Source: Akkermansia muciniphila
Lineage (GTDB): Bacteria > Verrucomicrobiota > Verrucomicrobiia > Verrucomicrobiales > Akkermansiaceae
Assembly: GCA_945890645.1 (NCBI GenBank)
Contig: CAMDCV010000012.1
Coordinates: 1-64,000, forward strand
Direction of reading: 5' to 3'
DNA: 64,000 nucleotides
Shown: in pieces, positions 1 through 64,000 of the stretch
How positions within the stretch are numbered: the stretch's first letter is position 1
Layout of the letters: each line of letters begins with the position of its first letter
Position numbers and translations under genes: made by a program
Notes under the pieces: generated by a model
The model's database searches: none
Told to the model about the DNA's origin: nothing
What the model saw: the letters and a program-made list of their open reading frames with translations, nothing else

Positions 1-89
1 GTCTCTTGAGCTAAAGCTTCCCAGTTGTTGGGAAAAAACGACTTCAAAATGACCCAGTCTTCTTCGAACCCATGATTGCTATTGTTCAT
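1..89 (-). CDS. N-terminal fragment of a possible IS4-like transposase (cut by window edge)
   Basis: A reading frame on the minus strand starts at an ATG at 89 and runs open off the left edge (about 29 codons; begins MNNSNHGFEEDW, then FFPNNWEALAQE). It is too short for the ORF track. The LxSFFPxNWEALA pattern resembles, from memory, the N-terminus of IS4-type DDE transposases, but no catalytic residue is inside the window. A good promoter lies directly upstream, which supports a real gene start. The transposase identity is a guess; the next few hundred bases to the left would settle it. Confidence 0.35.
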   Translation of the reverse strand, partial: MNNSNHGFEEDWVILKSFFPNNWEALAQE

Positions 90-261
90 GCACTAGGAAG
101 ATAGCCGTAACGCGTCGAATGTCAAGAAACAAGTTAGCGCTTATGGGCCGCAGGCCTAGGAAACGAACCGATAAGAAATTCAAGGGCCATCGGCCCACCC
201 CATCCTGTCTTCATCCCTAGGATGATATTTTACCTGTTCCCATCTCAATTGTTTCACAGCC
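90..261. other. Intergenic stretch between the left-edge ORF and thiC
   Basis: Apart from the promoter at 98-125, the only structure seen is a short hairpin, GGGCC-ATC-GGCCC, at 184-196. It lies downstream of the thiC stop on the minus strand but has no following T-run, so it is at best a weak terminator. Confidence 0.3.
98..125 (-). promoter_or_regulatory. Promoter of the left-edge ORF, leaderless geometry
   Basis: On the minus strand TTGACA is followed after 16 bp by TATCTT, whose end is 8 bp before the ATG at 89. Transcription would begin within one or two bases of the start codon. Confidence 0.5.
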
Positions 262-2404
<2,143 letters not shown>

Positions 2405-2411
2405 GTTGAGA

Positions 2412-2439
2412 AGTATGGATGCGAGCCGCTGTGTGTCAA
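2412..2439 (-). promoter_or_regulatory. thiC promoter
   Basis: TTGACA, a 16-bp spacer, then CATACT on the minus strand. The implied start site (about 2405) falls exactly at the beginning of the riboswitch aptamer. Confidence 0.65.
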
Positions 2440-2453
2440 GTGCCAAGCTGTCC

Positions 2454-2481
2454 TTGCCAGCAGGATATGTCGTGCTAGACT
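2454..2481 (+). promoter_or_regulatory. dusB promoter, leaderless geometry
   Basis: TTGCCA, a 16-bp spacer, TAGACT, then six bases (GCGCGC) to the GTG start at 2488. The predicted +1 coincides with the start codon. It lies back to back with the thiC promoter, with 14 bp between the two -35 boxes. Confidence 0.6.
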
Positions 2482-2487
2482 GCGCGC

Positions 2488-3522
2488 GTGCTGCCGTGGT
2501 TTTCCAACACTCAATTTCCTTTATATCTTGCGCCGATGGCGGGAGTGACGGATGTGGTGTTTCGCCAACTCTGCAAAGAACTCGGTGCCGATGTGATGGT
2601 AACGGAGTTCGTTTCCGCCGAGGGCATCATGCAGCGCGATGACTACACGCGCAAGTACACCGAGTTCACCGATGAACAACGCCCTGTCGGCATTCAGTTG
2701 TTCGGAGCCGATGGCGATCGAATGGGGGAAGCGGCGAAAAAAATCATCGACTGGAAACAACCGGACTTCATCGATATCAATTTCGGTTGTCCCGTGAACA
2801 AAGTCGTTTCGAAAAATGGCGGCTCTTCGCTGCTGAAAGATTGCCCCATACTAGCCTCAGTGGCATCGGGTGTGGTGAACGCTCTCGCCGGAACTGGTGT
2901 GCCCGTCACGGCAAAAATCCGCGTCGGCTGGGATCAACAAACCATCAATGCGGTCGAAGTTTGTCATATCCTCGAAGACTGCGGCATCCAAGCCATCGCC
3001 GTGCATGGTCGCACTCGCGCGCAAGGATACTCAGGACTCGCCAATTGGGAAATCATCGATGCCTGCGCCCGCGCGGTGAGTGTCCCCGTCATCGGCAATG
3101 GCGACATTCACACGGCCGATGACGTCATCGCCCGTCGCCAACAAACGGCGATCTCCGGCGTCATGATCGGTCGAGCGGCGATGCAACACCCGTGGATTTT
3201 TCGCGAAACCAAAGCCCGTCTTGCAGGTGATGAAAACGCTCCCACCGTGAGCCCCGAAGAGCGCTGGGCTTTAATCGTGCGCCATTGCCGACTTGCGGTG
3301 CTAAGCCGCCGCTACGGCAACGAACGCCATGCGATGATGGCGATGCGGGGTCGATTGCTTGCCTACTGCAAAGGCTTTGCCGGTGCCAAAGAACTGCGCC
3401 AACTTCTCGCCAAAGTCGAATCCGTGACGAACGTGGAAGACATCGCCGTCACCGGCCTCGCCCGCGAACTGGCCGGCGATGAAATCCACGAATCCACTCC
3501 CCTCCCCGCCCTCCTCTCATGA
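2488..3522 (+). CDS. dusB: tRNA-dihydrouridine synthase (DusB/NifR3 type)
   Basis: This FMN enzyme reduces uridines in the tRNA D-loop to dihydrouridine using NADPH. Of 344 residues, the N-terminus carries the flavin-binding LAPMAGVTD, followed by the catalytic cysteine in NFGCPVNKVV (about residue 100), and HGRTRAQGYSG and NGDI typical of the TIM barrel. The start is GTG at 2488, supported by a promoter ending 6 bp upstream; there is no ribosome-binding site. The stop overlaps the next gene by 4 nt (ATGA), so the serine protease gene is probably co-transcribed. Family assignment is secure; the DusB sub-type is by similarity to the NifR3 branch. Confidence 0.95.
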   Translation: MLPWFSNTQFPLYLAPMAGVTDVVFRQLCKELGADVMVTEFVSAEGIMQRDDYTRKYTEFTDEQRPVGIQLFGADGDRMGEAAKKIIDWKQPDFIDINFGCPVNKVVSKNGGSSLLKDCPILASVASGVVNALAGTGVPVTAKIRVGWDQQTINAVEVCHILEDCGIQAIAVHGRTRAQGYSGLANWEIIDACARAVSVPVIGNGDIHTADDVIARRQQTAISGVMIGRAAMQHPWIFRETKARLAGDENAPTVSPEERWALIVRHCRLAVLSRRYGNERHAMMAMRGRLLAYCKGFAGAKELRQLLAKVESVTNVEDIAVTGLARELAGDEIHESTPLPALLS

Positions 3523-4265
3523 CTCGCTTGCTGCTCACACTTGTTAGCTTTTCCTCACTCGTGAGTTGCTTTGTCGCCCCGCCGCCGCGCGCAGACCAAC
3601 GCCCCCCTAGTCCTGAGTCACTTCGATTTGCCAATCAACGCATTAGTGGCATCATCGTCACCAGCCAGGCCGACATCAGCGATTGGGTGCGTCGCGGTTT
3701 TCCGAAAGCGCAAACCCCACCCGATACCAATGGCGGCACCGCTACGCCGATCAGTCCCGATGGCTACTTTCTCACGGCAGATCACGTGATCAAGAGTCCA
3801 TCGAATTACACGATACATCTACTTTATGGACGAGGTAGTGGTCTAAGACTCGCCCGAGCTCGTATCGTTTGGCGCGATGCACGCAACGACGTGGCGATCA
3901 TCCACGCACCGATTGAGACGCCGAACTTCTACAACTTCACGCCCCCGGGTCTCGCGATTGCCGAGGGCACCACGGTCTTTCATGGCGGCCTCACCACGGG
4001 CCTGAAACCATTATACGGAGCGCTCAACACCACCATCCCGCCGCAATCGGGATTCACTGGCCCGCAGCGTTTCCGCATTGATATCCCCTTGCAGCCCGGC
4101 GACAGCGGTGGGCCTATCCTCGATGCCCGCGCGCAAGTCGTTGGCATCAATTCCTCGGTAGAATTTTTAATTCCTCTCGAGACCCCCATTTTTACCGAAT
4201 CCTCCGGCGTTCGACCAAATGTATCCAAGGTGATGAAAATCATCGCCAACGACCGGCGTAGATAG
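3519..4265 (+). CDS. Trypsin-like (S1) serine protease, lipoprotein
   Basis: The 248-residue protein begins with a hydrophobic leader ending in a lipobox-like LVSC (Cys17), so it is probably exported and lipid-anchored. The chymotrypsin-fold catalytic triad is visible: His89 in LTADHV, Asp124 in RNDVAII, and Ser196 in PGDSGGPI. There is no PDZ domain, which separates it from DegP/HtrA proteases of usual length. It overlaps dusB by 4 nt and is followed after 8 nt by another small lipoprotein gene, suggesting one transcript. The substrate is unknown; a periplasmic housekeeping or processing protease is the reasonable reading. Confidence 0.82.
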   Translation: MTRLLLTLVSFSSLVSCFVAPPPRADQRPPSPESLRFANQRISGIIVTSQADISDWVRRGFPKAQTPPDTNGGTATPISPDGYFLTADHVIKSPSNYTIHLLYGRGSGLRLARARIVWRDARNDVAIIHAPIETPNFYNFTPPGLAIAEGTTVFHGGLTTGLKPLYGALNTTIPPQSGFTGPQRFRIDIPLQPGDSGGPILDARAQVVGINSSVEFLIPLETPIFTESSGVRPNVSKVMKIIANDRRR

Positions 4266-4273
4266 CCCCAAAC

Positions 4274-4702
4274 ATGCGACTCCTTTTATTACCCACCCTT
4301 CTGATACTCAGCAGCACCCTGATGAGTTGTGCGCCCTATCGCGCCGCATGGAGTTCCGGTTGGACGGAAAAAGAAGCCAATGACAGCATCATGCTGGTCA
4401 TAGAAAACCCCGCCACACTTGGCTGGAAACGTCTTCAGTATCACTCGGCTCTGCACCCGGAGTTTCGCGATTTCATTGCAAAACTCGGCACACCCGATTG
4501 CATTGCCGAGACGACGCAAGGGCAACGTCACTACATGATTCTCTACTATCTCAAAGAGCGTAAAGCTTATTCGTTCCGCAACGATACGCGCCGTGTCAGT
4601 AAGCCGATCGAAGTGGCAGGGCCTTATCCGATCAGTGACAAGGAATACAGTCTGCTCAGTGATTTTCAGAACAAGGCCTATCAATCGTTAGAAAAACGTT
4701 AA
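4274..4702 (+). CDS. Small lipoprotein of unknown function
   Basis: The protein has 142 residues with a leader (MRLLLLPTLLILSS) and lipobox LMSC, so it should be anchored by Cys19. The remainder is soluble, with an amphipathic middle and no family I recognise. It sits 8 nt after the serine protease gene on the same strand, probably in the dusB transcript. Its 3' end overlaps the convergent cyoE gene by 4 nt, so the two genes share almost no terminator space. Confidence 0.75.
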   Translation: MRLLLLPTLLILSSTLMSCAPYRAAWSSGWTEKEANDSIMLVIENPATLGWKRLQYHSALHPEFRDFIAKLGTPDCIAETTQGQRHYMILYYLKERKAYSFRNDTRRVSKPIEVAGPYPISDKEYSLLSDFQNKAYQSLEKR

Positions 4703-5586
4703 GCCTTCCAGCACACAGCCAGAACAGTCAGAGCGACAGGCAAATAAAGCAGTGTGAACAAGAATAAGCGGCGAGCACTCGCGCGATCTCCTTGTTGACC
4801 GAAGGAACGGGACAACATCACCATCCGCAAACCTAACAATATTCCGCACACCAACCAAGGCCACGAAGCCGTGCCACTCAGATAAGGCCACAATGGCAAC
4901 AGAGCGAGACACAGCGAAAACGCCATGCACAGGCGTGAGCTCTTCGCACCCGAGACATCGCCATTCGACCACATCTTGTAGCCGGCGTTTTCATATTCCT
5001 CACGACACATCCAATTGATGGCAATGAAATGCGGCAACTGCCACAGAAACAATAACGCAAACAAAAACCATGCCGACTGATCCAAGCGGCCACCGGCAGC
5101 GGTCCAGCCAATCATGGGGGGAATGGCACCCGGGATCGCACCGATCAATGTATTGACCGAGTGCTTTCGTTTCATCGGGGTATAAATAAACACGTAAGTC
5201 ACCAGCGTGATCAATGCGAGCACAGCCGACATTTTGTTCACCATCACCGAAAGATGCACAAGCCCGAACACACTCAACAACACGCCGATGACAAAAGCCA
5301 CCAGCACATCCATGCGCTTCGCGGGCAGCGGTCGATCGGCCGTGCGTGCCATTCGCGCATCGAGGTCGATTTCCATCAATTGATTGAACGCCGCCGATCC
5401 AAAAGCCGCCGCTGCGGTGCCAAGCAGCATGTGCAATAAAGTCACGCCATCCCATCCATGCGAACGCGAACCGAGGAAATAGCCGAAAAATGCCGTGACA
5501 AGAACGAAGGTATTCAGCCGGACTTTCGTAAGAACCGCGAGGTCCTTGCGAAACATCCCTTTGGCTAACGGAAGAGCTTCATTCAT
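4699..5586 (-). CDS. cyoE: Protoheme IX farnesyltransferase (heme O synthase)
   Basis: CyoE/CtaB is an integral membrane UbiA-family prenyltransferase that adds a farnesyl group to heme B to give heme O for terminal oxidases. The protein has about nine hydrophobic segments, the prenyl-diphosphate motif NQLMEIDLDARMARTADRPLP near residue 70, and a second aspartate-rich loop region. I use the ATG at 5586; an in-frame GTG four codons upstream (5598) is also possible. No cytochrome oxidase genes adjoin it, so it is an orphan member of that pathway here. Confidence 0.93.
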   Translation of the reverse strand: MNEALPLAKGMFRKDLAVLTKVRLNTFVLVTAFFGYFLGSRSHGWDGVTLLHMLLGTAAAAFGSAAFNQLMEIDLDARMARTADRPLPAKRMDVLVAFVIGVLLSVFGLVHLSVMVNKMSAVLALITLVTYVFIYTPMKRKHSVNTLIGAIPGAIPPMIGWTAAGGRLDQSAWFLFALLFLWQLPHFIAINWMCREEYENAGYKMWSNGDVSGAKSSRLCMAFSLCLALLPLWPYLSGTASWPWLVCGILLGLRMVMLSRSFGQQGDRASARRLFLFTLLYLPVALTVLAVCWKA

Positions 5587-5645
5587 GCGTGCCGCCACTG
5601 TGCACAGATTTTCTCAATGCACAAACGCCAATTTCAAACAGCGCC

Positions 5646-5798
5646 TCAACGGGAATTTTTGATGGCATCCGAGATCGGACGCTTGATCACGTATTGCTGT
5701 TTGACCGTTCTTCCGCCTTCGGAAACGGTGCGCTGTGTGAGGCAGGAAGTGAGAAGTGATGAAACGATGGCTAACAGGATCAATGCGAGTGTTTTCAC
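5646..5798 (-). CDS. Very small lipoprotein
   Basis: The ORF track begins at 5834, but an in-frame GTG at 5798 gives a clean lipoprotein of about 50 residues: VKTLALILLAIVSSLLTSC, with the lipobox LLTSC, followed by a short charged tail. TTGACC lies upstream at a plausible -35 distance. It is upstream of cyoE on the same strand with a gap of about 60 nt and could be co-transcribed. Such very short anchored peptides are common in this window. Function unknown. Confidence 0.6.
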   Translation of the reverse strand: MKTLALILLAIVSSLLTSCLTQRTVSEGGRTVKQQYVIKRPISDAIKNSR

Positions 5799-5867
5799 GA
5801 ACAAAGCTTTGCATGATCGACTTTCTACGGTCAAGGAGTTTTAGCGATGGCACCCCTCCGTCTGCAC

Positions 5868-5895
5868 TTGCCAATTTTCTCTGATGCCTTACCTT
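5868..5895 (+). promoter_or_regulatory. hisI promoter, leaderless geometry
   Basis: TTGCCA, a 16-bp spacer, TACCTT, then six bases (GCGCGC) to a GTG at 5902. The arrangement is nearly identical to that of dusB, including the GCGCGC-GTG junction. Confidence 0.6.
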
Positions 5896-5901
5896 GCGCG
5901 C

Positions 5902-6324
5902 GTGAACGACGAATCGCACGCCTGCTTTGCCCCGCGCCTCGACAAAAAACAAATCGAAGACGGTCTCGAATTTGCCCCTAAGTTTGATGAACACGGGCTG
6001 CTCGCCGCTGTGGCGATCGATGTTCACACGCGCGAACCTTTGATGCTCGCGTGGATGAATCGTGAATCCCTGCGCCTCACGCTCGAAAAAGGCGAAGCGG
6101 TGTATTGGTCACGTTCAAGACAGGAAATTTGGCATAAGGGTGCCACATCTGGCCAAATCCAAAAGGTCATCGAAATGCGCACCGACTGCGATCAAGATGC
6201 GGTGATTCTCTACGTCGAGCAAGCGGGAGGCGGTGCTTGCCACACCGGGCGGAACTCCTGTTTTTACCGCAGCATCCATCCAGGCAGCCCGGCAGCGCTA
6301 CGATTTTTGCAGGAAAATGACTGA
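5902..6324 (+). CDS. hisI: Phosphoribosyl-AMP cyclohydrolase
   Basis: HisI opens the adenine ring of phosphoribosyl-AMP, the third step of histidine synthesis, and needs zinc and magnesium. The diagnostic regions are LMLAWMNRESL, YWSRSRQEIWHKGATSGQ, the metal-binding aspartates DCDQDA, and the zinc cysteines in ACHTGRNSC. There is no fused HisE domain. The ORF track starts at ATG 5884, but that ATG lies inside a promoter spacer; I prefer GTG at 5902 (140 residues), exactly 6 bp after the -10 box. No other his gene is nearby. Confidence 0.93.
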   Translation: MNDESHACFAPRLDKKQIEDGLEFAPKFDEHGLLAAVAIDVHTREPLMLAWMNRESLRLTLEKGEAVYWSRSRQEIWHKGATSGQIQKVIEMRTDCDQDAVILYVEQAGGGACHTGRNSCFYRSIHPGSPAALRFLQEND

Positions 6325-6359
6325 TTTTTCAAAAAAATCGTCCGAAGTGAAATTCACAG

Positions 6360-6388
6360 TTGCCATCGCGTAAAAAAACCTCTAGCTT
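6360..6388 (+). promoter_or_regulatory. rplS promoter
   Basis: TTGCCA, a 17-bp spacer, TAGCTT. Unlike its neighbours this promoter leaves a leader of roughly 60 nt before the ATG at 6459. No clear ribosomal-protein autoregulatory fold was identified in that leader. Confidence 0.5.
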
Positions 6389-6458
6389 GCGCGCCCCTCA
6401 CACCGCTCGCTAGTCGATCGGTTAACCACAGATCATCTACCATCTCCTACTTATCCTT

Positions 6459-6806
6459 ATGAACCTTATCGCAAAAATCGAAAACGAGCAGTTGAAAACG
6501 GACATCGCCGACTTCAACGTAGGAGACACCGTCAAAGTACATTGCCGCGTTGTAGAAGGTGGCAAAGAGCGTGTCCAGATCTTCGCTGGTATCGTCATCG
6601 GTCGCAAAGGTCACGGCGTGAATTCCTCGTTCACCGTGCGCAAAATTTCCTACGGCGAAGGTGTCGAGCGTGTGTTCCCCGTTCACACACCGCGTATCGC
6701 GAAAATCGAAGTCACCAACCGTGGCAAAGTGCGTCGCGCCAAGCTGAACTACCTGCGCTCACGCGTTGGTAAGCGTGCGACCTTGGTGAAGTCCTTGGAC
6801 GCGTGA
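6459..6806 (+). CDS. rplS: 50S ribosomal protein L19
   Basis: L19 sits at the 30S-50S interface near the aminoacyl-tRNA site. The 115-residue product has the family hallmarks: [25 protein letters not shown]-type beta-barrel, [18 protein letters not shown], and the basic tail [16 protein letters not shown]. It is transcribed alone here, without rpsP-rimM-trmD; rpsP is 45 kb away in the same window. The ATG is preceded by CTTATCCTT, so there is no Shine-Dalgarno sequence even on this highly expressed gene. A strong intrinsic terminator follows. Confidence 0.97.
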
Positions 6807-6829
6807 TTTTTTCACAACCATCTCTCTCG

Positions 6830-6860
6830 AAAGACACGGTTCATTCCGTGTCTTTTTTTT
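6830..6860 (+). terminator. Intrinsic terminator of rplS
   Basis: AAAGACACGG-TTCATT-CCGTGTCTTT followed by a T-run: a perfect stem of about nine pairs, 24 nt after the rplS stop. Confidence 0.9.
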
Positions 6861-6880
6861 GGGTCGATGGCCCATAGTGC

Positions 6881-6909
6881 TTGCGGGAAAAATTTCCAGC
6901 GCCTAGTCT
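6881..6909 (+). promoter_or_regulatory. Promoter of the 6916 gene, leaderless geometry
   Basis: TTGCGG, a 17-bp spacer, TAGTCT, then six bases (GCCGCT) to the GTG start at 6916. Confidence 0.55.
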
Positions 6910-6915
6910 GCCGCT

Positions 6916-7872
6916 GTGCGCATTCCGATTTTACTTGTCCTGCCCTTGGCGATCCTCACGATCGGACTGATCTGGTGGTGGGGCGTCCGAGAAAAGGATT
7001 TTGTCACTCCACCGAATGCCCAAAGTCTCGCCGCGGTGCGGGAAAGCGCTTTAAAGGAACTCAAAGCGACGGAATCCATCGCTGGCGAAAATTCCTCCGC
7101 TGCCATCAAAACCAAGCCCACCAAGTTAGTGTTGCCATCGGGCGAAGAGTCGAAGCCAGCCACAGAACCGGTCCTGCCGGTCATCGAAGTAGGAGAGGTA
7201 ACGATTGCTCCGGGTTTGGACTGTTATCTCCCCGCGGCCGCGAAAGGTCCAGAAGCCATGACCAATCTAGCGACACATTTGGAAACCATCGGTGAACTGC
7301 AACGTGCTCTGCTCGCCTGGGAACGCGTACTCGATGCCACAACCGCTGACCAGGCACAGCAAGAAATAGCCCGTAAGGCAGTCGAGCGACTGCGCCCCCA
7401 AGTGCCAGTTTGGAATGTAGATCCTCTTGCCGCGCAAAGCATGATTTTGCACGCCACTTGCGATGCCGAACGCGCAAAAACTCTTGAGCCTTTATTGCAA
7501 GAAATCGTGCACCAACTGAATACCGCCAGCTCTGGCATGCTCAATTGCTCCTTAGAATTAAAAGCCGGCGCGAAACCCAGTGCCAACGCTCCACGACAGC
7601 CAGTAGCATTATGGTTTCAGGGAGCTTCCGCAGACTCGCCATCCTCCAAAACCATGACCATTCCCGTGCTTTCCGAAAGTGCTCCCGAGCAAACCAAATT
7701 ACTCATGGGAAATGTCTATAAATTGGTGCGTGATGGCGTCAACACCCAACCCGAATTGCGTCCACTCGGAGAATGGCAACCGGGCAGCGACCCCTCTCCC
7801 TTGCTGCAAAATGCGATCACTCGGCGCACGTGGTCGTTGTGGAGCCGCACATTTACTCACAAAAACCCATAA
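6916..7872 (+). CDS. Membrane-anchored protein of unknown function
   Basis: The protein has 318 residues, with one N-terminal membrane segment (about residues 4-22, ILLVLPLAILTIGLIWWW) and a large extracytoplasmic part. A helical stretch, TNLATHLETIGELQRALLAWERVL, resembles a single tetratricopeptide-like helix pair. The C-terminal half contains no motif I recognise. The GTG start is supported by the promoter ending 6 bp before it. Two more exported proteins follow on the same strand, so it may belong to an envelope cluster. Confidence 0.75.
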   Translation: MRIPILLVLPLAILTIGLIWWWGVREKDFVTPPNAQSLAAVRESALKELKATESIAGENSSAAIKTKPTKLVLPSGEESKPATEPVLPVIEVGEVTIAPGLDCYLPAAAKGPEAMTNLATHLETIGELQRALLAWERVLDATTADQAQQEIARKAVERLRPQVPVWNVDPLAAQSMILHATCDAERAKTLEPLLQEIVHQLNTASSGMLNCSLELKAGAKPSANAPRQPVALWFQGASADSPSSKTMTIPVLSESAPEQTKLLMGNVYKLVRDGVNTQPELRPLGEWQPGSDPSPLLQNAITRRTWSLWSRTFTHKNP

Positions 7873-7914
7873 TATATCTAATTTTTCGTCCTCCTGCGAC
7901 GTTATATACTTATC

Positions 7915-8664
7915 ATGAAGCATGTTTTTCTGATGCTCCTGCTTTCTTGCACCTTGCACGCGGATCCCTCCGCGGCGGCAAGTGCTGCTCAGGCACCAGA
8001 AAAAACTGACCCATCCGCCCCCCCTGCCGCAGATGCGAAACCGTCGATCACTCGTCTCGAAGACGGTCGCATGAAGATCGGCGAGGTGACCTTCGACCCC
8101 AAAACCCGACAAGTGCGCGTGCCGTGCACCATCAACATGTCGGAAGGCTTAATTGAGTTCGCCGTGGTCCATGAAAATGGCAAAATCCACGAGTCTTTGC
8201 TCGTCACCAAATGCTCACCCACCGACATCAATCTCGCATTTAAATTACTCCGCTACGTTTCCTCGGAGGAACTCTACGCCATTGAAAAAGAGCGTGGCGT
8301 CTCTAGCGACAAATACCCGGAAGTTCCCGAAGCTATTCGCAAAGCCGCCCGCGTCGATCTCAAAGTCGAGTGGGAAAAAGACGGCAAAACCCAGACTGTG
8401 CCACTCGCCGACTGGATCATGCATGCCGAAACGACGAAAGCCATGAGTCAAGACCCGTGGGTCTATGGGGGATCGATGATGTACGATGGAGCCTTCGTCG
8501 CCGAGCAAACGGGTGATGTCGCATCGATCATGGTCAGCCGTGGCTCACTCTTGCTTTATGCCGGGCAAAATAATTTCAATGACGATGTTTGGCTACCCCA
8601 CACCAAGCGTGTTCCTCCTGTGGGAACCGTCGTAAACTTTCTTATCCAACCTCACAAACCGTAA
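7915..8664 (+). CDS. Secreted YdjY-like domain protein
   Basis: Of 249 residues, the first 17 form a cleavable signal peptide (MKHVFLMLLLSCTLHA), followed by an alanine/proline-rich linker to about residue 40. The folded part begins with GEVTFDPKTRQVRVPCTINMSEGLIEF and continues with HESLLVTKCSP, which I recognise as the pattern of YdjY-domain proteins common in Verrucomicrobiota and Planctomycetes; the biochemical role of that domain is unknown to me. TATACT lies 4 bp before the ATG but lacks a good -35 box. The next gene starts 17 nt after its stop, so the two are probably co-transcribed. Confidence 0.72.
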   Translation: MKHVFLMLLLSCTLHADPSAAASAAQAPEKTDPSAPPAADAKPSITRLEDGRMKIGEVTFDPKTRQVRVPCTINMSEGLIEFAVVHENGKIHESLLVTKCSPTDINLAFKLLRYVSSEELYAIEKERGVSSDKYPEVPEAIRKAARVDLKVEWEKDGKTQTVPLADWIMHAETTKAMSQDPWVYGGSMMYDGAFVAEQTGDVASIMVSRGSLLLYAGQNNFNDDVWLPHTKRVPPVGTVVNFLIQPHKP

Positions 8665-8681
8665 TTCAACCTTATTCTACT

Positions 8682-9818
8682 ATGAAAGCCGTACTTTGTC
8701 TCCTCGCCACCACCGGTATCGCCTTCGCGGACGTATCTCCCTACGTGTCGCTACAGGAGGAAATGAAACAAGCCATCGCCCGTGGCAATGCCTGGCTCGC
8801 CAAGCAGCAGAAACCCGAAGGCCATTGGGATGACCCACAAATCCCTGCCTTCACAGCACTTGCCCTCACCGCAGCCGTGCGCGATCCGAATCTCCAGGGC
8901 AAAGAACGCCCTGCCAATATCAAAACGGGTTTCACTTGGTTGCTGACCAATCAAAAAGAAGACGGCGGCATCTACAATCGCGGCCTGAGCGTTTACAACA
9001 CCGCAACCTCCGTTACGGCACTCGTTTCCGCAGGTGATGAAGCCTACGAAGCCGCCATCGTGCGCGCTCGCAAACACCTCATCAACAACCAATGGGACAC
9101 GGGCGAAAAAGGCAAAGTCGATGGCGAAAACGATGGTGGAATCGGCTACGGCTCCAAAAACGACCGCTCCGATATGTCGAACACCTACCTTGCGATCGAG
9201 GCCTTGGCGTTGTCGAAAAAAGTCATTGAGGATGGCAAGCACGGTGAGCAGCCCGACCTTGATTGGGGCGCAGCAGTTTCTTTCCTTTCCCGTTGCCAAA
9301 ATTTGAAAGAAACCAACACAAGTGGCCGCGTTACCGATGATCCAAAGGACAAGGGTGGCTTTTTCTATGGCCCGAACGAAACCAAAGTCGCCGCTGAACC
9401 CGATGCCGATGGTCGCGTGCCGCTTCGCTCGTATGGCTCCATGTCGTATGCTGGTTTGCTCTCGCTCATTTACGCTCAAGTTACCGCCGATGACCCACGC
9501 GTGGTGGCGGTGAAAGAGTGGCTCGGTAGAAATTACACTCTCGAGGAAAATCCTGGGGTTGGCGCACAAGGGCTGTATTACTACTACACCACGATGTCCA
9601 AAGCATTGGCCGCGTCGGGCATTGACAAGCTTCCGCTTGAAAATGGCAAGACGGTCGATTGGCGCAAAGATCTCTGCGAGCGCCTGCTCAGCAAACAGCG
9701 GGAAGATGGCTCATGGATGAATGACAATGGTCGATGGATGGAATCAAACGCTGTCCTAACGACCGCCTACACGGTCATGGCATTGGAGCAAATTTACTAC
9801 TCCATCCCTCAACGCTAA
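8682..9818 (+). CDS. Secreted protein with prenyltransferase/squalene-oxidase repeats
   Basis: I start at ATG 8682 (378 residues) because it is followed directly by a signal peptide, MKAVLCLLATTGIAFA; the track's upstream start (8589) adds a hydrophilic stretch overlapping the previous gene. The mature part is an alpha/alpha-toroid with repeated motifs such as QKPEGHWDD, QKEDGGIY, GGIGYG and REDGSWMND, spaced about 50-60 residues apart, as in squalene-hopene cyclase and prenyltransferase beta subunits. The cyclase catalytic DxDD is not seen and the protein is short and exported, so a binding role rather than terpene cyclisation is likely. Confidence 0.8.
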   Translation: MKAVLCLLATTGIAFADVSPYVSLQEEMKQAIARGNAWLAKQQKPEGHWDDPQIPAFTALALTAAVRDPNLQGKERPANIKTGFTWLLTNQKEDGGIYNRGLSVYNTATSVTALVSAGDEAYEAAIVRARKHLINNQWDTGEKGKVDGENDGGIGYGSKNDRSDMSNTYLAIEALALSKKVIEDGKHGEQPDLDWGAAVSFLSRCQNLKETNTSGRVTDDPKDKGGFFYGPNETKVAAEPDADGRVPLRSYGSMSYAGLLSLIYAQVTADDPRVVAVKEWLGRNYTLEENPGVGAQGLYYYYTTMSKALAASGIDKLPLENGKTVDWRKDLCERLLSKQREDGSWMNDNGRWMESNAVLTTAYTVMALEQIYYSIPQR

Positions 9819-9876
9819 GCGAGCAAGGTGCTCTCAACCGATGTACAAAAATCATATTTGCGTAAAATGAGTCGCT

Positions 9877-9890
9877 AATGACTGGTCATT
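9877..9890. promoter_or_regulatory. Operator-like inverted repeat AATGAC-TG-GTCATT
   Basis: Six-base perfect arms with a 2-bp centre, about 40 bp before the DadA-like gene. A regulator site is plausible but unproven. Confidence 0.4.
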
Positions 9891-9906
9891 TCACGCACAC
9901 AATGCC

Positions 9907-9924
9907 ATTTTGCGCGCGCAAAAT
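9907..9924. promoter_or_regulatory. Perfect 18-bp palindrome abutting the oxidase start codon
   Basis: ATTTTGCGC/GCGCAAAAT is fully self-complementary and ends 3 bp before the ATG at 9928. A looser half-similar sequence, ATTTGCGTAAAAT, occurs about 45 bp upstream. It would suit a dimeric repressor covering the start region. Confidence 0.5.
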
Positions 9925-9927
9925 AGT

Positions 9928-11181
9928 ATGAGCGATACTCGACATGTTTTCATCATCGGCGGCGGTGTCATTGGTCTATGTTCGGCCTATTATGCGCTGC
10001 AACAGGGCATGCAAGTGACACTATGGGAGCGCGATGCAGAAAAGGGTGATAATTGCTCTCTGGGGAACGCTGGCATGGTGGTGCCCAGTCATTTCATCCC
10101 CCTCGCCGCACCAGGCATGATCACCAAAGGCTTGCGCTGGATGTTCAATCCACAAAGTCCTTTTTATGTAAAACCTCGCCTCAGCCCCGCACTCATGCGC
10201 TGGGGTTGGTTGTTTTATCGCCACGCCAATTCCCGCCACGTCGATGCCTGCAAGCAACTTTTGTTAGATTTGAATTTGCAAAGCCGCGCTCTGTTTGCGG
10301 AGTTAGCGCGCGAATCTTCATTCGACTTCCACCAACGCGGCTTGCTGATGCTGTGCAAAACCCAACACGGGCTGGACGAAGAGTCCGCCGTCGCTGCGAT
10401 GGCCCATGAATTGGGCGCTCGTGCCGAGGTGCTCGATGCCGCCGCCACCGCAAAAATGGACCCGTCGATCACCATGAATGTCGCCGGTTCGGTGTGGTTT
10501 CCCGATGACTGCCACCTCAATCCGAATACCTTTTCCACCATCATGCGCGAACGAGTGCGCGCGGCGGGCGGCGAAATCTGCTATGGCAAATCGTTAGAAA
10601 AAATCGAACACGCGCAAGGAAAAGTCACTGCCATCCACAGTGACGGCACGCGCCATGCGGTTGATCAATTGCTCATCGCGGGAGGTTCATGGTCGGCAGA
10701 AATCCTACGCGAACTCGGCATCCGACTGCCATTGCAAGCGGGCAAGGGCTACTCACTTACGCTGAAACAGCCAAAACAATTGCCGCAATTGTGCTCGATT
10801 TTCAGCGAGGCAAAAGTCGCGATCACACCCATGAATGGCACGCTGCGTTTTGCTGGCACAATGGAGGTAGGCGACCTCTCGCTGCGCATCAATCCGCAAC
10901 GCGTAAAGGGCATCGTCCGTGCGGTGCAGCCTTATTTTCCCGCTTTTTCGGAAGAGGACTTCGCCGATGTCACGCCGTGGGCGGGCCTGCGCCCGGTTTC
11001 TCCCGATGGCATGCCTTATCTCGGCCGCGCGCCGCGTCATCAGAACGTTCTGAACGCCACCGGACACGCGATGATGGGACTGAGCTTGGCTCCCATCACC
11101 GGAAAAATCATCGCCGATTTGCTGACCGATGTCCCCACGGGATTTGCGCTGGAACGCCTTTCCGTAGGGCGCTTTGATTGA
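9928..11181 (+). CDS. dadA: FAD-dependent D-amino-acid dehydrogenase-like oxidoreductase
   Basis: The 417-residue protein starts at ATG 9928; the track's TTG at 9910 lies inside a palindrome. A GxGxxG dinucleotide fold, FIIGGGVIGLCSAYYAL, is at the N-terminus with the acidic WERD after the second strand, and the C-terminal WAGLRPVSPDGMPYLGRAP plus ATGHAMMGLSLAP are typical of the DAO/DadA family. Such enzymes deaminate D-amino acids to 2-oxo acids and pass electrons to the respiratory chain. Palindromes just upstream suggest substrate-responsive repression. The exact substrate (D-amino acid, sarcosine or hydroxyproline epimer) cannot be told from sequence. Confidence 0.85.
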   Translation: MSDTRHVFIIGGGVIGLCSAYYALQQGMQVTLWERDAEKGDNCSLGNAGMVVPSHFIPLAAPGMITKGLRWMFNPQSPFYVKPRLSPALMRWGWLFYRHANSRHVDACKQLLLDLNLQSRALFAELARESSFDFHQRGLLMLCKTQHGLDEESAVAAMAHELGARAEVLDAAATAKMDPSITMNVAGSVWFPDDCHLNPNTFSTIMRERVRAAGGEICYGKSLEKIEHAQGKVTAIHSDGTRHAVDQLLIAGGSWSAEILRELGIRLPLQAGKGYSLTLKQPKQLPQLCSIFSEAKVAITPMNGTLRFAGTMEVGDLSLRINPQRVKGIVRAVQPYFPAFSEEDFADVTPWAGLRPVSPDGMPYLGRAPRHQNVLNATGHAMMGLSLAPITGKIIADLLTDVPTGFALERLSVGRFD

Positions 11182-11218
11182 GTTCCCTGAGAAAAAACCC
11201 ATGAATTTCGTTCTTCCC

Positions 11219-11247
11219 TTGCATCGCAGTGATGGAACCTCTAGGTT
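11219..11247 (+). promoter_or_regulatory. carA promoter
   Basis: TTGCAT, a 17-bp spacer, TAGGTT. The ATG at 11263 is 15 bp beyond the -10 box, giving a predicted leader of about 9 nt. Confidence 0.5.
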
Positions 11248-11262
11248 TTTCGCGCCACGCAC

Positions 11263-12402
11263 ATGAGAGCCATTTTAGCACTTGAAGACGGTCGCACTTT
11301 CGAAGGAATTTCTTTTGGTGCCACTGGGACGACAACCGGAGAGATTTGTTTTAACACCTCGATGACGGGCTATCAAGAAGTCATCACCGATCCTTCTTAT
11401 CGTGGTCAAATTGTGGCGATGACCTATCCAGAAATCGGCAACTATGGCATTAACGAACTCGACGGTGAATCGGCATCACCACACGTCCGTGGTTTTGTCA
11501 TCGGACAGCTTTGCCCCGCACCTTCGAACTGGCGTGCCACTTTATCGCTGGCCGATTATTTCAATCAACACGGTGTGCTCGGTATCGAAGACATCGATAC
11601 CCGCTCGCTCACCAAGCACCTACGCTCACGCGGTGCCATGCGTTCCTGCCTCACCACGGAAATGACAAGCGAGGAAGCCATCGCCCATGCGCAGCAATCC
11701 CAGCCGATGGAAGGCAGTGACTTCGTCAAAGAAGTATCCACGCCAGAATCCTTCATGTGGACTGCGGAGTCGCGCGAATGGACAATTCCGAATGTGTGCT
11801 CGGGTCAAGATACCCACTACCTGCCACTCGCCCCCGTGCGTCATCGCATCGTCGCGTTTGATTTCGGTATCAAATACAACATCCTGCGTCGCTTGCGCCA
11901 AGCTGGTTTCGAGGTCGAACTGCTCAACGCTCGCACCAGCGCGGCAGATGTGCTCAAGCGCAATCCCGACGGCATTTTCCTCTCCAACGGCCCCGGCGAT
12001 CCGGCGGCACTGGGTTACATCCACGAAGAAATGCGCCAGCTCATCGGCAAAAAACCGATCTTCGGCATCTGCCTCGGCAACCAAATTCTCGGACACGCTT
12101 TTGGCGGAAAAACCTTCAAACTGAAGTTCGGCCATCGCGGCGGCAACCAACCCGTGAAAGATCTCCGCAGCGGCAGAATTTCGATCACCTCACAAAACCA
12201 CGGCTTCGCGGTTGATGCCGATTCGCTGCCGTCAAATGTGGAAGTCACGCACATCAATCTCAACGACGATACCGTCGAGGGCATCCGCCACAAGGAGCAT
12301 CCGGTCTTCAGTGTGCAATACCACCCCGAAGCAGCCCCCGGTCCGAACGATGCCTCGTATTTCTTCCAAGAATTCGCGGCGATGATTGATTCTGTAAAAT
12401 AA
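11263..12402 (+). CDS. carA: Carbamoyl-phosphate synthase small (glutaminase) subunit
   Basis: CarA hydrolyses glutamine and delivers ammonia to CarB for carbamoyl phosphate, feeding arginine and pyrimidine synthesis. The 379-residue product has the N-terminal CarA domain (LEDGRTFEGISFGA, GEICFNTSMTGYQEVITDPSY) and a class I glutamine amidotransferase domain with the nucleophile in FGICLGNQ and the His/Glu pair in VQYHPEAAPGP. carB is not in the window, so the two subunits are encoded apart. The 24-nt gap to purA suggests a shared nucleotide-synthesis transcript. Confidence 0.96.
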   Translation: MRAILALEDGRTFEGISFGATGTTTGEICFNTSMTGYQEVITDPSYRGQIVAMTYPEIGNYGINELDGESASPHVRGFVIGQLCPAPSNWRATLSLADYFNQHGVLGIEDIDTRSLTKHLRSRGAMRSCLTTEMTSEEAIAHAQQSQPMEGSDFVKEVSTPESFMWTAESREWTIPNVCSGQDTHYLPLAPVRHRIVAFDFGIKYNILRRLRQAGFEVELLNARTSAADVLKRNPDGIFLSNGPGDPAALGYIHEEMRQLIGKKPIFGICLGNQILGHAFGGKTFKLKFGHRGGNQPVKDLRSGRISITSQNHGFAVDADSLPSNVEVTHINLNDDTVEGIRHKEHPVFSVQYHPEAAPGPNDASYFFQEFAAMIDSVK

Positions 12403-12428
12403 CCCGATCTGATTGTTAGAAAAATTTA

Positions 12429-13700
12429 ATGAACACCATTATTACTGGATTGCAGTGGGGCGATGAAGGCAAAGGAAAAATTGTCGATTACCTCACCGAA
12501 GACGCGGATGTGATCGTGCGCTCGCAAGGCGGCAACAACGCCGGCCACACAGTCATCGCTCATGGCAAAAAATACGTGCTCCACCTCTTGCCATCGGGCA
12601 TTTTGTGGGATGGCAAACTTAACGTCATCGGCAATGGCGTGGTTCTCGATCCCGTCGGTCTTCTCGCTGAAATCGAAAAAGTCGAAGCCCAGGGAGTGAA
12701 GGTAACGACCGATAAATTCTTCATCTCTGATCGCTGTCACATCGTGCTTCCTTTTCACAAGGAACTCGACGTCGCCCGCGAGGCGGCTCTCGGTGACCGC
12801 AAGATCGGCACCACCAAACGCGGCATCGGTCCGGCCTATGCCGACAAAATCAACCGCTGCGGTTTCCGTGCTGCTGATCTACTACGTCCTACGTACTTCC
12901 GCGAACAAGTGAAGCACCGCGTCGCCGATGCGAATCAAGTTCTCGCTCAATTCGGCTTGCCGCAGTTTGATGCCGAAGCAATGGCCGACGAAGTGCTCAC
13001 CGCTTTCGAACGATTGGCACCACACATCACCAACGTCATTCCCTTGCTGCACAAGGCCTGGAAAGAAGAAAAAACGATTTTGTTTGAAGGCGCCCAAGGC
13101 AGTTTGCTCGATGTGGATTTCGGCACCTATCCGTTTGTCACTTCATCGAACACCACTGCCGGTGGCTCCTGCACTGGTTCGGGTCTTCCTCCTACTTCCA
13201 TCGAGCGCGTGATTGGCGTCTGCAAAGCCTACACTACACGCGTCGGTTCTGGCCCCTTCCCCACCGTCGACGAGGGACTCTCCCAGTATCTGCACGATCT
13301 CGGTCGTGAATTCGGCGCCACCACCGGACGCCCGCGTGGATGCGGATGGCTCGATACCGTGCTGCTTCGTTTCGCCTGCATGATCAATGGCGTCACTGGT
13401 CTGGCGATCACCAATCTCGATGGCCTCGACGAATATGAGACGCTGAAAATTTGCACCGCCTACGATGTCGATGGAAAAGTCGTCGATCTCCCGCCCGCTG
13501 ATCGCGATGCCTGGGATCGCGCCGTGCCGATTTACGAAGAACTCCCCGGCTGGCAGCAAGACACCACCGCTTGCCGCGATTACAACGAACTCCCCGCCAA
13601 CGCGAAAGCCTACCTCACCCGCTTCGCCGAACTCTGCGATGCGCCGGTAGCATTCGTCGGTGTCGGTCCAGATCGTGCGCAGACGATTGTCGTCGGATAG
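12429..13700 (+). CDS. purA: Adenylosuccinate synthetase
   Basis: PurA couples GTP hydrolysis to joining aspartate and IMP, the first committed step to AMP. The 423-residue sequence starts with the phosphate-binding loop GLQWGDEGKGKIVDYL and carries GGNNAGHTV, GTTKRGIGPAYADKI, ILFEGAQGSLLDVDFGTYPFVTSSNTTAGG and the signature RVGSGPFPT. The ATG is preceded by AGAAAAATTTA, without a Shine-Dalgarno site. It lies 24 nt after carA, most likely in the same operon. Confidence 0.97.
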   Translation: MNTIITGLQWGDEGKGKIVDYLTEDADVIVRSQGGNNAGHTVIAHGKKYVLHLLPSGILWDGKLNVIGNGVVLDPVGLLAEIEKVEAQGVKVTTDKFFISDRCHIVLPFHKELDVAREAALGDRKIGTTKRGIGPAYADKINRCGFRAADLLRPTYFREQVKHRVADANQVLAQFGLPQFDAEAMADEVLTAFERLAPHITNVIPLLHKAWKEEKTILFEGAQGSLLDVDFGTYPFVTSSNTTAGGSCTGSGLPPTSIERVIGVCKAYTTRVGSGPFPTVDEGLSQYLHDLGREFGATTGRPRGCGWLDTVLLRFACMINGVTGLAITNLDGLDEYETLKICTAYDVDGKVVDLPPADRDAWDRAVPIYEELPGWQQDTTACRDYNELPANAKAYLTRFAELCDAPVAFVGVGPDRAQTIVVG

Positions 13701-13734
13701 GAGTGAAGGCGTTACTGCATTTAGGCTAGCGGGC

Positions 13735-13772
13735 ATTGTGCCTGTTATTCACTGCGGATCATAGGCACAATC
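13735..13772. repeat. Inverted repeat downstream of purA
   Basis: ATTGTGCCT ... AGGCACAAT with 9-bp perfect arms and about 18 nt between them. No T-run follows on either strand, so it is not a typical intrinsic terminator; a Rho-dependent end point, RNA stabiliser or binding site is possible. Confidence 0.45.
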
Positions 13773-13810
13773 ATCGTACTGCTTGTAATGCGGTATTGGT
13801 CTAATTGTTC

Positions 13811-13881
13811 GTGGCGGAGGCGTCTCGCCTCCTTGCCCATCATTCAATCAAGCAGGCCGGGAGGCAGGATGCCTCCGCCAC
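13811..13881. repeat. REP-like two-hairpin palindromic element, full copy
   Basis: The ends GTGGCGGAGGC and GCCTCCGCCAC are perfect 11-bp inverted repeats. Each end also folds alone: GGAGGC-GTCTC-GCCTCC on the left and GGAGGC-AGGAT-GCCTCC on the right, separated by a linker of about 35 nt. The element ends 2 nt from the trpG stop codon. Related copies are at 32165 and 40067. Confidence 0.85.
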
Positions 13882-13883
13882 GG

Positions 13884-14447
13884 TCACAGCTCCAAGAAAT
13901 TCTGTAGCAATTGCTTCCCTTCCTGCGTCAGTATCGACTCGGGGTGGAACTGGACGCCGTGGACGGGGTATTCTTTGTGGCACAGGCCCATGATTTCGCC
14001 TTCTTCGGTCCAGGCGGTGATGTCGAGGCAATCGGGTAAGGTATCGCGTTTGACGATCAAGGAATGGTAGCGTGTCGCTTCAAAAGGATTCGACAAGCCA
14101 TGAAAAACGCTCGTGCCTTTGTGGTGGATCGGTGAGGTTTTGCCGTGCATGAGACGATCAGCGCGGACGACATCGCCGCCGTATACTTGGCCGATGCTTT
14201 GATGGCCGAGACAGACGCCTAGGATGGGAGTGGTGGCACCGAAGGCTTCAATCACGGCACAGGAAACGCCTGCTTCATTCGGGGTGCAAGGTCCCGGAGA
14301 AACGCAGATGCGCGATGGGTTCAAGGCTTTGATTTGCGCGAGGTCCATCGCATCGTTGCGGATGATTTTCATTTCCGCACCGAGCTCGCCGAAATACTGC
14401 ACGAGATTGTAGGTGAAGGAGTCGTAGTTATCGATAATCAGCAACAT
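13884..14447 (-). CDS. trpG: Anthranilate synthase component II (glutamine amidotransferase)
   Basis: TrpG releases ammonia from glutamine for anthranilate formation by TrpE, the first step of tryptophan synthesis. The 187-residue product is a single class I amidotransferase domain: [12 protein letters not shown] at the N-terminus, oxyanion loop [13 protein letters not shown], nucleophile in [15 protein letters not shown] and the His-Glu dyad in HGVQFHPES. It begins 5 nt after the trpE stop on the minus strand. The same subunit often also serves PabB in folate synthesis. Its stop codon directly abuts a REP-like element. Confidence 0.95.
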
Positions 14448-14452
14448 GGCAA

Positions 14453-15970
14453 TCAGGCTTCGTTAGGGATGGGATTGGAAATGGTGTTAGCCAGCGCAAT
14501 CGCTTTGAGCATACCTTGCGCCTTGTTGCAAGTTTCCTGATATTCATAAGTGGGATCAGAATCGGCAACGACACCGGCACCAGCTTGCACGTAAGCTTTG
14601 CCGTTTTTCACCAAGCAGGTGCGCAGCGTGATGCAGGAATCGTGCGAGCCATCGAAACCGAAATAACCAACCGCTCCGGCGTAGGCGCAGCGTTTGGTCG
14701 GCTCCAGCTCGTTGATGATTTGCATCGCGCGGATTTTCGGCGCACCGCTGACGGTTCCCGCCGGAAATGTCGCACGCAACACATCATAGGCACTGTGCGA
14801 GGGATCGAGCGTGCCCGTGACGTTCGAGACGATGTGCATGACATGAGAGTAGCGCTCGATGATCATGAAGTCATCGAATTTCACCGAACCATGTTTGGCG
14901 ATGCGTCCCACATCATTGCGCGCCAGGTCGATCAGCATCAAATGCTCGGCGCGTTCTTTGGGATCGTTGAGCAGATCAGCAGCGAGAGCATCGTCTTCAG
15001 CGGGCGTTTTCCCCCTCCAACGCGTGCCAGCGATGGGTCGGATGTCGATGCGTCCGCCAATCGAACGCACATGCACTTCGGGCGAACTGCCGACGAGTGC
15101 GAAGTCGCCCAACTCTAACAAAAACATATACGGTGATGGATTGACGTGGCGCAGCGCGCGGTAGAGATCGACGGCAGCACCTGTGAAGGGCGTTTCGAAA
15201 CGCTGGCTCGGCACGAATTGAAACACATCACCGGCGGCGATGTATTCCTTGCCCTTGCGCACGTTTTCCTCGAATTGCTCTTGCGTGGTATTGCTCACTG
15301 CGACCGCGCCCTGCGGTGGTGTCAGTCCATTCAAGGCCGGTGTGTGCAAGGGACGGTTGAGAATTTCCACCATCGCTGCTACTCGTCCGCGTGCTTGAAT
15401 GTAGGCTTCCTCTGCCGAAGACGCTTCATCCGTGAAGGCATTCGCAATCACCAAAAGACGCCGTAGGCGGTGATCGAAGACCAACAAAGTATCGGCCAAC
15501 AGGAAAAACGCATCCGGGATCTGCAAGTCATCGTTCGGAGCCGCACCGATGCTGGGCTCGAACTGTCGCACTGCATCGTAGGACAAATAGCCGAGAATGC
15601 CGCCGTAAAACGGAGGCACCGCTCCGTGTGTGACGGGTCGGTAGCACGACATCTGCCGCTCCAGTTCGGCAAGCACATCGTCGGGCGCTTCGATGGTTTC
15701 AACCTTACTATCGCGACAAATCGTCAGCGTTTTTCCCACAGCGGAATACGTGGACTTCGGTTTGCTGCCAACGATCGACCAACGTCCGCCTTTTTCCGTG
15801 CTTTCAGCGCTTTCCAACAAAAAGGCGTGGGCGCCGTCGCGGATTTTAAGATAGGCGGACAGAGGAGTTTCGAAATCCGCTGCCAACTGCGTGTAGACAG
15901 GAATCACGTTCCCCGACTGCGCCAAGGACAGAAAAGATTCTAGAGAAGGTTCGACAGGAAGAGAATGCAC
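14453..15970 (-). CDS. trpE: Anthranilate synthase component I
   Basis: TrpE converts chorismate and ammonia to anthranilate. The 505-residue length and the chorismate-binding C-terminal half are typical: [44 protein letters not shown], and [23 protein letters not shown]. The N-terminal part includes a LLES-type element (AFLLESAES) of the tryptophan feedback site. The likely start is GTG at 15970, preceded by TATCAA at 9 bp and a weak TTTACC. Pairing with trpG favours TrpE over PabB. No leader peptide with Trp codons was seen. Confidence 0.94.
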
Positions 15971-16018
15971 GACGCCCGATTGATAGCCCCGCCGCCCGCA
16001 GCGGTAAAGGAGAATTGA

Positions 16019-18082
16019 TTATTTGCGACTTTTCTGAGCTTTGTATAACTCCGCTGCCGTCGCGTCACTCTCCAGCACTGCGGGTGTCAGTGCCGAACAG
16101 CCAGTCATCTTGATTACTTTTACCTCTTGAATCTCTAAATTCGGCGCGCCAGCAGGACTGATGGGGTGAACCGTTAACGCGACATTTTCTCCTGAGCGAG
16201 TGATCACAGGAACGAGGGCCTCGAGCCACTCGTCGCCCGGCTTTACCTCCAACGATTGCATTTTCCAGTTGTAGGGCGTGTCGCGGTCAATCATCACCCG
16301 ACACAATCGTCGCGATACCACTGGCACGGGGTCAGCGATGAGTCGATAACGAAAAGAGACTTCATACAATTGAGGAAGATCACTTTCTTGGTCCGCTTGG
16401 AAAGTGATGGAATGTAAGTTACCCTGCGCGGCCCATTGAGATGCCACGTCTTTGATCTGCCACGCATGATTTTCGCCCTCCCGCTTGCGCCAAATCAATT
16501 CCTGATTGAGTGCCATCACAGGTTCGTAATGGATCGCCACTACCTTGTACCATTCCCAATAAATTTTGTTCATCCATTGTTCCAATCCCCCGGAACTTTG
16601 GCGGGTGGTGAGAATCCAATCCGGATCAGCTTCCGCAAAATCGGCTAACCACTGCTGGCGAGCTTTATCGCCCAAAACATAGACAATGTAGTCATGCCTA
16701 CCCTTTGGCAAAACACCCAAAGCCTCCCGCTCTTGCCCTGCCAAAATCGACCACACTTTGCCCTCTGGGCCAACGATGTTTTTCACCACCTCCGCTTGTC
16801 GACTGGCGGTCAAACCTCGACCCTCAGGATCTTCTTGCGCGACAATCGCATCAAATTCATTCACATAAGACAAAGAAGGTATGGGCAGGTAGGACTTGCC
16901 TAATACTTTGCGCAATGAGTTCTTCGAAAACTCTAACCCACACAAGAGAGCAGCCATGGCCACACCTGCAGCGGGAATCAAGGCTGTTAATCGAATGCCG
17001 ATCCGCCCCTGAATCACATGCCAAAAAGAGGGAATGGATACCGCAACAATCACTAACGCCGCATACATGGCAGAAGCAAAATAGTGACCGGATAAATACC
17101 CCAAAAGCGGGTGGAGGCTAGCAATTGCATACCACGCCATCCATGGCAAAACCATCCCTCGACCAGCACGATCTGCGCCGCCTATACGACGCACAATGAG
17201 TGCGCCGAACCACATCATCACAGTGACCACTGTGGGAACGATCACATAGGTTTTATGGAGCAAATCTTTCCACGTACCAAAAAAAGCGGAAGACGCTCCA
17301 AACAACCAAAACTGATTTTCAGGTATCCGTTTCCAGGCAAATGCTAGGTATTCCTGCGGAGCACCAGCCGACATCACAGTCACCAGCAACAGATAAACAC
17401 TCGCACAGGTCAATAAGGCACCCACACCAGCCGCCAACGAAATTTTCCAATTACTGCGAATCGCTTGGGAAAAAAAGAACGCCATCGCGGATGCTGCCAG
17501 CAGCGAGATGCCCTGATCTTGACTGACCGACATGGCCACACCGATCGCTGTCCCTACGGCAACAGTCGATTGCCAGACAGGACGCTTAGCACGCATGAAT
17601 AAGAGAGCCCCCATGACTGGCAAGAGCGAAAGCGCGATCCTCGTGCCGAGCATATTTCCCCCCGGCATCACGGCATTGTAACTGGGTCCCGGCACTACCA
17701 GCATCACGTTGATCAGCAGCAAACCGACAATCATCGATGCTCTCCAACTAAATCCACCGAGCCGAGCCGCAAAAATCAAAGGAATAGGAATCACCAGAGC
17801 GCCTGCCGTGAAATACGCAGCCACCGTTCCCTGAATCGAACCACCTAACATTGCATAAAAAGGAACGTGATACCAGTTCAGTCCTAAACCGTGAAAGACC
17901 ACAAAGTCGCGTCCCGGCACCTGACCTGCCAATATCCTGCGACAAGCATTCGCCGTTTGATACGGTCCATCCACCGGCGGTAGCCAATTTCGTGCGACCT
18001 CTACCCACACCGAAAGCGATGAAGCGATCATCAAAAGTATCAGAGTCAGCCATGCTAATTGTGTCAGTCGATCCTGCTTCAT
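16019..18082 (-). CDS. Large polytopic membrane protein of unknown function
   Basis: The 687-residue protein has about ten hydrophobic segments in the first 420 residues, beginning LAWLTLILLMIASSLSVWV, and a soluble C-terminal region of about 250 residues. An early loop, PPVDGPYQTANACRRILAGQVPGRDF, carries acidic and aromatic residues in the position where GT-C glycosyltransferases have their catalytic loop, but no firm motif match can be made. A candidate promoter, TTGTTG-N16-TAGGTT, lies 22 bp before the ATG. A role in cell-surface glycosylation is a guess from topology only. Confidence 0.7.
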   Translation of the reverse strand: MKQDRLTQLAWLTLILLMIASSLSVWVEVARNWLPPVDGPYQTANACRRILAGQVPGRDFVVFHGLGLNWYHVPFYAMLGGSIQGTVAAYFTAGALVIPIPLIFAARLGGFSWRASMIVGLLLINVMLVVPGPSYNAVMPGGNMLGTRIALSLLPVMGALLFMRAKRPVWQSTVAVGTAIGVAMSVSQDQGISLLAASAMAFFFSQAIRSNWKISLAAGVGALLTCASVYLLLVTVMSAGAPQEYLAFAWKRIPENQFWLFGASSAFFGTWKDLLHKTYVIVPTVVTVMMWFGALIVRRIGGADRAGRGMVLPWMAWYAIASLHPLLGYLSGHYFASAMYAALVIVAVSIPSFWHVIQGRIGIRLTALIPAAGVAMAALLCGLEFSKNSLRKVLGKSYLPIPSLSYVNEFDAIVAQEDPEGRGLTASRQAEVVKNIVGPEGKVWSILAGQEREALGVLPKGRHDYIVYVLGDKARQQWLADFAEADPDWILTTRQSSGGLEQWMNKIYWEWYKVVAIHYEPVMALNQELIWRKREGENHAWQIKDVASQWAAQGNLHSITFQADQESDLPQLYEVSFRYRLIADPVPVVSRRLCRVMIDRDTPYNWKMQSLEVKPGDEWLEALVPVITRSGENVALTVHPISPAGAPNLEIQEVKVIKMTGCSALTPAVLESDATAAELYKAQKSRK

Positions 18083-18228
18083 AGGCGGTTCTTGGTCGCC
18101 GCCGAACCTAACGCCTGCACAAATCGCAACAAGGAAAAACTCAACTCAAATCTGACACGCTAAGGCATCATTGAAAACGCAGAAATACAATTCATCTGCG
18201 CACACTGGTAGCGGAGTGGAGCGGATTC
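18083..18228. other. Intergenic region between two minus-strand genes
   Basis: No gene or terminator recognised. It includes the candidate promoter of the 16019-18082 gene at its left end. Confidence 0.3.
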
Positions 18229-19023
18229 TCAGGGTGTAACTGGTGTCGGTAGCAGTTTGATTTCAATATTGCGAAACCAGACATTGTGTCCTTCCGCCTG
18301 CAAGGCGATGTGACCGGCGCCAAGTTTGAGGTTGGCACCTGCGGCGATCATTTCCTTGGCGGGAGCAATGCGACATTCTGGATCGAGCACAGGATGTTGA
18401 TAGCGCAGCACTTCCTTGCCATTGACGCGGTGAATAATTTCCTCATGGCCCCGTACTTCAATTTCAATCTTCACCCATGTCTCAGGCGCGAAAGTCGGCG
18501 CACTTGAATCGATGATGTGCTGAGTGACCAGTTTACCATCCATTTCGATGTGCGTTCCGGGGGTGCAAGCATTTCCTGTAGCACGCGGTCCCTTGCCTTC
18601 ATCAGCGAGAAATTGAAACTCAAGGCTGGTGGGAAATCCGCGATCCAGAGGCATGCTCGCCGCAGATTGGGAATGCACCATGATGCCGCTGTTAAAATTC
18701 ACATAGCTTGGAGCGTCGGCCATTTTTTTGCCTTCGAATCGATACTCGAGTCGGAAGATGTAATGCGAATACGGCACGTTTGTGTAGAGGTGGCCGAATC
18801 GCATATCGAATGTTTTATACTCAGCGTATGAAGCTTTGATGATGCCATCTTCCACGCGGAAAGTATTGAGCGCATTCTCGCCTGCTGGAAATCCCCGAAT
18901 CTTCGGTATCCACCCTTGCAGGTCTTTGCCATTGAAGAGTGATACCCAGCCAGAATCTTCAGCGTTTGCGGAAGATAGCACTAGGCAACAAGCGAGGGCG
19001 CAGTTTTTGAGTAGTGGAATCAT
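18229..19023 (-). CDS. DUF1080 (3-keto-disaccharide hydrolase-type) secreted protein
   Basis: The start is ATG 19023, 25 codons inside the track's ORF: it is followed by a signal peptide (LLKNCALACCLVLSSANA) and preceded by a textbook promoter. The mature domain opens with the DUF1080 signature GWVSLFNGKDLQGWIP and continues with FRVEDGIIKA, YIFRLEYRFEG, FNSGIMVHSQ and GHIALQAEGHNVWFRNIEIK. This jelly-roll family is very abundant in Verrucomicrobiota and Planctomycetes and includes enzymes that act on 3-keto-glycosides; the substrate here is unknown. It is transcribed alone. Confidence 0.88.
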   Translation of the reverse strand: MIPLLKNCALACCLVLSSANAEDSGWVSLFNGKDLQGWIPKIRGFPAGENALNTFRVEDGIIKASYAEYKTFDMRFGHLYTNVPYSHYIFRLEYRFEGKKMADAPSYVNFNSGIMVHSQSAASMPLDRGFPTSLEFQFLADEGKGPRATGNACTPGTHIEMDGKLVTQHIIDSSAPTFAPETWVKIEIEVRGHEEIIHRVNGKEVLRYQHPVLDPECRIAPAKEMIAAGANLKLGAGHIALQAEGHNVWFRNIEIKLLPTPVTP

Positions 19024-19029
19024 AGCAGC

Positions 19030-19058
19030 ATGATAGTTGGTGACGAGACGCGGTGCAA
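19030..19058 (-). promoter_or_regulatory. Promoter of the DUF1080 gene, leaderless geometry
   Basis: TTGCAC, a 17-bp spacer, TATCAT, then six bases (GCTGCT) to the ATG at 19023. One of the cleanest examples in the window. Confidence 0.65.
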
Positions 19059-19147
19059 TCGAAACATTGGGACGTGAAGGTGAGGCAAAATAAGACAAGA
19101 ATTATTGACTTTTTGCACGAAGGCGATGACCTTGCGCCCCCCCGCTC

Positions 19148-20479
19148 ATGTCACTTGTCTCAGAGTCCAAACAAACCCTACGCCTCGCGCTGCCGCTTAT
19201 GATTGGGCAGTTGAGCCAGATGTTGTTAGGGGTCGCGGATACTTTTATGGTCGGGCATTTGGGCGTCACAGAGTTAGCTACGCTGACCTTTGTGAATTCG
19301 ATTTTCTTTCTCCCGTTTGTTTTCAGCATCGGTTTGCTGACTAGTATTTCCGTGCACAGCTCTCATGCTCGTGGCGGTGGTGATCCCGTGGCAGCACGTA
19401 GTAGTTGTCGCAATGGTCTTTACATTTCCGTGGCGGTGTCGGTTCTTTTTATCGGGCTGGCCCTCGCGATGCTTCCTTTCCTCGATCGTTTCGGACAGCC
19501 AGCGGCCGTGGTGGAAATTTCTGGCACCTACTTTACGATCCTGATGATTTCGCTATTGCCAGCGCTGGCTTCAATCGCGTTGAAAAATCATGCCGATGCC
19601 CTTGATCGACCATGGCCACCGTTCTGGATTTTTCTCGGCGGAGTATTGCTCAATATTTTACTGAACTGGATCATGATTTACGGCAAATGGGGCTGCCCCG
19701 CCATGGGGATGAATGGCGCGGCATGGGCGACACTGATCTCGCGAGTGCTAATTTTCGTCGCGTTATTTGTGTGGCTGGAAACAAATGTCAGCCTCCGCGA
19801 TTGGGTGCCATTCACCTGGTTCCGCAAGCCGCTGAAAGCTGATATACTAGCGCATGCGAAAATCGGATTACCGGCAAGTTTTCAGATGCTATGTGAGGTC
19901 GGCGCATTTTCTGCAGCCGGTTTCATGATGGGACGGTTTGGTGAAATTTCCATGGCGGCCCATCAGATCGCGATCACTTGTGCGTCAGCGGCATTCATGA
20001 TTCCGTTAGGGTTGGCGATGGCGCTGACGGTTCGCACGGGTGCCGTTGCTGGTGCGGGGGAGACCGACCGATTGCGAGCCGTGGTGCATTCGGGCTGGGT
20101 CCTTGCGACAGCTTTCGGCTTGCTAAACGCAGCGGCATTTTTCTTCGGTGGCAGTTACTGGGCCGGTCAATTCACAAATGATTCGCAAGTCAGAGCGCTT
20201 GCTGTTTCCTTGCTCGTCATCGTGGGTGTATTTCAGTTATTTGATAGCGTGCAAGTAGCTTCCTCATCGATGCTGCGCGGGCTTCACGACACACGCATCC
20301 CCGCAGTGATGGGCTTCGTCGCCTACTGGGTGATCGGGCTGCCGGTTGCCATGTTGCTGAGCTGGCACTGGCACATGGAAGCGCGTGGCGTGTGGTGGGG
20401 ACTGGCGGCGGGCCTTTTCGTCGCCTGTGTGACATTGGGACCGCGACTGCGCCAACATCTACGCAGGCAAACACAATGA
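19148..20479 (+). CDS. MATE-family multidrug efflux transporter
   Basis: The 443-residue protein has twelve hydrophobic segments in two homologous halves, with MATE-type sequence at the start of the first half (ALPLMIGQLSQMLLGVADTFMVGHLGVTELA) and of the second (IGLPASFQMLCEVGAFSAAGFMMGRFGEISMAAHQIA). Members export cationic drugs and metabolites using Na+ or H+ gradients. It is nearest the NorM-like branch by general pattern; the substrate is not predictable. TTGACT-N16-TGACCT lies upstream but is a weak promoter. Confidence 0.92.
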   Translation: MSLVSESKQTLRLALPLMIGQLSQMLLGVADTFMVGHLGVTELATLTFVNSIFFLPFVFSIGLLTSISVHSSHARGGGDPVAARSSCRNGLYISVAVSVLFIGLALAMLPFLDRFGQPAAVVEISGTYFTILMISLLPALASIALKNHADALDRPWPPFWIFLGGVLLNILLNWIMIYGKWGCPAMGMNGAAWATLISRVLIFVALFVWLETNVSLRDWVPFTWFRKPLKADILAHAKIGLPASFQMLCEVGAFSAAGFMMGRFGEISMAAHQIAITCASAAFMIPLGLAMALTVRTGAVAGAGETDRLRAVVHSGWVLATAFGLLNAAAFFFGGSYWAGQFTNDSQVRALAVSLLVIVGVFQLFDSVQVASSSMLRGLHDTRIPAVMGFVAYWVIGLPVAMLLSWHWHMEARGVWWGLAAGLFVACVTLGPRLRQHLRRQTQ

Positions 20480-20531
20480 TGATTGATTCTATTTTGCGAC
20501 AAGTTTGCTACACAGACCCCAAGTCTTTTTC

Positions 20532-20559
20532 TTGCAACGGTTCTAACTCGCATTAGGAT
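20532..20559 (+). promoter_or_regulatory. Alkaline phosphatase gene promoter, leaderless geometry
   Basis: TTGCAA, a 16-bp spacer, TAGGAT, then six bases (TCGCTC) to the ATG at 20566. No Pho-box-like repeat was recognised. Confidence 0.6.
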
Positions 20560-20565
20560 TCGCTC

Positions 20566-21960
20566 ATGGAACCTACGCCACCAGTTGATCGGCGCTCACT
20601 TCTGAAATCCCTTACACTGGGTGGTGTGGCCTCGCTTTTTCCCACTCACAGTGAGGCACAGCCCGCTACCGTGACTCAAGTGCGCGGGATCATTTTTATG
20701 GTATCGGACGGCATGAGCCCCGGTGTTCTGACACTAGCACAGGCATTTTCTCTGCAAACTCGTCAACGCGGCACTCGCTGGTGGGACCTGATCAACGACC
20801 CACGGTCCGCACGCGGGCTGATGGACACGGCCTCCGCTAACTCCATGGTCACCGACTCCGCCGCTGCCTCATCCGCCTGGGGCGGAGGACAGCGCGTGAA
20901 CAATGGCATGATCAACTACAGCCCCTCGGGAAAAGCAATCACTCCCATCGCTGCGATTCTTAAGAAAAAAAATGTTCGCATAGGCCTCGTCACTACGGCA
21001 ACTGTCACGCACGCTACACCGGCTGGCTTCGCTGCCGCAGTGACAGATCGCAACGAAGAAGATGCCATCGCTCCCCAATATCTTGATCGAGTCGATGTCA
21101 TTCTCGGAGGCGGCAGTGTGTTTTTTGATCCCGCAAAACGCTTGGATAAAAATGACCTATTCGCCACGTACCAAAAAGGCGGATATGATGTCGTTCGCAC
21201 GCGTGATGCTCTACTCGGCTCGCGCGAGAAAAAACTGTTAGGCACATTCACGGAAAGTCATCTTCCCTACTCCATTGATCATCGTGCCAGCAGCGTTCTG
21301 CAAAAATCCGTACCCACAATCGAAGAAATGGCGACCGCCGCTGTCTCGCGATTTCTTGAGTCTAAAGAACCATTCCTCCTCCAAATCGAAGGCGCGCGCA
21401 TCGACCACGCCGCCCACCTCAACGACATCGCAGCACTGCTGCACGAACAACTCGCTTTCGATGATGCACTTGCCAAAGTACTCTCTTTGACGGCATCGCA
21501 TCCCGACGTGTTAGTGATCGTCACCAGCGACCACGGCAATTCCAATCCCGGGCTCAACGGCATGGGTGCGTCCTACAAACGAAGCACCGAATGTTTCCAA
21601 CGCATTGCAACGATGAAGGAATCTCACGAGTCCATCTTCGCCCGCTGGGTGAAAAACCCCAAACAAGATCTCGCAGCAATGATTCAGGAGAGTCTCGGCT
21701 TTTCGCTGCGCAAAAATCAAAATGCGGCCTTGTTGGAAGTCATCGCGAGCAAAGAAGTAGTCGAATGGAACGATCAACTTGCCAAGCCCGAAGGACTGCT
21801 CGGTCAATTCGCGGGCAATCACACGGGCATCGGCTGGACAGGCACCACACACACTTCGGATCCGACTCTCGTATCGGCCATGGGCCCCCAATCAGAACGC
21901 TTTTCCGGCATGGTCATCAACACGAACGTTTTCCGCCATTTCACGGAATTACTGGGATAA
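20566..21960 (+). CDS. phoA: Alkaline phosphatase, Tat-exported
   Basis: The 464-residue protein starts with a Tat-like signal, DRRSLLKSLTLGGVASL. The PhoA fold is shown by the metal aspartate in MVSDGMSPG (about Asp48), the phosphorylated serine in VTDSAAASSAWGGG (Ser98), the histidine-rich metal site EGARIDHAAH, and VTSDHGNSN plus the late TGTTHTSDP metal histidine region. It hydrolyses phosphomonoesters in the periplasm to release phosphate. It is a single gene; any phosphate control is not evident in the sequence. Confidence 0.92.
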   Translation: MEPTPPVDRRSLLKSLTLGGVASLFPTHSEAQPATVTQVRGIIFMVSDGMSPGVLTLAQAFSLQTRQRGTRWWDLINDPRSARGLMDTASANSMVTDSAAASSAWGGGQRVNNGMINYSPSGKAITPIAAILKKKNVRIGLVTTATVTHATPAGFAAAVTDRNEEDAIAPQYLDRVDVILGGGSVFFDPAKRLDKNDLFATYQKGGYDVVRTRDALLGSREKKLLGTFTESHLPYSIDHRASSVLQKSVPTIEEMATAAVSRFLESKEPFLLQIEGARIDHAAHLNDIAALLHEQLAFDDALAKVLSLTASHPDVLVIVTSDHGNSNPGLNGMGASYKRSTECFQRIATMKESHESIFARWVKNPKQDLAAMIQESLGFSLRKNQNAALLEVIASKEVVEWNDQLAKPEGLLGQFAGNHTGIGWTGTTHTSDPTLVSAMGPQSERFSGMVINTNVFRHFTELLG

Positions 21961-22020
21961 GTGGGCTAAGATACGCCTATTTTCTCTGACAATTTTGCCA
22001 CGGTTACGAAAAAAATAGAC

Positions 22021-22049
22021 TTGGCTCTGTTAGTGGCTTGTGCTAACTC
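22021..22049 (+). promoter_or_regulatory. Candidate promoter of the 22073 lipoprotein gene
   Basis: TTGGCT, a 17-bp spacer, TAACTC, with 23 bp to the ATG. An ordinary short leader rather than the leaderless pattern. Confidence 0.4.
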
Positions 22050-22072
22050 TTTGAGCGAACCCAGTTTTTGGT

Positions 22073-22426
22073 ATGAAAATGTTGCTTCCTGCCCTTTTTG
22101 CGGCGATTTCACTGTGCCTGACTTCATGTGGTGTTTGGGGTTCGATATCCTCGATCAAACCCAAAATGCCCGACGTAAAACGGGGTGACATTGCCCGCTT
22201 TTCCATTAGTGACCTTATGCCCTCACGAGTGCCGGTTGTAGAAGTGCGTGAAAAAGATCTTAAAGAAATGAAACTCGGCAAGGATAAAGCCCTAGCCTAT
22301 CAGAAAAGTCGTAGCAGCTTCTTCGGCTCATGGTTCGGCAAGCCGGTTGATTTTAAAGAACCTGCATTACCCGCTGGCGAACTCGATAATCCAGAATTCG
22401 GATTGCTCCCCCCGAAGTCGGAGTGA
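22073..22426 (+). CDS. Small lipoprotein
   Basis: The protein has 117 residues; the leader MKMLLPALFAAISLCLTSC has a clear lipobox. The mature part is rich in lysine and proline with no recognised domain (VKRGDIARFSISDLMPSRVPVVEV; ends AGELDNPEFGLLPPKSE). It converges on the alpha/beta hydrolase gene with only 5 nt between stops. Function unknown. Confidence 0.75.
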   Translation: MKMLLPALFAAISLCLTSCGVWGSISSIKPKMPDVKRGDIARFSISDLMPSRVPVVEVREKDLKEMKLGKDKALAYQKSRSSFFGSWFGKPVDFKEPALPAGELDNPEFGLLPPKSE

Positions 22427-22431
22427 TTCTT

Positions 22432-23160
22432 TTATCGGTTTAAACGAGTGCTCAGCCAAGCGTCGATCTCCTCGACGAGTAGCGGATAGCTTTTCTCATC
22501 AAAGGTGTGACCTGCTCCCTCGATGCTCACGAGTTTTTTCGGTTCCGGCGCAGCAGCACAGGCGGCTACGCTATCTTGGGGGAAAACCACATCATCGGCA
22601 CTTCCATGCAGCAACAACCACGGCACTTGCATCGCCGCCGCAGCTTCTAGTGTGGAAACGTGTGCGTTGAGGTCATCCACAAATGCCTGCGAGAGCGGGC
22701 AATCTGCATCTTCCCACATACAGCCTTCCCCGGGAGTCACATCACCAAATTCACGCTGGCAAAATTCTTTGGTGAACACCATGCCCGCTAGAGTAATCAA
22801 CACGCGAACACGCTCATCGCGAACAGCCGTAAGCACGCCGACCGCACCACCCATGCTGTGCCCGCAATACGCTACGCGGGTTGTGGCAGGTATGGCATCG
22901 AGCACCGCTTGTAGATCAGCGACTTCCTTCGTAATCGTCGCATCCTCGAAACGACCTTGGGAGTCGCCATTACCGCTAAAGGAAATCCGCAAACACGGCC
23001 AACCACGCGCCGCAAGACCTTCCGCCACCGCAATCAGCAGAGGCCGATCTTTGTTCCCCGTCACGCCATGACCGAGCACGACGAGATAGTCGGATTTTTC
23101 CGCAGGATGATAGGCGGCATCAAGAACTTCGCCGTGGGCGTTCGATAAGGGCAATTTCAT
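22432..23160 (-). CDS. Alpha/beta hydrolase
   Basis: The 242-residue protein has the nucleophile elbow GHSMGG (AYCGHSMGGAVG), an oxyanion region VVLGHGVTGNKDRP, a late aspartate in LHGSADDVVFP and the histidine in EGAGHTFDEKSYP, completing the Ser-Asp-His triad. The pattern fits the serine-aminopeptidase-S33/dienelactone-hydrolase-like group of cytosolic esterases. It starts 10 nt after the stop of the hydroxyisobutyrate-dehydrogenase-like gene, so the two are probably one operon. The substrate is unknown. Confidence 0.85.
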   Translation of the reverse strand: MKLPLSNAHGEVLDAAYHPAEKSDYLVVLGHGVTGNKDRPLLIAVAEGLAARGWPCLRISFSGNGDSQGRFEDATITKEVADLQAVLDAIPATTRVAYCGHSMGGAVGVLTAVRDERVRVLITLAGMVFTKEFCQREFGDVTPGEGCMWEDADCPLSQAFVDDLNAHVSTLEAAAAMQVPWLLLHGSADDVVFPQDSVAACAAAPEPKKLVSIEGAGHTFDEKSYPLLVEEIDAWLSTRLNR

Positions 23161-23170
23161 AAAATTGAAT

Positions 23171-24064
23171 TTAAGCTTGTCCGCGTCCGGGGAAGGTTAA
23201 CTCGGCAATCCCCGACTTATCGAGATCACCGAATCCACGTTCGACCAGCAAGTGATACTGCGCTTCGGTCGCCAGCGACAATGGCACGGCAACTCCCGCC
23301 TGCGAGGCTAGGGCATTCGCTATACCACTATCCTTCGCAGCGTGCGCCGCGCTGAAATAACAATCGTGTTCCCGCGCGATCATGTCATCGCCATCGGTCA
23401 CGAGCACACGAGAATTGGCACCGGTCTGCGAAAAAATTTCCTTCAACACTCCGAGATCGAGACCGAGCGCAGCACCCACTCCCAACCCTTCAGCAAGACC
23501 AGCCGTGTTGATGTTCATCACCATATTAACCAGCGCTTTCACCTGCGCCGCCTTGCCCACCGGGCCGACGTAGCGCAAGGCCGTCGAGAGATCTCGCAGC
23601 AGCGGTTCCGCCGCGAGATAATCGCTCTCCTTGCCACCAATCATCAAATACAAGGTCCCATCGCGCGCCTGCGTGATGCTTGATGCCATGCACGCCTCCA
23701 GAGCCGAGGCACCGACTGCTTCACAAGCTGCCGAGACCTCTTCGTGCACCTGCGGACTGACCGTGGCGCAGTTCAGGAACAAGCGACCCTCCGCGTTTAC
23801 TAACAACGAATCGCCGTCCGTCGCAAAAATCCCGCGCATCGCCGCATCGTCGGTCACCACCGTGAGAATCACATCCGCCGCCGCAGAAACCTGCGCCAAG
23901 GTCGTCGCCGCCGCACAGCCCAGCTCTGCGGCCAATGCCTCCGCCAGAGCCGGAAATTGATCATACACCACCGTCACGTCATACCCTACATCCTTCAGCC
24001 GACGCGCCATATTCGCCCCCATCCGCCCCACACCCACAACACCGATTTTTTTCTCTTTCATCAC
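23171..24064 (-). CDS. 3-hydroxyisobutyrate dehydrogenase-family oxidoreductase
   Basis: A beta-hydroxyacid dehydrogenase of about 297 residues. The N-terminal NAD(P) fold is GVVGVGRMGANMARRL; the substrate-binding segment DVILTVVTDDAAM and the GKAAQVKALVNMVMNINTAGLAEGL region containing the catalytic lysine are typical. The track's start at 24103 lies in the promoter; I use GTG 24064 (ATG at 24061 follows at once), 6 bp after the -10 box. Its substrate may be 3-hydroxyisobutyrate, tartronate semialdehyde or succinic semialdehyde; sequence alone does not decide. Confidence 0.87.
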   Translation of the reverse strand: MMKEKKIGVVGVGRMGANMARRLKDVGYDVTVVYDQFPALAEALAAELGCAAATTLAQVSAAADVILTVVTDDAAMRGIFATDGDSLLVNAEGRLFLNCATVSPQVHEEVSAACEAVGASALEACMASSITQARDGTLYLMIGGKESDYLAAEPLLRDLSTALRYVGPVGKAAQVKALVNMVMNINTAGLAEGLGVGAALGLDLGVLKEIFSQTGANSRVLVTDGDDMIAREHDCYFSAAHAAKDSGIANALASQAGVAVPLSLATEAQYHLLVERGFGDLDKSGIAELTFPGRGQA

Positions 24065-24070
24065 GCCCGC

Positions 24071-24099
24071 AACCTGTTCCAAAGGGAATGGTTTGTCAA
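24071..24099 (-). promoter_or_regulatory. Promoter of the hydroxyisobutyrate-dehydrogenase-like operon, leaderless geometry
   Basis: TTGACA, a 17-bp spacer, CAGGTT, then six bases (GCGGGC) to GTG 24064. Confidence 0.6.
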
Positions 24100-24661
24100 C
24101 CATCCAGCGATTGGCTTTGGTTTTGTTGCCGACTCGATAGGCTCATGGACTACTTGGCATATGCATATAAACAAGAGAACCTTCCCCGTGTTCCATATTT
24201 GGAAAAACGCCGAGTGAGCAGCGGTCAGAGAAGAAAACAAATTCAGTAGCAACCGTTCAGTGCCAGCAGTTGCTACCTTTTGCACTCGTAATCACAGTCG
24301 TGAGTGTAACATTATAGATATCATTATAAAGTATTTGAGCATCGGAAGTATGTTTCCATCAAATGAAAAGCAAAGCCATGACACCACAAGAATTGGGGTC
24401 AATGTGCGAATCTTTAGAAAATTCACTGTAAGGGTAGAGTGAAGGTGTTGTTTTTACTTCAAATAGCGTCATTTTTTCAATATTTTTGCTCTGGCATTCA
24501 ACCCCCATTTCCCTGCCATCCGGTCCACTACAACGGCTGTTTCAAGAAGTTCCATTCCCGCCTAATGTAAAATCCTCCCGCAAAAGATGACAAGTTCGGG
24601 ACTACGTTTTTCCGCCGCAGCCTTTCGATTGATTCTCATCAAGTGGGCAAGAAATGGCGGG
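24100..24661. other. Long intergenic stretch, no gene recognised
   Basis: Short frames here have no family resemblance. Composition becomes AT-richer from about 24,280, where the hexamer ATTATA flanks GATATC as a direct repeat (ATTATA-GATATC-ATTATA). This marks the start of the accessory-looking stretch that continues to 28.7 kb. Confidence 0.3.
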
Positions 24662-25051
24662 CTATCTAGGGACCTGCTCGGGCAGCCCGAGAGACTCGGC
24701 ATCTAAGCGGTAAATCGTAAGTTGGAAAAAATCCACGTCTCCTTCGTAACTGGCGAGGAAACATGGAGTCCCGCTACGGACACTCACCACGTAGATGAAA
24801 TCGTGCGGTGGAATACTGTGCTCGAAAGCTTCCACGTAGCAGATTCCCTCAATCGGCAAGAATCCCAGCCATTCCTCGCCCGTCCAGGAAACCCGGTTGA
24901 CATCCCAATACGCGTTGTCCACTCCAACCAGCGAGGATTGTTTGGCGATCACCTTGATGTTGCGGTGAATCCAATTCTCCATTTCTCTCCGGAATGCGCT
25001 ATGTGCAGTTGAGTCACCTTCATTGAAATTCATTGCTCCACTCCCGCTCAT
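24662..25051 (-). CDS. Orphan small protein, last gene of the NUDIX operon
   Basis: From ATG 25051 the product is about 129 residues (the track starts at 25093; ATG 25033 is another option). It is acidic and rich in Trp, Phe and Tyr (AYWDVNRVSWTGEEWLGFLPIEG, then PHDFIYVVSVRSGTP), with no signal peptide and no family I recognise. The size, acidity and aromatic content resemble immunity or cargo-type proteins, but no toxin gene is visible. It is about 110 nt downstream of the preceding orphan gene on the same strand. Confidence 0.6.
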   Translation of the reverse strand: MSGSGAMNFNEGDSTAHSAFRREMENWIHRNIKVIAKQSSLVGVDNAYWDVNRVSWTGEEWLGFLPIEGICYVEAFEHSIPPHDFIYVVSVRSGTPCFLASYEGDVDFFQLTIYRLDAESLGLPEQVPR

Positions 25052-25164
25052 GTTAATGAACTTGTAGGAGCAGGCCGCGTGCGTCAAGTGCAAGTGTCAC
25101 GACTGCCACATGCACCGGCCTCCTGAGTGAGGAGGCACGCGTTTGTTGGAGTTAAATGCGTTAT

Positions 25165-25491
25165 TCATTCCGGCAGATCGCCCAAGTGCAAATGCCAACT
25201 CGGTGCCGTATTTTTCACCCGTTCTTTCAGCAGGCGCAAGCCCAAGTCCAGGCAGGCGTCCAGGCCGCTCAAATCTGCCCACGATTCGTCCAGCACCATG
25301 TTTCCGCTCATCACGGAAAGCAGGTAGGTGGGTGGATCAGGCTGCACCTGAAGCACGCGCATCTCCCCTACTAAGAAGCCGCCCTCCAGCAGCCAAAGGC
25401 GGTTTTTTCCTACAGCCGAGTGATGCCCCGTGAGTGGTAGGTCTCGTGCGGCGGCCCATCTTCGAATGTGGTCAGGGAGAGCAGGATTCAT
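25165..25491 (-). CDS. Orphan small protein in the NUDIX operon
   Basis: A soluble product of 108 residues with a compact alpha+beta look: KNRLWLLEGGFLVGEMRVLQVQPDPPTYLLSVMSG, then a helix, DACLDLGLRLLKERV. There are no cysteine clusters, membrane segments or known motifs. It starts 25 nt after the stop of the upstream 118-residue gene, so co-transcription is likely. Function unknown. Confidence 0.6.
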   Translation of the reverse strand: MNPALPDHIRRWAAARDLPLTGHHSAVGKNRLWLLEGGFLVGEMRVLQVQPDPPTYLLSVMSGNMVLDESWADLSGLDACLDLGLRLLKERVKNTAPSWHLHLGDLPE

Positions 25492-25516
25492 GATTCATAT
25501 ATTTAATGGAAGGGGC

Positions 25517-25873
25517 TCACCAACGCAGCCATGAAAGCCACCCACGGCGCCGTCGACCGGGAAAGCGGTGATCCATGCGGATGATGGTGCGCTGCAGAGT
25601 TTGCAAGGATGCCTCCAGCCGGCTCAACCTCGGCAGTATGTCCGGCGTCATGGCCGTTACAGTTACGAGGATGCTCATGCCCTCGTGGTTCGTGCAATAC
25701 CAAGTTTCTTGTTCACACTCAACGACGCGAAAATGGCCGTAATGCTCATTGTACCAGTCAACAACTGTTTCACACGAAGCTTCTGATGCATAAAGATAAT
25801 TGTGACTGCTTCCCCCTTCTAGCAAGGAGGCAGACAGACAATCGATTTCCAAGGAATCTGGATAAGCTTTCAT
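25517..25873 (-). CDS. Orphan small protein in the NUDIX operon
   Basis: The product has 118 residues. Its middle, SEASCETVVDWYNEHYGHFRVVECEQETWYCTN, resembles small domains of the DxxxVVxFYxxxY..W type found in many unassigned secreted proteins, but no signal peptide is present. The C-terminus has a heptad-like LSRLEASLQTLQRTI and a basic, tryptophan-containing tail (RRRRGWLSWLRW) that could touch membrane or nucleic acid. The gap to the NUDIX gene is 17 nt. Function unknown. Confidence 0.6.
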   Translation of the reverse strand: MKAYPDSLEIDCLSASLLEGGSSHNYLYASEASCETVVDWYNEHYGHFRVVECEQETWYCTNHEGMSILVTVTAMTPDILPRLSRLEASLQTLQRTIIRMDHRFPGRRRRGWLSWLRW

Positions 25874-25890
25874 GAGTTGCCAATAGTGTG

Positions 25891-26370
25891 CTAATCGGAT
25901 GAATTGCGCGGCACAGGGAATGGCATTCCCTCGGATTGCAGAAGTTCTGCCGGATACACTATCCCGCCAGCAGCGACATAGGCTAACAGGTCGAGAACCT
26001 CTTGACCACGGAGCGGGTAATTTGTCAACTCATCCAATCCTACCCAAGCAGCGCCCAATGACTCTTCGTCTGGAATACTTTTGGGAGGGGTGTGGTCGAT
26101 TGGTTCGGCGAGAAACACCACCCGCAGGCGGGATCCGGAAGCGAGGGGGGTGTGTTCAACCCTAAGAACTCCGACGATACGAACCGGCACACCGGTCTCT
26201 TCCAACGTCTCACGGCGCGCTGCCGCCTCGAATGTTTCCCCAGGTTCGACCCGACCGGCTGGTAAATACCAAAGCTGACCGTGCTTGCGCTCATGGACCA
26301 TCAGGAACTGATCGGCGCGTTGAACCACAGTGATGGCAAAACACCAGGTGGGGATTGTTTCTCGCGACAT
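25891..26370 (-). CDS. NUDIX hydrolase
   Basis: The 159-residue protein has a complete Nudix box, G39 to V61 (GRVEPGETFEAAARRETLEETGV), which binds Mg2+ and cleaves nucleoside diphosphates linked to another group. The preceding HGQLWYLPAG is typical of MutT-like and GDP-sugar or ADP-ribose hydrolases; the substrate cannot be assigned. It is the first gene of a four-gene minus-strand unit with three orphan genes. A 13-bp-period direct repeat lies 25-48 bp upstream of the start codon. Confidence 0.88.
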   Translation of the reverse strand: MSRETIPTWCFAITVVQRADQFLMVHERKHGQLWYLPAGRVEPGETFEAAARRETLEETGVPVRIVGVLRVEHTPLASGSRLRVVFLAEPIDHTPPKSIPDEESLGAAWVGLDELTNYPLRGQEVLDLLAYVAAGGIVYPAELLQSEGMPFPVPRNSSD

Positions 26371-26395
26371 ATTGCTTCAAAGTATCCGTTCCTAC

Positions 26396-26418
26396 ATGCA
26401 GTTACTATATGCAGTTAC
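26396..26418. repeat. Direct repeat ATGCAGTTAC x2 upstream of the NUDIX operon
   Basis: Two identical 10-bp copies separated by 3 bp (TAT). The position just upstream of the operon's first codon suggests a binding site for a regulator. Confidence 0.4.
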
Positions 26419-26777
26419 AAAAGGGTGCCATTTCACGCCAATCATACTTTGCCAGATTCTGGAAAATTTCAGTCTTTATACTTGTAGTGTATTTTTCAAT
26501 TTCCCGTCGATAGCACGGTAAATTGTATTACTTCGCCTGTGTCTGTTACAATGGTCGGCTCCTTTATTCAGACGTTTTTTTTGCTGCCGTTCTAGGGTCC
26601 AAGCCAACCTCATCGTCGTCTCCGCCTGCACCACCTCTCGCCATCACATGATACATTTCCCTCGGAAACTAGATGCGGACCTGCCTCGGTATCCGGCTTA
26701 ACTCAACGCGCCATAAAAAAAAGTTAATAAACCATTACCCACCCCCATTGCTTCCGTACGCCTGCCTAAAGCCGACC
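26419..26777. other. AT-rich intergenic region
   Basis: No gene recognised. Base composition is clearly lower in GC than the flanks. No convincing terminator is seen for the minus-strand gene that ends at 26778. Confidence 0.3.
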
Positions 26778-28592
26778 CTACTTTCGTTCCCTTTTCCAAT
26801 AATACAGCTTAGGTGCATTATCAAATTGAGAGGTATCCAGTTCCGTCTTACGCTCTAGCTCAGCAAGTTCTACAAGATCCAAATCGCGGAACAGATTGAC
26901 TATGCCGTCGCCCATTGCGTCTTTGGGGCATTTGAATACGATCGAAATGGCGGACGTAGATCTCAATTCACCATCAAAATGATCTGGATCAGCCCAGTTT
27001 CTAGTATGAAATGCACTCCAATCTACATCTAACCAATTGCCATCCTTAATGCTGCGGATATAGTGTGGCAAATTGCGAAACCTATCGCCCCAAAAATCTC
27101 TAATGCCTTCAAATAACGCAGTTCTAGACAGATGGTCATATTTCACACCACGATTATTAATACTCGGGACAATATAGTCCTCCGTGCCGTCAAATGCTCC
27201 GTCACGGGCAAAAATGCTTTGGGATCCCTTTTCATCAAAAAACGAAATAGGGTCGGAGATAAGTCTGCCGTTATCGATGTATCGGGCATCTGGATAATCG
27301 AGCGTGCGCCTTCCAACTTTGCTGCTCTTAAGCAAGTCTTGTCGTATCAGCATGAAGTCCGTGGTGGTTGCCACTGTCCATTTCGCTGGGTCAATAGTGA
27401 GCAATTTATGGTGTACGAGCAGGTTGGGAAGAGTTTTGGGCATTGCTGGCGAGGACGAAAGACTAGTAAAATACTCTTTTCTGCTACATTTACCATAATC
27501 GCCAGTAGGAATACTGACAATAAGATAGACATTCTTCAATTCCGGCGAGGAAATAAGCGTCCATAGAAAATCCTTCGATGTATTAATATCTGAATCTACG
27601 GTTACATGCACTTCAGAGTATCCCTTGGTTACAAGTTGTTTCGTATCCGAAGAAGGTGTGGTGACAGGAGCAGGCATTGAGACAGAGTCTCCTGCCTCCT
27701 GATTGTCAGATTCTGCGATTTCAGATTGTTTGTCTTCGGAGCTTCTTTCCGAATCGGTAATAATGTCGCTGAGCCTCTTCACCTCAGCATTGACGCGCTC
27801 CTGTTTTTGAGCAAGCCCCTTGATCAACTCATCAAGCTCTTTCTTTTTTTCCAACCGCACCTCGTCGGAGAGCTCGGGATTGTCTATTGCCCGAGCCAAT
27901 GCCTGGCGGCGGGGAGCACTATCGCGCACTTCATCGTGAAATAGCTTGGCCACCATGTGAACATCATCCCAAGTCGGGGGGGCGGAAGTGCCTTCACTTG
28001 ATGGCACTGACGATGTTTGAGGAAGAATTTCTCGCATCCAATTGTAAGCCTGTTTATTTTTGTAACGCTCGTAGCTCCAGTCCGAAAGCCAATACGTATG
28101 TCCGTCAATTTTTGCGTAAGCAGCCACACTCGCAGTCCCTTGAGGCATTTGTTTGATGGCTTGGGCCGTGTTACTTGGTTCCGATATGACATCATAGCCA
28201 TTCGGAAAGGATTTTTCTACGGGAACTAGCAGCGGAGTCAGTTGCCAGGACTCAAAAGTTGACGCTGTCTTGGTATCGGTCTTTGGCAAAGAAGCGCTGT
28301 TTGGGCTGATCCAGTTGTGGCTTTGACCAGTTTTATATCGTTCATAGCTCCAATCTGAGATAAAGTAGCGTTTGCCATTCACGTCAGCGTATCCGGCGAT
28401 AGTTGCTGAGCCACTCGCCATCGTCTTGATCAGAGACGCTGTTTCTGAGGGTGTCGAAATAATTTCATAACCTTCTGGAAATTCCTTGGTTTCGGGCTTG
28501 GCGTAAACTTTAAGAGTAATATCGGCAAAAGCCGATATGGTGCTTGCGAGAATTAAGCAAATGATGAAATGAAATATTTTATATTTTATCAT
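26778..28592 (-). CDS. Secreted protein with two tandem repeats and a coiled coil; unknown function
   Basis: Starting at ATG 28592 (604 residues), a signal peptide (FHFIICLILASTISAFA) precedes two related modules of about 58 residues at about 38-95 and 129-186, each with FPxGYxxIS.PS.TA..IK.M and ending in SDWSYERYK...NW. A charged coiled coil spans about 225-285 and a Ser/Pro/acidic linker follows to about 315. The C-terminal 290 residues have no recognised fold. Codon use is more AT-rich than in neighbours, suggesting acquisition. A leaderless-type promoter supports this start over the track's 28652. Confidence 0.7.
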   Translation of the reverse strand: MIKYKIFHFIICLILASTISAFADITLKVYAKPETKEFPEGYEIISTPSETASLIKTMASGSATIAGYADVNGKRYFISDWSYERYKTGQSHNWISPNSASLPKTDTKTASTFESWQLTPLLVPVEKSFPNGYDVISEPSNTAQAIKQMPQGTASVAAYAKIDGHTYWLSDWSYERYKNKQAYNWMREILPQTSSVPSSEGTSAPPTWDDVHMVAKLFHDEVRDSAPRRQALARAIDNPELSDEVRLEKKKELDELIKGLAQKQERVNAEVKRLSDIITDSERSSEDKQSEIAESDNQEAGDSVSMPAPVTTPSSDTKQLVTKGYSEVHVTVDSDINTSKDFLWTLISSPELKNVYLIVSIPTGDYGKCSRKEYFTSLSSSPAMPKTLPNLLVHHKLLTIDPAKWTVATTTDFMLIRQDLLKSSKVGRRTLDYPDARYIDNGRLISDPISFFDEKGSQSIFARDGAFDGTEDYIVPSINNRGVKYDHLSRTALFEGIRDFWGDRFRNLPHYIRSIKDGNWLDVDWSAFHTRNWADPDHFDGELRSTSAISIVFKCPKDAMGDGIVNLFRDLDLVELAELERKTELDTSQFDNAPKLYYWKRERK

Positions 28593-28599
28593 ATATATG

Positions 28600-28628
28600 C
28601 ACATACCTAAACGACCGATTAGCGTCAA
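28600..28628 (-). promoter_or_regulatory. Promoter of the tandem-repeat protein gene, leaderless geometry
   Basis: TTGACG, a 17-bp spacer, TATGTG, then seven bases (CATATAT) to the ATG at 28592. Confidence 0.55.
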
Positions 28629-28670
28629 CCAAAAAAAGCAGGTTTTTTCCAATCGAGCTCGTGCATTCCC

Positions 28671-28695
28671 TTAATTGAGCGTCCCCCTCAATTGA
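28671..28695. promoter_or_regulatory. Inverted repeat between divergent genes
   Basis: TTAATTGAG-N7-CTCAATTGA, 9-bp arms with one mismatch. It ends just before the candidate -35 box of the exporter gene, so it could be an operator. Confidence 0.4.
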
Positions 28696-28696
28696 T

Positions 28697-28725
28697 TTGT
28701 CATCTTCCCTGGCATACGCTAGCAA
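28697..28725 (+). promoter_or_regulatory. Candidate promoter of the ThrE-like exporter gene
   Basis: TTGTCA, a 17-bp spacer, TAGCAA, 11 bp before the ATG at 28737; predicted leader of about 4 nt. Confidence 0.45.
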
Positions 28726-28736
28726 CGCTTCTGGCA

Positions 28737-29963
28737 ATGGAAAAATCCGAGTATCAAAAACGCATGCATTTTGTGATCGAGCTCGGTCGTGCTTTGCACC
28801 AATGCGGGGCGTCTAGTCATCGCATCGAAATGCACTTGGGCAATGTCTCGCGCATGCTCGACATGCAGGGGCAGTTTCTTTTTAGTCCGACAGGATTCAC
28901 TTGCGTGTTTTGGATTGATGACCGCTACGACCAGCACATCCATATAGAGCGCGTCACGCCCAGTGACATCAATCTCGGACGACTGTGGATGATCGACACG
29001 ATGGTGGAAAACATGGCCCGTGGCAAAGTCGAGCTCGATGAAGCGATCCCCGAACTGAACCGCTTGGCAAACTCCGCGCCACTCTATCCGCTCTGGGTGC
29101 AGGGACTTTGTTGGGCTATCACGGGTTCTGCTTTTGCGGCGTTAGTGGCGGGACTTTGGCACGATGTCATGGTAGCGGCACTCTTGAGCGTGACTACATT
29201 TTTGCTGTTTGTCTGGAGCCAACGCACGCAACGTCTCGGCTCGTTATTGACAGTGCTCGCGCCCTATTTATCCGGCATCATCGCGCAGTGCCTGTTCGCT
29301 TTCGGTTGGCCCATCAATGTGCCGTTTGTGATTCTGTCGTCGATCCTGGTCTTCGTGCCGGGGCTTTCTTTGACCGTGGCGATGAGTGAAATTTCCGTGC
29401 GCCATCTGATCTCCGGCAGCTCGCGGTTAGTAGAAGCCGTGATGAATTTACTACTGCTGTTGTTCGGTGCCATCATGGGGATTTCCACCGCTACCTTGCT
29501 CTGGCAGCCCGTTGCTGAACGAACCTCATCACTGGCGATGGCGGACGGAAAAACATGGCCTGCCGTTTTACTTTTAGCCCTATCGCTATCCATCGTTTTT
29601 AACATACCATGGCGCAAGGCGATTTGGGGCGTCATCGCTTGTGCGATTTCGTTTGCCGCCGCTCAGAGTGGCGGGAAAGCGTTTGGCATGACCGCGGGGA
29701 TGTTTCTCGGCGCTCTGGCTGTGGGTCTTTATAGCAATTGCTTCGCGCGATTCGCCAAGGCACCGTCATCGGTTTTGTCCACACAAGGTATCATTCTGTT
29801 AGTGCCCGGCAGCACCACCTACATGATTCTCAATCAATGGATCGTCGGCACGCAAATTCTACCAACTGCCAACATGGGGAGCCAGGCGCTAATGCTTTTC
29901 GTCGCTCTCGTCGCCGGACTGCTCTTCGCCAACGCCCTTTTGCCGCCCGGAAAGAGTTTGTAA
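28737..29963 (+). CDS. Threonine/serine exporter, ThrE family
   Basis: The 408-residue protein (start at ATG 28737, not the track's TTG at 28692) has the two-part ThrE layout. The soluble N-terminal domain contains ELGRALHQCGASSHRIE and FLFSPTGFTCVF, the region with protease-like features in this family. About ten membrane segments follow from residue 125 on, including the second-domain pattern QGIILLVPGSTTYMIL. Characterised relatives export threonine and serine. It stands alone between an inverted repeat and yqeY. Confidence 0.87.
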   Translation: MEKSEYQKRMHFVIELGRALHQCGASSHRIEMHLGNVSRMLDMQGQFLFSPTGFTCVFWIDDRYDQHIHIERVTPSDINLGRLWMIDTMVENMARGKVELDEAIPELNRLANSAPLYPLWVQGLCWAITGSAFAALVAGLWHDVMVAALLSVTTFLLFVWSQRTQRLGSLLTVLAPYLSGIIAQCLFAFGWPINVPFVILSSILVFVPGLSLTVAMSEISVRHLISGSSRLVEAVMNLLLLLFGAIMGISTATLLWQPVAERTSSLAMADGKTWPAVLLLALSLSIVFNIPWRKAIWGVIACAISFAAAQSGGKAFGMTAGMFLGALAVGLYSNCFARFAKAPSSVLSTQGIILLVPGSTTYMILNQWIVGTQILPTANMGSQALMLFVALVAGLLFANALLPPGKSL

Positions 29964-29991
29964 AAACTGGCAGATACCAAAAAAATCGAGC

Positions 29992-30020
29992 TTGTTCGCT
30001 TGGGGATTGTCGGGCATGTT
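29992..30020 (+). promoter_or_regulatory. yqeY promoter, leaderless geometry
   Basis: TTGTTC, a 17-bp spacer, CATGTT, then six bases (CGGGAC) to the ATG at 30027. Confidence 0.5.
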
Positions 30021-30026
30021 CGGGAC

Positions 30027-30482
30027 ATGAGCACATTTGTGGAAGACCTATCGGAAGATATTAAAAACGCGATGCGCGCTAAGGACAGCGTGGCACTGAA
30101 CACACTGCGCGCACTCAAGAGTGCCCTGACGAATGCCGCCATCGAAAAAGGTGGCCTCGGCACTTCATTGGACAATACCGAGTGCCTCGCGATCGTGCGC
30201 AAGCAAATCAAGCAACGCCAGGATTCGATCGAGCAATTTGAAAAAGCGGGTCGCGCCGAGTTGGCCGATAATGAAAAAAACGAGATGGCGATTTTAAACA
30301 AATTTCTCCCTGCGGCGCTGAGCGAGAGCGAAGTTGCTGAGATGTTAGAGAAAGCCATTTCTGAAACGGGTGCTTCGTCGAAAGCGGACATGGGCAAGGT
30401 GATGAAAGTTTTGCAAGAACTCGTCGATGGACGTGCCGATGGTCGCACTCTGTCGCAAGCCGTGATGAAACGTTTGAGCTAA
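30027..30482 (+). CDS. yqeY: GatB/YqeY domain protein
   Basis: The 151-residue product matches YqeY: [30 protein letters not shown] N-terminal helix bundle (here [19 protein letters not shown]), [25 protein letters not shown], and a C-terminal three-helix domain with [10 protein letters not shown] homologous to the tail of GatB and Glu-tRNA(Gln) amidotransferase. It presumably binds tRNA; its precise role is not settled. xth follows after 4 nt, so they form an operon with moxR. Confidence 0.93.
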
Positions 30483-30486
30483 GGTC

Positions 30487-31251
30487 ATGTTGTTAATTTC
30501 CTGGAACGTGAATGGCATACGCGCGGCGCTCACCAAGGGCATGGCGGACTTTGTCAGCAGGGAAAATCCGGACGTGCTGTGCTTACAAGAAACGAAAGCG
30601 CGCGAGGAACAAGTCGAACTGCCGTTAGAATTTGCAGGCTACAAGCGCTACTGGAATTCCGCGCAAAAACCGGGCTATTCGGGCACGGCGATTTTTTCAA
30701 AAACCGCTCCGCTTTCCATCGAATACGGCATTCGTCATGAATACCACAACAAGGAAGGCCGCGTGATCACGGCGGAGTATGCTGATTTTTCGTTAGTCAC
30801 GGTCTACACGCCGAATTCGCAAGACGAGCTACGACGACTCGACTACCGCATGCAGTGGGATGCCGATTTTCTTGCCTATCTCAAACTACTGGAAGCGGAA
30901 AAAAACAAGCCGGTGATTTTTTGTGGCGACCTGAATGTTTCCCATCAAGAAATCGATCTGGCGCGCCCTCGTGAAAACCGTCGCAATGCCGGATTTTCGG
31001 ATGAGGAGCGTCAGGGATTTTCAAACATGATCGATGCCGGATTCACCGATACTTTCCGCCATCTCTATCCAGACAAGCGCGATGCGTATTCGTGGTGGTC
31101 GTATCGTGGCGGAGCTCGCGAGCGCAATGTTGGTTGGCGCCTAGATTATTTCCTCACCTCTCAATCGCTCACCGATCGCATCGCAGCAGCCGATATTCTT
31201 CCACACGTTCACGGCTCCGACCACTGCCCCGTGAGCCTAAGACTTTCTTAA
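30487..31251 (+). CDS. xth: Exodeoxyribonuclease III / AP endonuclease
   Basis: Base-excision repair nuclease of the EEP fold, 254 residues. Conserved elements are [15 protein letters not shown], the metal glutamate in [24 protein letters not shown], the [11 protein letters not shown] substrate loop and the catalytic [10 protein letters not shown] at the C-terminus. It cuts 5' to abasic sites and has 3'-5' exonuclease activity in characterised relatives. It lies 4 nt after yqeY and 6 nt before moxR. Confidence 0.95.
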
Positions 31252-31257
31252 CACATC

Positions 31258-32163
31258 ATGTCCCTCGAAGCCCTCCGCTCCCGCCTGCATCAAACCGTTC
31301 TCGGTTCCGAGGACGCCGCTGAACTATTACTCATTGCTCTGCTCGCGCGTGGTCACGTTCTCATCGAAGGCGCACCGGGGATTGGCAAAACATCTCTGGC
31401 TTCGACACTCGCAAAATCGATTGGTGGCGACTTTAAGCGCATTCAGTTCACGCCCGATTTGCTGCCTGCTGACCTGCTTGGCTATTCGCTCTATCGCATC
31501 AATCAAGGCGACTTTCAGTTCATCCCCGGGCCGGTTTTTGCGCACTGCGTGCTGGCCGATGAAATCAATCGTACCTCTCCGCGCGTGCAATCTGCACTAC
31601 TCGAATGCATGAGCGAACAACAAGTCACGCTCGATGGCGTTACGCACACACTGCCTTCACCATTTTTAGTGATTGCGACACAGAATGATGTGCATGCCAC
31701 CGGCACCTTCCCGCTGCCCGAGCCTCAGCTCGATCGCTTTCTTTTATCAATCCGCATGGAGCTGCCGGGCAATGATATTCAAACATCCATTCTCCTCTCT
31801 CATGCCCAAGGCAAAATGAACGGGCATGATCTCGATGAACTTCTCTCCCGTGAACGCATCCTACTTCTGCAACAAGAAGTGGATGGTATCTTTCTGCACC
31901 CGTCTGTCGCCGCCTACATCACCGCGCTTGGCGACTCTCTTCGCAGGCTCGCGGGAGCAGAGCAAAGCGTTTCCGTAAGAGCGCTGCTCAATCTCATGCA
32001 GGCCGCGCGTGCGAAGGCATTTCTCGATGATCAAAAAGAAGTTCACCCCGATCACGTGCAAGCTCTATTTCCTGCAGTGATGCGTCACAGGCTCCAGCCT
32101 GAAGACGGCAGTGAGGTGCGCGTGCTGATCGATGCCGCACTGGAACAGACGGCAGTGCCCTAA
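31258..32163 (+). CDS. MoxR-family AAA+ ATPase
   Basis: The 301-residue protein has the MoxR pattern: Walker A EGAPGIGKTSLA, the FKRIQFTPDLLPADLLGYSLY region, Walker B VLADEINRTSPRVQSALLECM, sensor ATQND, and ETGTFPLPEPQLDRFLL-like sequence (here ATGTFPLPEPQLDRFLLSI). These ATPases act as chaperones, usually with VWA-domain partners and DUF58 proteins encoded next to them. Here there is no DUF58 or VWA gene; a REP-like hairpin begins 1 nt after the stop. The usual partners are missing or elsewhere. Confidence 0.9.
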   Translation: MSLEALRSRLHQTVLGSEDAAELLLIALLARGHVLIEGAPGIGKTSLASTLAKSIGGDFKRIQFTPDLLPADLLGYSLYRINQGDFQFIPGPVFAHCVLADEINRTSPRVQSALLECMSEQQVTLDGVTHTLPSPFLVIATQNDVHATGTFPLPEPQLDRFLLSIRMELPGNDIQTSILLSHAQGKMNGHDLDELLSRERILLLQQEVDGIFLHPSVAAYITALGDSLRRLAGAEQSVSVRALLNLMQAARAKAFLDDQKEVHPDHVQALFPAVMRHRLQPEDGSEVRVLIDAALEQTAVP

Positions 32164-32164
32164 A

Positions 32165-32187
32165 GTGGCGGAGGCGTACACGCCTCC
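32165..32187. repeat. REP-like element, left hairpin only
   Basis: GTGGCGGAGGCGTACACGCCTCC repeats the left arm and first hairpin of the 13811 element, with a changed loop (GTAC for TCTC). The right half is absent. It begins 1 nt after the moxR stop codon. Confidence 0.75.
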
Positions 32188-32281
32188 AAGCCCGCTTACA
32201 GAGGTCAAGAGTCAAAAATCATTGCCCTCAGTGGTCATCAGTGTTTCAGTGGTAAAAAATGCCGCTACTCACATGCGAGCC
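32188..32281. other. Intergenic space between moxR and the VanZ-like gene
   Basis: Contains a direct-repeat-like CAGTGGTCATCAGTG...TTTCAGTGGT stretch. No terminator seen. Confidence 0.3.
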
Positions 32282-33622
32282 CTAAGCCGCCGAGACGGGC
32301 GGCTCTGCCCGAGGCACTCCCTGCCTATCCCTGCGTTTCTTCCTGACGCGTTGCACTAGTATTACGATTCCCAACGCCAGGGCCAAACCGCTGTAATTCG
32401 CCAGTAAATCCCACCAATCACCGCGATCCCAAGTGTCGAAAAGAGCGTTGGGGATGATTTCGCCTAACAGCGCAACTACGCAGGGCAATGGCCATATCCG
32501 CCAAGAACCTGCTAATCCAAAGACAAACAATCCAATGCCAAAAAATGCCGTGAAATGCGTGAGGTTGTATTTGTTGAAATTCCACTTCGTATCCCACTGA
32601 CGCATGATATGTCCGAAGTGCGTGCCTTGCCGCGGTTCAGGAGACGTTGTGACTTCGACAGGCACCGGCACTTTTTTCACCTCTGCGACACTCGGCAAAG
32701 GTGGCGATTTTTTCACCGCATTCGGATCAGGGGGCACGATGGTGCGTAAGCGCGGAGTGGGTTTGTTAGAGGGCGGTGGAGATTGAACTACAACCTCAGC
32801 AATTTCCTTCGGTGCTGAAGGTATTGGCTCTGGATCGCTCACTGGCACCACCGTTGCTCCCATCGAAAACTGACCGATTAAGGGATGAAACAATGTCCGC
32901 CCTTGCGGGAATACAAAATGCCACGTTCCGAAAATAATGCCGCAGCCAATCAAAACGGCACGCACCCACACACCTCGACCGCGAATGTGAGGACGCATGA
33001 TACGACCTAAGACTATGGCCCAAAAGCCTAACAATACCAGCGTAGCAGGAATAAACCAAGCACGCTGCTTCACTGCCTCAACACGCATATTGCGCAAACG
33101 CAGCACGCCCTCCTCCCCAAAACCGTCAATCGACAATCGTGCTTTAGCGAGATGGGGAGGTAGCTCGACGACGCGCTGCACACGATGCCAATCACGTGTG
33201 CCTCTTGCATCGATAATGCCATGATCGAGGGGTGCACAGAATCGATTATGCGAATCAAACCCACCAATGACCACACGCGGCTGCAGCCAGTTAATCACGG
33301 GATGGGGCTTCGCATTTTCCCATGCCGCATCGACTGTCACCGCGAGAAAGCGTACATCTTCGATACGCTCTAAATTTTTGTACAACGAAAAAGTCGACTG
33401 ATTTTTCATTTTAGTCAGCACCATCCCATCGGTATTTGCCTGGGCATATGCGGGATTGATGGTTTCGCCACCGGTCCAGTGAGTGAGAGATTCACAGGCA
33501 TTTTCTGCCAATAAGTTGGGACCACTACGCACGAAGCGCGACTGCCACAACAAAATTGTTAGCAAACTCAGCCCGACAAGGACATTTCCATGCAGACGCC
33601 ACCATGCGAGAAACTGTTTCAC
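32282..33622 (-). CDS. VanZ-like membrane protein with extracytoplasmic insert
   Basis: The 446-residue protein has one N-terminal membrane segment (about 15-30), an extracytoplasmic beta-rich region to about 195, two hydrophobic segments, a proline-rich linker (about 265-325), and a C-terminal four-helix region matching the VanZ-like pattern: YNLTHFTAFFGIGLFVFG, ALLGEIIPNALFDTWDRGDWWDLLANYSGLALA. VanZ-like proteins are of uncertain role and occur in envelope contexts. Its start overlaps the stop of the thioredoxin-like gene by 4 nt, so the two are translationally coupled. Confidence 0.75.
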   Translation of the reverse strand: MKQFLAWWRLHGNVLVGLSLLTILLWQSRFVRSGPNLLAENACESLTHWTGGETINPAYAQANTDGMVLTKMKNQSTFSLYKNLERIEDVRFLAVTVDAAWENAKPHPVINWLQPRVVIGGFDSHNRFCAPLDHGIIDARGTRDWHRVQRVVELPPHLAKARLSIDGFGEEGVLRLRNMRVEAVKQRAWFIPATLVLLGFWAIVLGRIMRPHIRGRGVWVRAVLIGCGIIFGTWHFVFPQGRTLFHPLIGQFSMGATVVPVSDPEPIPSAPKEIAEVVVQSPPPSNKPTPRLRTIVPPDPNAVKKSPPLPSVAEVKKVPVPVEVTTSPEPRQGTHFGHIMRQWDTKWNFNKYNLTHFTAFFGIGLFVFGLAGSWRIWPLPCVVALLGEIIPNALFDTWDRGDWWDLLANYSGLALALGIVILVQRVRKKRRDRQGVPRAEPPVSAA

Positions 33623-34533
33623 TCAATACCGCGTTTCTTTTTCTCTGCCACGATCCATTCTTGGTCAACTCGCGACAGTGATGATTCTTTGGTGCGAAAA
33701 CGATTGCCATCTGGCTCTACCATGACCATTTCGCCTTTATGATAGGAAATGAGGCGAGCTACCAGTGCCTGCCCTTTGTTGCTCTCCCATCGACGATAGC
33801 CCTGCTTCTCTAACTTTTTCATCCATACTTGGTATTCTTCCGTTCCCACATTCACCGAGTGCTTCAATTGGCCCCAGAAAAATTCGCCCTGCCCTTTTTT
33901 AAAGCCGCGGTATTTTGCCAATACCTCCCCTTTCGGCGATAGCATAATGACTGTGGGTGAACCGAGAGCTTTATACTTTTTCTTCATCTGCTCCACGTAT
34001 TCTTGGGCACTGACTTCCTTATCGTATTTTTCGCCGCGCGCCATTAATGCACTTTGATCGACAATCAATCGCACCGTATGATCGCGTGCCCAGTCGCCAA
34101 ATTCCGCCTGCCCAAACAATTCCTCACTGAGCGTTTTGCAAATCGGACTGCGCACGCTGTCGGTGAACCAAATCAAAACGCACTTTCCTTCGCGAATCGC
34201 CGTGCGTTTGGCTTCAATTTCGCTTTTCATCCAAACTTCACGTTTCGGCCCCGCCAACAATTTCTGCAACTCGGGTATGTTTTTGTCCATCGCATCCGGA
34301 TCCGTCCAGATGATGTTGTCGGCAGTTGGATGATTTGCGAGGGCGACGCTGACTTGCGCGGCATCGACGCCCACCTCGCCCGCAGGACCGTCAACTTCCG
34401 GATTGGCACGCAATTGTTGGGGAATGCCGGTAGGACCAAATGGCTTCTCTTCTGTCTTCGAAGACTTTTCCATCACACCGCAAGAGCAGCACAGGCAACC
34501 CATCGCGAGCCATGAAAGTTGGATCAATCGCAT
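33619..34533 (-). CDS. Thioredoxin-fold lipoprotein, atypical active site
   Basis: From ATG 34533 (304 residues), a leader (LIQLSWLAMGCLCCSC) gives a probable lipoprotein. The central domain reads KCVLIWFTDSVRSPICKTLSEELFGQAEF, then LIVDQSA and GSPTVIMLSPKGEVLAKYRGF, a thioredoxin-like fold with the cis-proline region. The CXXC pair is replaced by SPIC (one cysteine), so simple disulfide exchange is unlikely. The C-terminal 70 residues (RRWESNKGQALVARLISYHKGEMV) resemble an SHD1-like small beta domain. It leads the VanZ-like gene in a two-gene operon. Confidence 0.75.
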   Translation of the reverse strand: MRLIQLSWLAMGCLCCSCGVMEKSSKTEEKPFGPTGIPQQLRANPEVDGPAGEVGVDAAQVSVALANHPTADNIIWTDPDAMDKNIPELQKLLAGPKREVWMKSEIEAKRTAIREGKCVLIWFTDSVRSPICKTLSEELFGQAEFGDWARDHTVRLIVDQSALMARGEKYDKEVSAQEYVEQMKKKYKALGSPTVIMLSPKGEVLAKYRGFKKGQGEFFWGQLKHSVNVGTEEYQVWMKKLEKQGYRRWESNKGQALVARLISYHKGEMVMVEPDGNRFRTKESSLSRVDQEWIVAEKKKRGIE

Positions 34534-34538
34534 GGCGC

Positions 34539-34566
34539 ACGCTAACACGGCACCGTCGGCCTGCAA
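34539..34566 (-). promoter_or_regulatory. Promoter of the thioredoxin-like/VanZ operon, leaderless geometry
   Basis: TTGCAG, a 16-bp spacer, TAGCGT, then five bases (GCGCC) to the ATG at 34533. Confidence 0.5.
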
Positions 34567-34578
34567 AACACAAATTTC

Positions 34579-34607
34579 TTGCATTCCCGCTGTGGTCGTT
34601 TTTACTT
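34579..34607 (+). promoter_or_regulatory. Promoter of the antiporter gene
   Basis: TTGCAT, a 17-bp spacer, TTACTT, nine bases before the ATG at 34617; predicted leader of 0-3 nt. It is divergent from the preceding promoter, with only 12 bp between the -35 boxes. Confidence 0.45.
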
Positions 34608-34616
34608 CCCGCGCCT

Positions 34617-36215
34617 ATGAACCGACTGATTCTTTTCCTATCCGCGTTCACCCTCCTTGCTGCTTCGCCGCTTCAAGCTGCGGGCGATTCTACTGCTCGC
34701 CCCGAGTTTATCGAGAGGGCCTACCAATTTGGTGCCGAAGAAAAAACGCAAAACATCACGACAATCGGAGATCGGATCGCTTATCGTGCCAAAAAAGAGC
34801 CAGTTCTCGCCGTTGCCACAATTATTTTCTTGCTCGCTATTTTCCACACCTTCGCTGCAATCCCGATCACAAAGTATGCCCACAAGGTTCAACATGATCA
34901 TGATGAAAAGATTAAAAAAATCGCTCGCGATCATCACACCATGCCGGAGGAACAGAAGATGGTCTCCTTCAAAGCGACGATTCTACACTTCTTTGGTGAA
35001 GTAGAAGCGATCTTCGGCATTTGGGTCCTCGCCTTGCTTGGCGCGCTTTTATACTTCGTCGGCTTCACGGAAATGAAGGCCTACATTATGAGCGTGAATT
35101 TTACCGAGCCAATGTTCGTTTTTGTCATTATGGCCATCGCGTCTACACGCCCGATACTGCGCTTTGCAGAAATCTGTCTGCGTGCAGTGGCAAAAATCGG
35201 CAAAGAAACACCCGCTGCTTGGTGGCTCTCCATCTTGATCATCGCTCCGCTTTTGGGATCCCTCATCACCGAACCCGCGGCTATGACCATCGCCGCCATG
35301 CTTCTTGCGCGGAAATTTTATCCACTTCGTCCTTCAGCGAAATTGGCCTATGGCACACTTGGTCTTTTGTTCGTGAACATTTCCATCGGTGGTGTTCTTA
35401 CGAATTTCGCCGCGCCTCCCGTCTTGATGGTCGCGAAAAAATGGGAACTAACGACACCTTATATGTTCCTCCATTACGGCGATAAAGCCATCGCTGCGAT
35501 TGTTGTATCCACCGTTCTTTACTACATCTTTTTCCGCAAGGAACTCCAAAACATGGGAGCGAAAATGTCTGACAAGAATCATGACGGCGTGCCCGATTGG
35601 TATCAACGCGATACGCCGATCCCCCTGCAAGTGACCATTACTCACATCTTGTTCATGGCATGGACAGTGCTGTTCTCACATTACCCTCCACTATTCATGG
35701 GCGGCTTCTTGTTTTTCATCGCCTATAGCAAAGCGACACGCCATCACCAAAACCCCATCGACCTTCGTGGACCGATCCTTGTCGGATTCTTCTTAGGTGC
35801 CTTGGTAATTCATGGTGGCCTGCAAGGATGGTGGCTCGGACCGATTATCACCTCACTGACCGAATGGCCGCTATTTATGGGAGCCACGATTCTCACGGCC
35901 TTCAATGACAATGCCGCAATCACTTTCCTCGCGAGCCAAGTGGATAATCTTTCGCCCGCTCTAAAATACAGCGTGCTTGCCGGTGCGGTCACCGGTGGCG
36001 GTCTGACCGTCATTGCCAACGCCCCGAACCCTGCGGGCCAATCGATCCTTGGCAAGTTTTTCGGTGATGGAGTTTCTCCGCTGAAACTTTTATTAGGCGC
36101 ATTGATCCCCACACTCGTGACCATTGTCATGATGAAATTCATCCCCGATGACGAAGCGCATCGCCAACTCGGTGAGGGTGAGAAAGCGAAAGTCGAAACT
36201 CCCGCCGCGCACTAA
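34617..36215 (+). CDS. Putative Na+/H+ antiporter (Na_H_antiport_3 type)
   Basis: The 532-residue protein starts at ATG 34617 with a signal-like segment (LILFLSAFTLLAASPLQA) and has about eleven further hydrophobic segments. The conserved centre includes ITEPAAMTIAAMLLARKFYP, NISIGGVLTNFAAPPVLMVA and the late TAFNDNAAITFLASQV plus GGGLTVIANAPNPAG, which I recognise as the PF07399 putative Na+/H+ antiporter family; acidic and asparagine residues inside these helices fit ion exchange. The transported ion is not proven. ribE begins 3 nt after its stop. Confidence 0.83.
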   Translation: MNRLILFLSAFTLLAASPLQAAGDSTARPEFIERAYQFGAEEKTQNITTIGDRIAYRAKKEPVLAVATIIFLLAIFHTFAAIPITKYAHKVQHDHDEKIKKIARDHHTMPEEQKMVSFKATILHFFGEVEAIFGIWVLALLGALLYFVGFTEMKAYIMSVNFTEPMFVFVIMAIASTRPILRFAEICLRAVAKIGKETPAAWWLSILIIAPLLGSLITEPAAMTIAAMLLARKFYPLRPSAKLAYGTLGLLFVNISIGGVLTNFAAPPVLMVAKKWELTTPYMFLHYGDKAIAAIVVSTVLYYIFFRKELQNMGAKMSDKNHDGVPDWYQRDTPIPLQVTITHILFMAWTVLFSHYPPLFMGGFLFFIAYSKATRHHQNPIDLRGPILVGFFLGALVIHGGLQGWWLGPIITSLTEWPLFMGATILTAFNDNAAITFLASQVDNLSPALKYSVLAGAVTGGGLTVIANAPNPAGQSILGKFFGDGVSPLKLLLGALIPTLVTIVMMKFIPDDEAHRQLGEGEKAKVETPAAH

Positions 36216-36218
36216 CCC

Positions 36219-36812
36219 ATGTTCACCGGTTTAGTCGAAGCCACAGGTCGTGTCATCTCTCTGCAGGAACGCGGCGAGCAGGCGCAACTGGTGCTCGCTA
36301 TTCCTTTTGCCCCAGAACTTACCTTAGGAGAATCTGTCGCAGTCAACGGCTGCTGCCTAACGGTGGCGACGATCGAGGAACAAAACATCGTTTTTGATCT
36401 GTTAGCCCAGACCTTGGAACTCACTTCGTTAGGTGCGCTCCGAGAAAATTCTCTAGTCAATCTCGAACGCGCATTGCTCCCCACCACCCGCCTCGGTGGT
36501 CACTTCGTGCAAGGTCATGTCGATGATGTCGGCACCATCCTCGATCTCTCTCCACGAGGCCAAGACCATCGCTTAGAAATTGCTCTACCCGATAAAGTGC
36601 AACGCTTTTGCATCGATCAAGGCTCCATCGCCATTGATGGCATTTCTCTTACCATCGCAGAGCTCCACGAACACAGCGCCGTTTTCTGGATCATCCCGCA
36701 CACGATCAAACACACGCACCTGTTAGAAAAAAAGATCGGCGATTTAGTGAATCTCGAAGCCGACCTGCTCGCCAAATACGCGGCACGTTTTCACGCCCGC
36801 CCCTTGAACTGA
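36219..36812 (+). CDS. ribE: Riboflavin synthase, alpha subunit type
   Basis: Catalyses dismutation of two 6,7-dimethyl-8-ribityllumazines to riboflavin. The 197-residue protein shows the internal duplication of the family: [12 protein letters not shown] and [13 protein letters not shown] in the first half, [15 protein letters not shown] and [14 protein letters not shown] in the second, with a C-terminal helix for trimerisation. No other rib genes and no FMN riboswitch are present. It sits 3 nt after the antiporter gene, and its 3' end overlaps the convergent arsC by 22 nt. Confidence 0.95.
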
Positions 36813-37231
36813 TCGAGCCGCCCTGCCGCATACGCCTCGAACACACGAGCGATCTCATCGCGCACACGACGAAAAACGAGCATCTGCTCTTCTTCAGTTC
36901 CAGTCGCATGGGCCGGGTCATCAAAGCCCCAGTGATGACGATTGAGTTGTCCAGGAAACATGGGGCACGCTTGATCGGCATTGCCGCAGACGGTGATCAC
37001 GGTCTCAACATTTTGCTCCAAAAAATCGTTCATGTGTTTTGAGCGATGCTCAGAAATGTCGATGCCGATTTCCGCCATCGCTTGGATCGCCAGCGAATGA
37101 ACATAACCGGCCGGATTCGAGCCCGCGCTAGCGACGATGAAGTCATCATTGAGAGCACGACGCAGCAGGCCTTCGGCCAAATGCGAACGACAGGAATTTC
37201 CAGTGCAGAGGATGAGGATGGTTGGCTTCAT
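36791..37231 (-). CDS. arsC: Arsenate reductase, low-molecular-weight phosphatase type
   Basis: Reduces arsenate to arsenite for export. The 146-residue protein has the PTPase loop CTGNSCR (Cys9 to Arg15) and the redox pair Cys82 and Cys89 in [10 protein letters not shown], the arrangement of the thioredoxin-coupled (pI258/B. subtilis) class. [12 protein letters not shown] carries the general-acid aspartate. It is the last gene of the ars operon; its ATG overlaps the acr3 stop by 4 nt. The 3' end runs 22 nt into convergent ribE, leaving no room for a terminator between them. Confidence 0.95.
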
Positions 37232-38286
37232 ATTTCGGTGGTGTTGAAAAATTTGCGTCGAAGATAAAAAGAAACATGCACCAGACCGATCAAGGCAGGC
37301 ACTTCGATCAGTGGCCCCACCACCGCGGCAAAAGCCACGCCGGAGTCGAGGCCAAACACAGCAATCGCAACAGCGATGGCGAGCTCGAAATTATTTCCCG
37401 CCGAGGTAAACGCCACACTCGCGGTGCGTGGGTAATCGGAGCCTAGCTTCGCTGCCATGAGGAAACTCACTAGAAACATCACGGCAAAATAAATCACCAA
37501 CGGCACCGCGATGCGCAGCACATCGAGCGGCAGCCGAACGATCGCATCGCCTTTATAAGTGAACATCACGATAATTGTGAAGAGTAGCGCAATCAAGGTC
37601 AGCGGCGCAATGCGTGGCAGGAAAATTTTTTCATACCAGTCCTCGCCCTTCCATTTCACCAGCAGCACGCGACTCAATACCCCCGCCGCAAAAGGAATGC
37701 CCAGGTAGATGAGCACGCTATGAAAAATGGCTGACATCGAGATTGGCACGATCACCCCTTGTAATCCCACATACGGCGGCAATACGGTGATGAAAAACCA
37801 TGCATAAGCGCTGTAAAATAATATCTGCGCGATGCTATTCAATGCCACCAGTCCTGCCGCGTATTCACTGCTACCCTTTGCCAGATGGTTCCATACCAAC
37901 ACCATCGCAATGCAGCGAGCGATTCCGACCAATATCAAGCCGACCATGTAATCCGGTTGATCGCGCAGAAATACCACTGCCAGCACCCACATCAACACCG
38001 GACCAATGATCCAATTTTGAAACAACGACAGCGAAAGAATTCTCTTGTTCGCAAATACTTTCGGCATCTCAGCGTAGCGCACTTTCGCCAGCGGCGGAAC
38101 CATCATTACGATCAATCCAATTGCCAACGGTATGTTCGTGGTGCCCACCGTCATCGGCGCAAAAAATGCCGCCGGATCCGAGATGACAAAATTCCCTAAC
38201 AAAACGCCAAGTCCCATGGCAGCGAAGATCCAGACCGTGAGATAACGGTCCAGAAACGACATGTTTTTTGCAATCGATTCCGTCAT
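37228..38286 (-). CDS. acr3: Arsenite efflux permease, ACR3 family
   Basis: Ten-helix BART-fold permease that exports arsenite. The 352-residue product starts at ATG 38286, inside a 4-nt overlap with the arsA stop (the track's start is in arsA). Key sequence includes [41 protein letters not shown], with the conserved cysteine of helix 4, and [20 protein letters not shown], with the conserved glutamate. Because arsA and arsD are in the same operon it probably works as the ATP-driven ArsA-Acr3 pump, a combination known from other bacteria. Confidence 0.94.
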
Positions 38287-40142
38287 GATAGAGTGGATTG
38301 AGAAAGCTCTAAAAGTGCCGCAACTCCCACGGGCTCCGTCGCTTGCCACGGCAGCCATGCCACACGCTTGGCATGGATCTGTAAAACTTCCGTGAGATAA
38401 CGATGCTCAGCTTCCTCACGCCGACGCAGCAACGGATCACAGGTGCCGCTGCCTAACAAACTTTGATTCATCACCCAGCCAAAGGGCTCGATCTGTGCAC
38501 GACGCAAGTCTTCTTGCAACGCCGCCGCTTCATGCACAGGCGTTGCTTCTGGCAAGGCGACTAAGATCATCGAAGTGAAATGCGGATCGCGCAATCGCTC
38601 TAACAAGTGCAATACTTCTTCCGGCTGTGAGGTTCCTGTCTGACGTTCAAGTTCGCGTTGATAGGCTTCACTGGCATCGAGCAACAATAGCGTATGCCCC
38701 GTTGGCGCAGTATCGAGCACCACGAAGCCATGCTCGCCCTGAGCAATTTCACGAGCAAAAGCGCGGAACACCGCAATCTCTTCCGTGCAGGGAGAGCGTA
38801 AATCTTCCTCGAGTAAAGCTCGCGCGGAAGGATCAAGATGATCTGATTGCTCGGCCATCACCGTTGCCGTGTAAGCTGCCGTTTCGGCCACGGGGTCAAT
38901 TTTACTCAAGGTCAATCCATCGAGCTTACCATCCAGCGTCTGCGCGATATGTGCCGCGGGATCGGTCGTGCTGAGATGCACGCGGTGTCCGTGTTTTGCT
39001 AAAAGAACAGCGATCGCTGCTGCGACCGTGGTTTTTCCTACGCCGCCCTTGCCCATCGTCATGATCACACCGCGCCCACGTGATTCCAGTTCACTCACCA
39101 TTTCCTCCAAACGCAACATTGCAGGTGCCTGCCACGCTGCAGTTTCGACGTCAATGGGGGAAGCAACATCGTTGTCTAACAAAAGCCGTAAGCCTGCCAC
39201 GCCAAGGATGTTCACCGCCTTTAATGGCACAGTGAAGCTCGGCAAGCTGCTGATAAATTCTTCCGCCTGCTGCATGGCAGTAACGCCACGCTCTTGCATC
39301 GCCATCGCGACTTTATCATCGACACAATCAGTCGCGAAAGTTCCATTGATGATCAGTTGCTGCTTTGAGACGCCAAGCTCGCGCAATTCATTCGACGTGC
39401 GCTGTGCCTCGCGCAAGGAAGCGCGTTGCGGACGACTGACCAGCACCAACGTAGTAAGTTCAGGATTCGCCAAACTTTGCACTGCCGTCTCGTAAATCGC
39501 CCGTTGTTTGTCCAATCCTGCCAGCGGTCCGAGACACGACGTGCCACTGTTGTTGTTATCGAGAAATTGATCCCACGCTTTCGCTAGGCTCATCAGGCGC
39601 AGTGTGTGGCCCGTAGGCGCGGTATCGAACACAATATGATCGTATTGTTTCACCGATTCCGTGTCGCCAATAAGTCCCGCGAATTCATCAAAGGCAGCAA
39701 TTTCCACCGTACAAGAGCCGGACAACTGCTCTTCCATACTGCGGAGTGCCGATTCAGGCAAAATGCCACGCATCGGACCGATCAAGCGCTCGCGATAGGC
39801 TGCCGCCGCTTCCACGGGATTGATGTTGAGTGCGTCCAGACCGTTCACACCCGGTATCGCAGTCGGATGATTGGTCAGCTTGATTTCTAACACTTCATCG
39901 AGGTTCGATGCCGGATCGGTGCTCACCAGCAATACGCGATTTCCTGCTTCCGCAAGACGCAGCGCAGTGGCGCAAGACAAGGAAGTTTTCCCGACGCCCC
40001 CTTTGCCCGTGAAAAAAAGATAGCGTGTCGCCGTAGCAGGCTCCGGCTGATAGCGCGGCAGGGAAAGGGGCACAGGCGTCTCGCCTGTGTTTGCTTTTTG
40101 AGTCGCAGGCAAGATGCCTGTGCTCCTTTCCGTTAGATTCAT
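38283..40142 (-). CDS. arsA: Arsenite-translocating ATPase ArsA (two-domain) with repeat-derived N-terminus
   Basis: Energises arsenite export. The 619-residue protein (ATG 40142, overlapping the arsD stop by 4 nt) has two P-loops, [11 protein letters not shown] (about 45-54) and [10 protein letters not shown] in the second half, each followed by a [14 protein letters not shown] signature. Counterparts of all three metalloid-binding cysteines of E. coli ArsA appear in [25 protein letters not shown] and [10 protein letters not shown]. The first 40 residues ([19 protein letters not shown]) are encoded by a REP-like palindrome and are not part of the ATPase fold. Confidence 0.95.
40067..40126. 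repeat. REP-like two-hairpin element inside the arsA coding sequence
   Basis: Outer arms GGGGCACAGGC / GCCTGTGCTCC (one mismatch) enclose CACAGGC-GTCTC-GCCTGTG and CAGGC-AAGAT-GCCTG. Loops match the 13811 element (GTCTC; A[AG]GAT) but stem bases differ on both sides (CACA/TGTG for GGAG/CTCC), so pairing is conserved. It is read in frame as residues of ArsA. Confidence 0.85.
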
Positions 40143-40468
40143 TGTGAAACTTCCTTTCCCGTAAAATCGCGCACCCACTCGCGGCGCTCCTCTTGCGTGG
40201 GATAACGACCTTGCAAGCGCAACGAGCCATCGCAGAAGATCAAGGGCAAGCATTCTGTTCCCTCGGCGCGCAGCTTTTCCTGCACCGCCGCGTTTTGCGC
40301 AAATGCCATGGCCTGCTGACCGAGATTGAAGCGCTCAACCTTCACGCTCCGCTGCGTGAACTGTGCCAGCATCGCCGCAAAGTTGATGAGATCAGGGTCG
40401 ATGCTCGTGCCGCAAATGCCCGTAGAGCAGCACATGGGCGGATCGTAAACTTGGATGTGAGTGATCAT
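40139..40468 (-). CDS. arsD: Arsenic metallochaperone/repressor ArsD
   Basis: ArsD hands arsenite to ArsA and in some systems also binds the operator weakly. The 109-residue protein has the thioredoxin-like start THIQVYDPPMCCSTGICG with the vicinal cysteines (13, 14) and Cys19 that form the three-sulfur arsenite site; the extra C-terminal cysteine pairs of the E. coli plasmid protein are absent, as in many chromosomal forms. It begins 3 nt after the arsR stop and overlaps arsA by 4 nt. Confidence 0.94.
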   Translation of the reverse strand: MITHIQVYDPPMCCSTGICGTSIDPDLINFAAMLAQFTQRSVKVERFNLGQQAMAFAQNAAVQEKLRAEGTECLPLIFCDGSLRLQGRYPTQEERREWVRDFTGKEVSQ

Positions 40469-40471
40469 AAA

Positions 40472-40789
40472 TTAGATTTTTTCGTTAGAGTGAAAGTCAT
40501 CAAGACAACAGAAAAGGTTCATCAGGCAGGGCTTGCGCAAGGTATAGAAAACCTGTGTGCCACGTCTCTCATCGCTGACGATGCCAACGCTTCGCAGGAC
40601 GGAGAGATGATTGGAAACCGTAGAGATATCGAGCTGAACCAGTGCCGTGAGATCTGCGACACAGTGCTCCCCATCGGCAAGGGCATTCACAATCATCACC
40701 CGTGAGGGATTGCTTAACGCCTTGAATACATCCGCCGCACGACGGAATTCAACTTTGGTTTTCAGTCGTTGAGGCGCGCAGGATTTCAT
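40472..40789 (-). CDS. arsR: ArsR-family arsenic-responsive repressor, non-classical cysteine layout
   Basis: A 105-residue winged-helix regulator: FKALSNPSRVMIVNALADGEHCVADL, the recognition helix DISTVSNHLSVLRSVGIV and the wing ERRGTQVFYTL. The classical alpha-3 ELCVCDL metalloid site is reduced to one cysteine (HCVADL, Cys43). Other cysteines are Cys4 and a C-terminal set, Cys88, 94 and 95 (PCLMNLFCC), recalling ArsRs whose arsenite site lies at the C-terminus. ATG 40789 is preferred over the track's TTG at 40798, which overlaps the -10 box. First gene of the operon. Confidence 0.93.
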   Translation of the reverse strand: MKSCAPQRLKTKVEFRRAADVFKALSNPSRVMIVNALADGEHCVADLTALVQLDISTVSNHLSVLRSVGIVSDERRGTQVFYTLRKPCLMNLFCCLDDFHSNEKI

Positions 40790-40797
40790 AACAAGCA

Positions 40798-40835
40798 ATA
40801 CTTTGCCATTTTGCCAAATATGTCAAGTAATGACA
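40798..40835 (-). promoter_or_regulatory. ars operon promoter with overlapping ArsR operator
   Basis: TTGACA, a 17-bp spacer, AAGTAT on the minus strand, with eight bases from the -10 box to the arsR ATG. The -35 box is half of a perfect inverted repeat TGTCA-TTACT-TGACA (40821-40835), so a bound repressor would block polymerase. Transcription should start within a base or two of the ATG. Confidence 0.7.
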
Positions 40836-40878
40836 TTTTTCTATGACAGAGATTTCCCCAAGATGGCGTGAAAACCTC

Positions 40879-40907
40879 TTGTGATGACACGCGATCACGC
40901 ATAATCT
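40879..40907 (+). promoter_or_regulatory. clpX promoter
   Basis: TTGTGA, a 17-bp spacer, TAATCT, 25 bp before the ATG; predicted leader of about 19 nt. GATCACGC in the spacer is not part of an obvious operator. Confidence 0.5.
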
Positions 40908-40932
40908 AGTCGAACGTTACCCACTTCCTTTC

Positions 40933-42219
40933 ATGGCACGCTCCTCCAATCTATCCATGTGTTCTTTCTGCGGCAAAGGGCATTCTGAAGTCAAAAAGCT
41001 CATCGCTGGCCCAGGCGTGTATATCTGCAATGAATGTGTGGATTTGTGTGTCTCCATCCTCGAAAAGGAATTCCGCGCGGCCGATGCCGGAAAAGCCAGC
41101 ACCGCCAAGGGCAAAAGACAAGCCCTGCCGACACCCGCTGAAATCCGCGCCAATCTCGACCAGCATGTGATCGGTCAGGAGCACGCGAAAAAAGTTCTCT
41201 CGGTCGCCGTGTACAATCACTACCAGCGCCTCAATCAACCCACAGGCAGCGATGCCAAAGAATACGAAGGTGTGGAGATCGAAAAATCGAACGTCCTCTT
41301 GCTCGGCCCGACTGGTTCGGGAAAAACGTTACTCGCCCGCACGCTTGCGCGCACGCTCGACGTGCCGTTTTGCATTGTCGATGCCACCACTCTCACAGAA
41401 GCAGGCTACGTCGGTGAGGATGTGGAAAACATCATTTTGCGTTTGTTGCAGGCAGCGGATTTCGACATCGCCAAGGCTGAGCGCGGCATCATTTACGTCG
41501 ATGAGATCGACAAGATCGGACGCAAAACAGAGAATGTTTCCATCACCCGCGATGTCTCGGGTGAAGGCGTGCAGCAGGCCTTGCTGAAAATTCTCGAAGG
41601 CACCATCTGCAATGTGCCACCACAGGGCGGACGCAAGCATCCGCAACAGGAATACATCCAGGTAAACACCGAAAAAATTCTTTTCATCTGCGGTGGAGCC
41701 TTTGTGGGACTGGAAGATAAAATCCGTCGCCGCCTCGGCAAAAACACACTCGGTTTCCATGCAGGAGAAACCAGCAATGAGGCGCTTGACCCAAACAAAA
41801 ACGTGCTCGAACTCACTGTGCCGGAAGATCTCTTACACTTTGGTTTGATCCCCGAATTCATCGGAAGACTGCCCGTCATTTCCTCGCTGCGCCAATTGAC
41901 AGAAGAGGAACTCGTGGCGATTCTCACCGAACCGAAAAACGCTCTCAGCCGTCAGTATGCCAAACAACTTTCACTCAACAATGTGAAACTCAACGTCACC
42001 CGCGATGCCCTCAAAGCCTTCGCCGAGGAAGCCATCAAACGCGGCACCGGTGCTCGTGCGCTGCGCTCGATCTTCGAACGCATCATGCTCGATGTGATGT
42101 ATGAAATTCCTTCGCGCAACGACGTGGAAATGGTCACCATCACCCGCCAAGCAGTCACGGGAGAAAAACCACCCACCCTCAAAAAACGCCGCACTGACGG
42201 CAAGGAAGACGCTGCCTGA
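40933..42219 (+). CDS. clpX: ATP-dependent protease ATP-binding subunit ClpX
   Basis: Hexameric unfoldase that feeds substrates to ClpP. The 428-residue protein has the N-terminal C4 zinc domain ([19 protein letters not shown]...CNECVDLC), Walker [14 protein letters not shown], pore loop GYVGEDVE, Walker [14 protein letters not shown], the RKH loop ([10 protein letters not shown]), and the LGFHAGE region where the ClpP-binding IGF loop sits in other species. clpP is not adjacent. rhaB starts 25 nt after its stop, so some co-transcription is possible. Confidence 0.97.
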
Positions 42220-42244
42220 GCATCCTTCATCGACTCTCTTCGCC

Positions 42245-43735
42245 ATGCCAAAGAAAGTATTTTTATCCATCGATCTCGGCGCCGGTTCCGGCCGCATCAT
42301 CGCCGCGAAAACAGATTTTCAACACCTCTATCTCGAGGAAGTCCATCGTTTCGGAAATCCTGGCACGGATCTTCCCGGCGGTTCGTACTGGAATGTCATC
42401 GGACTCTATCGCGAAATTTTGGAAGGACTGCGCAAAGCCGTTGCTACGTATGGCGATAGGATTTGCTCGATCGGCATCGATACTTGGGGTTGCGACTTTG
42501 GATTGCTCGATGGCAATGGTCGTTTGCTTGGCATGCCGCACCAGTATCGCGATTCGCGCTTCGAAGGCATGGCGGATCAAATGCACGCGCTCATCGATGA
42601 GCATCGCATTTTCGAGCAAACCGGTGTGCGCACGAATTTTTACAATAGTTCCCTGCATTTGTTAGCCGAGCAACTGCGGCAATCCCCTTCGCTACTCCAC
42701 GCCGAGCGACTGCTATTTGTGCCCGATCTACTGGCCTATTGGCTCACAGGCGTGATGGCGAACGAGCGCACGGTTGCCTCGACGTCGCAATTGTTTGACC
42801 CACACACGAACGACTGGGCATGGCCGGTCATCGATGCACTCGGTTTGCCGCGTCGCATTTTTGGCAATGTCGTCGCGCCCGGGACCATCCTCGGTCCTGT
42901 GCGTGAGGAAGTGGCCGAATACATTGGAAAAACGGGCATTCCCGTGATCGCCTCCGCGAGCCACGACACTGCCTCCGCTGTCGCAGGAATTCCAATGAAT
43001 CAGGGCGACAATCTTTGGCTGTCTTCCGGAACCTGGTCGATCATGGGCCTTGAAACCGCGCAAGCGATCACCAGTGACGCGGCATTTCAGGCAGGGTTTT
43101 GCAATGAACTCGGCCATAGCGACACGGTACGTTTTTTGAAAAACATCTCCGGACTTTGGTTGATTCAGGAATGCAAACGCCAATGGTCCATCGATGGCGA
43201 AGACCTCGACTACGCCGCACTTGCCGAGTTGGCGATTGAAGCCCCCGCTTTCACCGCTTTCATTGATCCCGATCATCCGAGCTTCTCTACTCCAGGCGAC
43301 ATGCCGGAAAAAATCCAAGAATACTGCCGCGCTACGGGACAAGATGTACCGCTCGTGAAAGGAAAAATTTTACGCGTCGCCACTGATTCGATCGCGCTGA
43401 AATACCGCGTCACCTATGACAAGATTCGCAACCTCACAGGTTCCTCATTCGCCCGACTCCACGTCGGCGGCGGTGGCATCCAGAATGCCCATCTCACCCA
43501 AGCCACCGCTGACGCGCTCGGCATCGAAGTGATCGCAGGTCCCGTAGAGGCCACCTCTTGTGGTAACATCGCGGTGCAAATGATCGCCACCGGACATTTG
43601 CGATCGATGGTCGAAGCTAGGGCCCTGATCAAAGACTCCTTCGAATTCAAAACCTTCCAACCAAGCGATTCCGCTGCGTGGGAGGCGGCGTATGAAAAGT
43701 TTCTCATCGCAACAAAATCGCGCACATCGATTTAG
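42245..43735 (+). CDS. rhaB: Rhamnulokinase (FGGY carbohydrate kinase)
   Basis: Phosphorylates L-rhamnulose (or a related ketose) at C1. Start is ATG 42245 (496 residues); the track's upstream part lies in clpX in another frame. FGGY features are SIDLGAGSGRII at the N-terminus, GIDTWGCDFGLLD, MPHQYRDSR, SHDTASAVAGIP, LSSGTWSIMG and the ATP-binding LHVGGGGIQNAHLTQATADALG. This pattern is closest to RhaB, though fuculokinase-type specificity cannot be excluded. No rhamnose isomerase or aldolase is nearby; an MFS transporter follows. Confidence 0.88.
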   Translation: MPKKVFLSIDLGAGSGRIIAAKTDFQHLYLEEVHRFGNPGTDLPGGSYWNVIGLYREILEGLRKAVATYGDRICSIGIDTWGCDFGLLDGNGRLLGMPHQYRDSRFEGMADQMHALIDEHRIFEQTGVRTNFYNSSLHLLAEQLRQSPSLLHAERLLFVPDLLAYWLTGVMANERTVASTSQLFDPHTNDWAWPVIDALGLPRRIFGNVVAPGTILGPVREEVAEYIGKTGIPVIASASHDTASAVAGIPMNQGDNLWLSSGTWSIMGLETAQAITSDAAFQAGFCNELGHSDTVRFLKNISGLWLIQECKRQWSIDGEDLDYAALAELAIEAPAFTAFIDPDHPSFSTPGDMPEKIQEYCRATGQDVPLVKGKILRVATDSIALKYRVTYDKIRNLTGSSFARLHVGGGGIQNAHLTQATADALGIEVIAGPVEATSCGNIAVQMIATGHLRSMVEARALIKDSFEFKTFQPSDSAAWEAAYEKFLIATKSRTSI

Positions 43736-43933
43736 CTTAAGGCCTTGGACTGCGTTGAGCATCACCGCTTTGCTTGGTTCTCCACCATTCGATGAAGGGG
43801 ATATCCCTAACCCGAACCGACTCTCCCATTTGCCAAACGCTCACCCGCTTACCAAAATGCTGCGATTCTCGCAGCAGTCCAAGGCGGCATGCGCCGCTCG
43901 CAGCAAGCGTACGCCAGTTCCGCAATTCGGTGA
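43736..43933. repeat. Intergenic region with competing hairpins
   Basis: TGCTGCGA (43858-43865) can pair perfectly with TCGCAGCA at 43869-43876 or with a second copy at 43898-43905, the latter enclosing a GCGGC-ATGC-GCCGC hairpin (43884-43897). No T-run follows. This could be a repeat of the REP type or a switch-like RNA before the transporter. A 62-residue minus-strand frame here is not convincing. Confidence 0.45.
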
Positions 43934-43962
43934 TTGCAGGAGCACGGGCTTTCCTCTAGGAA
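43934..43962 (+). promoter_or_regulatory. MFS transporter promoter, leaderless geometry
   Basis: TTGCAG, a 17-bp spacer, TAGGAA, then seven bases (TTCTGGC) to the ATG at 43970. The TTG of the -35 box is the start chosen in the ORF track. Confidence 0.6.
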
Positions 43963-43969
43963 TTCTGGC

Positions 43970-45298
43970 ATGAATCCGACCGACGTCCGTTCTCGTTACT
44001 TGCGCATCTCGCTGATGATGTTCCTGCAATTTTTCACCTGGGGCGCATGGTTTACGACCTTGTTCTTGGTATTAGGTAACTACAATCTTGCTGCGATCAT
44101 CGGAGATTCATATAGCACAGCACCGATTGCCGCCATTATCGCGCCGTTGTTTCTGGGATTAGTGGCCGACCGTTTTTTTGCGTCGGAACGGCTGATGGGT
44201 GTGATGTTTTTGATTGGTGGGGTGTTGATGCTCATGGTGCCGTCAGCAATCAAAGCGGGGAATGGGCAGCTAGCGTTGGCATTGTTTACAGGTCACATGC
44301 TTTGCTACATGCCGACCCTTGGTTTAGGAAACACCATCGCCTTTACCCACCTGCCGCGCGATGTGTTTCCCAAAACCCGCGTGTGGGGCACGATTGGATG
44401 GATTGCAGCGGGATTGGTTGCGGGCTTCCTCGGTTGGTCGGGTAGCCTTAATTTGTTCACGATGGCAGGCATTGCCGCACTGACACTGGGCGTGTTTTGC
44501 TTTGCCCTTCCTCACACACCTCCACCATCGCGAGGTAAGGCGATTAACCTGCGCGCGCTGTTCATGGTCGATGCCTTTCGCCTTTTGGCGCGTCCGTCAT
44601 TTTTTGTGTTCATTCTCTGCTCGATGTTGATCTGCATTCCGCTGGCCTACTATTTCTCTAGTACTTCTGGTTTTCTCGCGAACATGGGCTTCAAGCAACC
44701 TGCCTCGGCGATGGCGATTGGACAAATGTCGGAAATTTTCTTCATGTTACTGGTGCCGTTTTTCTTCCGCAAACTGGGCGTAAAGTGGATGATCATTGTG
44801 GCGATGCTGTGCTGGGTCTTGCGCTATGTTTTATTTGCTTACGGCGCGAGTGAGCAATCGGTGTGGCTGATTTTCGCAGCGATCGCGCTGCACGGAATTT
44901 GCTACGATTTCTTCTTCGTCACTGGCTTCATGTATGCCGACCGCACTGCACCGGAAGCGATCCGCGGTCAAACGCAGAGCATGTTGGTATTTTTTACTCA
45001 AGGTGTGGGCATGTTTTTCGGCTACAAATTGGCAGCGTCTAAATTCGCGCCGGTGAAAGAATCTTCCGACGCTCTTGGTGCCGCCATCACTGCCGCGCAA
45101 CCGGCTGAAAAATTCAGCTACGCGCAACAACTCGGTCAGATGTTTGCCGCAGAAATCCCTAAAGTGGATGCCACGATTTACAACACAGCGGCGCAACTAT
45201 GGAAAACCTACTGGCTATTCCCGGCCATGCTCGCTGGCGGCGTGGCCGTGCTGTTTTTCTTAGCGTTCTGGGATCGCTCGAAATCGCCTAGTGAATAA
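43970..45298 (+). CDS. MFS transporter, nucleoside:H+ symporter (NupG)-like
   Basis: The 442-residue protein has twelve membrane segments; the first, SLMMFLQFFTWGAWFTTLFLVLG, and the loop GLVADRFFASERLMG are typical of the NupG/XapB branch, as is FVTGFMYADRTAPEAIRGQTQSM before helix 11. Such relatives import nucleosides or other small polar solutes with protons. Its place after rhaB suggests a sugar, perhaps rhamnose or a rhamnose-containing nucleoside, but this is inference. It ends 9 nt before an intrinsic terminator. Confidence 0.85.
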   Translation: MNPTDVRSRYLRISLMMFLQFFTWGAWFTTLFLVLGNYNLAAIIGDSYSTAPIAAIIAPLFLGLVADRFFASERLMGVMFLIGGVLMLMVPSAIKAGNGQLALALFTGHMLCYMPTLGLGNTIAFTHLPRDVFPKTRVWGTIGWIAAGLVAGFLGWSGSLNLFTMAGIAALTLGVFCFALPHTPPPSRGKAINLRALFMVDAFRLLARPSFFVFILCSMLICIPLAYYFSSTSGFLANMGFKQPASAMAIGQMSEIFFMLLVPFFFRKLGVKWMIIVAMLCWVLRYVLFAYGASEQSVWLIFAAIALHGICYDFFFVTGFMYADRTAPEAIRGQTQSMLVFFTQGVGMFFGYKLAASKFAPVKESSDALGAAITAAQPAEKFSYAQQLGQMFAAEIPKVDATIYNTAAQLWKTYWLFPAMLAGGVAVLFFLAFWDRSKSPSE

Positions 45299-45307
45299 TG
45301 GAAATAC

Positions 45308-45341
45308 GCAGCCCCGCAATGAATGCGGGGCTGCTTTTTTT
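45308..45341 (+). terminator. Intrinsic terminator of the MFS gene
   Basis: GCAGCCCCGCA-ATGAA-TGCGGGGCTGC followed by seven T. The T-run overlaps the stop codon of the convergent rtcB gene. Confidence 0.9.
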
Positions 45342-46914
45342 ATTCATCATCCAAATCGCGTAAATGCTGGCGAACTTTGCGACGTTCAGAGCGGTGTTCG
45401 ATTTGGCGTTTTTGTTTGGGGGTGAGTTCTTCTTCTTTATCGCGCCATGATTTGCCGGAGGAGCCTGCCATGATGCATCCGAGGGGATGGATTTCTGTGA
45501 GAACTTCGGCTAATCGGAAATGCTCGATTTGCTCGCGAATGCGGGTGGCATTTTTGTAGGCCACGGGCGTTTCGCTGAGGTCGGGCTTGCCGCAGAACCA
45601 GCGGACATCGATGTCGCGGGTGCTGTGGCGGATGACATTGCGGCGGTCGTCTTCATCGGGATAAAGGCGTCGCAGAGCGGTGCGCGATAAGTTGCGTCCG
45701 GCACCATGCGGCGCGAAGCCGAGGAAGTCGGGGTTGTTTCCGCCAAGGACTAACAAGATTGGCTCGGCCATGTTCATGGGGATGAGGCCGAGAAGAGGGC
45801 GCTCTTGCTCGTCGCACCATGCGGGTGTGGCTCCTTTTCCGTGAAGATAGGTATCGCCGCGCTTCCAGACGAAGTTGTGTTCATTGCCAATCGCGTTGAT
45901 GCTGGTGGCACCAATGCGGGTGAGGAATCGGGCGTGAATGCATTCGTGATTGGCACGAGTCCAGCGAGCGACATATTGCAACGCGTCCCAGTAGGCTTGG
46001 CCTTCGGGACTCTCCGCATCGAGCCAGGCACCGCTCGGCGGGATGTGATCTCCGTGTTTGGCGGTGTGTTTCTCGGCGGCATTTTGACCGCGCTTGAAGA
46101 CGTGGGCACCGAGTCCGCGTGAGCCGTGGTGGGTCACGAGAACGCGCACTGTTTTACCGAGGTGAGGTTGCAGAGCGGCGACCATTTCGCTGTGGCCCGC
46201 GGACTCGGCTTTTGCGAGCCATGTCGGGGTGACTTCCGCTTGACCGAGGTACGCAAAGTGGTTGCCGTCTCCTTGATCGGCGAGATGGGCGTGGGCACGA
46301 TCGCGCAGGCCGCAGAGAAACGGATTTAACCAGACGTTTTCATCGAGCACTGGGTGATAAACCAAGTCATCGAGATGGCGATGCCCGGTGCCGAAACGTG
46401 TGGATGTCGTTAGGGCATCGAGCTCAGCCGATACAGTGCCGCGGGCTTCATAGAATGTGGCATACATGGAGCAACAAATGTCCGATGAGTGAGCCGAAGG
46501 GATGATGGCTTGGTGGGCGGCGATGACGCCACCGACCGGCATGGAGGCAGGCTCCTTGCCAACGGGACAAGCATCGGGCATGATGGCTCCACTGCGAATG
46601 ACGGGCACGCGCAGGAGCGAATCCATTTGCTTGCGGACAAGGGCAAGGTTCTCGCGCTCGGCTTTTTCCTGGGCGTGAATGGCCTCGGCATAGGGGGCCG
46701 GAGACTCACGCATGGAGAGCCTGACGCGCGGCGCGCCAAAGTCGCGGGCGAGTAATTTGAGTAGATATTTTTTCCCCTGGATGCCGCGTTCTTGATAGGC
46801 GGTGGCGGCCGCGATCATGTCGCGGAACCACGGGCCGGGATCATAGCCAGCATCGAGGAGATGTTTTTCGGTGAGGCGGAAAGTTGCCTCGGGATGGTTT
46901 GGGGAATCGTTCAT
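45340..46914 (-). CDS. rtcB: RtcB-family RNA ligase
   Basis: RtcB joins 2',3'-cyclic phosphate and 5'-OH RNA ends using GTP and Mn2+. From ATG 46914 the protein has 524 residues. Family residues seen: the cysteine metal site SSDICCSMYA, GDGNHF, the histidine of THHGSRGLGAHV, EHNFVW, and the guanylylated histidine region FAPHGAGRNLSRTAL. The acidic residue usually after GNHF is replaced (GNHFAYLGQ), so this is a divergent branch. The gene starts 8 nt after an HNH endonuclease stop, suggesting a cut-and-seal pair in one transcript. Confidence 0.88.
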   Translation of the reverse strand: MNDSPNHPEATFRLTEKHLLDAGYDPGPWFRDMIAAATAYQERGIQGKKYLLKLLARDFGAPRVRLSMRESPAPYAEAIHAQEKAERENLALVRKQMDSLLRVPVIRSGAIMPDACPVGKEPASMPVGGVIAAHQAIIPSAHSSDICCSMYATFYEARGTVSAELDALTTSTRFGTGHRHLDDLVYHPVLDENVWLNPFLCGLRDRAHAHLADQGDGNHFAYLGQAEVTPTWLAKAESAGHSEMVAALQPHLGKTVRVLVTHHGSRGLGAHVFKRGQNAAEKHTAKHGDHIPPSGAWLDAESPEGQAYWDALQYVARWTRANHECIHARFLTRIGATSINAIGNEHNFVWKRGDTYLHGKGATPAWCDEQERPLLGLIPMNMAEPILLVLGGNNPDFLGFAPHGAGRNLSRTALRRLYPDEDDRRNVIRHSTRDIDVRWFCGKPDLSETPVAYKNATRIREQIEHFRLAEVLTEIHPLGCIMAGSSGKSWRDKEEELTPKQKRQIEHRSERRKVRQHLRDLDDE

Positions 46915-46922
46915 AAAAAATG

Positions 46923-47510
46923 TTAGGAAACAAGGAAGTGCTGCCACTCCGGGATGTTTTGCACGTTGCTGATGCGCAAAGTGCTGGGCACCGCGGTGGG
47001 CGGGCGAGGTAAGGTGAGGAGTTTGAGACCAGCTTCGTCCGGGGTACGGGCGGCTTTCTTGCGGTTGACACTTTTGCAGGAGAGCACGCAGTTTTCCCAT
47101 GAATTGGCACCACCGCGCGAACGCGGGATGACGTGGTCGATGTCGCCCTCACCGGGAGTCAAGCGGCGTCCGGTGTATTGGCATCGACCGCCATCGCGCT
47201 CCCAAATGCCGCGTATGCCGAAGCTGAGTGTCACCATCGGCACTTTATCATAACGGCGCAAGAGGATGACACGCGGGGCGCGGATGGGACCACGAACGGT
47301 GCCGATCACAGGATCGTCAGGCCGCACGGGCAAAGCGATCCATTGCGACCAGTCAAGGTCTTGAAAGTGGTCGTCATCGATCCACATGGCGCGAGCGGTG
47401 CCTGCGACGAGGCGATGCACCGCTTGCTCCACGGTAAGCGTGGCAATGGCTTGCCAGTTACGGTTGAGGACGAGGACGACACGATCTGTGAGTATGGCGT
47501 TGGTTTTCAT
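46923..47510 (-). CDS. HNH endonuclease
   Basis: From ATG 47510 the protein has 195 residues. An N-terminal domain (VLNRNWQAIATLTVEQAVHRLVAGTA) precedes an HNH nuclease core, DIDHVIPRSRGGANSWENCVLSC, with the metal-binding His-Asn residues. The CxxC zinc knuckles common in HNH proteins are halved (CQYT and SCKSVN), which I recall as normal for this CQYTG subfamily. Target, DNA or RNA, is unknown. It is the first gene of an operon with rtcB and lies directly downstream of an intrinsic terminator that isolates it from the small upstream gene. Confidence 0.85.
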   Translation of the reverse strand: MKTNAILTDRVVLVLNRNWQAIATLTVEQAVHRLVAGTARAMWIDDDHFQDLDWSQWIALPVRPDDPVIGTVRGPIRAPRVILLRRYDKVPMVTLSFGIRGIWERDGGRCQYTGRRLTPGEGDIDHVIPRSRGGANSWENCVLSCKSVNRKKAARTPDEAGLKLLTLPRPPTAVPSTLRISNVQNIPEWQHFLVS

Positions 47511-47515
47511 GAGGA

Positions 47516-47544
47516 AACATGGTGAGAAAAAGTAGATGGGTAAA
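47516..47544 (-). promoter_or_regulatory. Candidate promoter of HNH-rtcB
   Basis: TTTACC, a 17-bp spacer, CATGTT, then five bases (TCCTC) to the ATG at 47510. The -35 box is weak, but the spacing fits the leaderless series, and the site lies just after the upstream terminator. Confidence 0.4.
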
Positions 47545-47554
47545 ATCCCGGAAA

Positions 47555-47588
47555 CAAAAAAGCCCTGCGGCGAGTGAAGCGGCAGGGC
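47555..47588 (-). terminator. Intrinsic terminator between the small ORF and HNH-rtcB
   Basis: On the minus strand GCCCTGC-CGCTTCACTCGCC-GCAGGGC is followed by six T. It begins 25 nt after the stop of the 47614-47781 gene. Confidence 0.8.
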
Positions 47589-47613
47589 GGCGGAAGAGGA
47601 ATGGATGAGAAGT

Positions 47614-47781
47614 TTACTCGATCCGTGAATGGAAAGTTCCATCCTCTAAGGCCCTGCCGGGGCGGCTGTAGTCCATGACAAATCCGGAAATTTCCGGTGT
47701 GATGGGCAGCCATAGCGCCGCGACTGCACGTTCACCGCAATTGGTGAAGCTCGTGTCATTCTGGTGGCGCTTGAGGAACAT
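47614..47781 (-). CDS. Small 55-residue protein, newly proposed start
   Basis: ATG 47781 gives a 55-residue product (MFLKRHQNDTSFTNCGERAV...ends FHSRIE). Support for it being real: most codons end in G or C as in neighbouring genes, a promoter (TTGACT-N16-TAAACA) precedes it, and an intrinsic terminator follows it. It is soluble, with one cysteine and proline-rich middle (LPITPEISGF). No family is recognised. The ORF track's longer version uses the TTG of the -35 box as start. Confidence 0.5.
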   Translation of the reverse strand: MFLKRHQNDTSFTNCGERAVAALWLPITPEISGFVMDYSRPGRALEDGTFHSRIE

Positions 47782-47804
47782 GGAAGTAAGAAGTTGCTGC
47801 GAGG

Positions 47805-47832
47805 TGTTTAGTAAATTGGCTAACGCAGTCAA
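47805..47832 (-). promoter_or_regulatory. Promoter of the 55-residue ORF
   Basis: TTGACT, a 16-bp spacer, TAAACA on the minus strand; predicted leader of about 17 nt. Confidence 0.5.
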
Positions 47833-47990
47833 GGGAGAAAATGAAAAATTAAATCTGAAGTGAGCCAGAGAATATTACGGCGGTGAAATGAAGGGAAATT
47901 TTTTTACGACGGATTAAACGGATTACCCGGATTACCCGGACTTATGACTGCTATTTGGGAATGCAGTTTTTATTGAGATTGATTTGAAAT
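47833..47990. other. Intergenic stretch
   Basis: No gene recognised. A short direct repeat, ATTACCCGGATTACCCGGA, is present near 47,920-47,940. Confidence 0.3.
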
Positions 47991-48386
47991 TCAACCTTTC
48001 GGCATGAGATCAATGCCGAACTTGCGCAACACAATGACCGTTAGCCAAAAGAGTGCGATGGTCATGACGCAGTTCGCGAACAGGGCGGGCCAGAAGCTCC
48101 AGCCTTGGCGCAGCAACCATGGGAACACGAGAAACATGGGCAAGGTGGGGAGCACGAACCAGAACGTGCCTTCCGCATGATTGGCGATGCGTGTGGTGCT
48201 TTGTTGATCGTAATGCATCCAAATCATCGCGATCAACGACGTGAATGGCAACGCGATGAGCAGTGCCGAAAGGCGATCGTTAAAGAGCTGAACCTTATTC
48301 ACCAAGACGATGATCACCGCGGCAACGATTACTTTGACGAGATCAAGTGGAGTGAAACTGAGCAATTGAGAAAGTGGCAATTTCAT
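47991..48386 (-). CDS. DUF3147-type membrane protein
   Basis: The 131-residue protein has four hydrophobic segments (LVKVIVAAVIIVLVNKV; LSALLIALPFTSLIAMIWM; GTFWFVLPTLPMFLVFPWLL; ALFANCVMTIALFWLTVIVL). The pattern LSALLIALPFTSLIAM...HAEGTFWFVLPTLPMF is that of DUF3147, a family without known function. The start follows GTTTACGGTG-type sequence without a Shine-Dalgarno site. It is a single gene preceded by the terminator of the next lipoprotein gene. Confidence 0.8.
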   Translation of the reverse strand: MKLPLSQLLSFTPLDLVKVIVAAVIIVLVNKVQLFNDRLSALLIALPFTSLIAMIWMHYDQQSTTRIANHAEGTFWFVLPTLPMFLVFPWLLRQGWSFWPALFANCVMTIALFWLTVIVLRKFGIDLMPKG

Positions 48387-48444
48387 GAGTGCAAAAATGA
48401 GATTACGATTTACGGTGTAACACTATGTCATAAAATAATTGGCG

Positions 48445-48487
48445 TAAAAAAAACGCTCTTGCAAGGATAACCCTTGTCAAGAACGTC
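48445..48487 (-). terminator. Intrinsic terminator of the coiled-coil lipoprotein gene
   Basis: Minus strand: ACGTTCTTGACAAGG-GTTAT-CCTTGCAAGAGCGT, a long stem with isolated mismatches, followed by eight T. It lies about 40 nt after the stop at 48527. Confidence 0.85.
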
Positions 48488-48526
48488 TTATAAGACTCGC
48501 GCGTATCGCGCAGCCTTGATCAATCG

Positions 48527-48796
48527 TTATTGATTGTCTGCATCTACCTTGGCCTTAGCGGCTTCTGCTTCGGCATCGGCAGCTTTTTTCGCGGCGTCAA
48601 GCTGAGCTTGCATGGTGTCTTTGTTCGCCTCGATTCTGGCTTTATCGATGTCGGCATTGGCTTCCACTTGATCTTTGCGGTTGTCGATCGCATCCTTGGT
48701 CGCTTCTTTATTTTCTTCGATAGCGGCTTTCTGCTTGTTGCATGAAGCAATGAGGATTACGGCTGCTGTGATCGTGAGGTATGTTGCATATTTCAT
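48527..48796 (-). CDS. Small coiled-coil lipoprotein
   Basis: The 89-residue precursor has the leader MKYATYLTITAAVILIASC (lipobox IASC). The mature 70 residues are almost wholly Ala, Lys, Glu, Asp, Gln and Asn in heptad-like order (EENKEATKDAIDNRKDQVEANADIDKARIEANKD; ends AEAAKAKVDADNQ), predicting one long charged helix, similar in style to Lpp-like or stress-related anchored helices. It has its own terminator. A 27-bp palindrome lies about 110 bp upstream. Confidence 0.8.
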   Translation of the reverse strand: MKYATYLTITAAVILIASCNKQKAAIEENKEATKDAIDNRKDQVEANADIDKARIEANKDTMQAQLDAAKKAADAEAEAAKAKVDADNQ

Positions 48797-49024
48797 GACA
48801 GTAATTTTCTTGGTTGTTGTTTCTCATTTTTCGCCAATGTGACTTTAAATGAATATCGCCGTTATCAGCGAACAATTGTTATATTGCACCATAGATAAAA
48901 TACATCCATAGGGTATTACCCTACCGATGTGGCAGTCTCTTTTAGGTGTGACTGAAACTTGCGAGCTGGGAAGTAAAACAGGCTGGAAGCCCGTTTGCCG
49001 AGACAGGCGGAACGCGCTATCTTC
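48797..49024. other. Intergenic region containing a 27-bp palindrome
   Basis: Holds the palindrome at 48903-48929. No tRNA or small ORF recognised. Confidence 0.35.
48903..48929. promoter_or_regulatory. 27-bp palindrome CATCnn-TAGGGTA-T-TACCCTA-nnGATG
   Basis: Perfect inner arms of 7 bp around a single central base, plus outer CATC/GATG arms after a 2-bp mismatch. The symmetry suits a dimeric regulator binding upstream of the coiled-coil lipoprotein gene. Confidence 0.55.
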
Positions 49025-50014
49025 TTACACACGCAGCCACTGCGCGACTTCTTTGGCGTAGTAGGTGAGAATGATGTCTGCACCCGCGCGTTTGATCGCG
49101 GTGAGGGATTCGAGAATGACGGCTTTGCGATCGAGCCAACCCGCGGCGGCGGCGCTTTCGATCATCAGATATTCACCGCTGACTTGATAGGCGGCGACGG
49201 GAAGAGTGGTGTGCTGGCGGACGCTTGCAATGATATCGAGATAGGCACCAGCGGGCTTGACCATGACCATGTCGGCGCCTTCGGCTTCATCTAACATGAT
49301 TTCGCGCACGGCTTCGCGAGCGTTGGCGTAGTCCATTTGATAGGTTTTTTTATCGCCGGCTTTTGGTGCGGAATCGAGCGCGCCACGGAAGGGGCCGTAG
49401 TAGGCGGATGCATACTTCGCAGAGTAACTCAGAATGGAAACATCGGTGTAGCCAGCGGCATCGAGCGAAGCACGCAGGGCGGCGACACGGCCATCCATCA
49501 TGTCGCTGGGACTCACGATGTCCGCTCCGGCTTCGGCATGGCAGAGCGCTTGTTGGCAGAGAATTTCTACTGTTGCATCGTTGACGATTTCAAGGGAACC
49601 ATCGGCGCGTTTTTCGACCAGACCATCGTGGCCATCGGCGTTGTAGGGATCGAGCGCGATGTCGGTGATGACGCACATTTCCGGGCAAGCCGCTTTGATG
49701 GCGCGGATCACGCGTGGAATCAGGCCATCGGGGTTGTAGCACTCGGCGGCATCCGATGTTTTGAGTGAGTCGTCTGTTTTCGGGAATAGCACCACCGCAG
49801 GCACGCCGACAGCGTGGAGCGTGAGCACTTCCGCTACCACGTCTTTTTCGCACCATCGGGTGACGCCCGGCATGGAGGCGATGGCATCGTTCTGCGTGCC
49901 TTCTTGCACGAAGAGTGGCTGCACGAAGTCGCCGGGACTGAGCACGGTTTCGCGCACCAGTGCGCGGATAGCGGCGGTGCGACGGTTGCGGCGGGGACGG
50001 ATGGGTAGGTTCAT
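49025..50014 (-). CDS. hemB: Porphobilinogen synthase (delta-aminolevulinate dehydratase)
   Basis: Condenses two 5-aminolevulinate molecules to porphobilinogen in heme synthesis. The 329-residue protein has both Schiff-base lysine regions, YSAKYASAYYGPFR and DMVMVKPAGAYLD, and DIVSPSDMMDGRV. The metal loop reads DIALDPYNADGHDG, with aspartates where zinc enzymes have cysteines, so it should be a magnesium-type enzyme. It begins 6 nt after the cysS stop and is co-transcribed with it. Confidence 0.96.
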   Translation of the reverse strand: MNLPIRPRRNRRTAAIRALVRETVLSPGDFVQPLFVQEGTQNDAIASMPGVTRWCEKDVVAEVLTLHAVGVPAVVLFPKTDDSLKTSDAAECYNPDGLIPRVIRAIKAACPEMCVITDIALDPYNADGHDGLVEKRADGSLEIVNDATVEILCQQALCHAEAGADIVSPSDMMDGRVAALRASLDAAGYTDVSILSYSAKYASAYYGPFRGALDSAPKAGDKKTYQMDYANAREAVREIMLDEAEGADMVMVKPAGAYLDIIASVRQHTTLPVAAYQVSGEYLMIESAAAAGWLDRKAVILESLTAIKRAGADIILTYYAKEVAQWLRV

Positions 50015-50020
50015 GATCGC

Positions 50021-51409
50021 TTATTTCTGGCTCAGTTCGTAGCTGTCTTTGCTGTCCTTGACGATCCATCCCAATGCGGCCAATTGATCGCGCAGGACAT
50101 CGGATTGTGCCCAGTCTCTGGCTTGTCGCACCGCAAGACGTTGGTCGGCGAGGGCGATGATGTCCTCGGGCACGGTGACAGATTTTTCCGCTTCGGGCAG
50201 GACCAGTCCAAGCGCACGCAGGAGTCGGTGGAATGCGGCCAATGCCTTCGCCGCAGCGAGGCCTTCGCATTTCACGGCTTCGCGGAGTCCTGTGAAAATC
50301 GCGCCGAGCGCACCAGCGGTATTGAGGTCGTCGTTGAGTGTGTCCCATGCGCCTTGGAATAGACCGAACTCGACCGATGTCAGCACGGCATCGGCAGGAG
50401 CTTTGGCGCTGAGTTGTTGGGCGGCCTTTGCCATTTTAAGCATCGCTTCACGCGCGGCATGCAGAGAATCAAAGGTGAAATTCAGCGGCTTGCGATAATG
50501 ACCGCTGAGCAACACATAGCGCACTTCCATCGCGCTCCAGCCTTTTTCTGCGAGATCCTCTAAGGTATAAAGATTGCCGAGCGACTTCGACATTTTTCCG
50601 CCATCGACCATCAAGTGCGCGATGTGAAACCACGACGCCGCGAAGTCCCCTCCGCAAGCGCAACGGCTCTGGGCGATTTCGTTTTCGTGGTGCGGGAATA
50701 CCAGATCGACTCCACCACTGTGGAGGTCGAACGATTCGCCAAGATACTCGCGAATCATCGCCGAGCATTCAAGATGCCAACCAGGCCGACCATCGCCCCA
50801 CGGAGAAGGCCAGAAATTTTTTCCATCCTCATCGCGGCGGGCTTTCCACAATACAAAGTCGCTCACGCTTTGTTTCTCGTACTCATCCGCATTCGCGCGC
50901 TGCGCCTGCGTGCGGCCGATCTCCAGTTCGCGTTCATCGAGATGCGATAGTCGCCCGTATTCCGGAAACGATGCGATGTTAAAATACACCGATCCATCCT
51001 CCGAACTGTAGGCATGCCCCTTGGCGATCAACTCCTCGATCATCATCACTTGTTGCGGGATGTGCTCGACAGCACCCGGCTCGATGTGCGGCGGCAAGCA
51101 CTGAAGCTTGTCGCAATCTTGGTGAAATTTCACCGTCCAGAAATTCGTGAATTCCGTCAGCGATTGGCCAGCGCGTTGCGATTCGCGGATGGTTTTGTCA
51201 TCGACGTCGGTCAAATTCCGCACATGCAGCGTGCGCATGCCGCTCGTTTCCAAAGTGCGACGAAAAACATCCTGCAACACGAAAGTGCGGAAATTACCGA
51301 TGTGAGCGGGGCCATAAACGGTCGGACCGCAGCAGTAAAAACGGAAAGTCTGGCCGTCAATCGGCAACAAATCCTTGGTTTTTCTTGCTAGGGTATCATA
51401 CAAACGCAT
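50021..51409 (-). CDS. cysS: Cysteinyl-tRNA synthetase
   Basis: Class I synthetase, 462 residues. It has the HIGH-type motif in CCGPTVYGPAHIGNFRTFV with the N-terminal zinc cysteine, the second zinc ligand in WHLECSAMIREYLG, the histidines of DLVFPHHENEIAQ, and the KMSKS loop GGKMSKSLGN, followed by the DALR domain. Its ATG at 51409 lies 5 bp after a TAGGGA -10 box. hemB is downstream in the same transcript; rpsP is divergent. Confidence 0.97.
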   Translation of the reverse strand: MRLYDTLARKTKDLLPIDGQTFRFYCCGPTVYGPAHIGNFRTFVLQDVFRRTLETSGMRTLHVRNLTDVDDKTIRESQRAGQSLTEFTNFWTVKFHQDCDKLQCLPPHIEPGAVEHIPQQVMMIEELIAKGHAYSSEDGSVYFNIASFPEYGRLSHLDERELEIGRTQAQRANADEYEKQSVSDFVLWKARRDEDGKNFWPSPWGDGRPGWHLECSAMIREYLGESFDLHSGGVDLVFPHHENEIAQSRCACGGDFAASWFHIAHLMVDGGKMSKSLGNLYTLEDLAEKGWSAMEVRYVLLSGHYRKPLNFTFDSLHAAREAMLKMAKAAQQLSAKAPADAVLTSVEFGLFQGAWDTLNDDLNTAGALGAIFTGLREAVKCEGLAAAKALAAFHRLLRALGLVLPEAEKSVTVPEDIIALADQRLAVRQARDWAQSDVLRDQLAALGWIVKDSKDSYELSQK

Positions 51410-51414
51410 GCGTT

Positions 51415-51443
51415 TCCCTAACGCCGGGGGTGGCTTCTGGCAA
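51415..51443 (-). promoter_or_regulatory. cysS-hemB promoter, leaderless geometry
   Basis: TTGCCA, a 17-bp spacer, TAGGGA, then five bases (AACGC) to the ATG at 51409. This places a tRNA synthetase gene in the leaderless group. Confidence 0.6.
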
Positions 51444-51584
51444 GCATGGCGTGGCGAGCGGGGTGAAATTTTTTGAAAAAACGAAGATTCTTCTTGCCAA
51501 ATGGTTCGAATTTGTCCAATTTCCGCCCCCGCCCGCTGTCAAAAGCGCTTTGGCACAACCTTCATTCAACTTACTCACTTTATT

Positions 51585-51836
51585 ATGGCCGTTGCATTAC
51601 GTCTTACTCGCCAGGGATCCGCAGACCGTCCCTATTACAAAATCATTGCCGTGGATAGCCGCGTGCGTCGTGATGGCCGTTTCATCGAACAACTCGGCAC
51701 CTACGACCCGATGAAAGAGGGCGTAAACTACGAGATCGATCTCGCAGTAGCAGACAAATGGCTGGGCACTGGCGCAAAACCTTCGGATACCGTTAAGTCG
51801 ATCATCCGCAAGGCACGCACTGCTGCTACTAAATAA
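51585..51836 (+). CDS. rpsP: 30S ribosomal protein S16
   Basis: The 83-residue product (ATG 51585; the track start is far upstream) begins [25 protein letters not shown], the S16 signature, and contains [15 protein letters not shown]. It assists 30S assembly. It is transcribed alone, ending at a strong terminator, rather than in the common rpsP-rimM-trmD-rplS operon. The sequence before the ATG is CACTTTATT, with no Shine-Dalgarno site; a candidate TTGGCA-N16-TACTCA ends 7 bp upstream. Confidence 0.96.
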
Positions 51837-51856
51837 TTTTCCCGTAGATTTCTTTT

Positions 51857-51888
51857 ACGCCCGTCTGTTTGCAGACGGGCGTTTTTTA
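51857..51888 (+). terminator. Intrinsic terminator of rpsP
   Basis: ACGCCCGTCTG-TTTG-CAGACGGGCGT followed by a T-run, 20 nt after the stop; an 11-bp perfect stem. Confidence 0.92.
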
Positions 51889-51928
51889 TGTTTTTCCCGA
51901 AAATGCGGGTAATACCCCAAATGCCGAC

Positions 51929-51956
51929 TTGACCGATGAAGCGATTGCCGTAGTCT
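51929..51956 (+). promoter_or_regulatory. Promoter of the 51965 gene, leaderless geometry
   Basis: TTGACC, a 16-bp spacer, TAGTCT, then eight bases to the ATG at 51965. Confidence 0.55.
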
Positions 51957-51964
51957 CTGCATTC

Positions 51965-52840
51965 ATGAATCGTCTCCTCCAAATTCTCCTGCGTGCACTT
52001 GTTGTCGCAGCGACCTCTGCCACCGCGTATGCGCAGTTGGGTGTGGACATCCGGATGAATCAATCTCAATACCTAGCAGGTGAAGCTGTATTGATTGCGG
52101 TTACGATCACTAACCACACCGGAAGTGACGTGATTCTTGCTAGTAACGGTCGCACGCCATGGCTCGACATGGTGGTCAAGCGCAGTAGTGGTGAACCCGC
52201 CACTGCACTCGGTCGCACCAACTTCGGCGCTGTGAAAATCGCCTCCGGCCAAACAATGAGCAAGACCATCGACATTTCTGGTCTCTACAACTTACGCGAA
52301 GCGGGTTCCTACTCGGTATCCGCCCTCGTGCGCAATGGTCCGGATAGCAATGGCTTTGTCTCCAATCGTTTGTTGTTCAGTTCCGCCAACGTTCGCCCCG
52401 ACTGGAGTCAAAAAGTTGGAGTTCCCGGTCAACCAGGAAAAACTCACGAATTCCGGGTAATTAATTTCACCAGCGCTTCGAAATCGATGATTTACGCACA
52501 AGTCGTAGATAGCAAAACGGGGCTTTCCCTGCAAACCCTCAACCTCGGGCAGGCCTTACTTTTCCGCAAGCCGCAGGCCGCCGTGGACCGCGCTCAAACA
52601 CTCAACGTGCTCTACCTTGCGACTCCGGAATTCTACATTCACGCGCGCATCGATGTGCAGGGTCGTTTTCTCGGTCGTGAACTTCACAAACGCGGAGCTG
52701 ACGGAGATCCTCGTCTTGTGACTTTTGCGGATGGCTCAGTCAAAGTGGCTGGCTCGATCCCATATGATGTCAAAGCAGAAGCGGTGGCACGCGGGAAAAT
52801 CCGCAAAGCTTCCGAACGTCCTGCTTACACTTATAATTAA
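51965..52840 (+). CDS. Secreted protein with an Ig-like N-terminal domain
   Basis: ATG 51965 gives 291 residues; the first 21 form a signal peptide (LLQILLRALVVAATSATAYAQ). The next 110 residues read as a beta-sandwich of the BsuPI/CARDB kind: QSQYLAGEAVLIAVTITNHTGSDVIL, then ISGLYNLREAGSYSVSALV. The rest is basic with no recognised domain. The track start at 51869 includes the rpsP terminator and is rejected. Amidase follows about 70 nt later under its own promoter. Probably an envelope or extracellular protein. Confidence 0.72.
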   Translation: MNRLLQILLRALVVAATSATAYAQLGVDIRMNQSQYLAGEAVLIAVTITNHTGSDVILASNGRTPWLDMVVKRSSGEPATALGRTNFGAVKIASGQTMSKTIDISGLYNLREAGSYSVSALVRNGPDSNGFVSNRLLFSSANVRPDWSQKVGVPGQPGKTHEFRVINFTSASKSMIYAQVVDSKTGLSLQTLNLGQALLFRKPQAAVDRAQTLNVLYLATPEFYIHARIDVQGRFLGRELHKRGADGDPRLVTFADGSVKVAGSIPYDVKAEAVARGKIRKASERPAYTYN

Positions 52841-52874
52841 GTTTTAACGAATTATCAATTTCAGTAAAATAAAA

Positions 52875-52903
52875 TTGCAAGCTTGCCTGCAATTTGCTTA
52901 TCT
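52875..52903 (+). promoter_or_regulatory. Amidase promoter embedded in an inverted repeat
   Basis: TTGCAA, a 17-bp spacer, TTATCT, 10 bp before the ATG at 52914. The -35 box is inside AAATTGCA-AGCTTGCC-TGCAATTT (52872-52895), which also contains the 10-bp palindrome GCAAGCTTGC. Confidence 0.5.
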
Positions 52904-52913
52904 GGCCCCAAGT

Positions 52914-53519
52914 ATGAAAACATTTTTCCGATTCTCCCTTCCCTGCGCGCTGTGGTTGCTCGTGTTGAGCCCCTTACAAGCCCGCTATTTTAGCACCGTC
53001 GTGATCGACCCGGGACACGGGGGACATGACAAAGGCTGCCAATGGGGCCGCGTGTACGAGAAGCACTTGTGCCTCGATACCTCGTTGCGCCTCGAAAACA
53101 CCCTAAAAAGTAAGGGCTATCGCACCGCCGTGTTGCGCCGAAGCGATTACTTTATTTCCTTACCGCAGCGAGTTTCCATGGCATCAAAATTCCGCAGTGC
53201 CATCTTCGTCAGCGTTCATTACAATTTTACATGGCGTCAAGAAGCCAGCGGCATTGAAACCTTCTATCACTCTGCCGAAAGTCGCTCTCTTGCCACCTAC
53301 GTGCAAAATGGCATGCTCAAACGCGTTCGCGGGGTCAATCGCGGTGCCAAATTCGCCCGCTATTATGTGATTCGCAACACAAAAATGCCCTCCATTCTCG
53401 TCGAGTGCGGCTTTGTGAGCAATCAAGGCGAACGCGATAAAATGCGCAAAGCGTGGTACCGTCAAGCCGTTGCTGATGGCATCGCCGATGGCATTTCCAC
53501 TTTCCGCAGTCGCGGTTGA
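52914..53519 (+). CDS. N-acetylmuramoyl-L-alanine amidase (Amidase_3)
   Basis: Zinc enzyme that cuts the bond between MurNAc and the stem peptide. The 201-residue precursor has a signal peptide (FFRFSLPCALWLLVLSPLQA) and one catalytic domain: VVIDPGHGGHDKGC (first zinc histidine), the glutamate in RVYEKHLCLD, FVSVHYN, and the catalytic glutamate in ILVECGFVSN. There is no AMIN or SPOR domain. It should act in the periplasm in cell separation or recycling. The next gene overlaps its stop by one base. Confidence 0.92.
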   Translation: MKTFFRFSLPCALWLLVLSPLQARYFSTVVIDPGHGGHDKGCQWGRVYEKHLCLDTSLRLENTLKSKGYRTAVLRRSDYFISLPQRVSMASKFRSAIFVSVHYNFTWRQEASGIETFYHSAESRSLATYVQNGMLKRVRGVNRGAKFARYYVIRNTKMPSILVECGFVSNQGERDKMRKAWYRQAVADGIADGISTFRSRG

Positions 53520-53797
53520 TGAAGTATCTTTGTCCCACTTGTGATAAAGAAGTTGCAGTCGGGACTCACTGTCCCCGCTGCACCAAAATAAGCTCGCCTA
53601 AACCACGCGAGCGCAAATCGTGGGAACAAGAAGAAACCGCTGATGGGCTCGATTTGCCAGATGAAGATTTTGATTACGATGACTTCATCGCTCGCGAATT
53701 TGGCAAAGCTCCCCATCGCAAAACCAGCATTGCTTGGTATTGGTATCTCGTGGCAGTTGCGCTACTCACCTTAATGATCATCGGAATTTTCCGTTAG
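53519..53797 (+). CDS. Small zinc-ribbon membrane protein
   Basis: The 92-residue protein starts with a zinc ribbon (KYLCPTCDKEVAVGTHCPRCTK, two CxxC knuckles), then an acidic linker (DLPDEDFDYDDF) and a single C-terminal membrane helix (WYWYLVAVALLTLMIIGIF). With this topology the ribbon faces the cytoplasm. It overlaps the amidase stop (TGATG) and precedes a SRPBCC-type gene by 17 nt, forming a three-gene operon. Function unknown. Confidence 0.78.
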   Translation: MKYLCPTCDKEVAVGTHCPRCTKISSPKPRERKSWEQEETADGLDLPDEDFDYDDFIAREFGKAPHRKTSIAWYWYLVAVALLTLMIIGIFR

Positions 53798-53814
53798 ATA
53801 GCCTCCTCTTTTTT

Positions 53815-54273
53815 ATGCCATCGATTTTTCACACCAGCACTCCACTCGCCGCAAGTGCGGAAACCATGTTCGCGTTCCATAGCGATCCGCACAATCTCTC
53901 TCATGTCATGCCGCCGACGATGAAAGTCACGAAGCTCGAGACGGAACTTCCTGCAAAGGAAGGGGGTTACATCAAAATCCATTGCCGTGACTGGGGCTTT
54001 ATCCCGATGCATTGGATCTGCCGGTGGAAGACGGTGCAGCCTCCTCGCTTGCTGGTCGATGAAATGATCCAAGGTCCCTTTGCCATTTTTGTACACGAGC
54101 ATCGATTCGATGCGGATGGACCAAACCGCTGTATCATGCACGATACGATCACCTACCAATGGGGCAGCTCGTGGTGGGGTCGTATTGTATCAGAAATTGG
54201 TGTGCGACTTTATCTAACGATTCTTTTCTGCTACCGCCATCATCGAACGCGAAAATGGGTCGCGCAGCTGTGA
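53815..54273 (+). CDS. SRPBCC (START-like) family protein
   Basis: The 152-residue protein from ATG 53815 has the typical opening of cyclase/dehydrase-like SRPBCC proteins: FHTSTPLAASAETMFAFHSDPHNLSHVMPPTMKV, then RWKTVQPPRLLVDEMIQGPFAIFVHEHRFD and MHDTITYQWG. These form a deep hydrophobic cavity binding lipids or polyketides and sometimes act on cell division inhibitors (the SulA-associated YfcH/SRPBCC link). The ligand is unknown. It is the third gene after the amidase. Confidence 0.82.
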   Translation: MPSIFHTSTPLAASAETMFAFHSDPHNLSHVMPPTMKVTKLETELPAKEGGYIKIHCRDWGFIPMHWICRWKTVQPPRLLVDEMIQGPFAIFVHEHRFDADGPNRCIMHDTITYQWGSSWWGRIVSEIGVRLYLTILFCYRHHRTRKWVAQL

Positions 54274-54343
54274 GACGATTCGCCATCAAATTTACAGAGC
54301 ATTTACACACAGATCTTGGATTGGGGGGTATTATTCTAGCGTT

Positions 54344-54856
54344 ATGAAAATACAACACATCTTTAAATCCATGGCCTTCCTCATTGTTGGAGGAACAACA
54401 GCATTTGCCCAAATCCCGGAAAACCCCCACGTGGACATGCCGATCTTCTTGCGCGATGCACAGGCAGCGGCAGCCCACCGCGTGGATCGCGTGATCAGTC
54501 AGGAAAAATTTCTCGCAATGGCGGCGGAGAAAGGCACCATCGTGCTCGATGCTCGCAGTGCTGACAAGTTTGCCATGCTGCATGTCAAAGGCGCGACGAG
54601 CCTACCCTTTACAGACTTTTCTGAAGCATCACTGGCAAAAGTATTGCCCGATAAAAACGCGCGCATTCTGATCTATTGCAACAACAATTTTGATAACGCA
54701 CCGATTGCCATGGTGGGCAAAGCAGGTGGCGCTGCCTTGAATCTATCGACATTGGTTTCCCTCCGCACCTACGGCTACACGAACGTGTATGAGCTAGGCG
54801 GCTACATTGATGTGAAGCAATCGAAGCTCCCCTTCGCGGGAACTGATGTGAAATAG
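54344..54856 (+). CDS. Periplasmic rhodanese-like domain protein
   Basis: The 170-residue precursor has a signal peptide (FKSMAFLIVGGTTAFA). The rhodanese domain covers about 50-165: VLDARSADKFAMLHVKGATSLPF, the active-site loop starting at Cys112 in LIYCNNNFDNAP, and a closing GYTNVYELGGYID. The loop is longer than in sulfurtransferases such as GlpE, as in Cdc25-like or tandem rhodaneses, so the acceptor is uncertain. TATTAT/TATTCT lies 6-9 bp before the ATG but no good -35 box is seen. Confidence 0.85.
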   Translation: MKIQHIFKSMAFLIVGGTTAFAQIPENPHVDMPIFLRDAQAAAAHRVDRVISQEKFLAMAAEKGTIVLDARSADKFAMLHVKGATSLPFTDFSEASLAKVLPDKNARILIYCNNNFDNAPIAMVGKAGGAALNLSTLVSLRTYGYTNVYELGGYIDVKQSKLPFAGTDVK

Positions 54857-54906
54857 GTCACAAGAACAGGCTTGTCGGCCGTTGGGAGTTCATTCACGCT
54901 CACCAA

Positions 54907-56625
54907 GTGCCGATGTCTAACGTCGATGATGATCATCCTGCCGTCGAGAAAGCAAAACCTGCTTCGCGATGGATCTGTTATGCGCCAATTCTAGCGATCA
55001 TTCTGGCCAGTGCGGCGGCGCATCTATGGTGCGTGCATTCGCAATTTTATCTCGATGATCTATGGCAAATCCGCGATAACGATCTCATCCGCGAGTCACG
55101 TCCGTGGGAAAATCCTCTGGTGAGTTGGTTCTATCTCAGCCTGATCGCACAGACGAAAATATTCGGCATGTCGTCGATTGCGATCCACGCGGTCAATTGG
55201 ATCCTGCACACCGCTGTCGCCTGCGTCATTTATCTTTCCGCCCGTGATTACATGCAGGATCGCGCCTACAAACAGGCCGCGCTATTTGGGGCTTTGCTTT
55301 TCGCCGTCCATCCTCTCGGAAGTGAAATCCCCAACTATGCTCGTACACAGGATTTGGCTTGGGTCACTTTGTTTTCCTTACTCGCCGCGTGGCAATTTTA
55401 TCGATTTCAATCGATGCGAAAATGGCGCAATCTCATTATCTCCGTGCTTTGTATCGCCGGAGCCACTTGTTCCAAGGGACCAGGATTCTTTCACGCGATG
55501 ATGATGGTTGGCGTGGTTGGGATCGCGATGATGGCTACTCATTATCGGGATTTTTTCCACCTTCATCGGCGGCGTTTTTGGTTGTTGTTGGCCGGAATCG
55601 CTTTGTTAGTCATTGTCACGATTCCCATCAATCCATGGCTCAAACTGACAGGAAATTTGGGCTCTCCTCGCTCCATCGGCCATGCATTTACTGTAGCGCG
55701 AGTTTTTTGGGAATTCACGTGGCGTGGTTTTATTCCCAAGGATCTATCAGCCGATCACCACATCGCAGAAACTTTGGTTCGTCCAGGTGAGGGATGGTGG
55801 GGAGTTGCTGATGACGTGGCTTGGATGTCGATGATTGGCATGCTGCTCTTTGCAATCGTATCACTTGTTTTGTGTTGGCGAAAAGGCAGTCGGGTCTTTG
55901 GCATGTGCCTTTTATTGTATGTGGGCTCCATGTTGCTTCGGTTTTTGTATTTCGTTCCGGAATACATGCCCGAGTATCGCGTTTACCCAGGCTTACCATG
56001 GTTTTGCTTGGCATTAGCCATTGCACTGACGGTATTCTGGCGCTGGCTCGGTGCAAAGAAAGGATGGATACCGGCTGCCATTTTGTTAGGAGTTTTTGCA
56101 TTTCTTTCAGCCAAGCGTTCTTTCCAATGGCATGATCTCAATGTGCTGATGGCGCATGTGTTAGAAAAATATCCCGGACAAATGCGCGCGATATGGGTCT
56201 TGCAACGCAACGATATTGACCAAGGAAATTGGCAGGCGGTGATTGATCGACACGAAACATTGTATCCGCGAGTCAAGGAAAGATATTTTGCTGAAATGCG
56301 CGCCAACCTGCCGAATCGTGAGATGCTGACTGGACACTTTGCGTTGTCAGAAGTCGGCTGCACCGGAATTTATGCACGGGCAGTAGCTCATCAACGAGGC
56401 GCGGCAGCCGGCATGCGTGTGATCAATCAGTTGGAAATGTACATGCGTGCTCTGCGTCTTGACCCAGTGGATCATCGACTCCATTGGGTCACGTTTGAGC
56501 ATATGAAAGGATTAGTACTTGAGGCGTCGGGCGATTATGCAGGGGCCGTAGAGTGGATCGGGCGCAGCGACGTGGGGCACGATCGCAAACTTGATTTGCA
56601 ACGCGTGCAGGAAAAAATGCGCTAG
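54907..56625 (+). CDS. Polytopic membrane protein, TMTC/PMT-like glycosyltransferase candidate
   Basis: The 572-residue protein has about ten hydrophobic segments. After the first segment, the loop FYLDDLWQIRDNDLIRESRPWENP carries the acidic pair typical of GT-C fold enzymes (DD/DE motif), followed by helices and a soluble C-terminal region with helix pairs resembling tetratricopeptides (DHRLHWVTFEHMKGLVLEASGDYAGAVEWI). This layout is that of TMTC-like O-mannosyltransferase relatives; donor and acceptor are unknown. GTG 54907 is 6 bp after CACGCT with TTGTCG 17 bp upstream; ATG 54913 is the alternative. Confidence 0.72.
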   Translation: MPMSNVDDDHPAVEKAKPASRWICYAPILAIILASAAAHLWCVHSQFYLDDLWQIRDNDLIRESRPWENPLVSWFYLSLIAQTKIFGMSSIAIHAVNWILHTAVACVIYLSARDYMQDRAYKQAALFGALLFAVHPLGSEIPNYARTQDLAWVTLFSLLAAWQFYRFQSMRKWRNLIISVLCIAGATCSKGPGFFHAMMMVGVVGIAMMATHYRDFFHLHRRRFWLLLAGIALLVIVTIPINPWLKLTGNLGSPRSIGHAFTVARVFWEFTWRGFIPKDLSADHHIAETLVRPGEGWWGVADDVAWMSMIGMLLFAIVSLVLCWRKGSRVFGMCLLLYVGSMLLRFLYFVPEYMPEYRVYPGLPWFCLALAIALTVFWRWLGAKKGWIPAAILLGVFAFLSAKRSFQWHDLNVLMAHVLEKYPGQMRAIWVLQRNDIDQGNWQAVIDRHETLYPRVKERYFAEMRANLPNREMLTGHFALSEVGCTGIYARAVAHQRGAAAGMRVINQLEMYMRALRLDPVDHRLHWVTFEHMKGLVLEASGDYAGAVEWIGRSDVGHDRKLDLQRVQEKMR

Positions 56626-56652
56626 ACCATTGGCTAGCTGCCGTGATTTGCA

Positions 56653-56682
56653 TTGAATTTCATCCCTCGCAATGCTTACATT
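56653..56682 (+). promoter_or_regulatory. queF promoter, leaderless geometry
   Basis: TTGAAT, an 18-bp spacer, TACATT, then five bases (TCGGC) to the ATG at 56688. No preQ1 riboswitch could fit. Confidence 0.5.
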
Positions 56683-56687
56683 TCGGC

Positions 56688-57119
56688 ATGAGTGATTCTT
56701 TGACACTTTTGGGCAATTCGCAAACGCAATGGCCACAGTCTCCTGATGACGCGAAGCTCGAAACCTTTCCCAATCGCAGCCCGCAACATCACTACTGGGT
56801 GCATCTTGATTTTCCTGAATTTTCTTCGTTGTGTCCCGTTACCGGACAGCCCGACACCGCACGTATTCAAATCCGTTACGTGCCGAACCAAATTTGTGTG
56901 GAAACGAAATCACTGAAATTTTATCTCACTTCCTTTCGCAATTCCAAAGCCTTCAACGAAGAAATCATCAATCGTATCCTCGCCGATCTAGTGGCGGTCT
57001 TAGATCCGAAGGAAGTCGTGGTGCGTGGCGATTTCTCCCCTCGTGGCGGCATTTCCCTCACAGCACAGGCCGCTCACCCAGTAGCACAATGGCAAGGACT
57101 TTCGATTGATCATCGCTAA
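56688..57119 (+). CDS. queF: NADPH-dependent 7-cyano-7-deazaguanine reductase
   Basis: QueF reduces preQ0 to preQ1 in queuosine synthesis. The 143-residue product is the short (tunnelling-fold, YkvM) class: catalytic Cys49 in FSSLCPVTGQPD, the NADPH motif CVETKSLKFYLTSFRN and the zinc-independent VVRGDFSPRGG region. ATG 56688 is inside the track's ORF and fits both family length and the promoter. No other que genes are in the window, although queuosine pathways usually need queCDE and tgt. Confidence 0.94.
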   Translation: MSDSLTLLGNSQTQWPQSPDDAKLETFPNRSPQHHYWVHLDFPEFSSLCPVTGQPDTARIQIRYVPNQICVETKSLKFYLTSFRNSKAFNEEIINRILADLVAVLDPKEVVVRGDFSPRGGISLTAQAAHPVAQWQGLSIDHR

Positions 57120-57164
57120 GATGATTTCATCAAATCGATCAAGCTGGCGCTCCCTGATTCATGC

Positions 57165-57193
57165 TTGCGGCATTGTAAGCCCGCTTGTAAAGT
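57165..57193 (+). promoter_or_regulatory. hom promoter, leaderless geometry
   Basis: TTGCGG, a 17-bp spacer, TAAAGT, then seven bases (CCGCGGC) to GTG 57201. The ORF track's start is the TTG of this -35 box. Confidence 0.6.
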
Positions 57194-57200
57194 CCGCGGC

Positions 57201-58514
57201 GTGAGTTCTACCTCTTATGGAATCGGTTTAGCAGGCTGCGGCACCGTCGGCACAGGCGTGATCCGCGCTCTGCATCGCAATGGCGCCTTGATCCAACAAC
57301 GCAGCGGCAGCGAAATGCAATTGGAAGTGAAACGCATTCTCGTGCGTGACCTCGATAAATCCCGCCATGAAACCGTCGCCCCTGCCCTGCTCACCACCGA
57401 CTGGCAATCGCTTGTCGATGACCCTGAGATTGCCATCGTAGTGGAACTCATAGGCGGCACCGGGCTGGCCTATGATATTGTGGCTCGTGCTCTCACTCTC
57501 GGTAAACCGGTCGTCACCGGCAACAAAGCGCTACTCGCCGAACGCGGCACGGAGCTTTTTGCACTATCGAAAATACACAACACGCCCATCCATTTTGAAG
57601 CTGCTGTGGCCGGCGGTATACCTATCATCAAAACCGTGCAAGAAGCCTTCATCGGCAATCGCATCAAAGCGATGTGCGGCATCATCAATGGCACTAGCAA
57701 TTACATTTTGCAACGGATGTCGGAAGCCCGACTCGACTTCGCCACCGCTCTGCAAGAAGCGCAATCGCTTGGCTACGCGGAAGCGGATCCTACACTCGAT
57801 GTCAATGGATGGGATGCCGCCCATAAAGCGATTCTGTTAGCCACGCTGGCGTATGGCTTTCCGATTTCCCCGACTGAGATTCATGTCGTTGGCATCGAAC
57901 AAGTGAAACCCATCGACATCGATTTCGCGAAACAACTCGGCTATGTGGTGAAATTGTTAGCCGTCATCCGCGAGCACGATGATGACGCGATTGAGCTACG
58001 CTTGCAGCCATCGTTTGTCAGCAAGAGCCACATTCTCGCTTCAGTGAATGGAGTTTTCAATGCCGTGGCAGTGAACGGTGATGGCGTCGGTGAATCACTG
58101 TTCTACGGGCGCGGTGCTGGGGAAGATCCCACTGCTTCCGCCGTTGTCGCCGACCTAGTCGAAGCGGCTCGCTCACTCGCGCATGAACTTCCCCACCGCG
58201 GATTCCTGCCATGGGGCAAACAAGGACGACTCCTACCCATCGAAGAAACCAGCACCGCGTACTACGTTCGCTTCGACGTCACGGACAGACCCGGCGTAGT
58301 TGCAGAAATTGCCACCGTACTCGCGGAACATCGCATCGGCATCAGCGGCACGCACTCTCCCGTGAACCCTGAAAACCCCGACGCAGCCTTCGTCGATATG
58401 GTTTTCCTCCTACACAGTTGTCCCTTCGGCCTACTCCAAAAAGCCCTACAAAAAATCGCCCACCTCGATTGCGTCAACTCCGCGCCAGTCGTGTTTCGTA
58501 TTGAGCAACTCTAA
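57201..58514 (+). CDS. hom: Homoserine dehydrogenase
   Basis: Reduces aspartate semialdehyde to homoserine for threonine and methionine synthesis. The 437-residue protein (GTG 57201) has an NAD(P) fold GIGLAGCGTVGTGVI, the substrate region VTGNKALLAERG, FEAAVAGGIPIIKTVQEAFIGNRI, NGTSNYILQRM, EADPTLDVNGWDAAHKAILLA, and a C-terminal ACT domain (YYVRFDVTDRPGVVAEIATVLAEHRIG) for threonine feedback. It precedes nadE by 15 nt and both are probably one transcript. Confidence 0.96.
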   Translation: MSSTSYGIGLAGCGTVGTGVIRALHRNGALIQQRSGSEMQLEVKRILVRDLDKSRHETVAPALLTTDWQSLVDDPEIAIVVELIGGTGLAYDIVARALTLGKPVVTGNKALLAERGTELFALSKIHNTPIHFEAAVAGGIPIIKTVQEAFIGNRIKAMCGIINGTSNYILQRMSEARLDFATALQEAQSLGYAEADPTLDVNGWDAAHKAILLATLAYGFPISPTEIHVVGIEQVKPIDIDFAKQLGYVVKLLAVIREHDDDAIELRLQPSFVSKSHILASVNGVFNAVAVNGDGVGESLFYGRGAGEDPTASAVVADLVEAARSLAHELPHRGFLPWGKQGRLLPIEETSTAYYVRFDVTDRPGVVAEIATVLAEHRIGISGTHSPVNPENPDAAFVDMVFLLHSCPFGLLQKALQKIAHLDCVNSAPVVFRIEQL

Positions 58515-58529
58515 CAATAATCACCATTC

Positions 58530-60170
58530 ATGCAACGCAACTTACGGATCGGGATCGCGCAACTGAATGGCACCGTCGGCGATTTTCCGGGAAACGTAAA
58601 ACGCATCTTGGCAGCCTATCGCGAGTGCCTGGATCAGGGCGCGGATCTGGTGATCACGCCGGAGCTCTCCTTGGTCGGCTATCCGCCGCGCGACCTGGTG
58701 CAGAAGTCGCAGTTTGTACCGAAGTGCTTGCAAGCGCTCGACTATCTGAGCGAGGAAATCAAAGCCGTGCCGCTGCTGGTCGGTTATGTCGATCACAATC
58801 ACGATGCAGGTCCGGGGCGTCCGTTTCGCAATGCGGCGGCTTGGTTGGAGAATGGTCGCATCGTGCATAAGATTTGGAAAACATTACTGCCGACTTATGA
58901 TGTCTTCGATGAACTGCGATACTTCGAGCCAGGCGAACGCTGCGAAGCTATCGTTTGGAATGGGCATCGCATCGGCGTGACGATTTGCGAAGATATCTGG
59001 AACGAAGAATTTTTACCGCGTCCGCTCTATGACCGCGATCCGGTGGCGGAATTGCAGGCGCAAGATATCGACCTGCTACTCAATCTCAGTGCCTCACCGT
59101 TTCATTCTGGCAAGCCTGCGATGAGGCGCAAACTTCTCGCAGGCGTCGCCGAGGAAATCCAAGTGCCGGTGGTGTATTGCAACTCCGTCGGCGGCAATGA
59201 TGAACTGGTGTTTGATGGCCATTCGACAGTCGCCGTGCTGGGTCGCGAGGTGTGGCAGATGAGTGGTTTTGCTGAGGAAGTGATGACGGTTTCCCTCGAT
59301 GCGATTCCTACATCTTACACCGAACAAGGTGAAGCCGAACAACTCTATCGCGCCATGGTGCTCGGCACGCGCGACTACGCGCACAAGTGCGGCTTTCACA
59401 GTGCCTGTCTCGGGCTCAGTGGCGGCATCGATAGCGCGCTCACGGCAGTGATTGCCTCTGAGGCATTGGGCTCGGAAAATGTTTTTGGTCTCACGATGCC
59501 GAGTCCGTATTCCTCGCGCGGCAGTGTGGATGACTCCTTTCACCTCGCGAAGCAGCTCGGCATTTCCTGCACGGAAGTATCGATTGCCGCGACTTTTGCG
59601 GCGGTGAAAGACAGCCTGTCAGAATTGTTTGAGGGTAAAAAAGAAGATGTTACCGAGGAAAACATGCAGGCGCGCATTCGTGGGCTGTATCTGATGTCGT
59701 TCTCTAACAAATGCGGGCACCTCTTGCTCACCACCGGCAACAAGAGCGAACTCGCCGTCGGCTACTGCACGATCTATGGCGACATGTGCGGTGGACTCGC
59801 AGTCATATCCGACTTACCCAAAACGAAGGTGTATGAAGTCGCACGCTGGATCAATCGCGAGCGCGAAATTATTCCATGGAGCACGATCGACAAAGCACCG
59901 AGTGCGGAGCTACGACCCAATCAAAAAGACCAAGACACGCTGCCGCCCTATGATGTGCTCGATGCGATTTTGCATCGACTCATCGAACTCCAAGAAGACC
60001 CCGAGCAAGTGATTGCTGCGGGCTATGAAGAATCCATCATCCGCTGGGTGCAACGCCGCATTGATCTGAACGAATGGAAACGCCAACAAGCGGCACCCGG
60101 ATTGCGCGTCACGAGCAAGGCGTTCGGCATTGGCCGCCGCATGCCGATTGTGCAGAGGTTTCAGGGGTGA
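58530..60170 (+). CDS. nadE: Glutamine-dependent NAD+ synthetase
   Basis: Final step of NAD synthesis: amidation of NaAD. The 546-residue protein has an N-terminal nitrilase-type glutaminase domain (glutamate in VITPELSLVGYPPRD, lysine in KTLLPTYDVFDE, cysteine in VTICEDIWNEEF) and a C-terminal ATP-pyrophosphatase domain with the P-loop LGLSGGIDSALTA, then TTGNKSELAVGYCT and APSAELRPNQKDQD. It starts 15 nt after hom without a Shine-Dalgarno site. Identity is secure. Confidence 0.97.
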   Translation: MQRNLRIGIAQLNGTVGDFPGNVKRILAAYRECLDQGADLVITPELSLVGYPPRDLVQKSQFVPKCLQALDYLSEEIKAVPLLVGYVDHNHDAGPGRPFRNAAAWLENGRIVHKIWKTLLPTYDVFDELRYFEPGERCEAIVWNGHRIGVTICEDIWNEEFLPRPLYDRDPVAELQAQDIDLLLNLSASPFHSGKPAMRRKLLAGVAEEIQVPVVYCNSVGGNDELVFDGHSTVAVLGREVWQMSGFAEEVMTVSLDAIPTSYTEQGEAEQLYRAMVLGTRDYAHKCGFHSACLGLSGGIDSALTAVIASEALGSENVFGLTMPSPYSSRGSVDDSFHLAKQLGISCTEVSIAATFAAVKDSLSELFEGKKEDVTEENMQARIRGLYLMSFSNKCGHLLLTTGNKSELAVGYCTIYGDMCGGLAVISDLPKTKVYEVARWINREREIIPWSTIDKAPSAELRPNQKDQDTLPPYDVLDAILHRLIELQEDPEQVIAAGYEESIIRWVQRRIDLNEWKRQQAAPGLRVTSKAFGIGRRMPIVQRFQG

Positions 60171-60194
60171 GTAGACTTTATCTAACGCTTCCCG

Positions 60195-60575
60195 TTATTT
60201 ACCCCGGTAAAAGAACATGCCCTTATTGCGGCCATCGTGATTATACATGACACCACGCCAGACGATTTTTCCGTTCTCGACACTTTTCGTGAGTACGCAG
60301 GTGGCGCTGGATTTGCCATTGGTGAATTCCGTCAGAAGGAGTTCCCCTTTGCGATGATTTGTGCCACGCAAGGCATACACGCGCCCCGATCCACCGGGAC
60401 AAAAATAACTGCCGCTCACCGAGCCATCGTCATGCCACGTCAAGGAAAACACTGCTGCCTGATTACCCACTCCCCCGACATAGCCATTGGTTTCTGCCGC
60501 TTGCGACAATGATCCAAAGCCTAAAAATACAAATGCGGAAAAAAACAAATGAATGAGATAGATGCGTGTATTCAT
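60195..60575 (-). CDS. Small secreted beta-rich protein
   Basis: ATG 60575 gives 126 residues with a signal peptide (IYLIHLFFSAFVFLGFGSLSQAA). The mature 100 residues are rich in Gly, Ser, Tyr and Phe and look like a small beta-barrel (AVFSLTWHDDGSVSGSYFCPG, then KIVWRGVMYNHDGRNKGMFFYRG). Two cysteines could form a disulfide. The pattern GSVSGSYF...R.YALRGTN resembles small secreted proteins that recur in Verrucomicrobiota; function unknown. Confidence 0.7.
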   Translation of the reverse strand: MNTRIYLIHLFFSAFVFLGFGSLSQAAETNGYVGGVGNQAAVFSLTWHDDGSVSGSYFCPGGSGRVYALRGTNHRKGELLLTEFTNGKSSATCVLTKSVENGKIVWRGVMYNHDGRNKGMFFYRGK

Positions 60576-60642
60576 AAAAATGGCAATTTCAATTTTACAA
60601 AATTCAGACAAATGGCGGAATCTGCGTCAAGCAGAAATTAGC

Positions 60643-61092
60643 TCAACGCCACATGTAAGACTGCTTGGAAGCAACAATCGTTCCACCACTTCGAACAGTG
60701 GTGCGCCATGCTAGTACACGACCATTTTTACTGTAATCATGGCCTGCAATGGTGAAATACGCATCAAAGCGTTTCGTAGCTGAACCACTTTTGACCAATC
60801 GCTTGATCTTGCTTCCTGAACCAGCCTGCAAGTATTCGAAAACTATCTCGATGGGTTGCTCCTTAGACGTTGGTTGCTTCCAGATGGCATGGTAGTATTG
60901 CCCCACTTTTTGCTGCCGCTCTTCGATCGTGACCGCGCCATGCAACAAGCGCTGAACTTCTCCCCGCGCCATAAGATCGTCATTTTGATCGAACATCTTT
61001 TCACGCAAATGGTATTGCTTGACCGTGAGCCCCATGGGATCAGAGACGCACGACACCACCAAAAGACTGAGAAGAACGAGCCACTGTTTCAT
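60643..61092 (-). CDS. Lipoprotein of unknown function
   Basis: ATG 61092 gives a 149-residue precursor with the lipobox VVSC (MKQWLVLLSLLVVSC). The mature part has a helical N-terminal half (LTVKQYHLREKMFDQNDDLMARGEVQRLLHGAVTIEERQQKVGQYY) and a beta-rich C-terminus (RFDAYFTIAGHDYSKNGRVLAWRT). ERQQKVGQYYHAIWK resembles a conserved helix in similar anonymous PVC lipoproteins. A weak promoter, TTGTGC-N17-GACACT, ends 9 bp before the ATG. Confidence 0.72.
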   Translation of the reverse strand: MKQWLVLLSLLVVSCVSDPMGLTVKQYHLREKMFDQNDDLMARGEVQRLLHGAVTIEERQQKVGQYYHAIWKQPTSKEQPIEIVFEYLQAGSGSKIKRLVKSGSATKRFDAYFTIAGHDYSKNGRVLAWRTTVRSGGTIVASKQSYMWR

Positions 61093-61147
61093 TGCCGAGC
61101 CAGTGTCCCCGATTCGCACGCAAAGCACAAATCAGAAATCAAAAATC

Positions 61148-62386
61148 TTATAGAGGCAATTTGGTATGGCGTCGGACGAGATCCAGCACGGATTGACTAA
61201 CAGCTTTTTTGAAACCATTGCGATCGCGCAGATGAAAGACTTTTTCCGTGATTGTCGGCAGGTTTCTTCTCGCAAACGCCAACCACGCCGTGCCCACGGG
61301 TTTTTCTGGGGTTCCACCGCTAGGCCCAGCGATGCCCGTGACCGCCACCGCCACATCGGCAAGGGATACGCGCAACGCTCCTTCTGCCATTTGCCGCGCG
61401 ACCTCTTCACTGACGGCACCGCATTGCTGCAAAACGTTTTCTTCAACTCCCAGAATTTCAACCTTCGATCGATTCGCATATGTCACAAATCCATGCGTAA
61501 AAACATCGCTACATCCTGGCACATCGGTCAAACGCGATGCCACTAGACCGCCCGTGCAACTTTCCGCCGTGGCTAGTTTCATTCCCTGTTTACGCAATTG
61601 CCGCAACACCACCGCCTCTAACGAAGTCCCATCATCACTGACTAGATTGGCCGCAAAGGCAGCCTCTGCGATCCCCCGACTCCGCAATACAGCCTCTTCA
61701 CTTCCAATCAAACGTAGATCTACCTCACCGATGCGCGCGCAATAGCCATATTCCAAGCCATTAACTCCCGCCAATTGATCATCGATCGCTTGATGAAAAT
61801 CACTTTCGCCAATGCCGGTGAATTTCATTTCCAACATCTTACGATCTGACGAGACACCCGCCAAGGCCCGCAAACGTGGTTCCACTTCAGCAAAAAACAT
61901 CGGATACAATTCACGCGGGGGTCCGGGCAATAAGAAAATCGCGCAGGGTCGGATCGGATTCAAACGCGGCGGCACATAAATCCCGGGTGCCGTGCCATTC
62001 CCATTGGGTAACACATCGGCACCCACGGGAGACTGCGCTTGCTTGCGGTTGGAAGGAGCCATCACTTTTTTTCGCGTGGCAAAAAAGGCTTCGAGCGAAC
62101 GCAGAGCCGCTTCATCTTCGATCAATTCACAGCCTAACACCGCCGCCGTCGCTTCGCGCGTAATGTCATCGCTTGTCGGGCCCAATCCGCCAGTAATGAT
62201 GACTACATCACTGCGTCGCACCGATTCTGAGAGCGTTTCCTCGATGGTTGCGCCATCAGGAATCGTGATTTGTCGAGCCACGCGAAGCCCTAGTCGAAAC
62301 AACTCGCGTCCCAGCCAAGTGCCGTGAGTGTTCTGCGTATTTCCTAACAGCAATTCCGTTCCCGTATTGATGATTTCGATGTGCAC
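61148..62386 (-). CDS. cinA: CinA-family nicotinamide nucleotide amidase / competence-damage protein
   Basis: The 412-residue protein has the N-terminal MoCF-like domain (IEIINTGTELLLGNTQNTHGTWLG, then VVIITGGLGPTSDDITREA), a middle segment, and the C-terminal PncC deamidase domain (KLATAESCTGGLVASRLTDVPGCSDVFTHGFVTYANRSK, and VAVTGIAGPSGGTPEKPVGT). Relatives deamidate NMN or hydrolyse ADP-ribose, recycling pyridine nucleotides. The track begins at 62434; GTG 62386 is chosen since MoCF proteins start directly with this strand and a promoter ends 6 bp upstream. Confidence 0.94.
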   Translation of the reverse strand: MHIEIINTGTELLLGNTQNTHGTWLGRELFRLGLRVARQITIPDGATIEETLSESVRRSDVVIITGGLGPTSDDITREATAAVLGCELIEDEAALRSLEAFFATRKKVMAPSNRKQAQSPVGADVLPNGNGTAPGIYVPPRLNPIRPCAIFLLPGPPRELYPMFFAEVEPRLRALAGVSSDRKMLEMKFTGIGESDFHQAIDDQLAGVNGLEYGYCARIGEVDLRLIGSEEAVLRSRGIAEAAFAANLVSDDGTSLEAVVLRQLRKQGMKLATAESCTGGLVASRLTDVPGCSDVFTHGFVTYANRSKVEILGVEENVLQQCGAVSEEVARQMAEGALRVSLADVAVAVTGIAGPSGGTPEKPVGTAWLAFARRNLPTITEKVFHLRDRNGFKKAVSQSVLDLVRRHTKLPL

Positions 62387-62392
62387 GCCCCC

Positions 62393-62420
62393 ACCATGCA
62401 CGGGAAATAATCCGACGCAA
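62393..62420 (-). promoter_or_regulatory. cinA promoter, leaderless geometry
   Basis: TTGCGT, a 16-bp spacer, CATGGT, then six bases (GGGGGC) to GTG 62386. Confidence 0.5.
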
Positions 62421-62436
62421 CCACGGAGTGGCAAAG

Positions 62437-63870
62437 TTACGGAGCCGCTTCCTCGATGATTTGCTCGCGGGTTTTGATATCGAGAATTAAGCGGTTTGTG
62501 CCAAGCTCATTGGCTACCTTACCACTTACGCGAACGCGTTTGCCTTCTAGCCCACCTAGTTCACTCACCGACATACCTTCCACGCCCAGATTGGTGAGAT
62601 ATCGGCCAATGATTTTTTCGGGGGCTGGCCCATCTAACATGATATAGAGGGTCTTACTCGTACTACTGAGTTTCACCTCTTTGACAGGTGCAACGATGAC
62701 AACTTCCTCACCCATCTGCTGGCGAAGAAGCTCGACTTCTCCGGGCGCATATTCTGATTTTTTCGGCTGCGCCGGAACGGTGGGCGTGGGTTTTTTGGGA
62801 GGGATGGGCGAAGCCGCAGCCGCTTGTTGCTGTAGGGCTAGGGCTTTGCGCTCGATTTCCGCACGCATTTGATCTTCTTCCGAGAGGGAACGAGTTTTTT
62901 CCTCTTCTCTAACGACTGGCGCTGCTGGGGTATTGGTCGTTACCGCAGGAGTCACTTTCTCGGTCGGATTGCTGGCAGGGGCGACTTTCGTCACGACAGG
63001 ACTGGGAGGCGTCCCCTGTTGATTATTCAAGAACATTACGATTCCGATGGCGAGACCGGCCACGACGACGATACCACCAAAGACAAACCAAACTGTGCTG
63101 CCACCGCTTTTAGCGGAAGCGAGGGAAACGGGAGTAGAGGGCGCGGACGGTGTGGCGAGTGCGGTCGAGAGAGCTACCGAAGGTGCGATCGTTTTTTGCG
63201 GAACGGCACCCCCATTCAAAACATCCATTGCCTGAGCAGGACTCAGCTCACGACTTTTTGCCGCGCGCATCCAACCACTCAATAGTCCCGCCGTGCTACC
63301 CGTCATGACTCGACCAGACCAACCCATGGTCGCTTCCACTAGCGCCGCCAGTTCTTTTACGCCACCGACGCCGGGGCGAAGTCCCAACCATTTCATGGGA
63401 TCCACACCAAAGCGAAACTGCTCCACATCTCCGATGACTTCGACATCCTCCGGTTGTAAAACCAACCATTCAGCCACCTGACCAAAGATTTTTTCCAAGT
63501 CTAACATCAGCGCTAAAGCCGACTCAGCCAACAAACGCCCCTGCGCCACATTTAACGTTGCGGAGGCACAGGCCTCCCGCAAGCTCGGAGAGCTGCGGAT
63601 TTCGGTGACCAGGAATGGCATGCCATCCACGGGGTCACAACCACCTTCGATGACGCGCCGGAGACTAGGATGGTTCAACTCCTTCATGCGTTCCACCGCC
63701 TGACCATAGGCAATTAATTCATCGCCCTCTAATCCGCCTTCTTCCGCACCGAAAGGAAAAAACCGCTGCAACAAAACTTCGCTTCCCGACTGCGTGTCCA
63801 TGGCTAGGAACACCGCGCCGGTGCTATCCTGTGAAACCATTTCCTCAATTTGAAAGCGCCTGCTTGACAC
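62437..63870 (-). CDS. Membrane-bound pseudokinase with C-terminal OB-like domain
   Basis: GTG 63870 gives 477 residues. The first 210 read as a decayed protein-kinase fold: IEEMVSQDSTGAVFLAMDTQSGSEVLLQRF (glycine-rich loop region; the VAIK lysine is missing), MKELNHPSLRRVIEGG, and WLVLQPEDVEVIGDVEQFRFGVDP, where HRDLKPEN and DFG motifs should be. A single membrane helix follows (WFVFGGIVVVAGLAIGIVMFL), then a Pro/Ala/Thr-rich linker with a coiled stretch, and a C-terminal 90-residue beta domain with GKVANELGTNRLILDIKTRE, OB-like. No kinase activity is expected. Confidence 0.78.
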   Translation of the reverse strand: MSSRRFQIEEMVSQDSTGAVFLAMDTQSGSEVLLQRFFPFGAEEGGLEGDELIAYGQAVERMKELNHPSLRRVIEGGCDPVDGMPFLVTEIRSSPSLREACASATLNVAQGRLLAESALALMLDLEKIFGQVAEWLVLQPEDVEVIGDVEQFRFGVDPMKWLGLRPGVGGVKELAALVEATMGWSGRVMTGSTAGLLSGWMRAAKSRELSPAQAMDVLNGGAVPQKTIAPSVALSTALATPSAPSTPVSLASAKSGGSTVWFVFGGIVVVAGLAIGIVMFLNNQQGTPPSPVVTKVAPASNPTEKVTPAVTTNTPAAPVVREEEKTRSLSEEDQMRAEIERKALALQQQAAAASPIPPKKPTPTVPAQPKKSEYAPGEVELLRQQMGEEVVIVAPVKEVKLSSTSKTLYIMLDGPAPEKIIGRYLTNLGVEGMSVSELGGLEGKRVRVSGKVANELGTNRLILDIKTREQIIEEAAP

Positions 63871-63877
63871 ATTGAAA

Positions 63878-63906
63878 TTCCTATCATCGTGAAGACGTGA
63901 CGACAA
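63878..63906 (-). promoter_or_regulatory. Pseudokinase gene promoter, leaderless geometry
   Basis: TTGTCG, a 17-bp spacer, TAGGAA, then seven bases (TTTCAAT) to GTG 63870. The track uses the TTG of the -35 box as start. Confidence 0.55.
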
Positions 63907-63915
63907 CTCTCATTA

Positions 63916-64000
63916 TCAAAAATTTGCATCCAAATGACGAAGCACATCTAACAAACGCACCACGGGCATTCCGACCACATTCGAGAAATCACCACGTATT
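63916..64000 (-). CDS. maf: C-terminal end of Maf-like nucleotide pyrophosphatase (cut by window edge)
   Basis: The minus-strand frame from 64000 to the TGA at 63916-63918 reads GDFSNVVGMPVVRLLDVLRHLDANF, matching the conserved C-terminal GxxSNVVGLP of Maf/YhdE septum-formation inhibitor proteins, which hydrolyse non-canonical nucleoside triphosphates. About 28 codons are inside the window, too few for the ORF track. The pseudokinase promoter lies just beyond its stop. Confidence 0.75.
   Translation of the reverse strand, partial: IRGDFSNVVGMPVVRLLDVLRHLDANF

Follow-up and report, generated by a model that had tools for sequence, protein, structure and literature searches.

Near the end of the window, the 64,000-nucleotide stretch of Akkermansia muciniphila DNA analyzed here, lies a gene for a membrane-spanning protein with a degenerate kinase-like N-terminal half and a C-terminal OB-fold domain (Table 1). 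An alternative TTG start at 63906 would extend the product by 12 residues, and the host genome measures 3.8 Mb. The gene is flanked by maf and cinA, an order that is kept in most genomes of the genus and absent in other genera, where its neighbors are lepA/recG, lepA, priA, ndk, or purQ. Given that the neighbors differ between genera, the locus does not point to a partner. A functional link among the pseudokinase, maf, and cinA was considered and dropped, since the shared order is confined to the genus and three of its genomes (G003, G005, and G008) carry cinA without an adjoining pseudokinase gene. Downstream of cinA, the window also encodes two small exported-looking proteins of unassigned function (60195-60611 and 60643-61128, both on the - strand), the second of which also adjoins cinA elsewhere in the genus.

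Table 1. Positions in the window of the pseudokinase gene, its parts, and its neighbors
Feature	Position	Strand	Basis and remarks
Pseudokinase gene (kinase-derived domain, membrane helix, linker, OB domain)	62437..63870	-	477 aa, GTG start; orthologues
Kinase-derived domain (residues 5-222), lacking the activation segment	63205..63858	-	hhalign 99.2%; PDB profile search; fold search
Q35 codon, replacing the VAIK lysine (β3)	63766..63768	-	Alignment; next residue R36 invariant
W135-L136-V137, replacing HRD	63460..63468	-	Alignment; W in 36/36 core members
V156-D157-P158, replacing DFG	63397..63405	-	Alignment; P in 36/36 core members
Single membrane helix, residues 263-281	63028..63084	-	Hydropathy; same place in 38/38 sequences checked
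Low-complexity Ala/Pro/Glu/Lys linker, residues 282-388	62707..63027	-	Least conserved part
OB-fold domain, residues 389-473, predicted extracytoplasmic	62452..62706	-	AlphaFold2 pLDDT 86.8; Foldseek
cinA, downstream neighbor	61148..62386	-	Recognized from sequence; likely GTG start at 62386
maf, upstream neighbor, cut by window end	63916..64000	-	Recognized from sequence

The kinase ancestry of the N-terminal half became visible only with family profiles, as Pfam and PDB searches with the single 477-residue protein returned nothing useful and NCBIfam gave matches at chance level only. A profile built from 29 kinase-like domains of the family (A4) was compared by hhalign to a second profile, drawn from eight Verrucomicrobial kinases that are mostly intact, yielding a match of 99.2% probability (E 9.4e-20, 137 columns) that spans β1 through the catalytic loop; the controls, one with the profile reversed and eight with shuffled columns, scored 0.1-1.2%. 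When the PDB was searched with A4, nearly all of the 60 matches obtained (up to E 1) were protein kinases, with Staphylococcus aureus Stk1 ranking best (E 9.6e-6) and Mycobacterium tuberculosis PknB and PknA also matched. A structural comparison with kinase folds, which an earlier note on this DNA had suggested as a check, points the same way: the 50 best PDB matches found by Foldseek are all protein kinases, including PknB and PknI. This fold match is weak evidence, since the AlphaFold model of the domain is a poor one (pLDDT 46) predicted from four sequences only, and the TM-scores against kinases are 0.24-0.39. On the strength of these sequence profiles, together with the half-degenerate relatives and the trees described below, the first half of the protein descends from a Hanks-type Ser/Thr kinase. 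The Ser/Thr kinase layout that the earlier note assigned to the whole N-terminal half holds up to the DFG strand and again in the C-terminal helices; in the alignment to intact kinases, deletions have removed the activation segment, APE included, and much of the stretch behind it.

Alignment to true kinases also bears out the proposed absence of the VAIK lysine, HRD, and DFG, with WLVLQPEDVEV and QFRFGVDP standing in for the catalytic loop and the DFG strand: the former aligns with HRDLKPSNLMV and the latter with QVKIVDFG. Loss of the β3 Lys, the HRD Asp, or the DFG Asp marks a pseudokinase, and here all three are gone. The replacements are themselves conserved, an expectation raised by the earlier note. 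Across 36 core members of the family, W takes the place of the HRD His and P that of the DFG Gly without exception; the HRD motif as a whole becomes W-[VLI]-x, and the β3 lysine gives way mostly to R (27 members) or Q (7), with E or H in the rest, followed in every member by R. The glycine loop, SQDSTG in the window protein, has Q-D and, further on, a G in 36/36, and the column of the HRD Asp holds E in 24/36 and D in two members, which lack the H and R. None of the 36 keeps the β3 K, the HRD motif, or the DFG Asp, so that the features of an active Hanks-type kinase (β3 Lys, HRD Asp, DFG Asp, and glycine loop) are absent throughout. As judged from these alignments, the kinase-derived half has lost the residues that would bind ATP and Mg and carry out catalysis, and the sharing of the same motif changes by all core members indicates that the catalytic loss is old and the replacements fixed.

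Hydropathy supports the single membrane helix noted previously; one strong hydrophobic helix follows the kinase-like domain in every sequence checked. The proposed OB-like domain was likewise recovered, with the C-terminal 109 residues modeled by AlphaFold2 as an OB fold and matched by Foldseek to the OB folds of tRNA synthetases and RPA; a Pfam search of this domain found no family over its cut-off. From another family of the order, a profile of the OB domain retrieved free-standing OB proteins whose N-termini look, by eye, like signal peptides. On the basis of the single helix and these secreted-looking relatives, the OB domain is predicted to be exported and the kinase-like half cytoplasmic. 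The small secreted-looking OB proteins in question comprise L120-L133, with a tandem pair in L124. Longer relatives with a second OB-like domain at the C-terminus were seen in genera g11 and g6 (L022, L023, L080, L081, and L024).

Genome searches placed the family largely within the Akkermansiaceae. Among 57 related genomes, matches were found in 40, being full-length in most of the genus, and those restricted to the N-terminus corresponded to more distant true kinases. The pseudokinase gene occurs in 9/10 genomes of the genus and in several genera and dozens of genomes of Akkermansiaceae, a recurrence that argues against a chance origin of the degenerate form, and its open frame is kept in nearly all relatives. 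With the cut-off set at E <= 1e-22, the search of the order hit 92 of 387 genomes, all but one of them from the window's own family; the sole exception is an intact OB kinase, and no dead member was found outside Akkermansiaceae at this threshold among the 387. With the same cut-off, a sample of the phylum gave matches in 14 of 388 genomes. One heavily sampled genus of the family, g3, returned no match at E <= 1e-22 across many near-complete genomes; most of its sister genera have the gene.

Both the kinase-like and the OB domain are under purifying selection. Estimates of dN/dS are 0.07-0.21 for the kinase-like domain, 0.24-0.39 for the middle region, and 0.07-0.26 for the OB domain where synonymous change is unsaturated. 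Identity within the genus is 38-72% for the kinase-like domain versus 29-52% for the OB domain, and within the former conservation is higher in the N-lobe than in the C-lobe (mean entropy 1.26 versus 1.92 bits).

Half-degenerate and intact relatives were also recovered. Two relatives belonging to a different genus of the family, L024 and L091, keep the β3 K, HGD/HGN, APE, and the α-F Asp and lack the DFG Asp; L024 still passes the Pkinase cut-off (1.2e-12). Trees join these two with the pseudokinases (support 99/96 and 100/97), the finer branching order being unsure owing to long branches. Another family of the order contains intact proteins of the same architecture (L111/L117-L119 and L122), in which a kinase domain with VAIK, HRD, DFG, and APE is followed by a single membrane helix, a linker, and a C-terminal OB domain that the pseudokinase-family OB profile matches with E values down to 7e-18. 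These intact proteins differ in their position in the tree, which lies among active kinases and not with the pseudokinases; a sister relationship to the pseudokinases received no support, and the OB fusion of dead and intact forms may go back to one event or to more than one. We put forward only tentatively, as less likely than not, that a kinase-TM-OB receptor lost catalysis in Akkermansiaceae and now relays a signal from an extracytoplasmic ligand of its OB domain to active kinases acting in trans; intermediate steps of this change would survive today, giving a natural active-to-dead series within one bacterial order.

Of the known systems, the PASTA receptor kinases (Stk1/PknB type) resemble the family in their succession of kinase, helix, and extracellular sensor, and provide its best PDB sequence match; they are active enzymes and bear PASTA repeats where the Akkermansiaceae family has an OB fold. 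In a 2025 review, bacterial pseudokinases are distributed over seven families, and the text includes neither Verrucomicrobia nor an OB fold (PMC12599244). The ActPs3 group described there from actinobacteria, with the transmembrane peptidoglycan-synthesis protein MviN, which has a carbohydrate-binding domain, is similar in that all catalytic motifs are degraded, the activation loop is deleted, a membrane helix lies C-terminal to the domain, and aromatic residues occupy the former active site (PMC12599244). As a precedent for action by binding, the pseudokinase domain of MviN binds no ATP and recruits FhaA (PMC12599244). No MviN chain appeared among the 60 PDB matches of the family profile up to E 1, in a copy of the PDB that may not include MviN. 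GLW pseudokinases, mainly proteobacterial, also combine an absent catalytic triad with a membrane helix after the domain, and have GLW for HRD and LLLL/W for the β3 lysine (PMC12599244); the Akkermansiaceae family differs, with W-[VLI]-x at the first site and R or Q in most members at the second. The proteins described here constitute a lineage-specific family of bacterial transmembrane pseudokinases, which may match a group within the 42-family classification underlying the review. In the literature searched, no paper connects Akkermansia with Hanks kinases and OB folds. Few pseudokinases are known from bacteria, and they have hardly been tested; the occurrence of dead and half-degenerate members in one family, with intact kinases of the same architecture in a neighboring family of the order, lets one ask directly what a receptor keeps on giving up catalysis.

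The protein is probably a catalytically dead receptor kinase that senses an OB ligand outside the membrane and acts inside, through its pseudokinase domain, by binding and not by phosphorylation, the mode that the earlier note had suggested. Such a binding-type receptor fits a protein that has given up catalysis and kept its structure, and that carries an outer binding domain beyond its membrane helix, and conservation of the dead form across one family makes transfer of the signal by binding the probable mode. OB folds commonly bind oligonucleotides or oligosaccharides; in the proposed mechanism, the OB domain outside the membrane would bind a ligand, and this would shift the protein's position or alter its dimer state. 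The pseudokinase domain, mainly via its strongly conserved N-lobe, could then dock onto an active kinase or another cytoplasmic effector and activate, inhibit, or scaffold that partner, with no phosphorylation required for the transfer. It would accordingly function as a receptor that acts on active kinases, either allosterically or as a scaffold.

Kinase-like proteins with altered motifs, such as SelO and POMK, perform non-standard chemistry, and the domain could conceivably be a divergent enzyme that still binds nucleotide or another ligand. The invariant residues around what was once the pocket (the Q14-D15 pair of the glycine loop, R36 next to the lost lysine, W135, F154, and P158) suit this idea, as do weak matches to APH phosphotransferases from 5/29 family members (best E 2e-4). 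We nevertheless regard it as unlikely, because the position of the HRD Asp has no invariant acidic residue, that of the DFG Asp has none at all, and the domain has lost both its glycine loop and its activation segment. It is also improbable that the kinase-like half is a mere cytoplasmic anchor or dimerization module for a membrane-tethered, extracytoplasmic OB binding domain that does the work: the same OB domain does exist alone in secreted-looking proteins of the order, and g11 relatives and L024 carry a second copy, but the supposed anchor is better conserved than the OB domain and has the low dN/dS given above. That every catalytic motif is lost might further suggest a decaying, functionless kinase gene, a reading that purifying selection, the open frame in nearly all relatives, and identical replacement residues across genera render scarcely credible; it was rejected on dN/dS, and the fixed replacements also refute it in the main.

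In the preferred reading, a receptor acting by binding, the partner could be an active kinase of the same cell. The earlier note had asked for an active paralogue, and listing the kinases of the host genome by Pfam search revealed intact ones: eleven have VAxK, HRD, and DFG and are candidate partners of the pseudokinase, the nearest type to it being L102. Intact kinases of the L102 type are also present in g10, g12, and g14, where no clear pseudokinase member was detected, so they do not need the pseudokinase. By a simple pattern check, two further kinases of this genome depart from the standard motifs: L105 (G000:C17) keeps HRD with no DFG found, and L106 (G000:C11) has no plain HRD or DFG. 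The same genome encodes a second degenerate kinase (L040:4106-5587, + strand, G000:C29), the N-terminal half of which lacks HRD and DFG and is followed by a membrane helix and then an FGE-sulfatase domain (PF03781, 5.6e-23).
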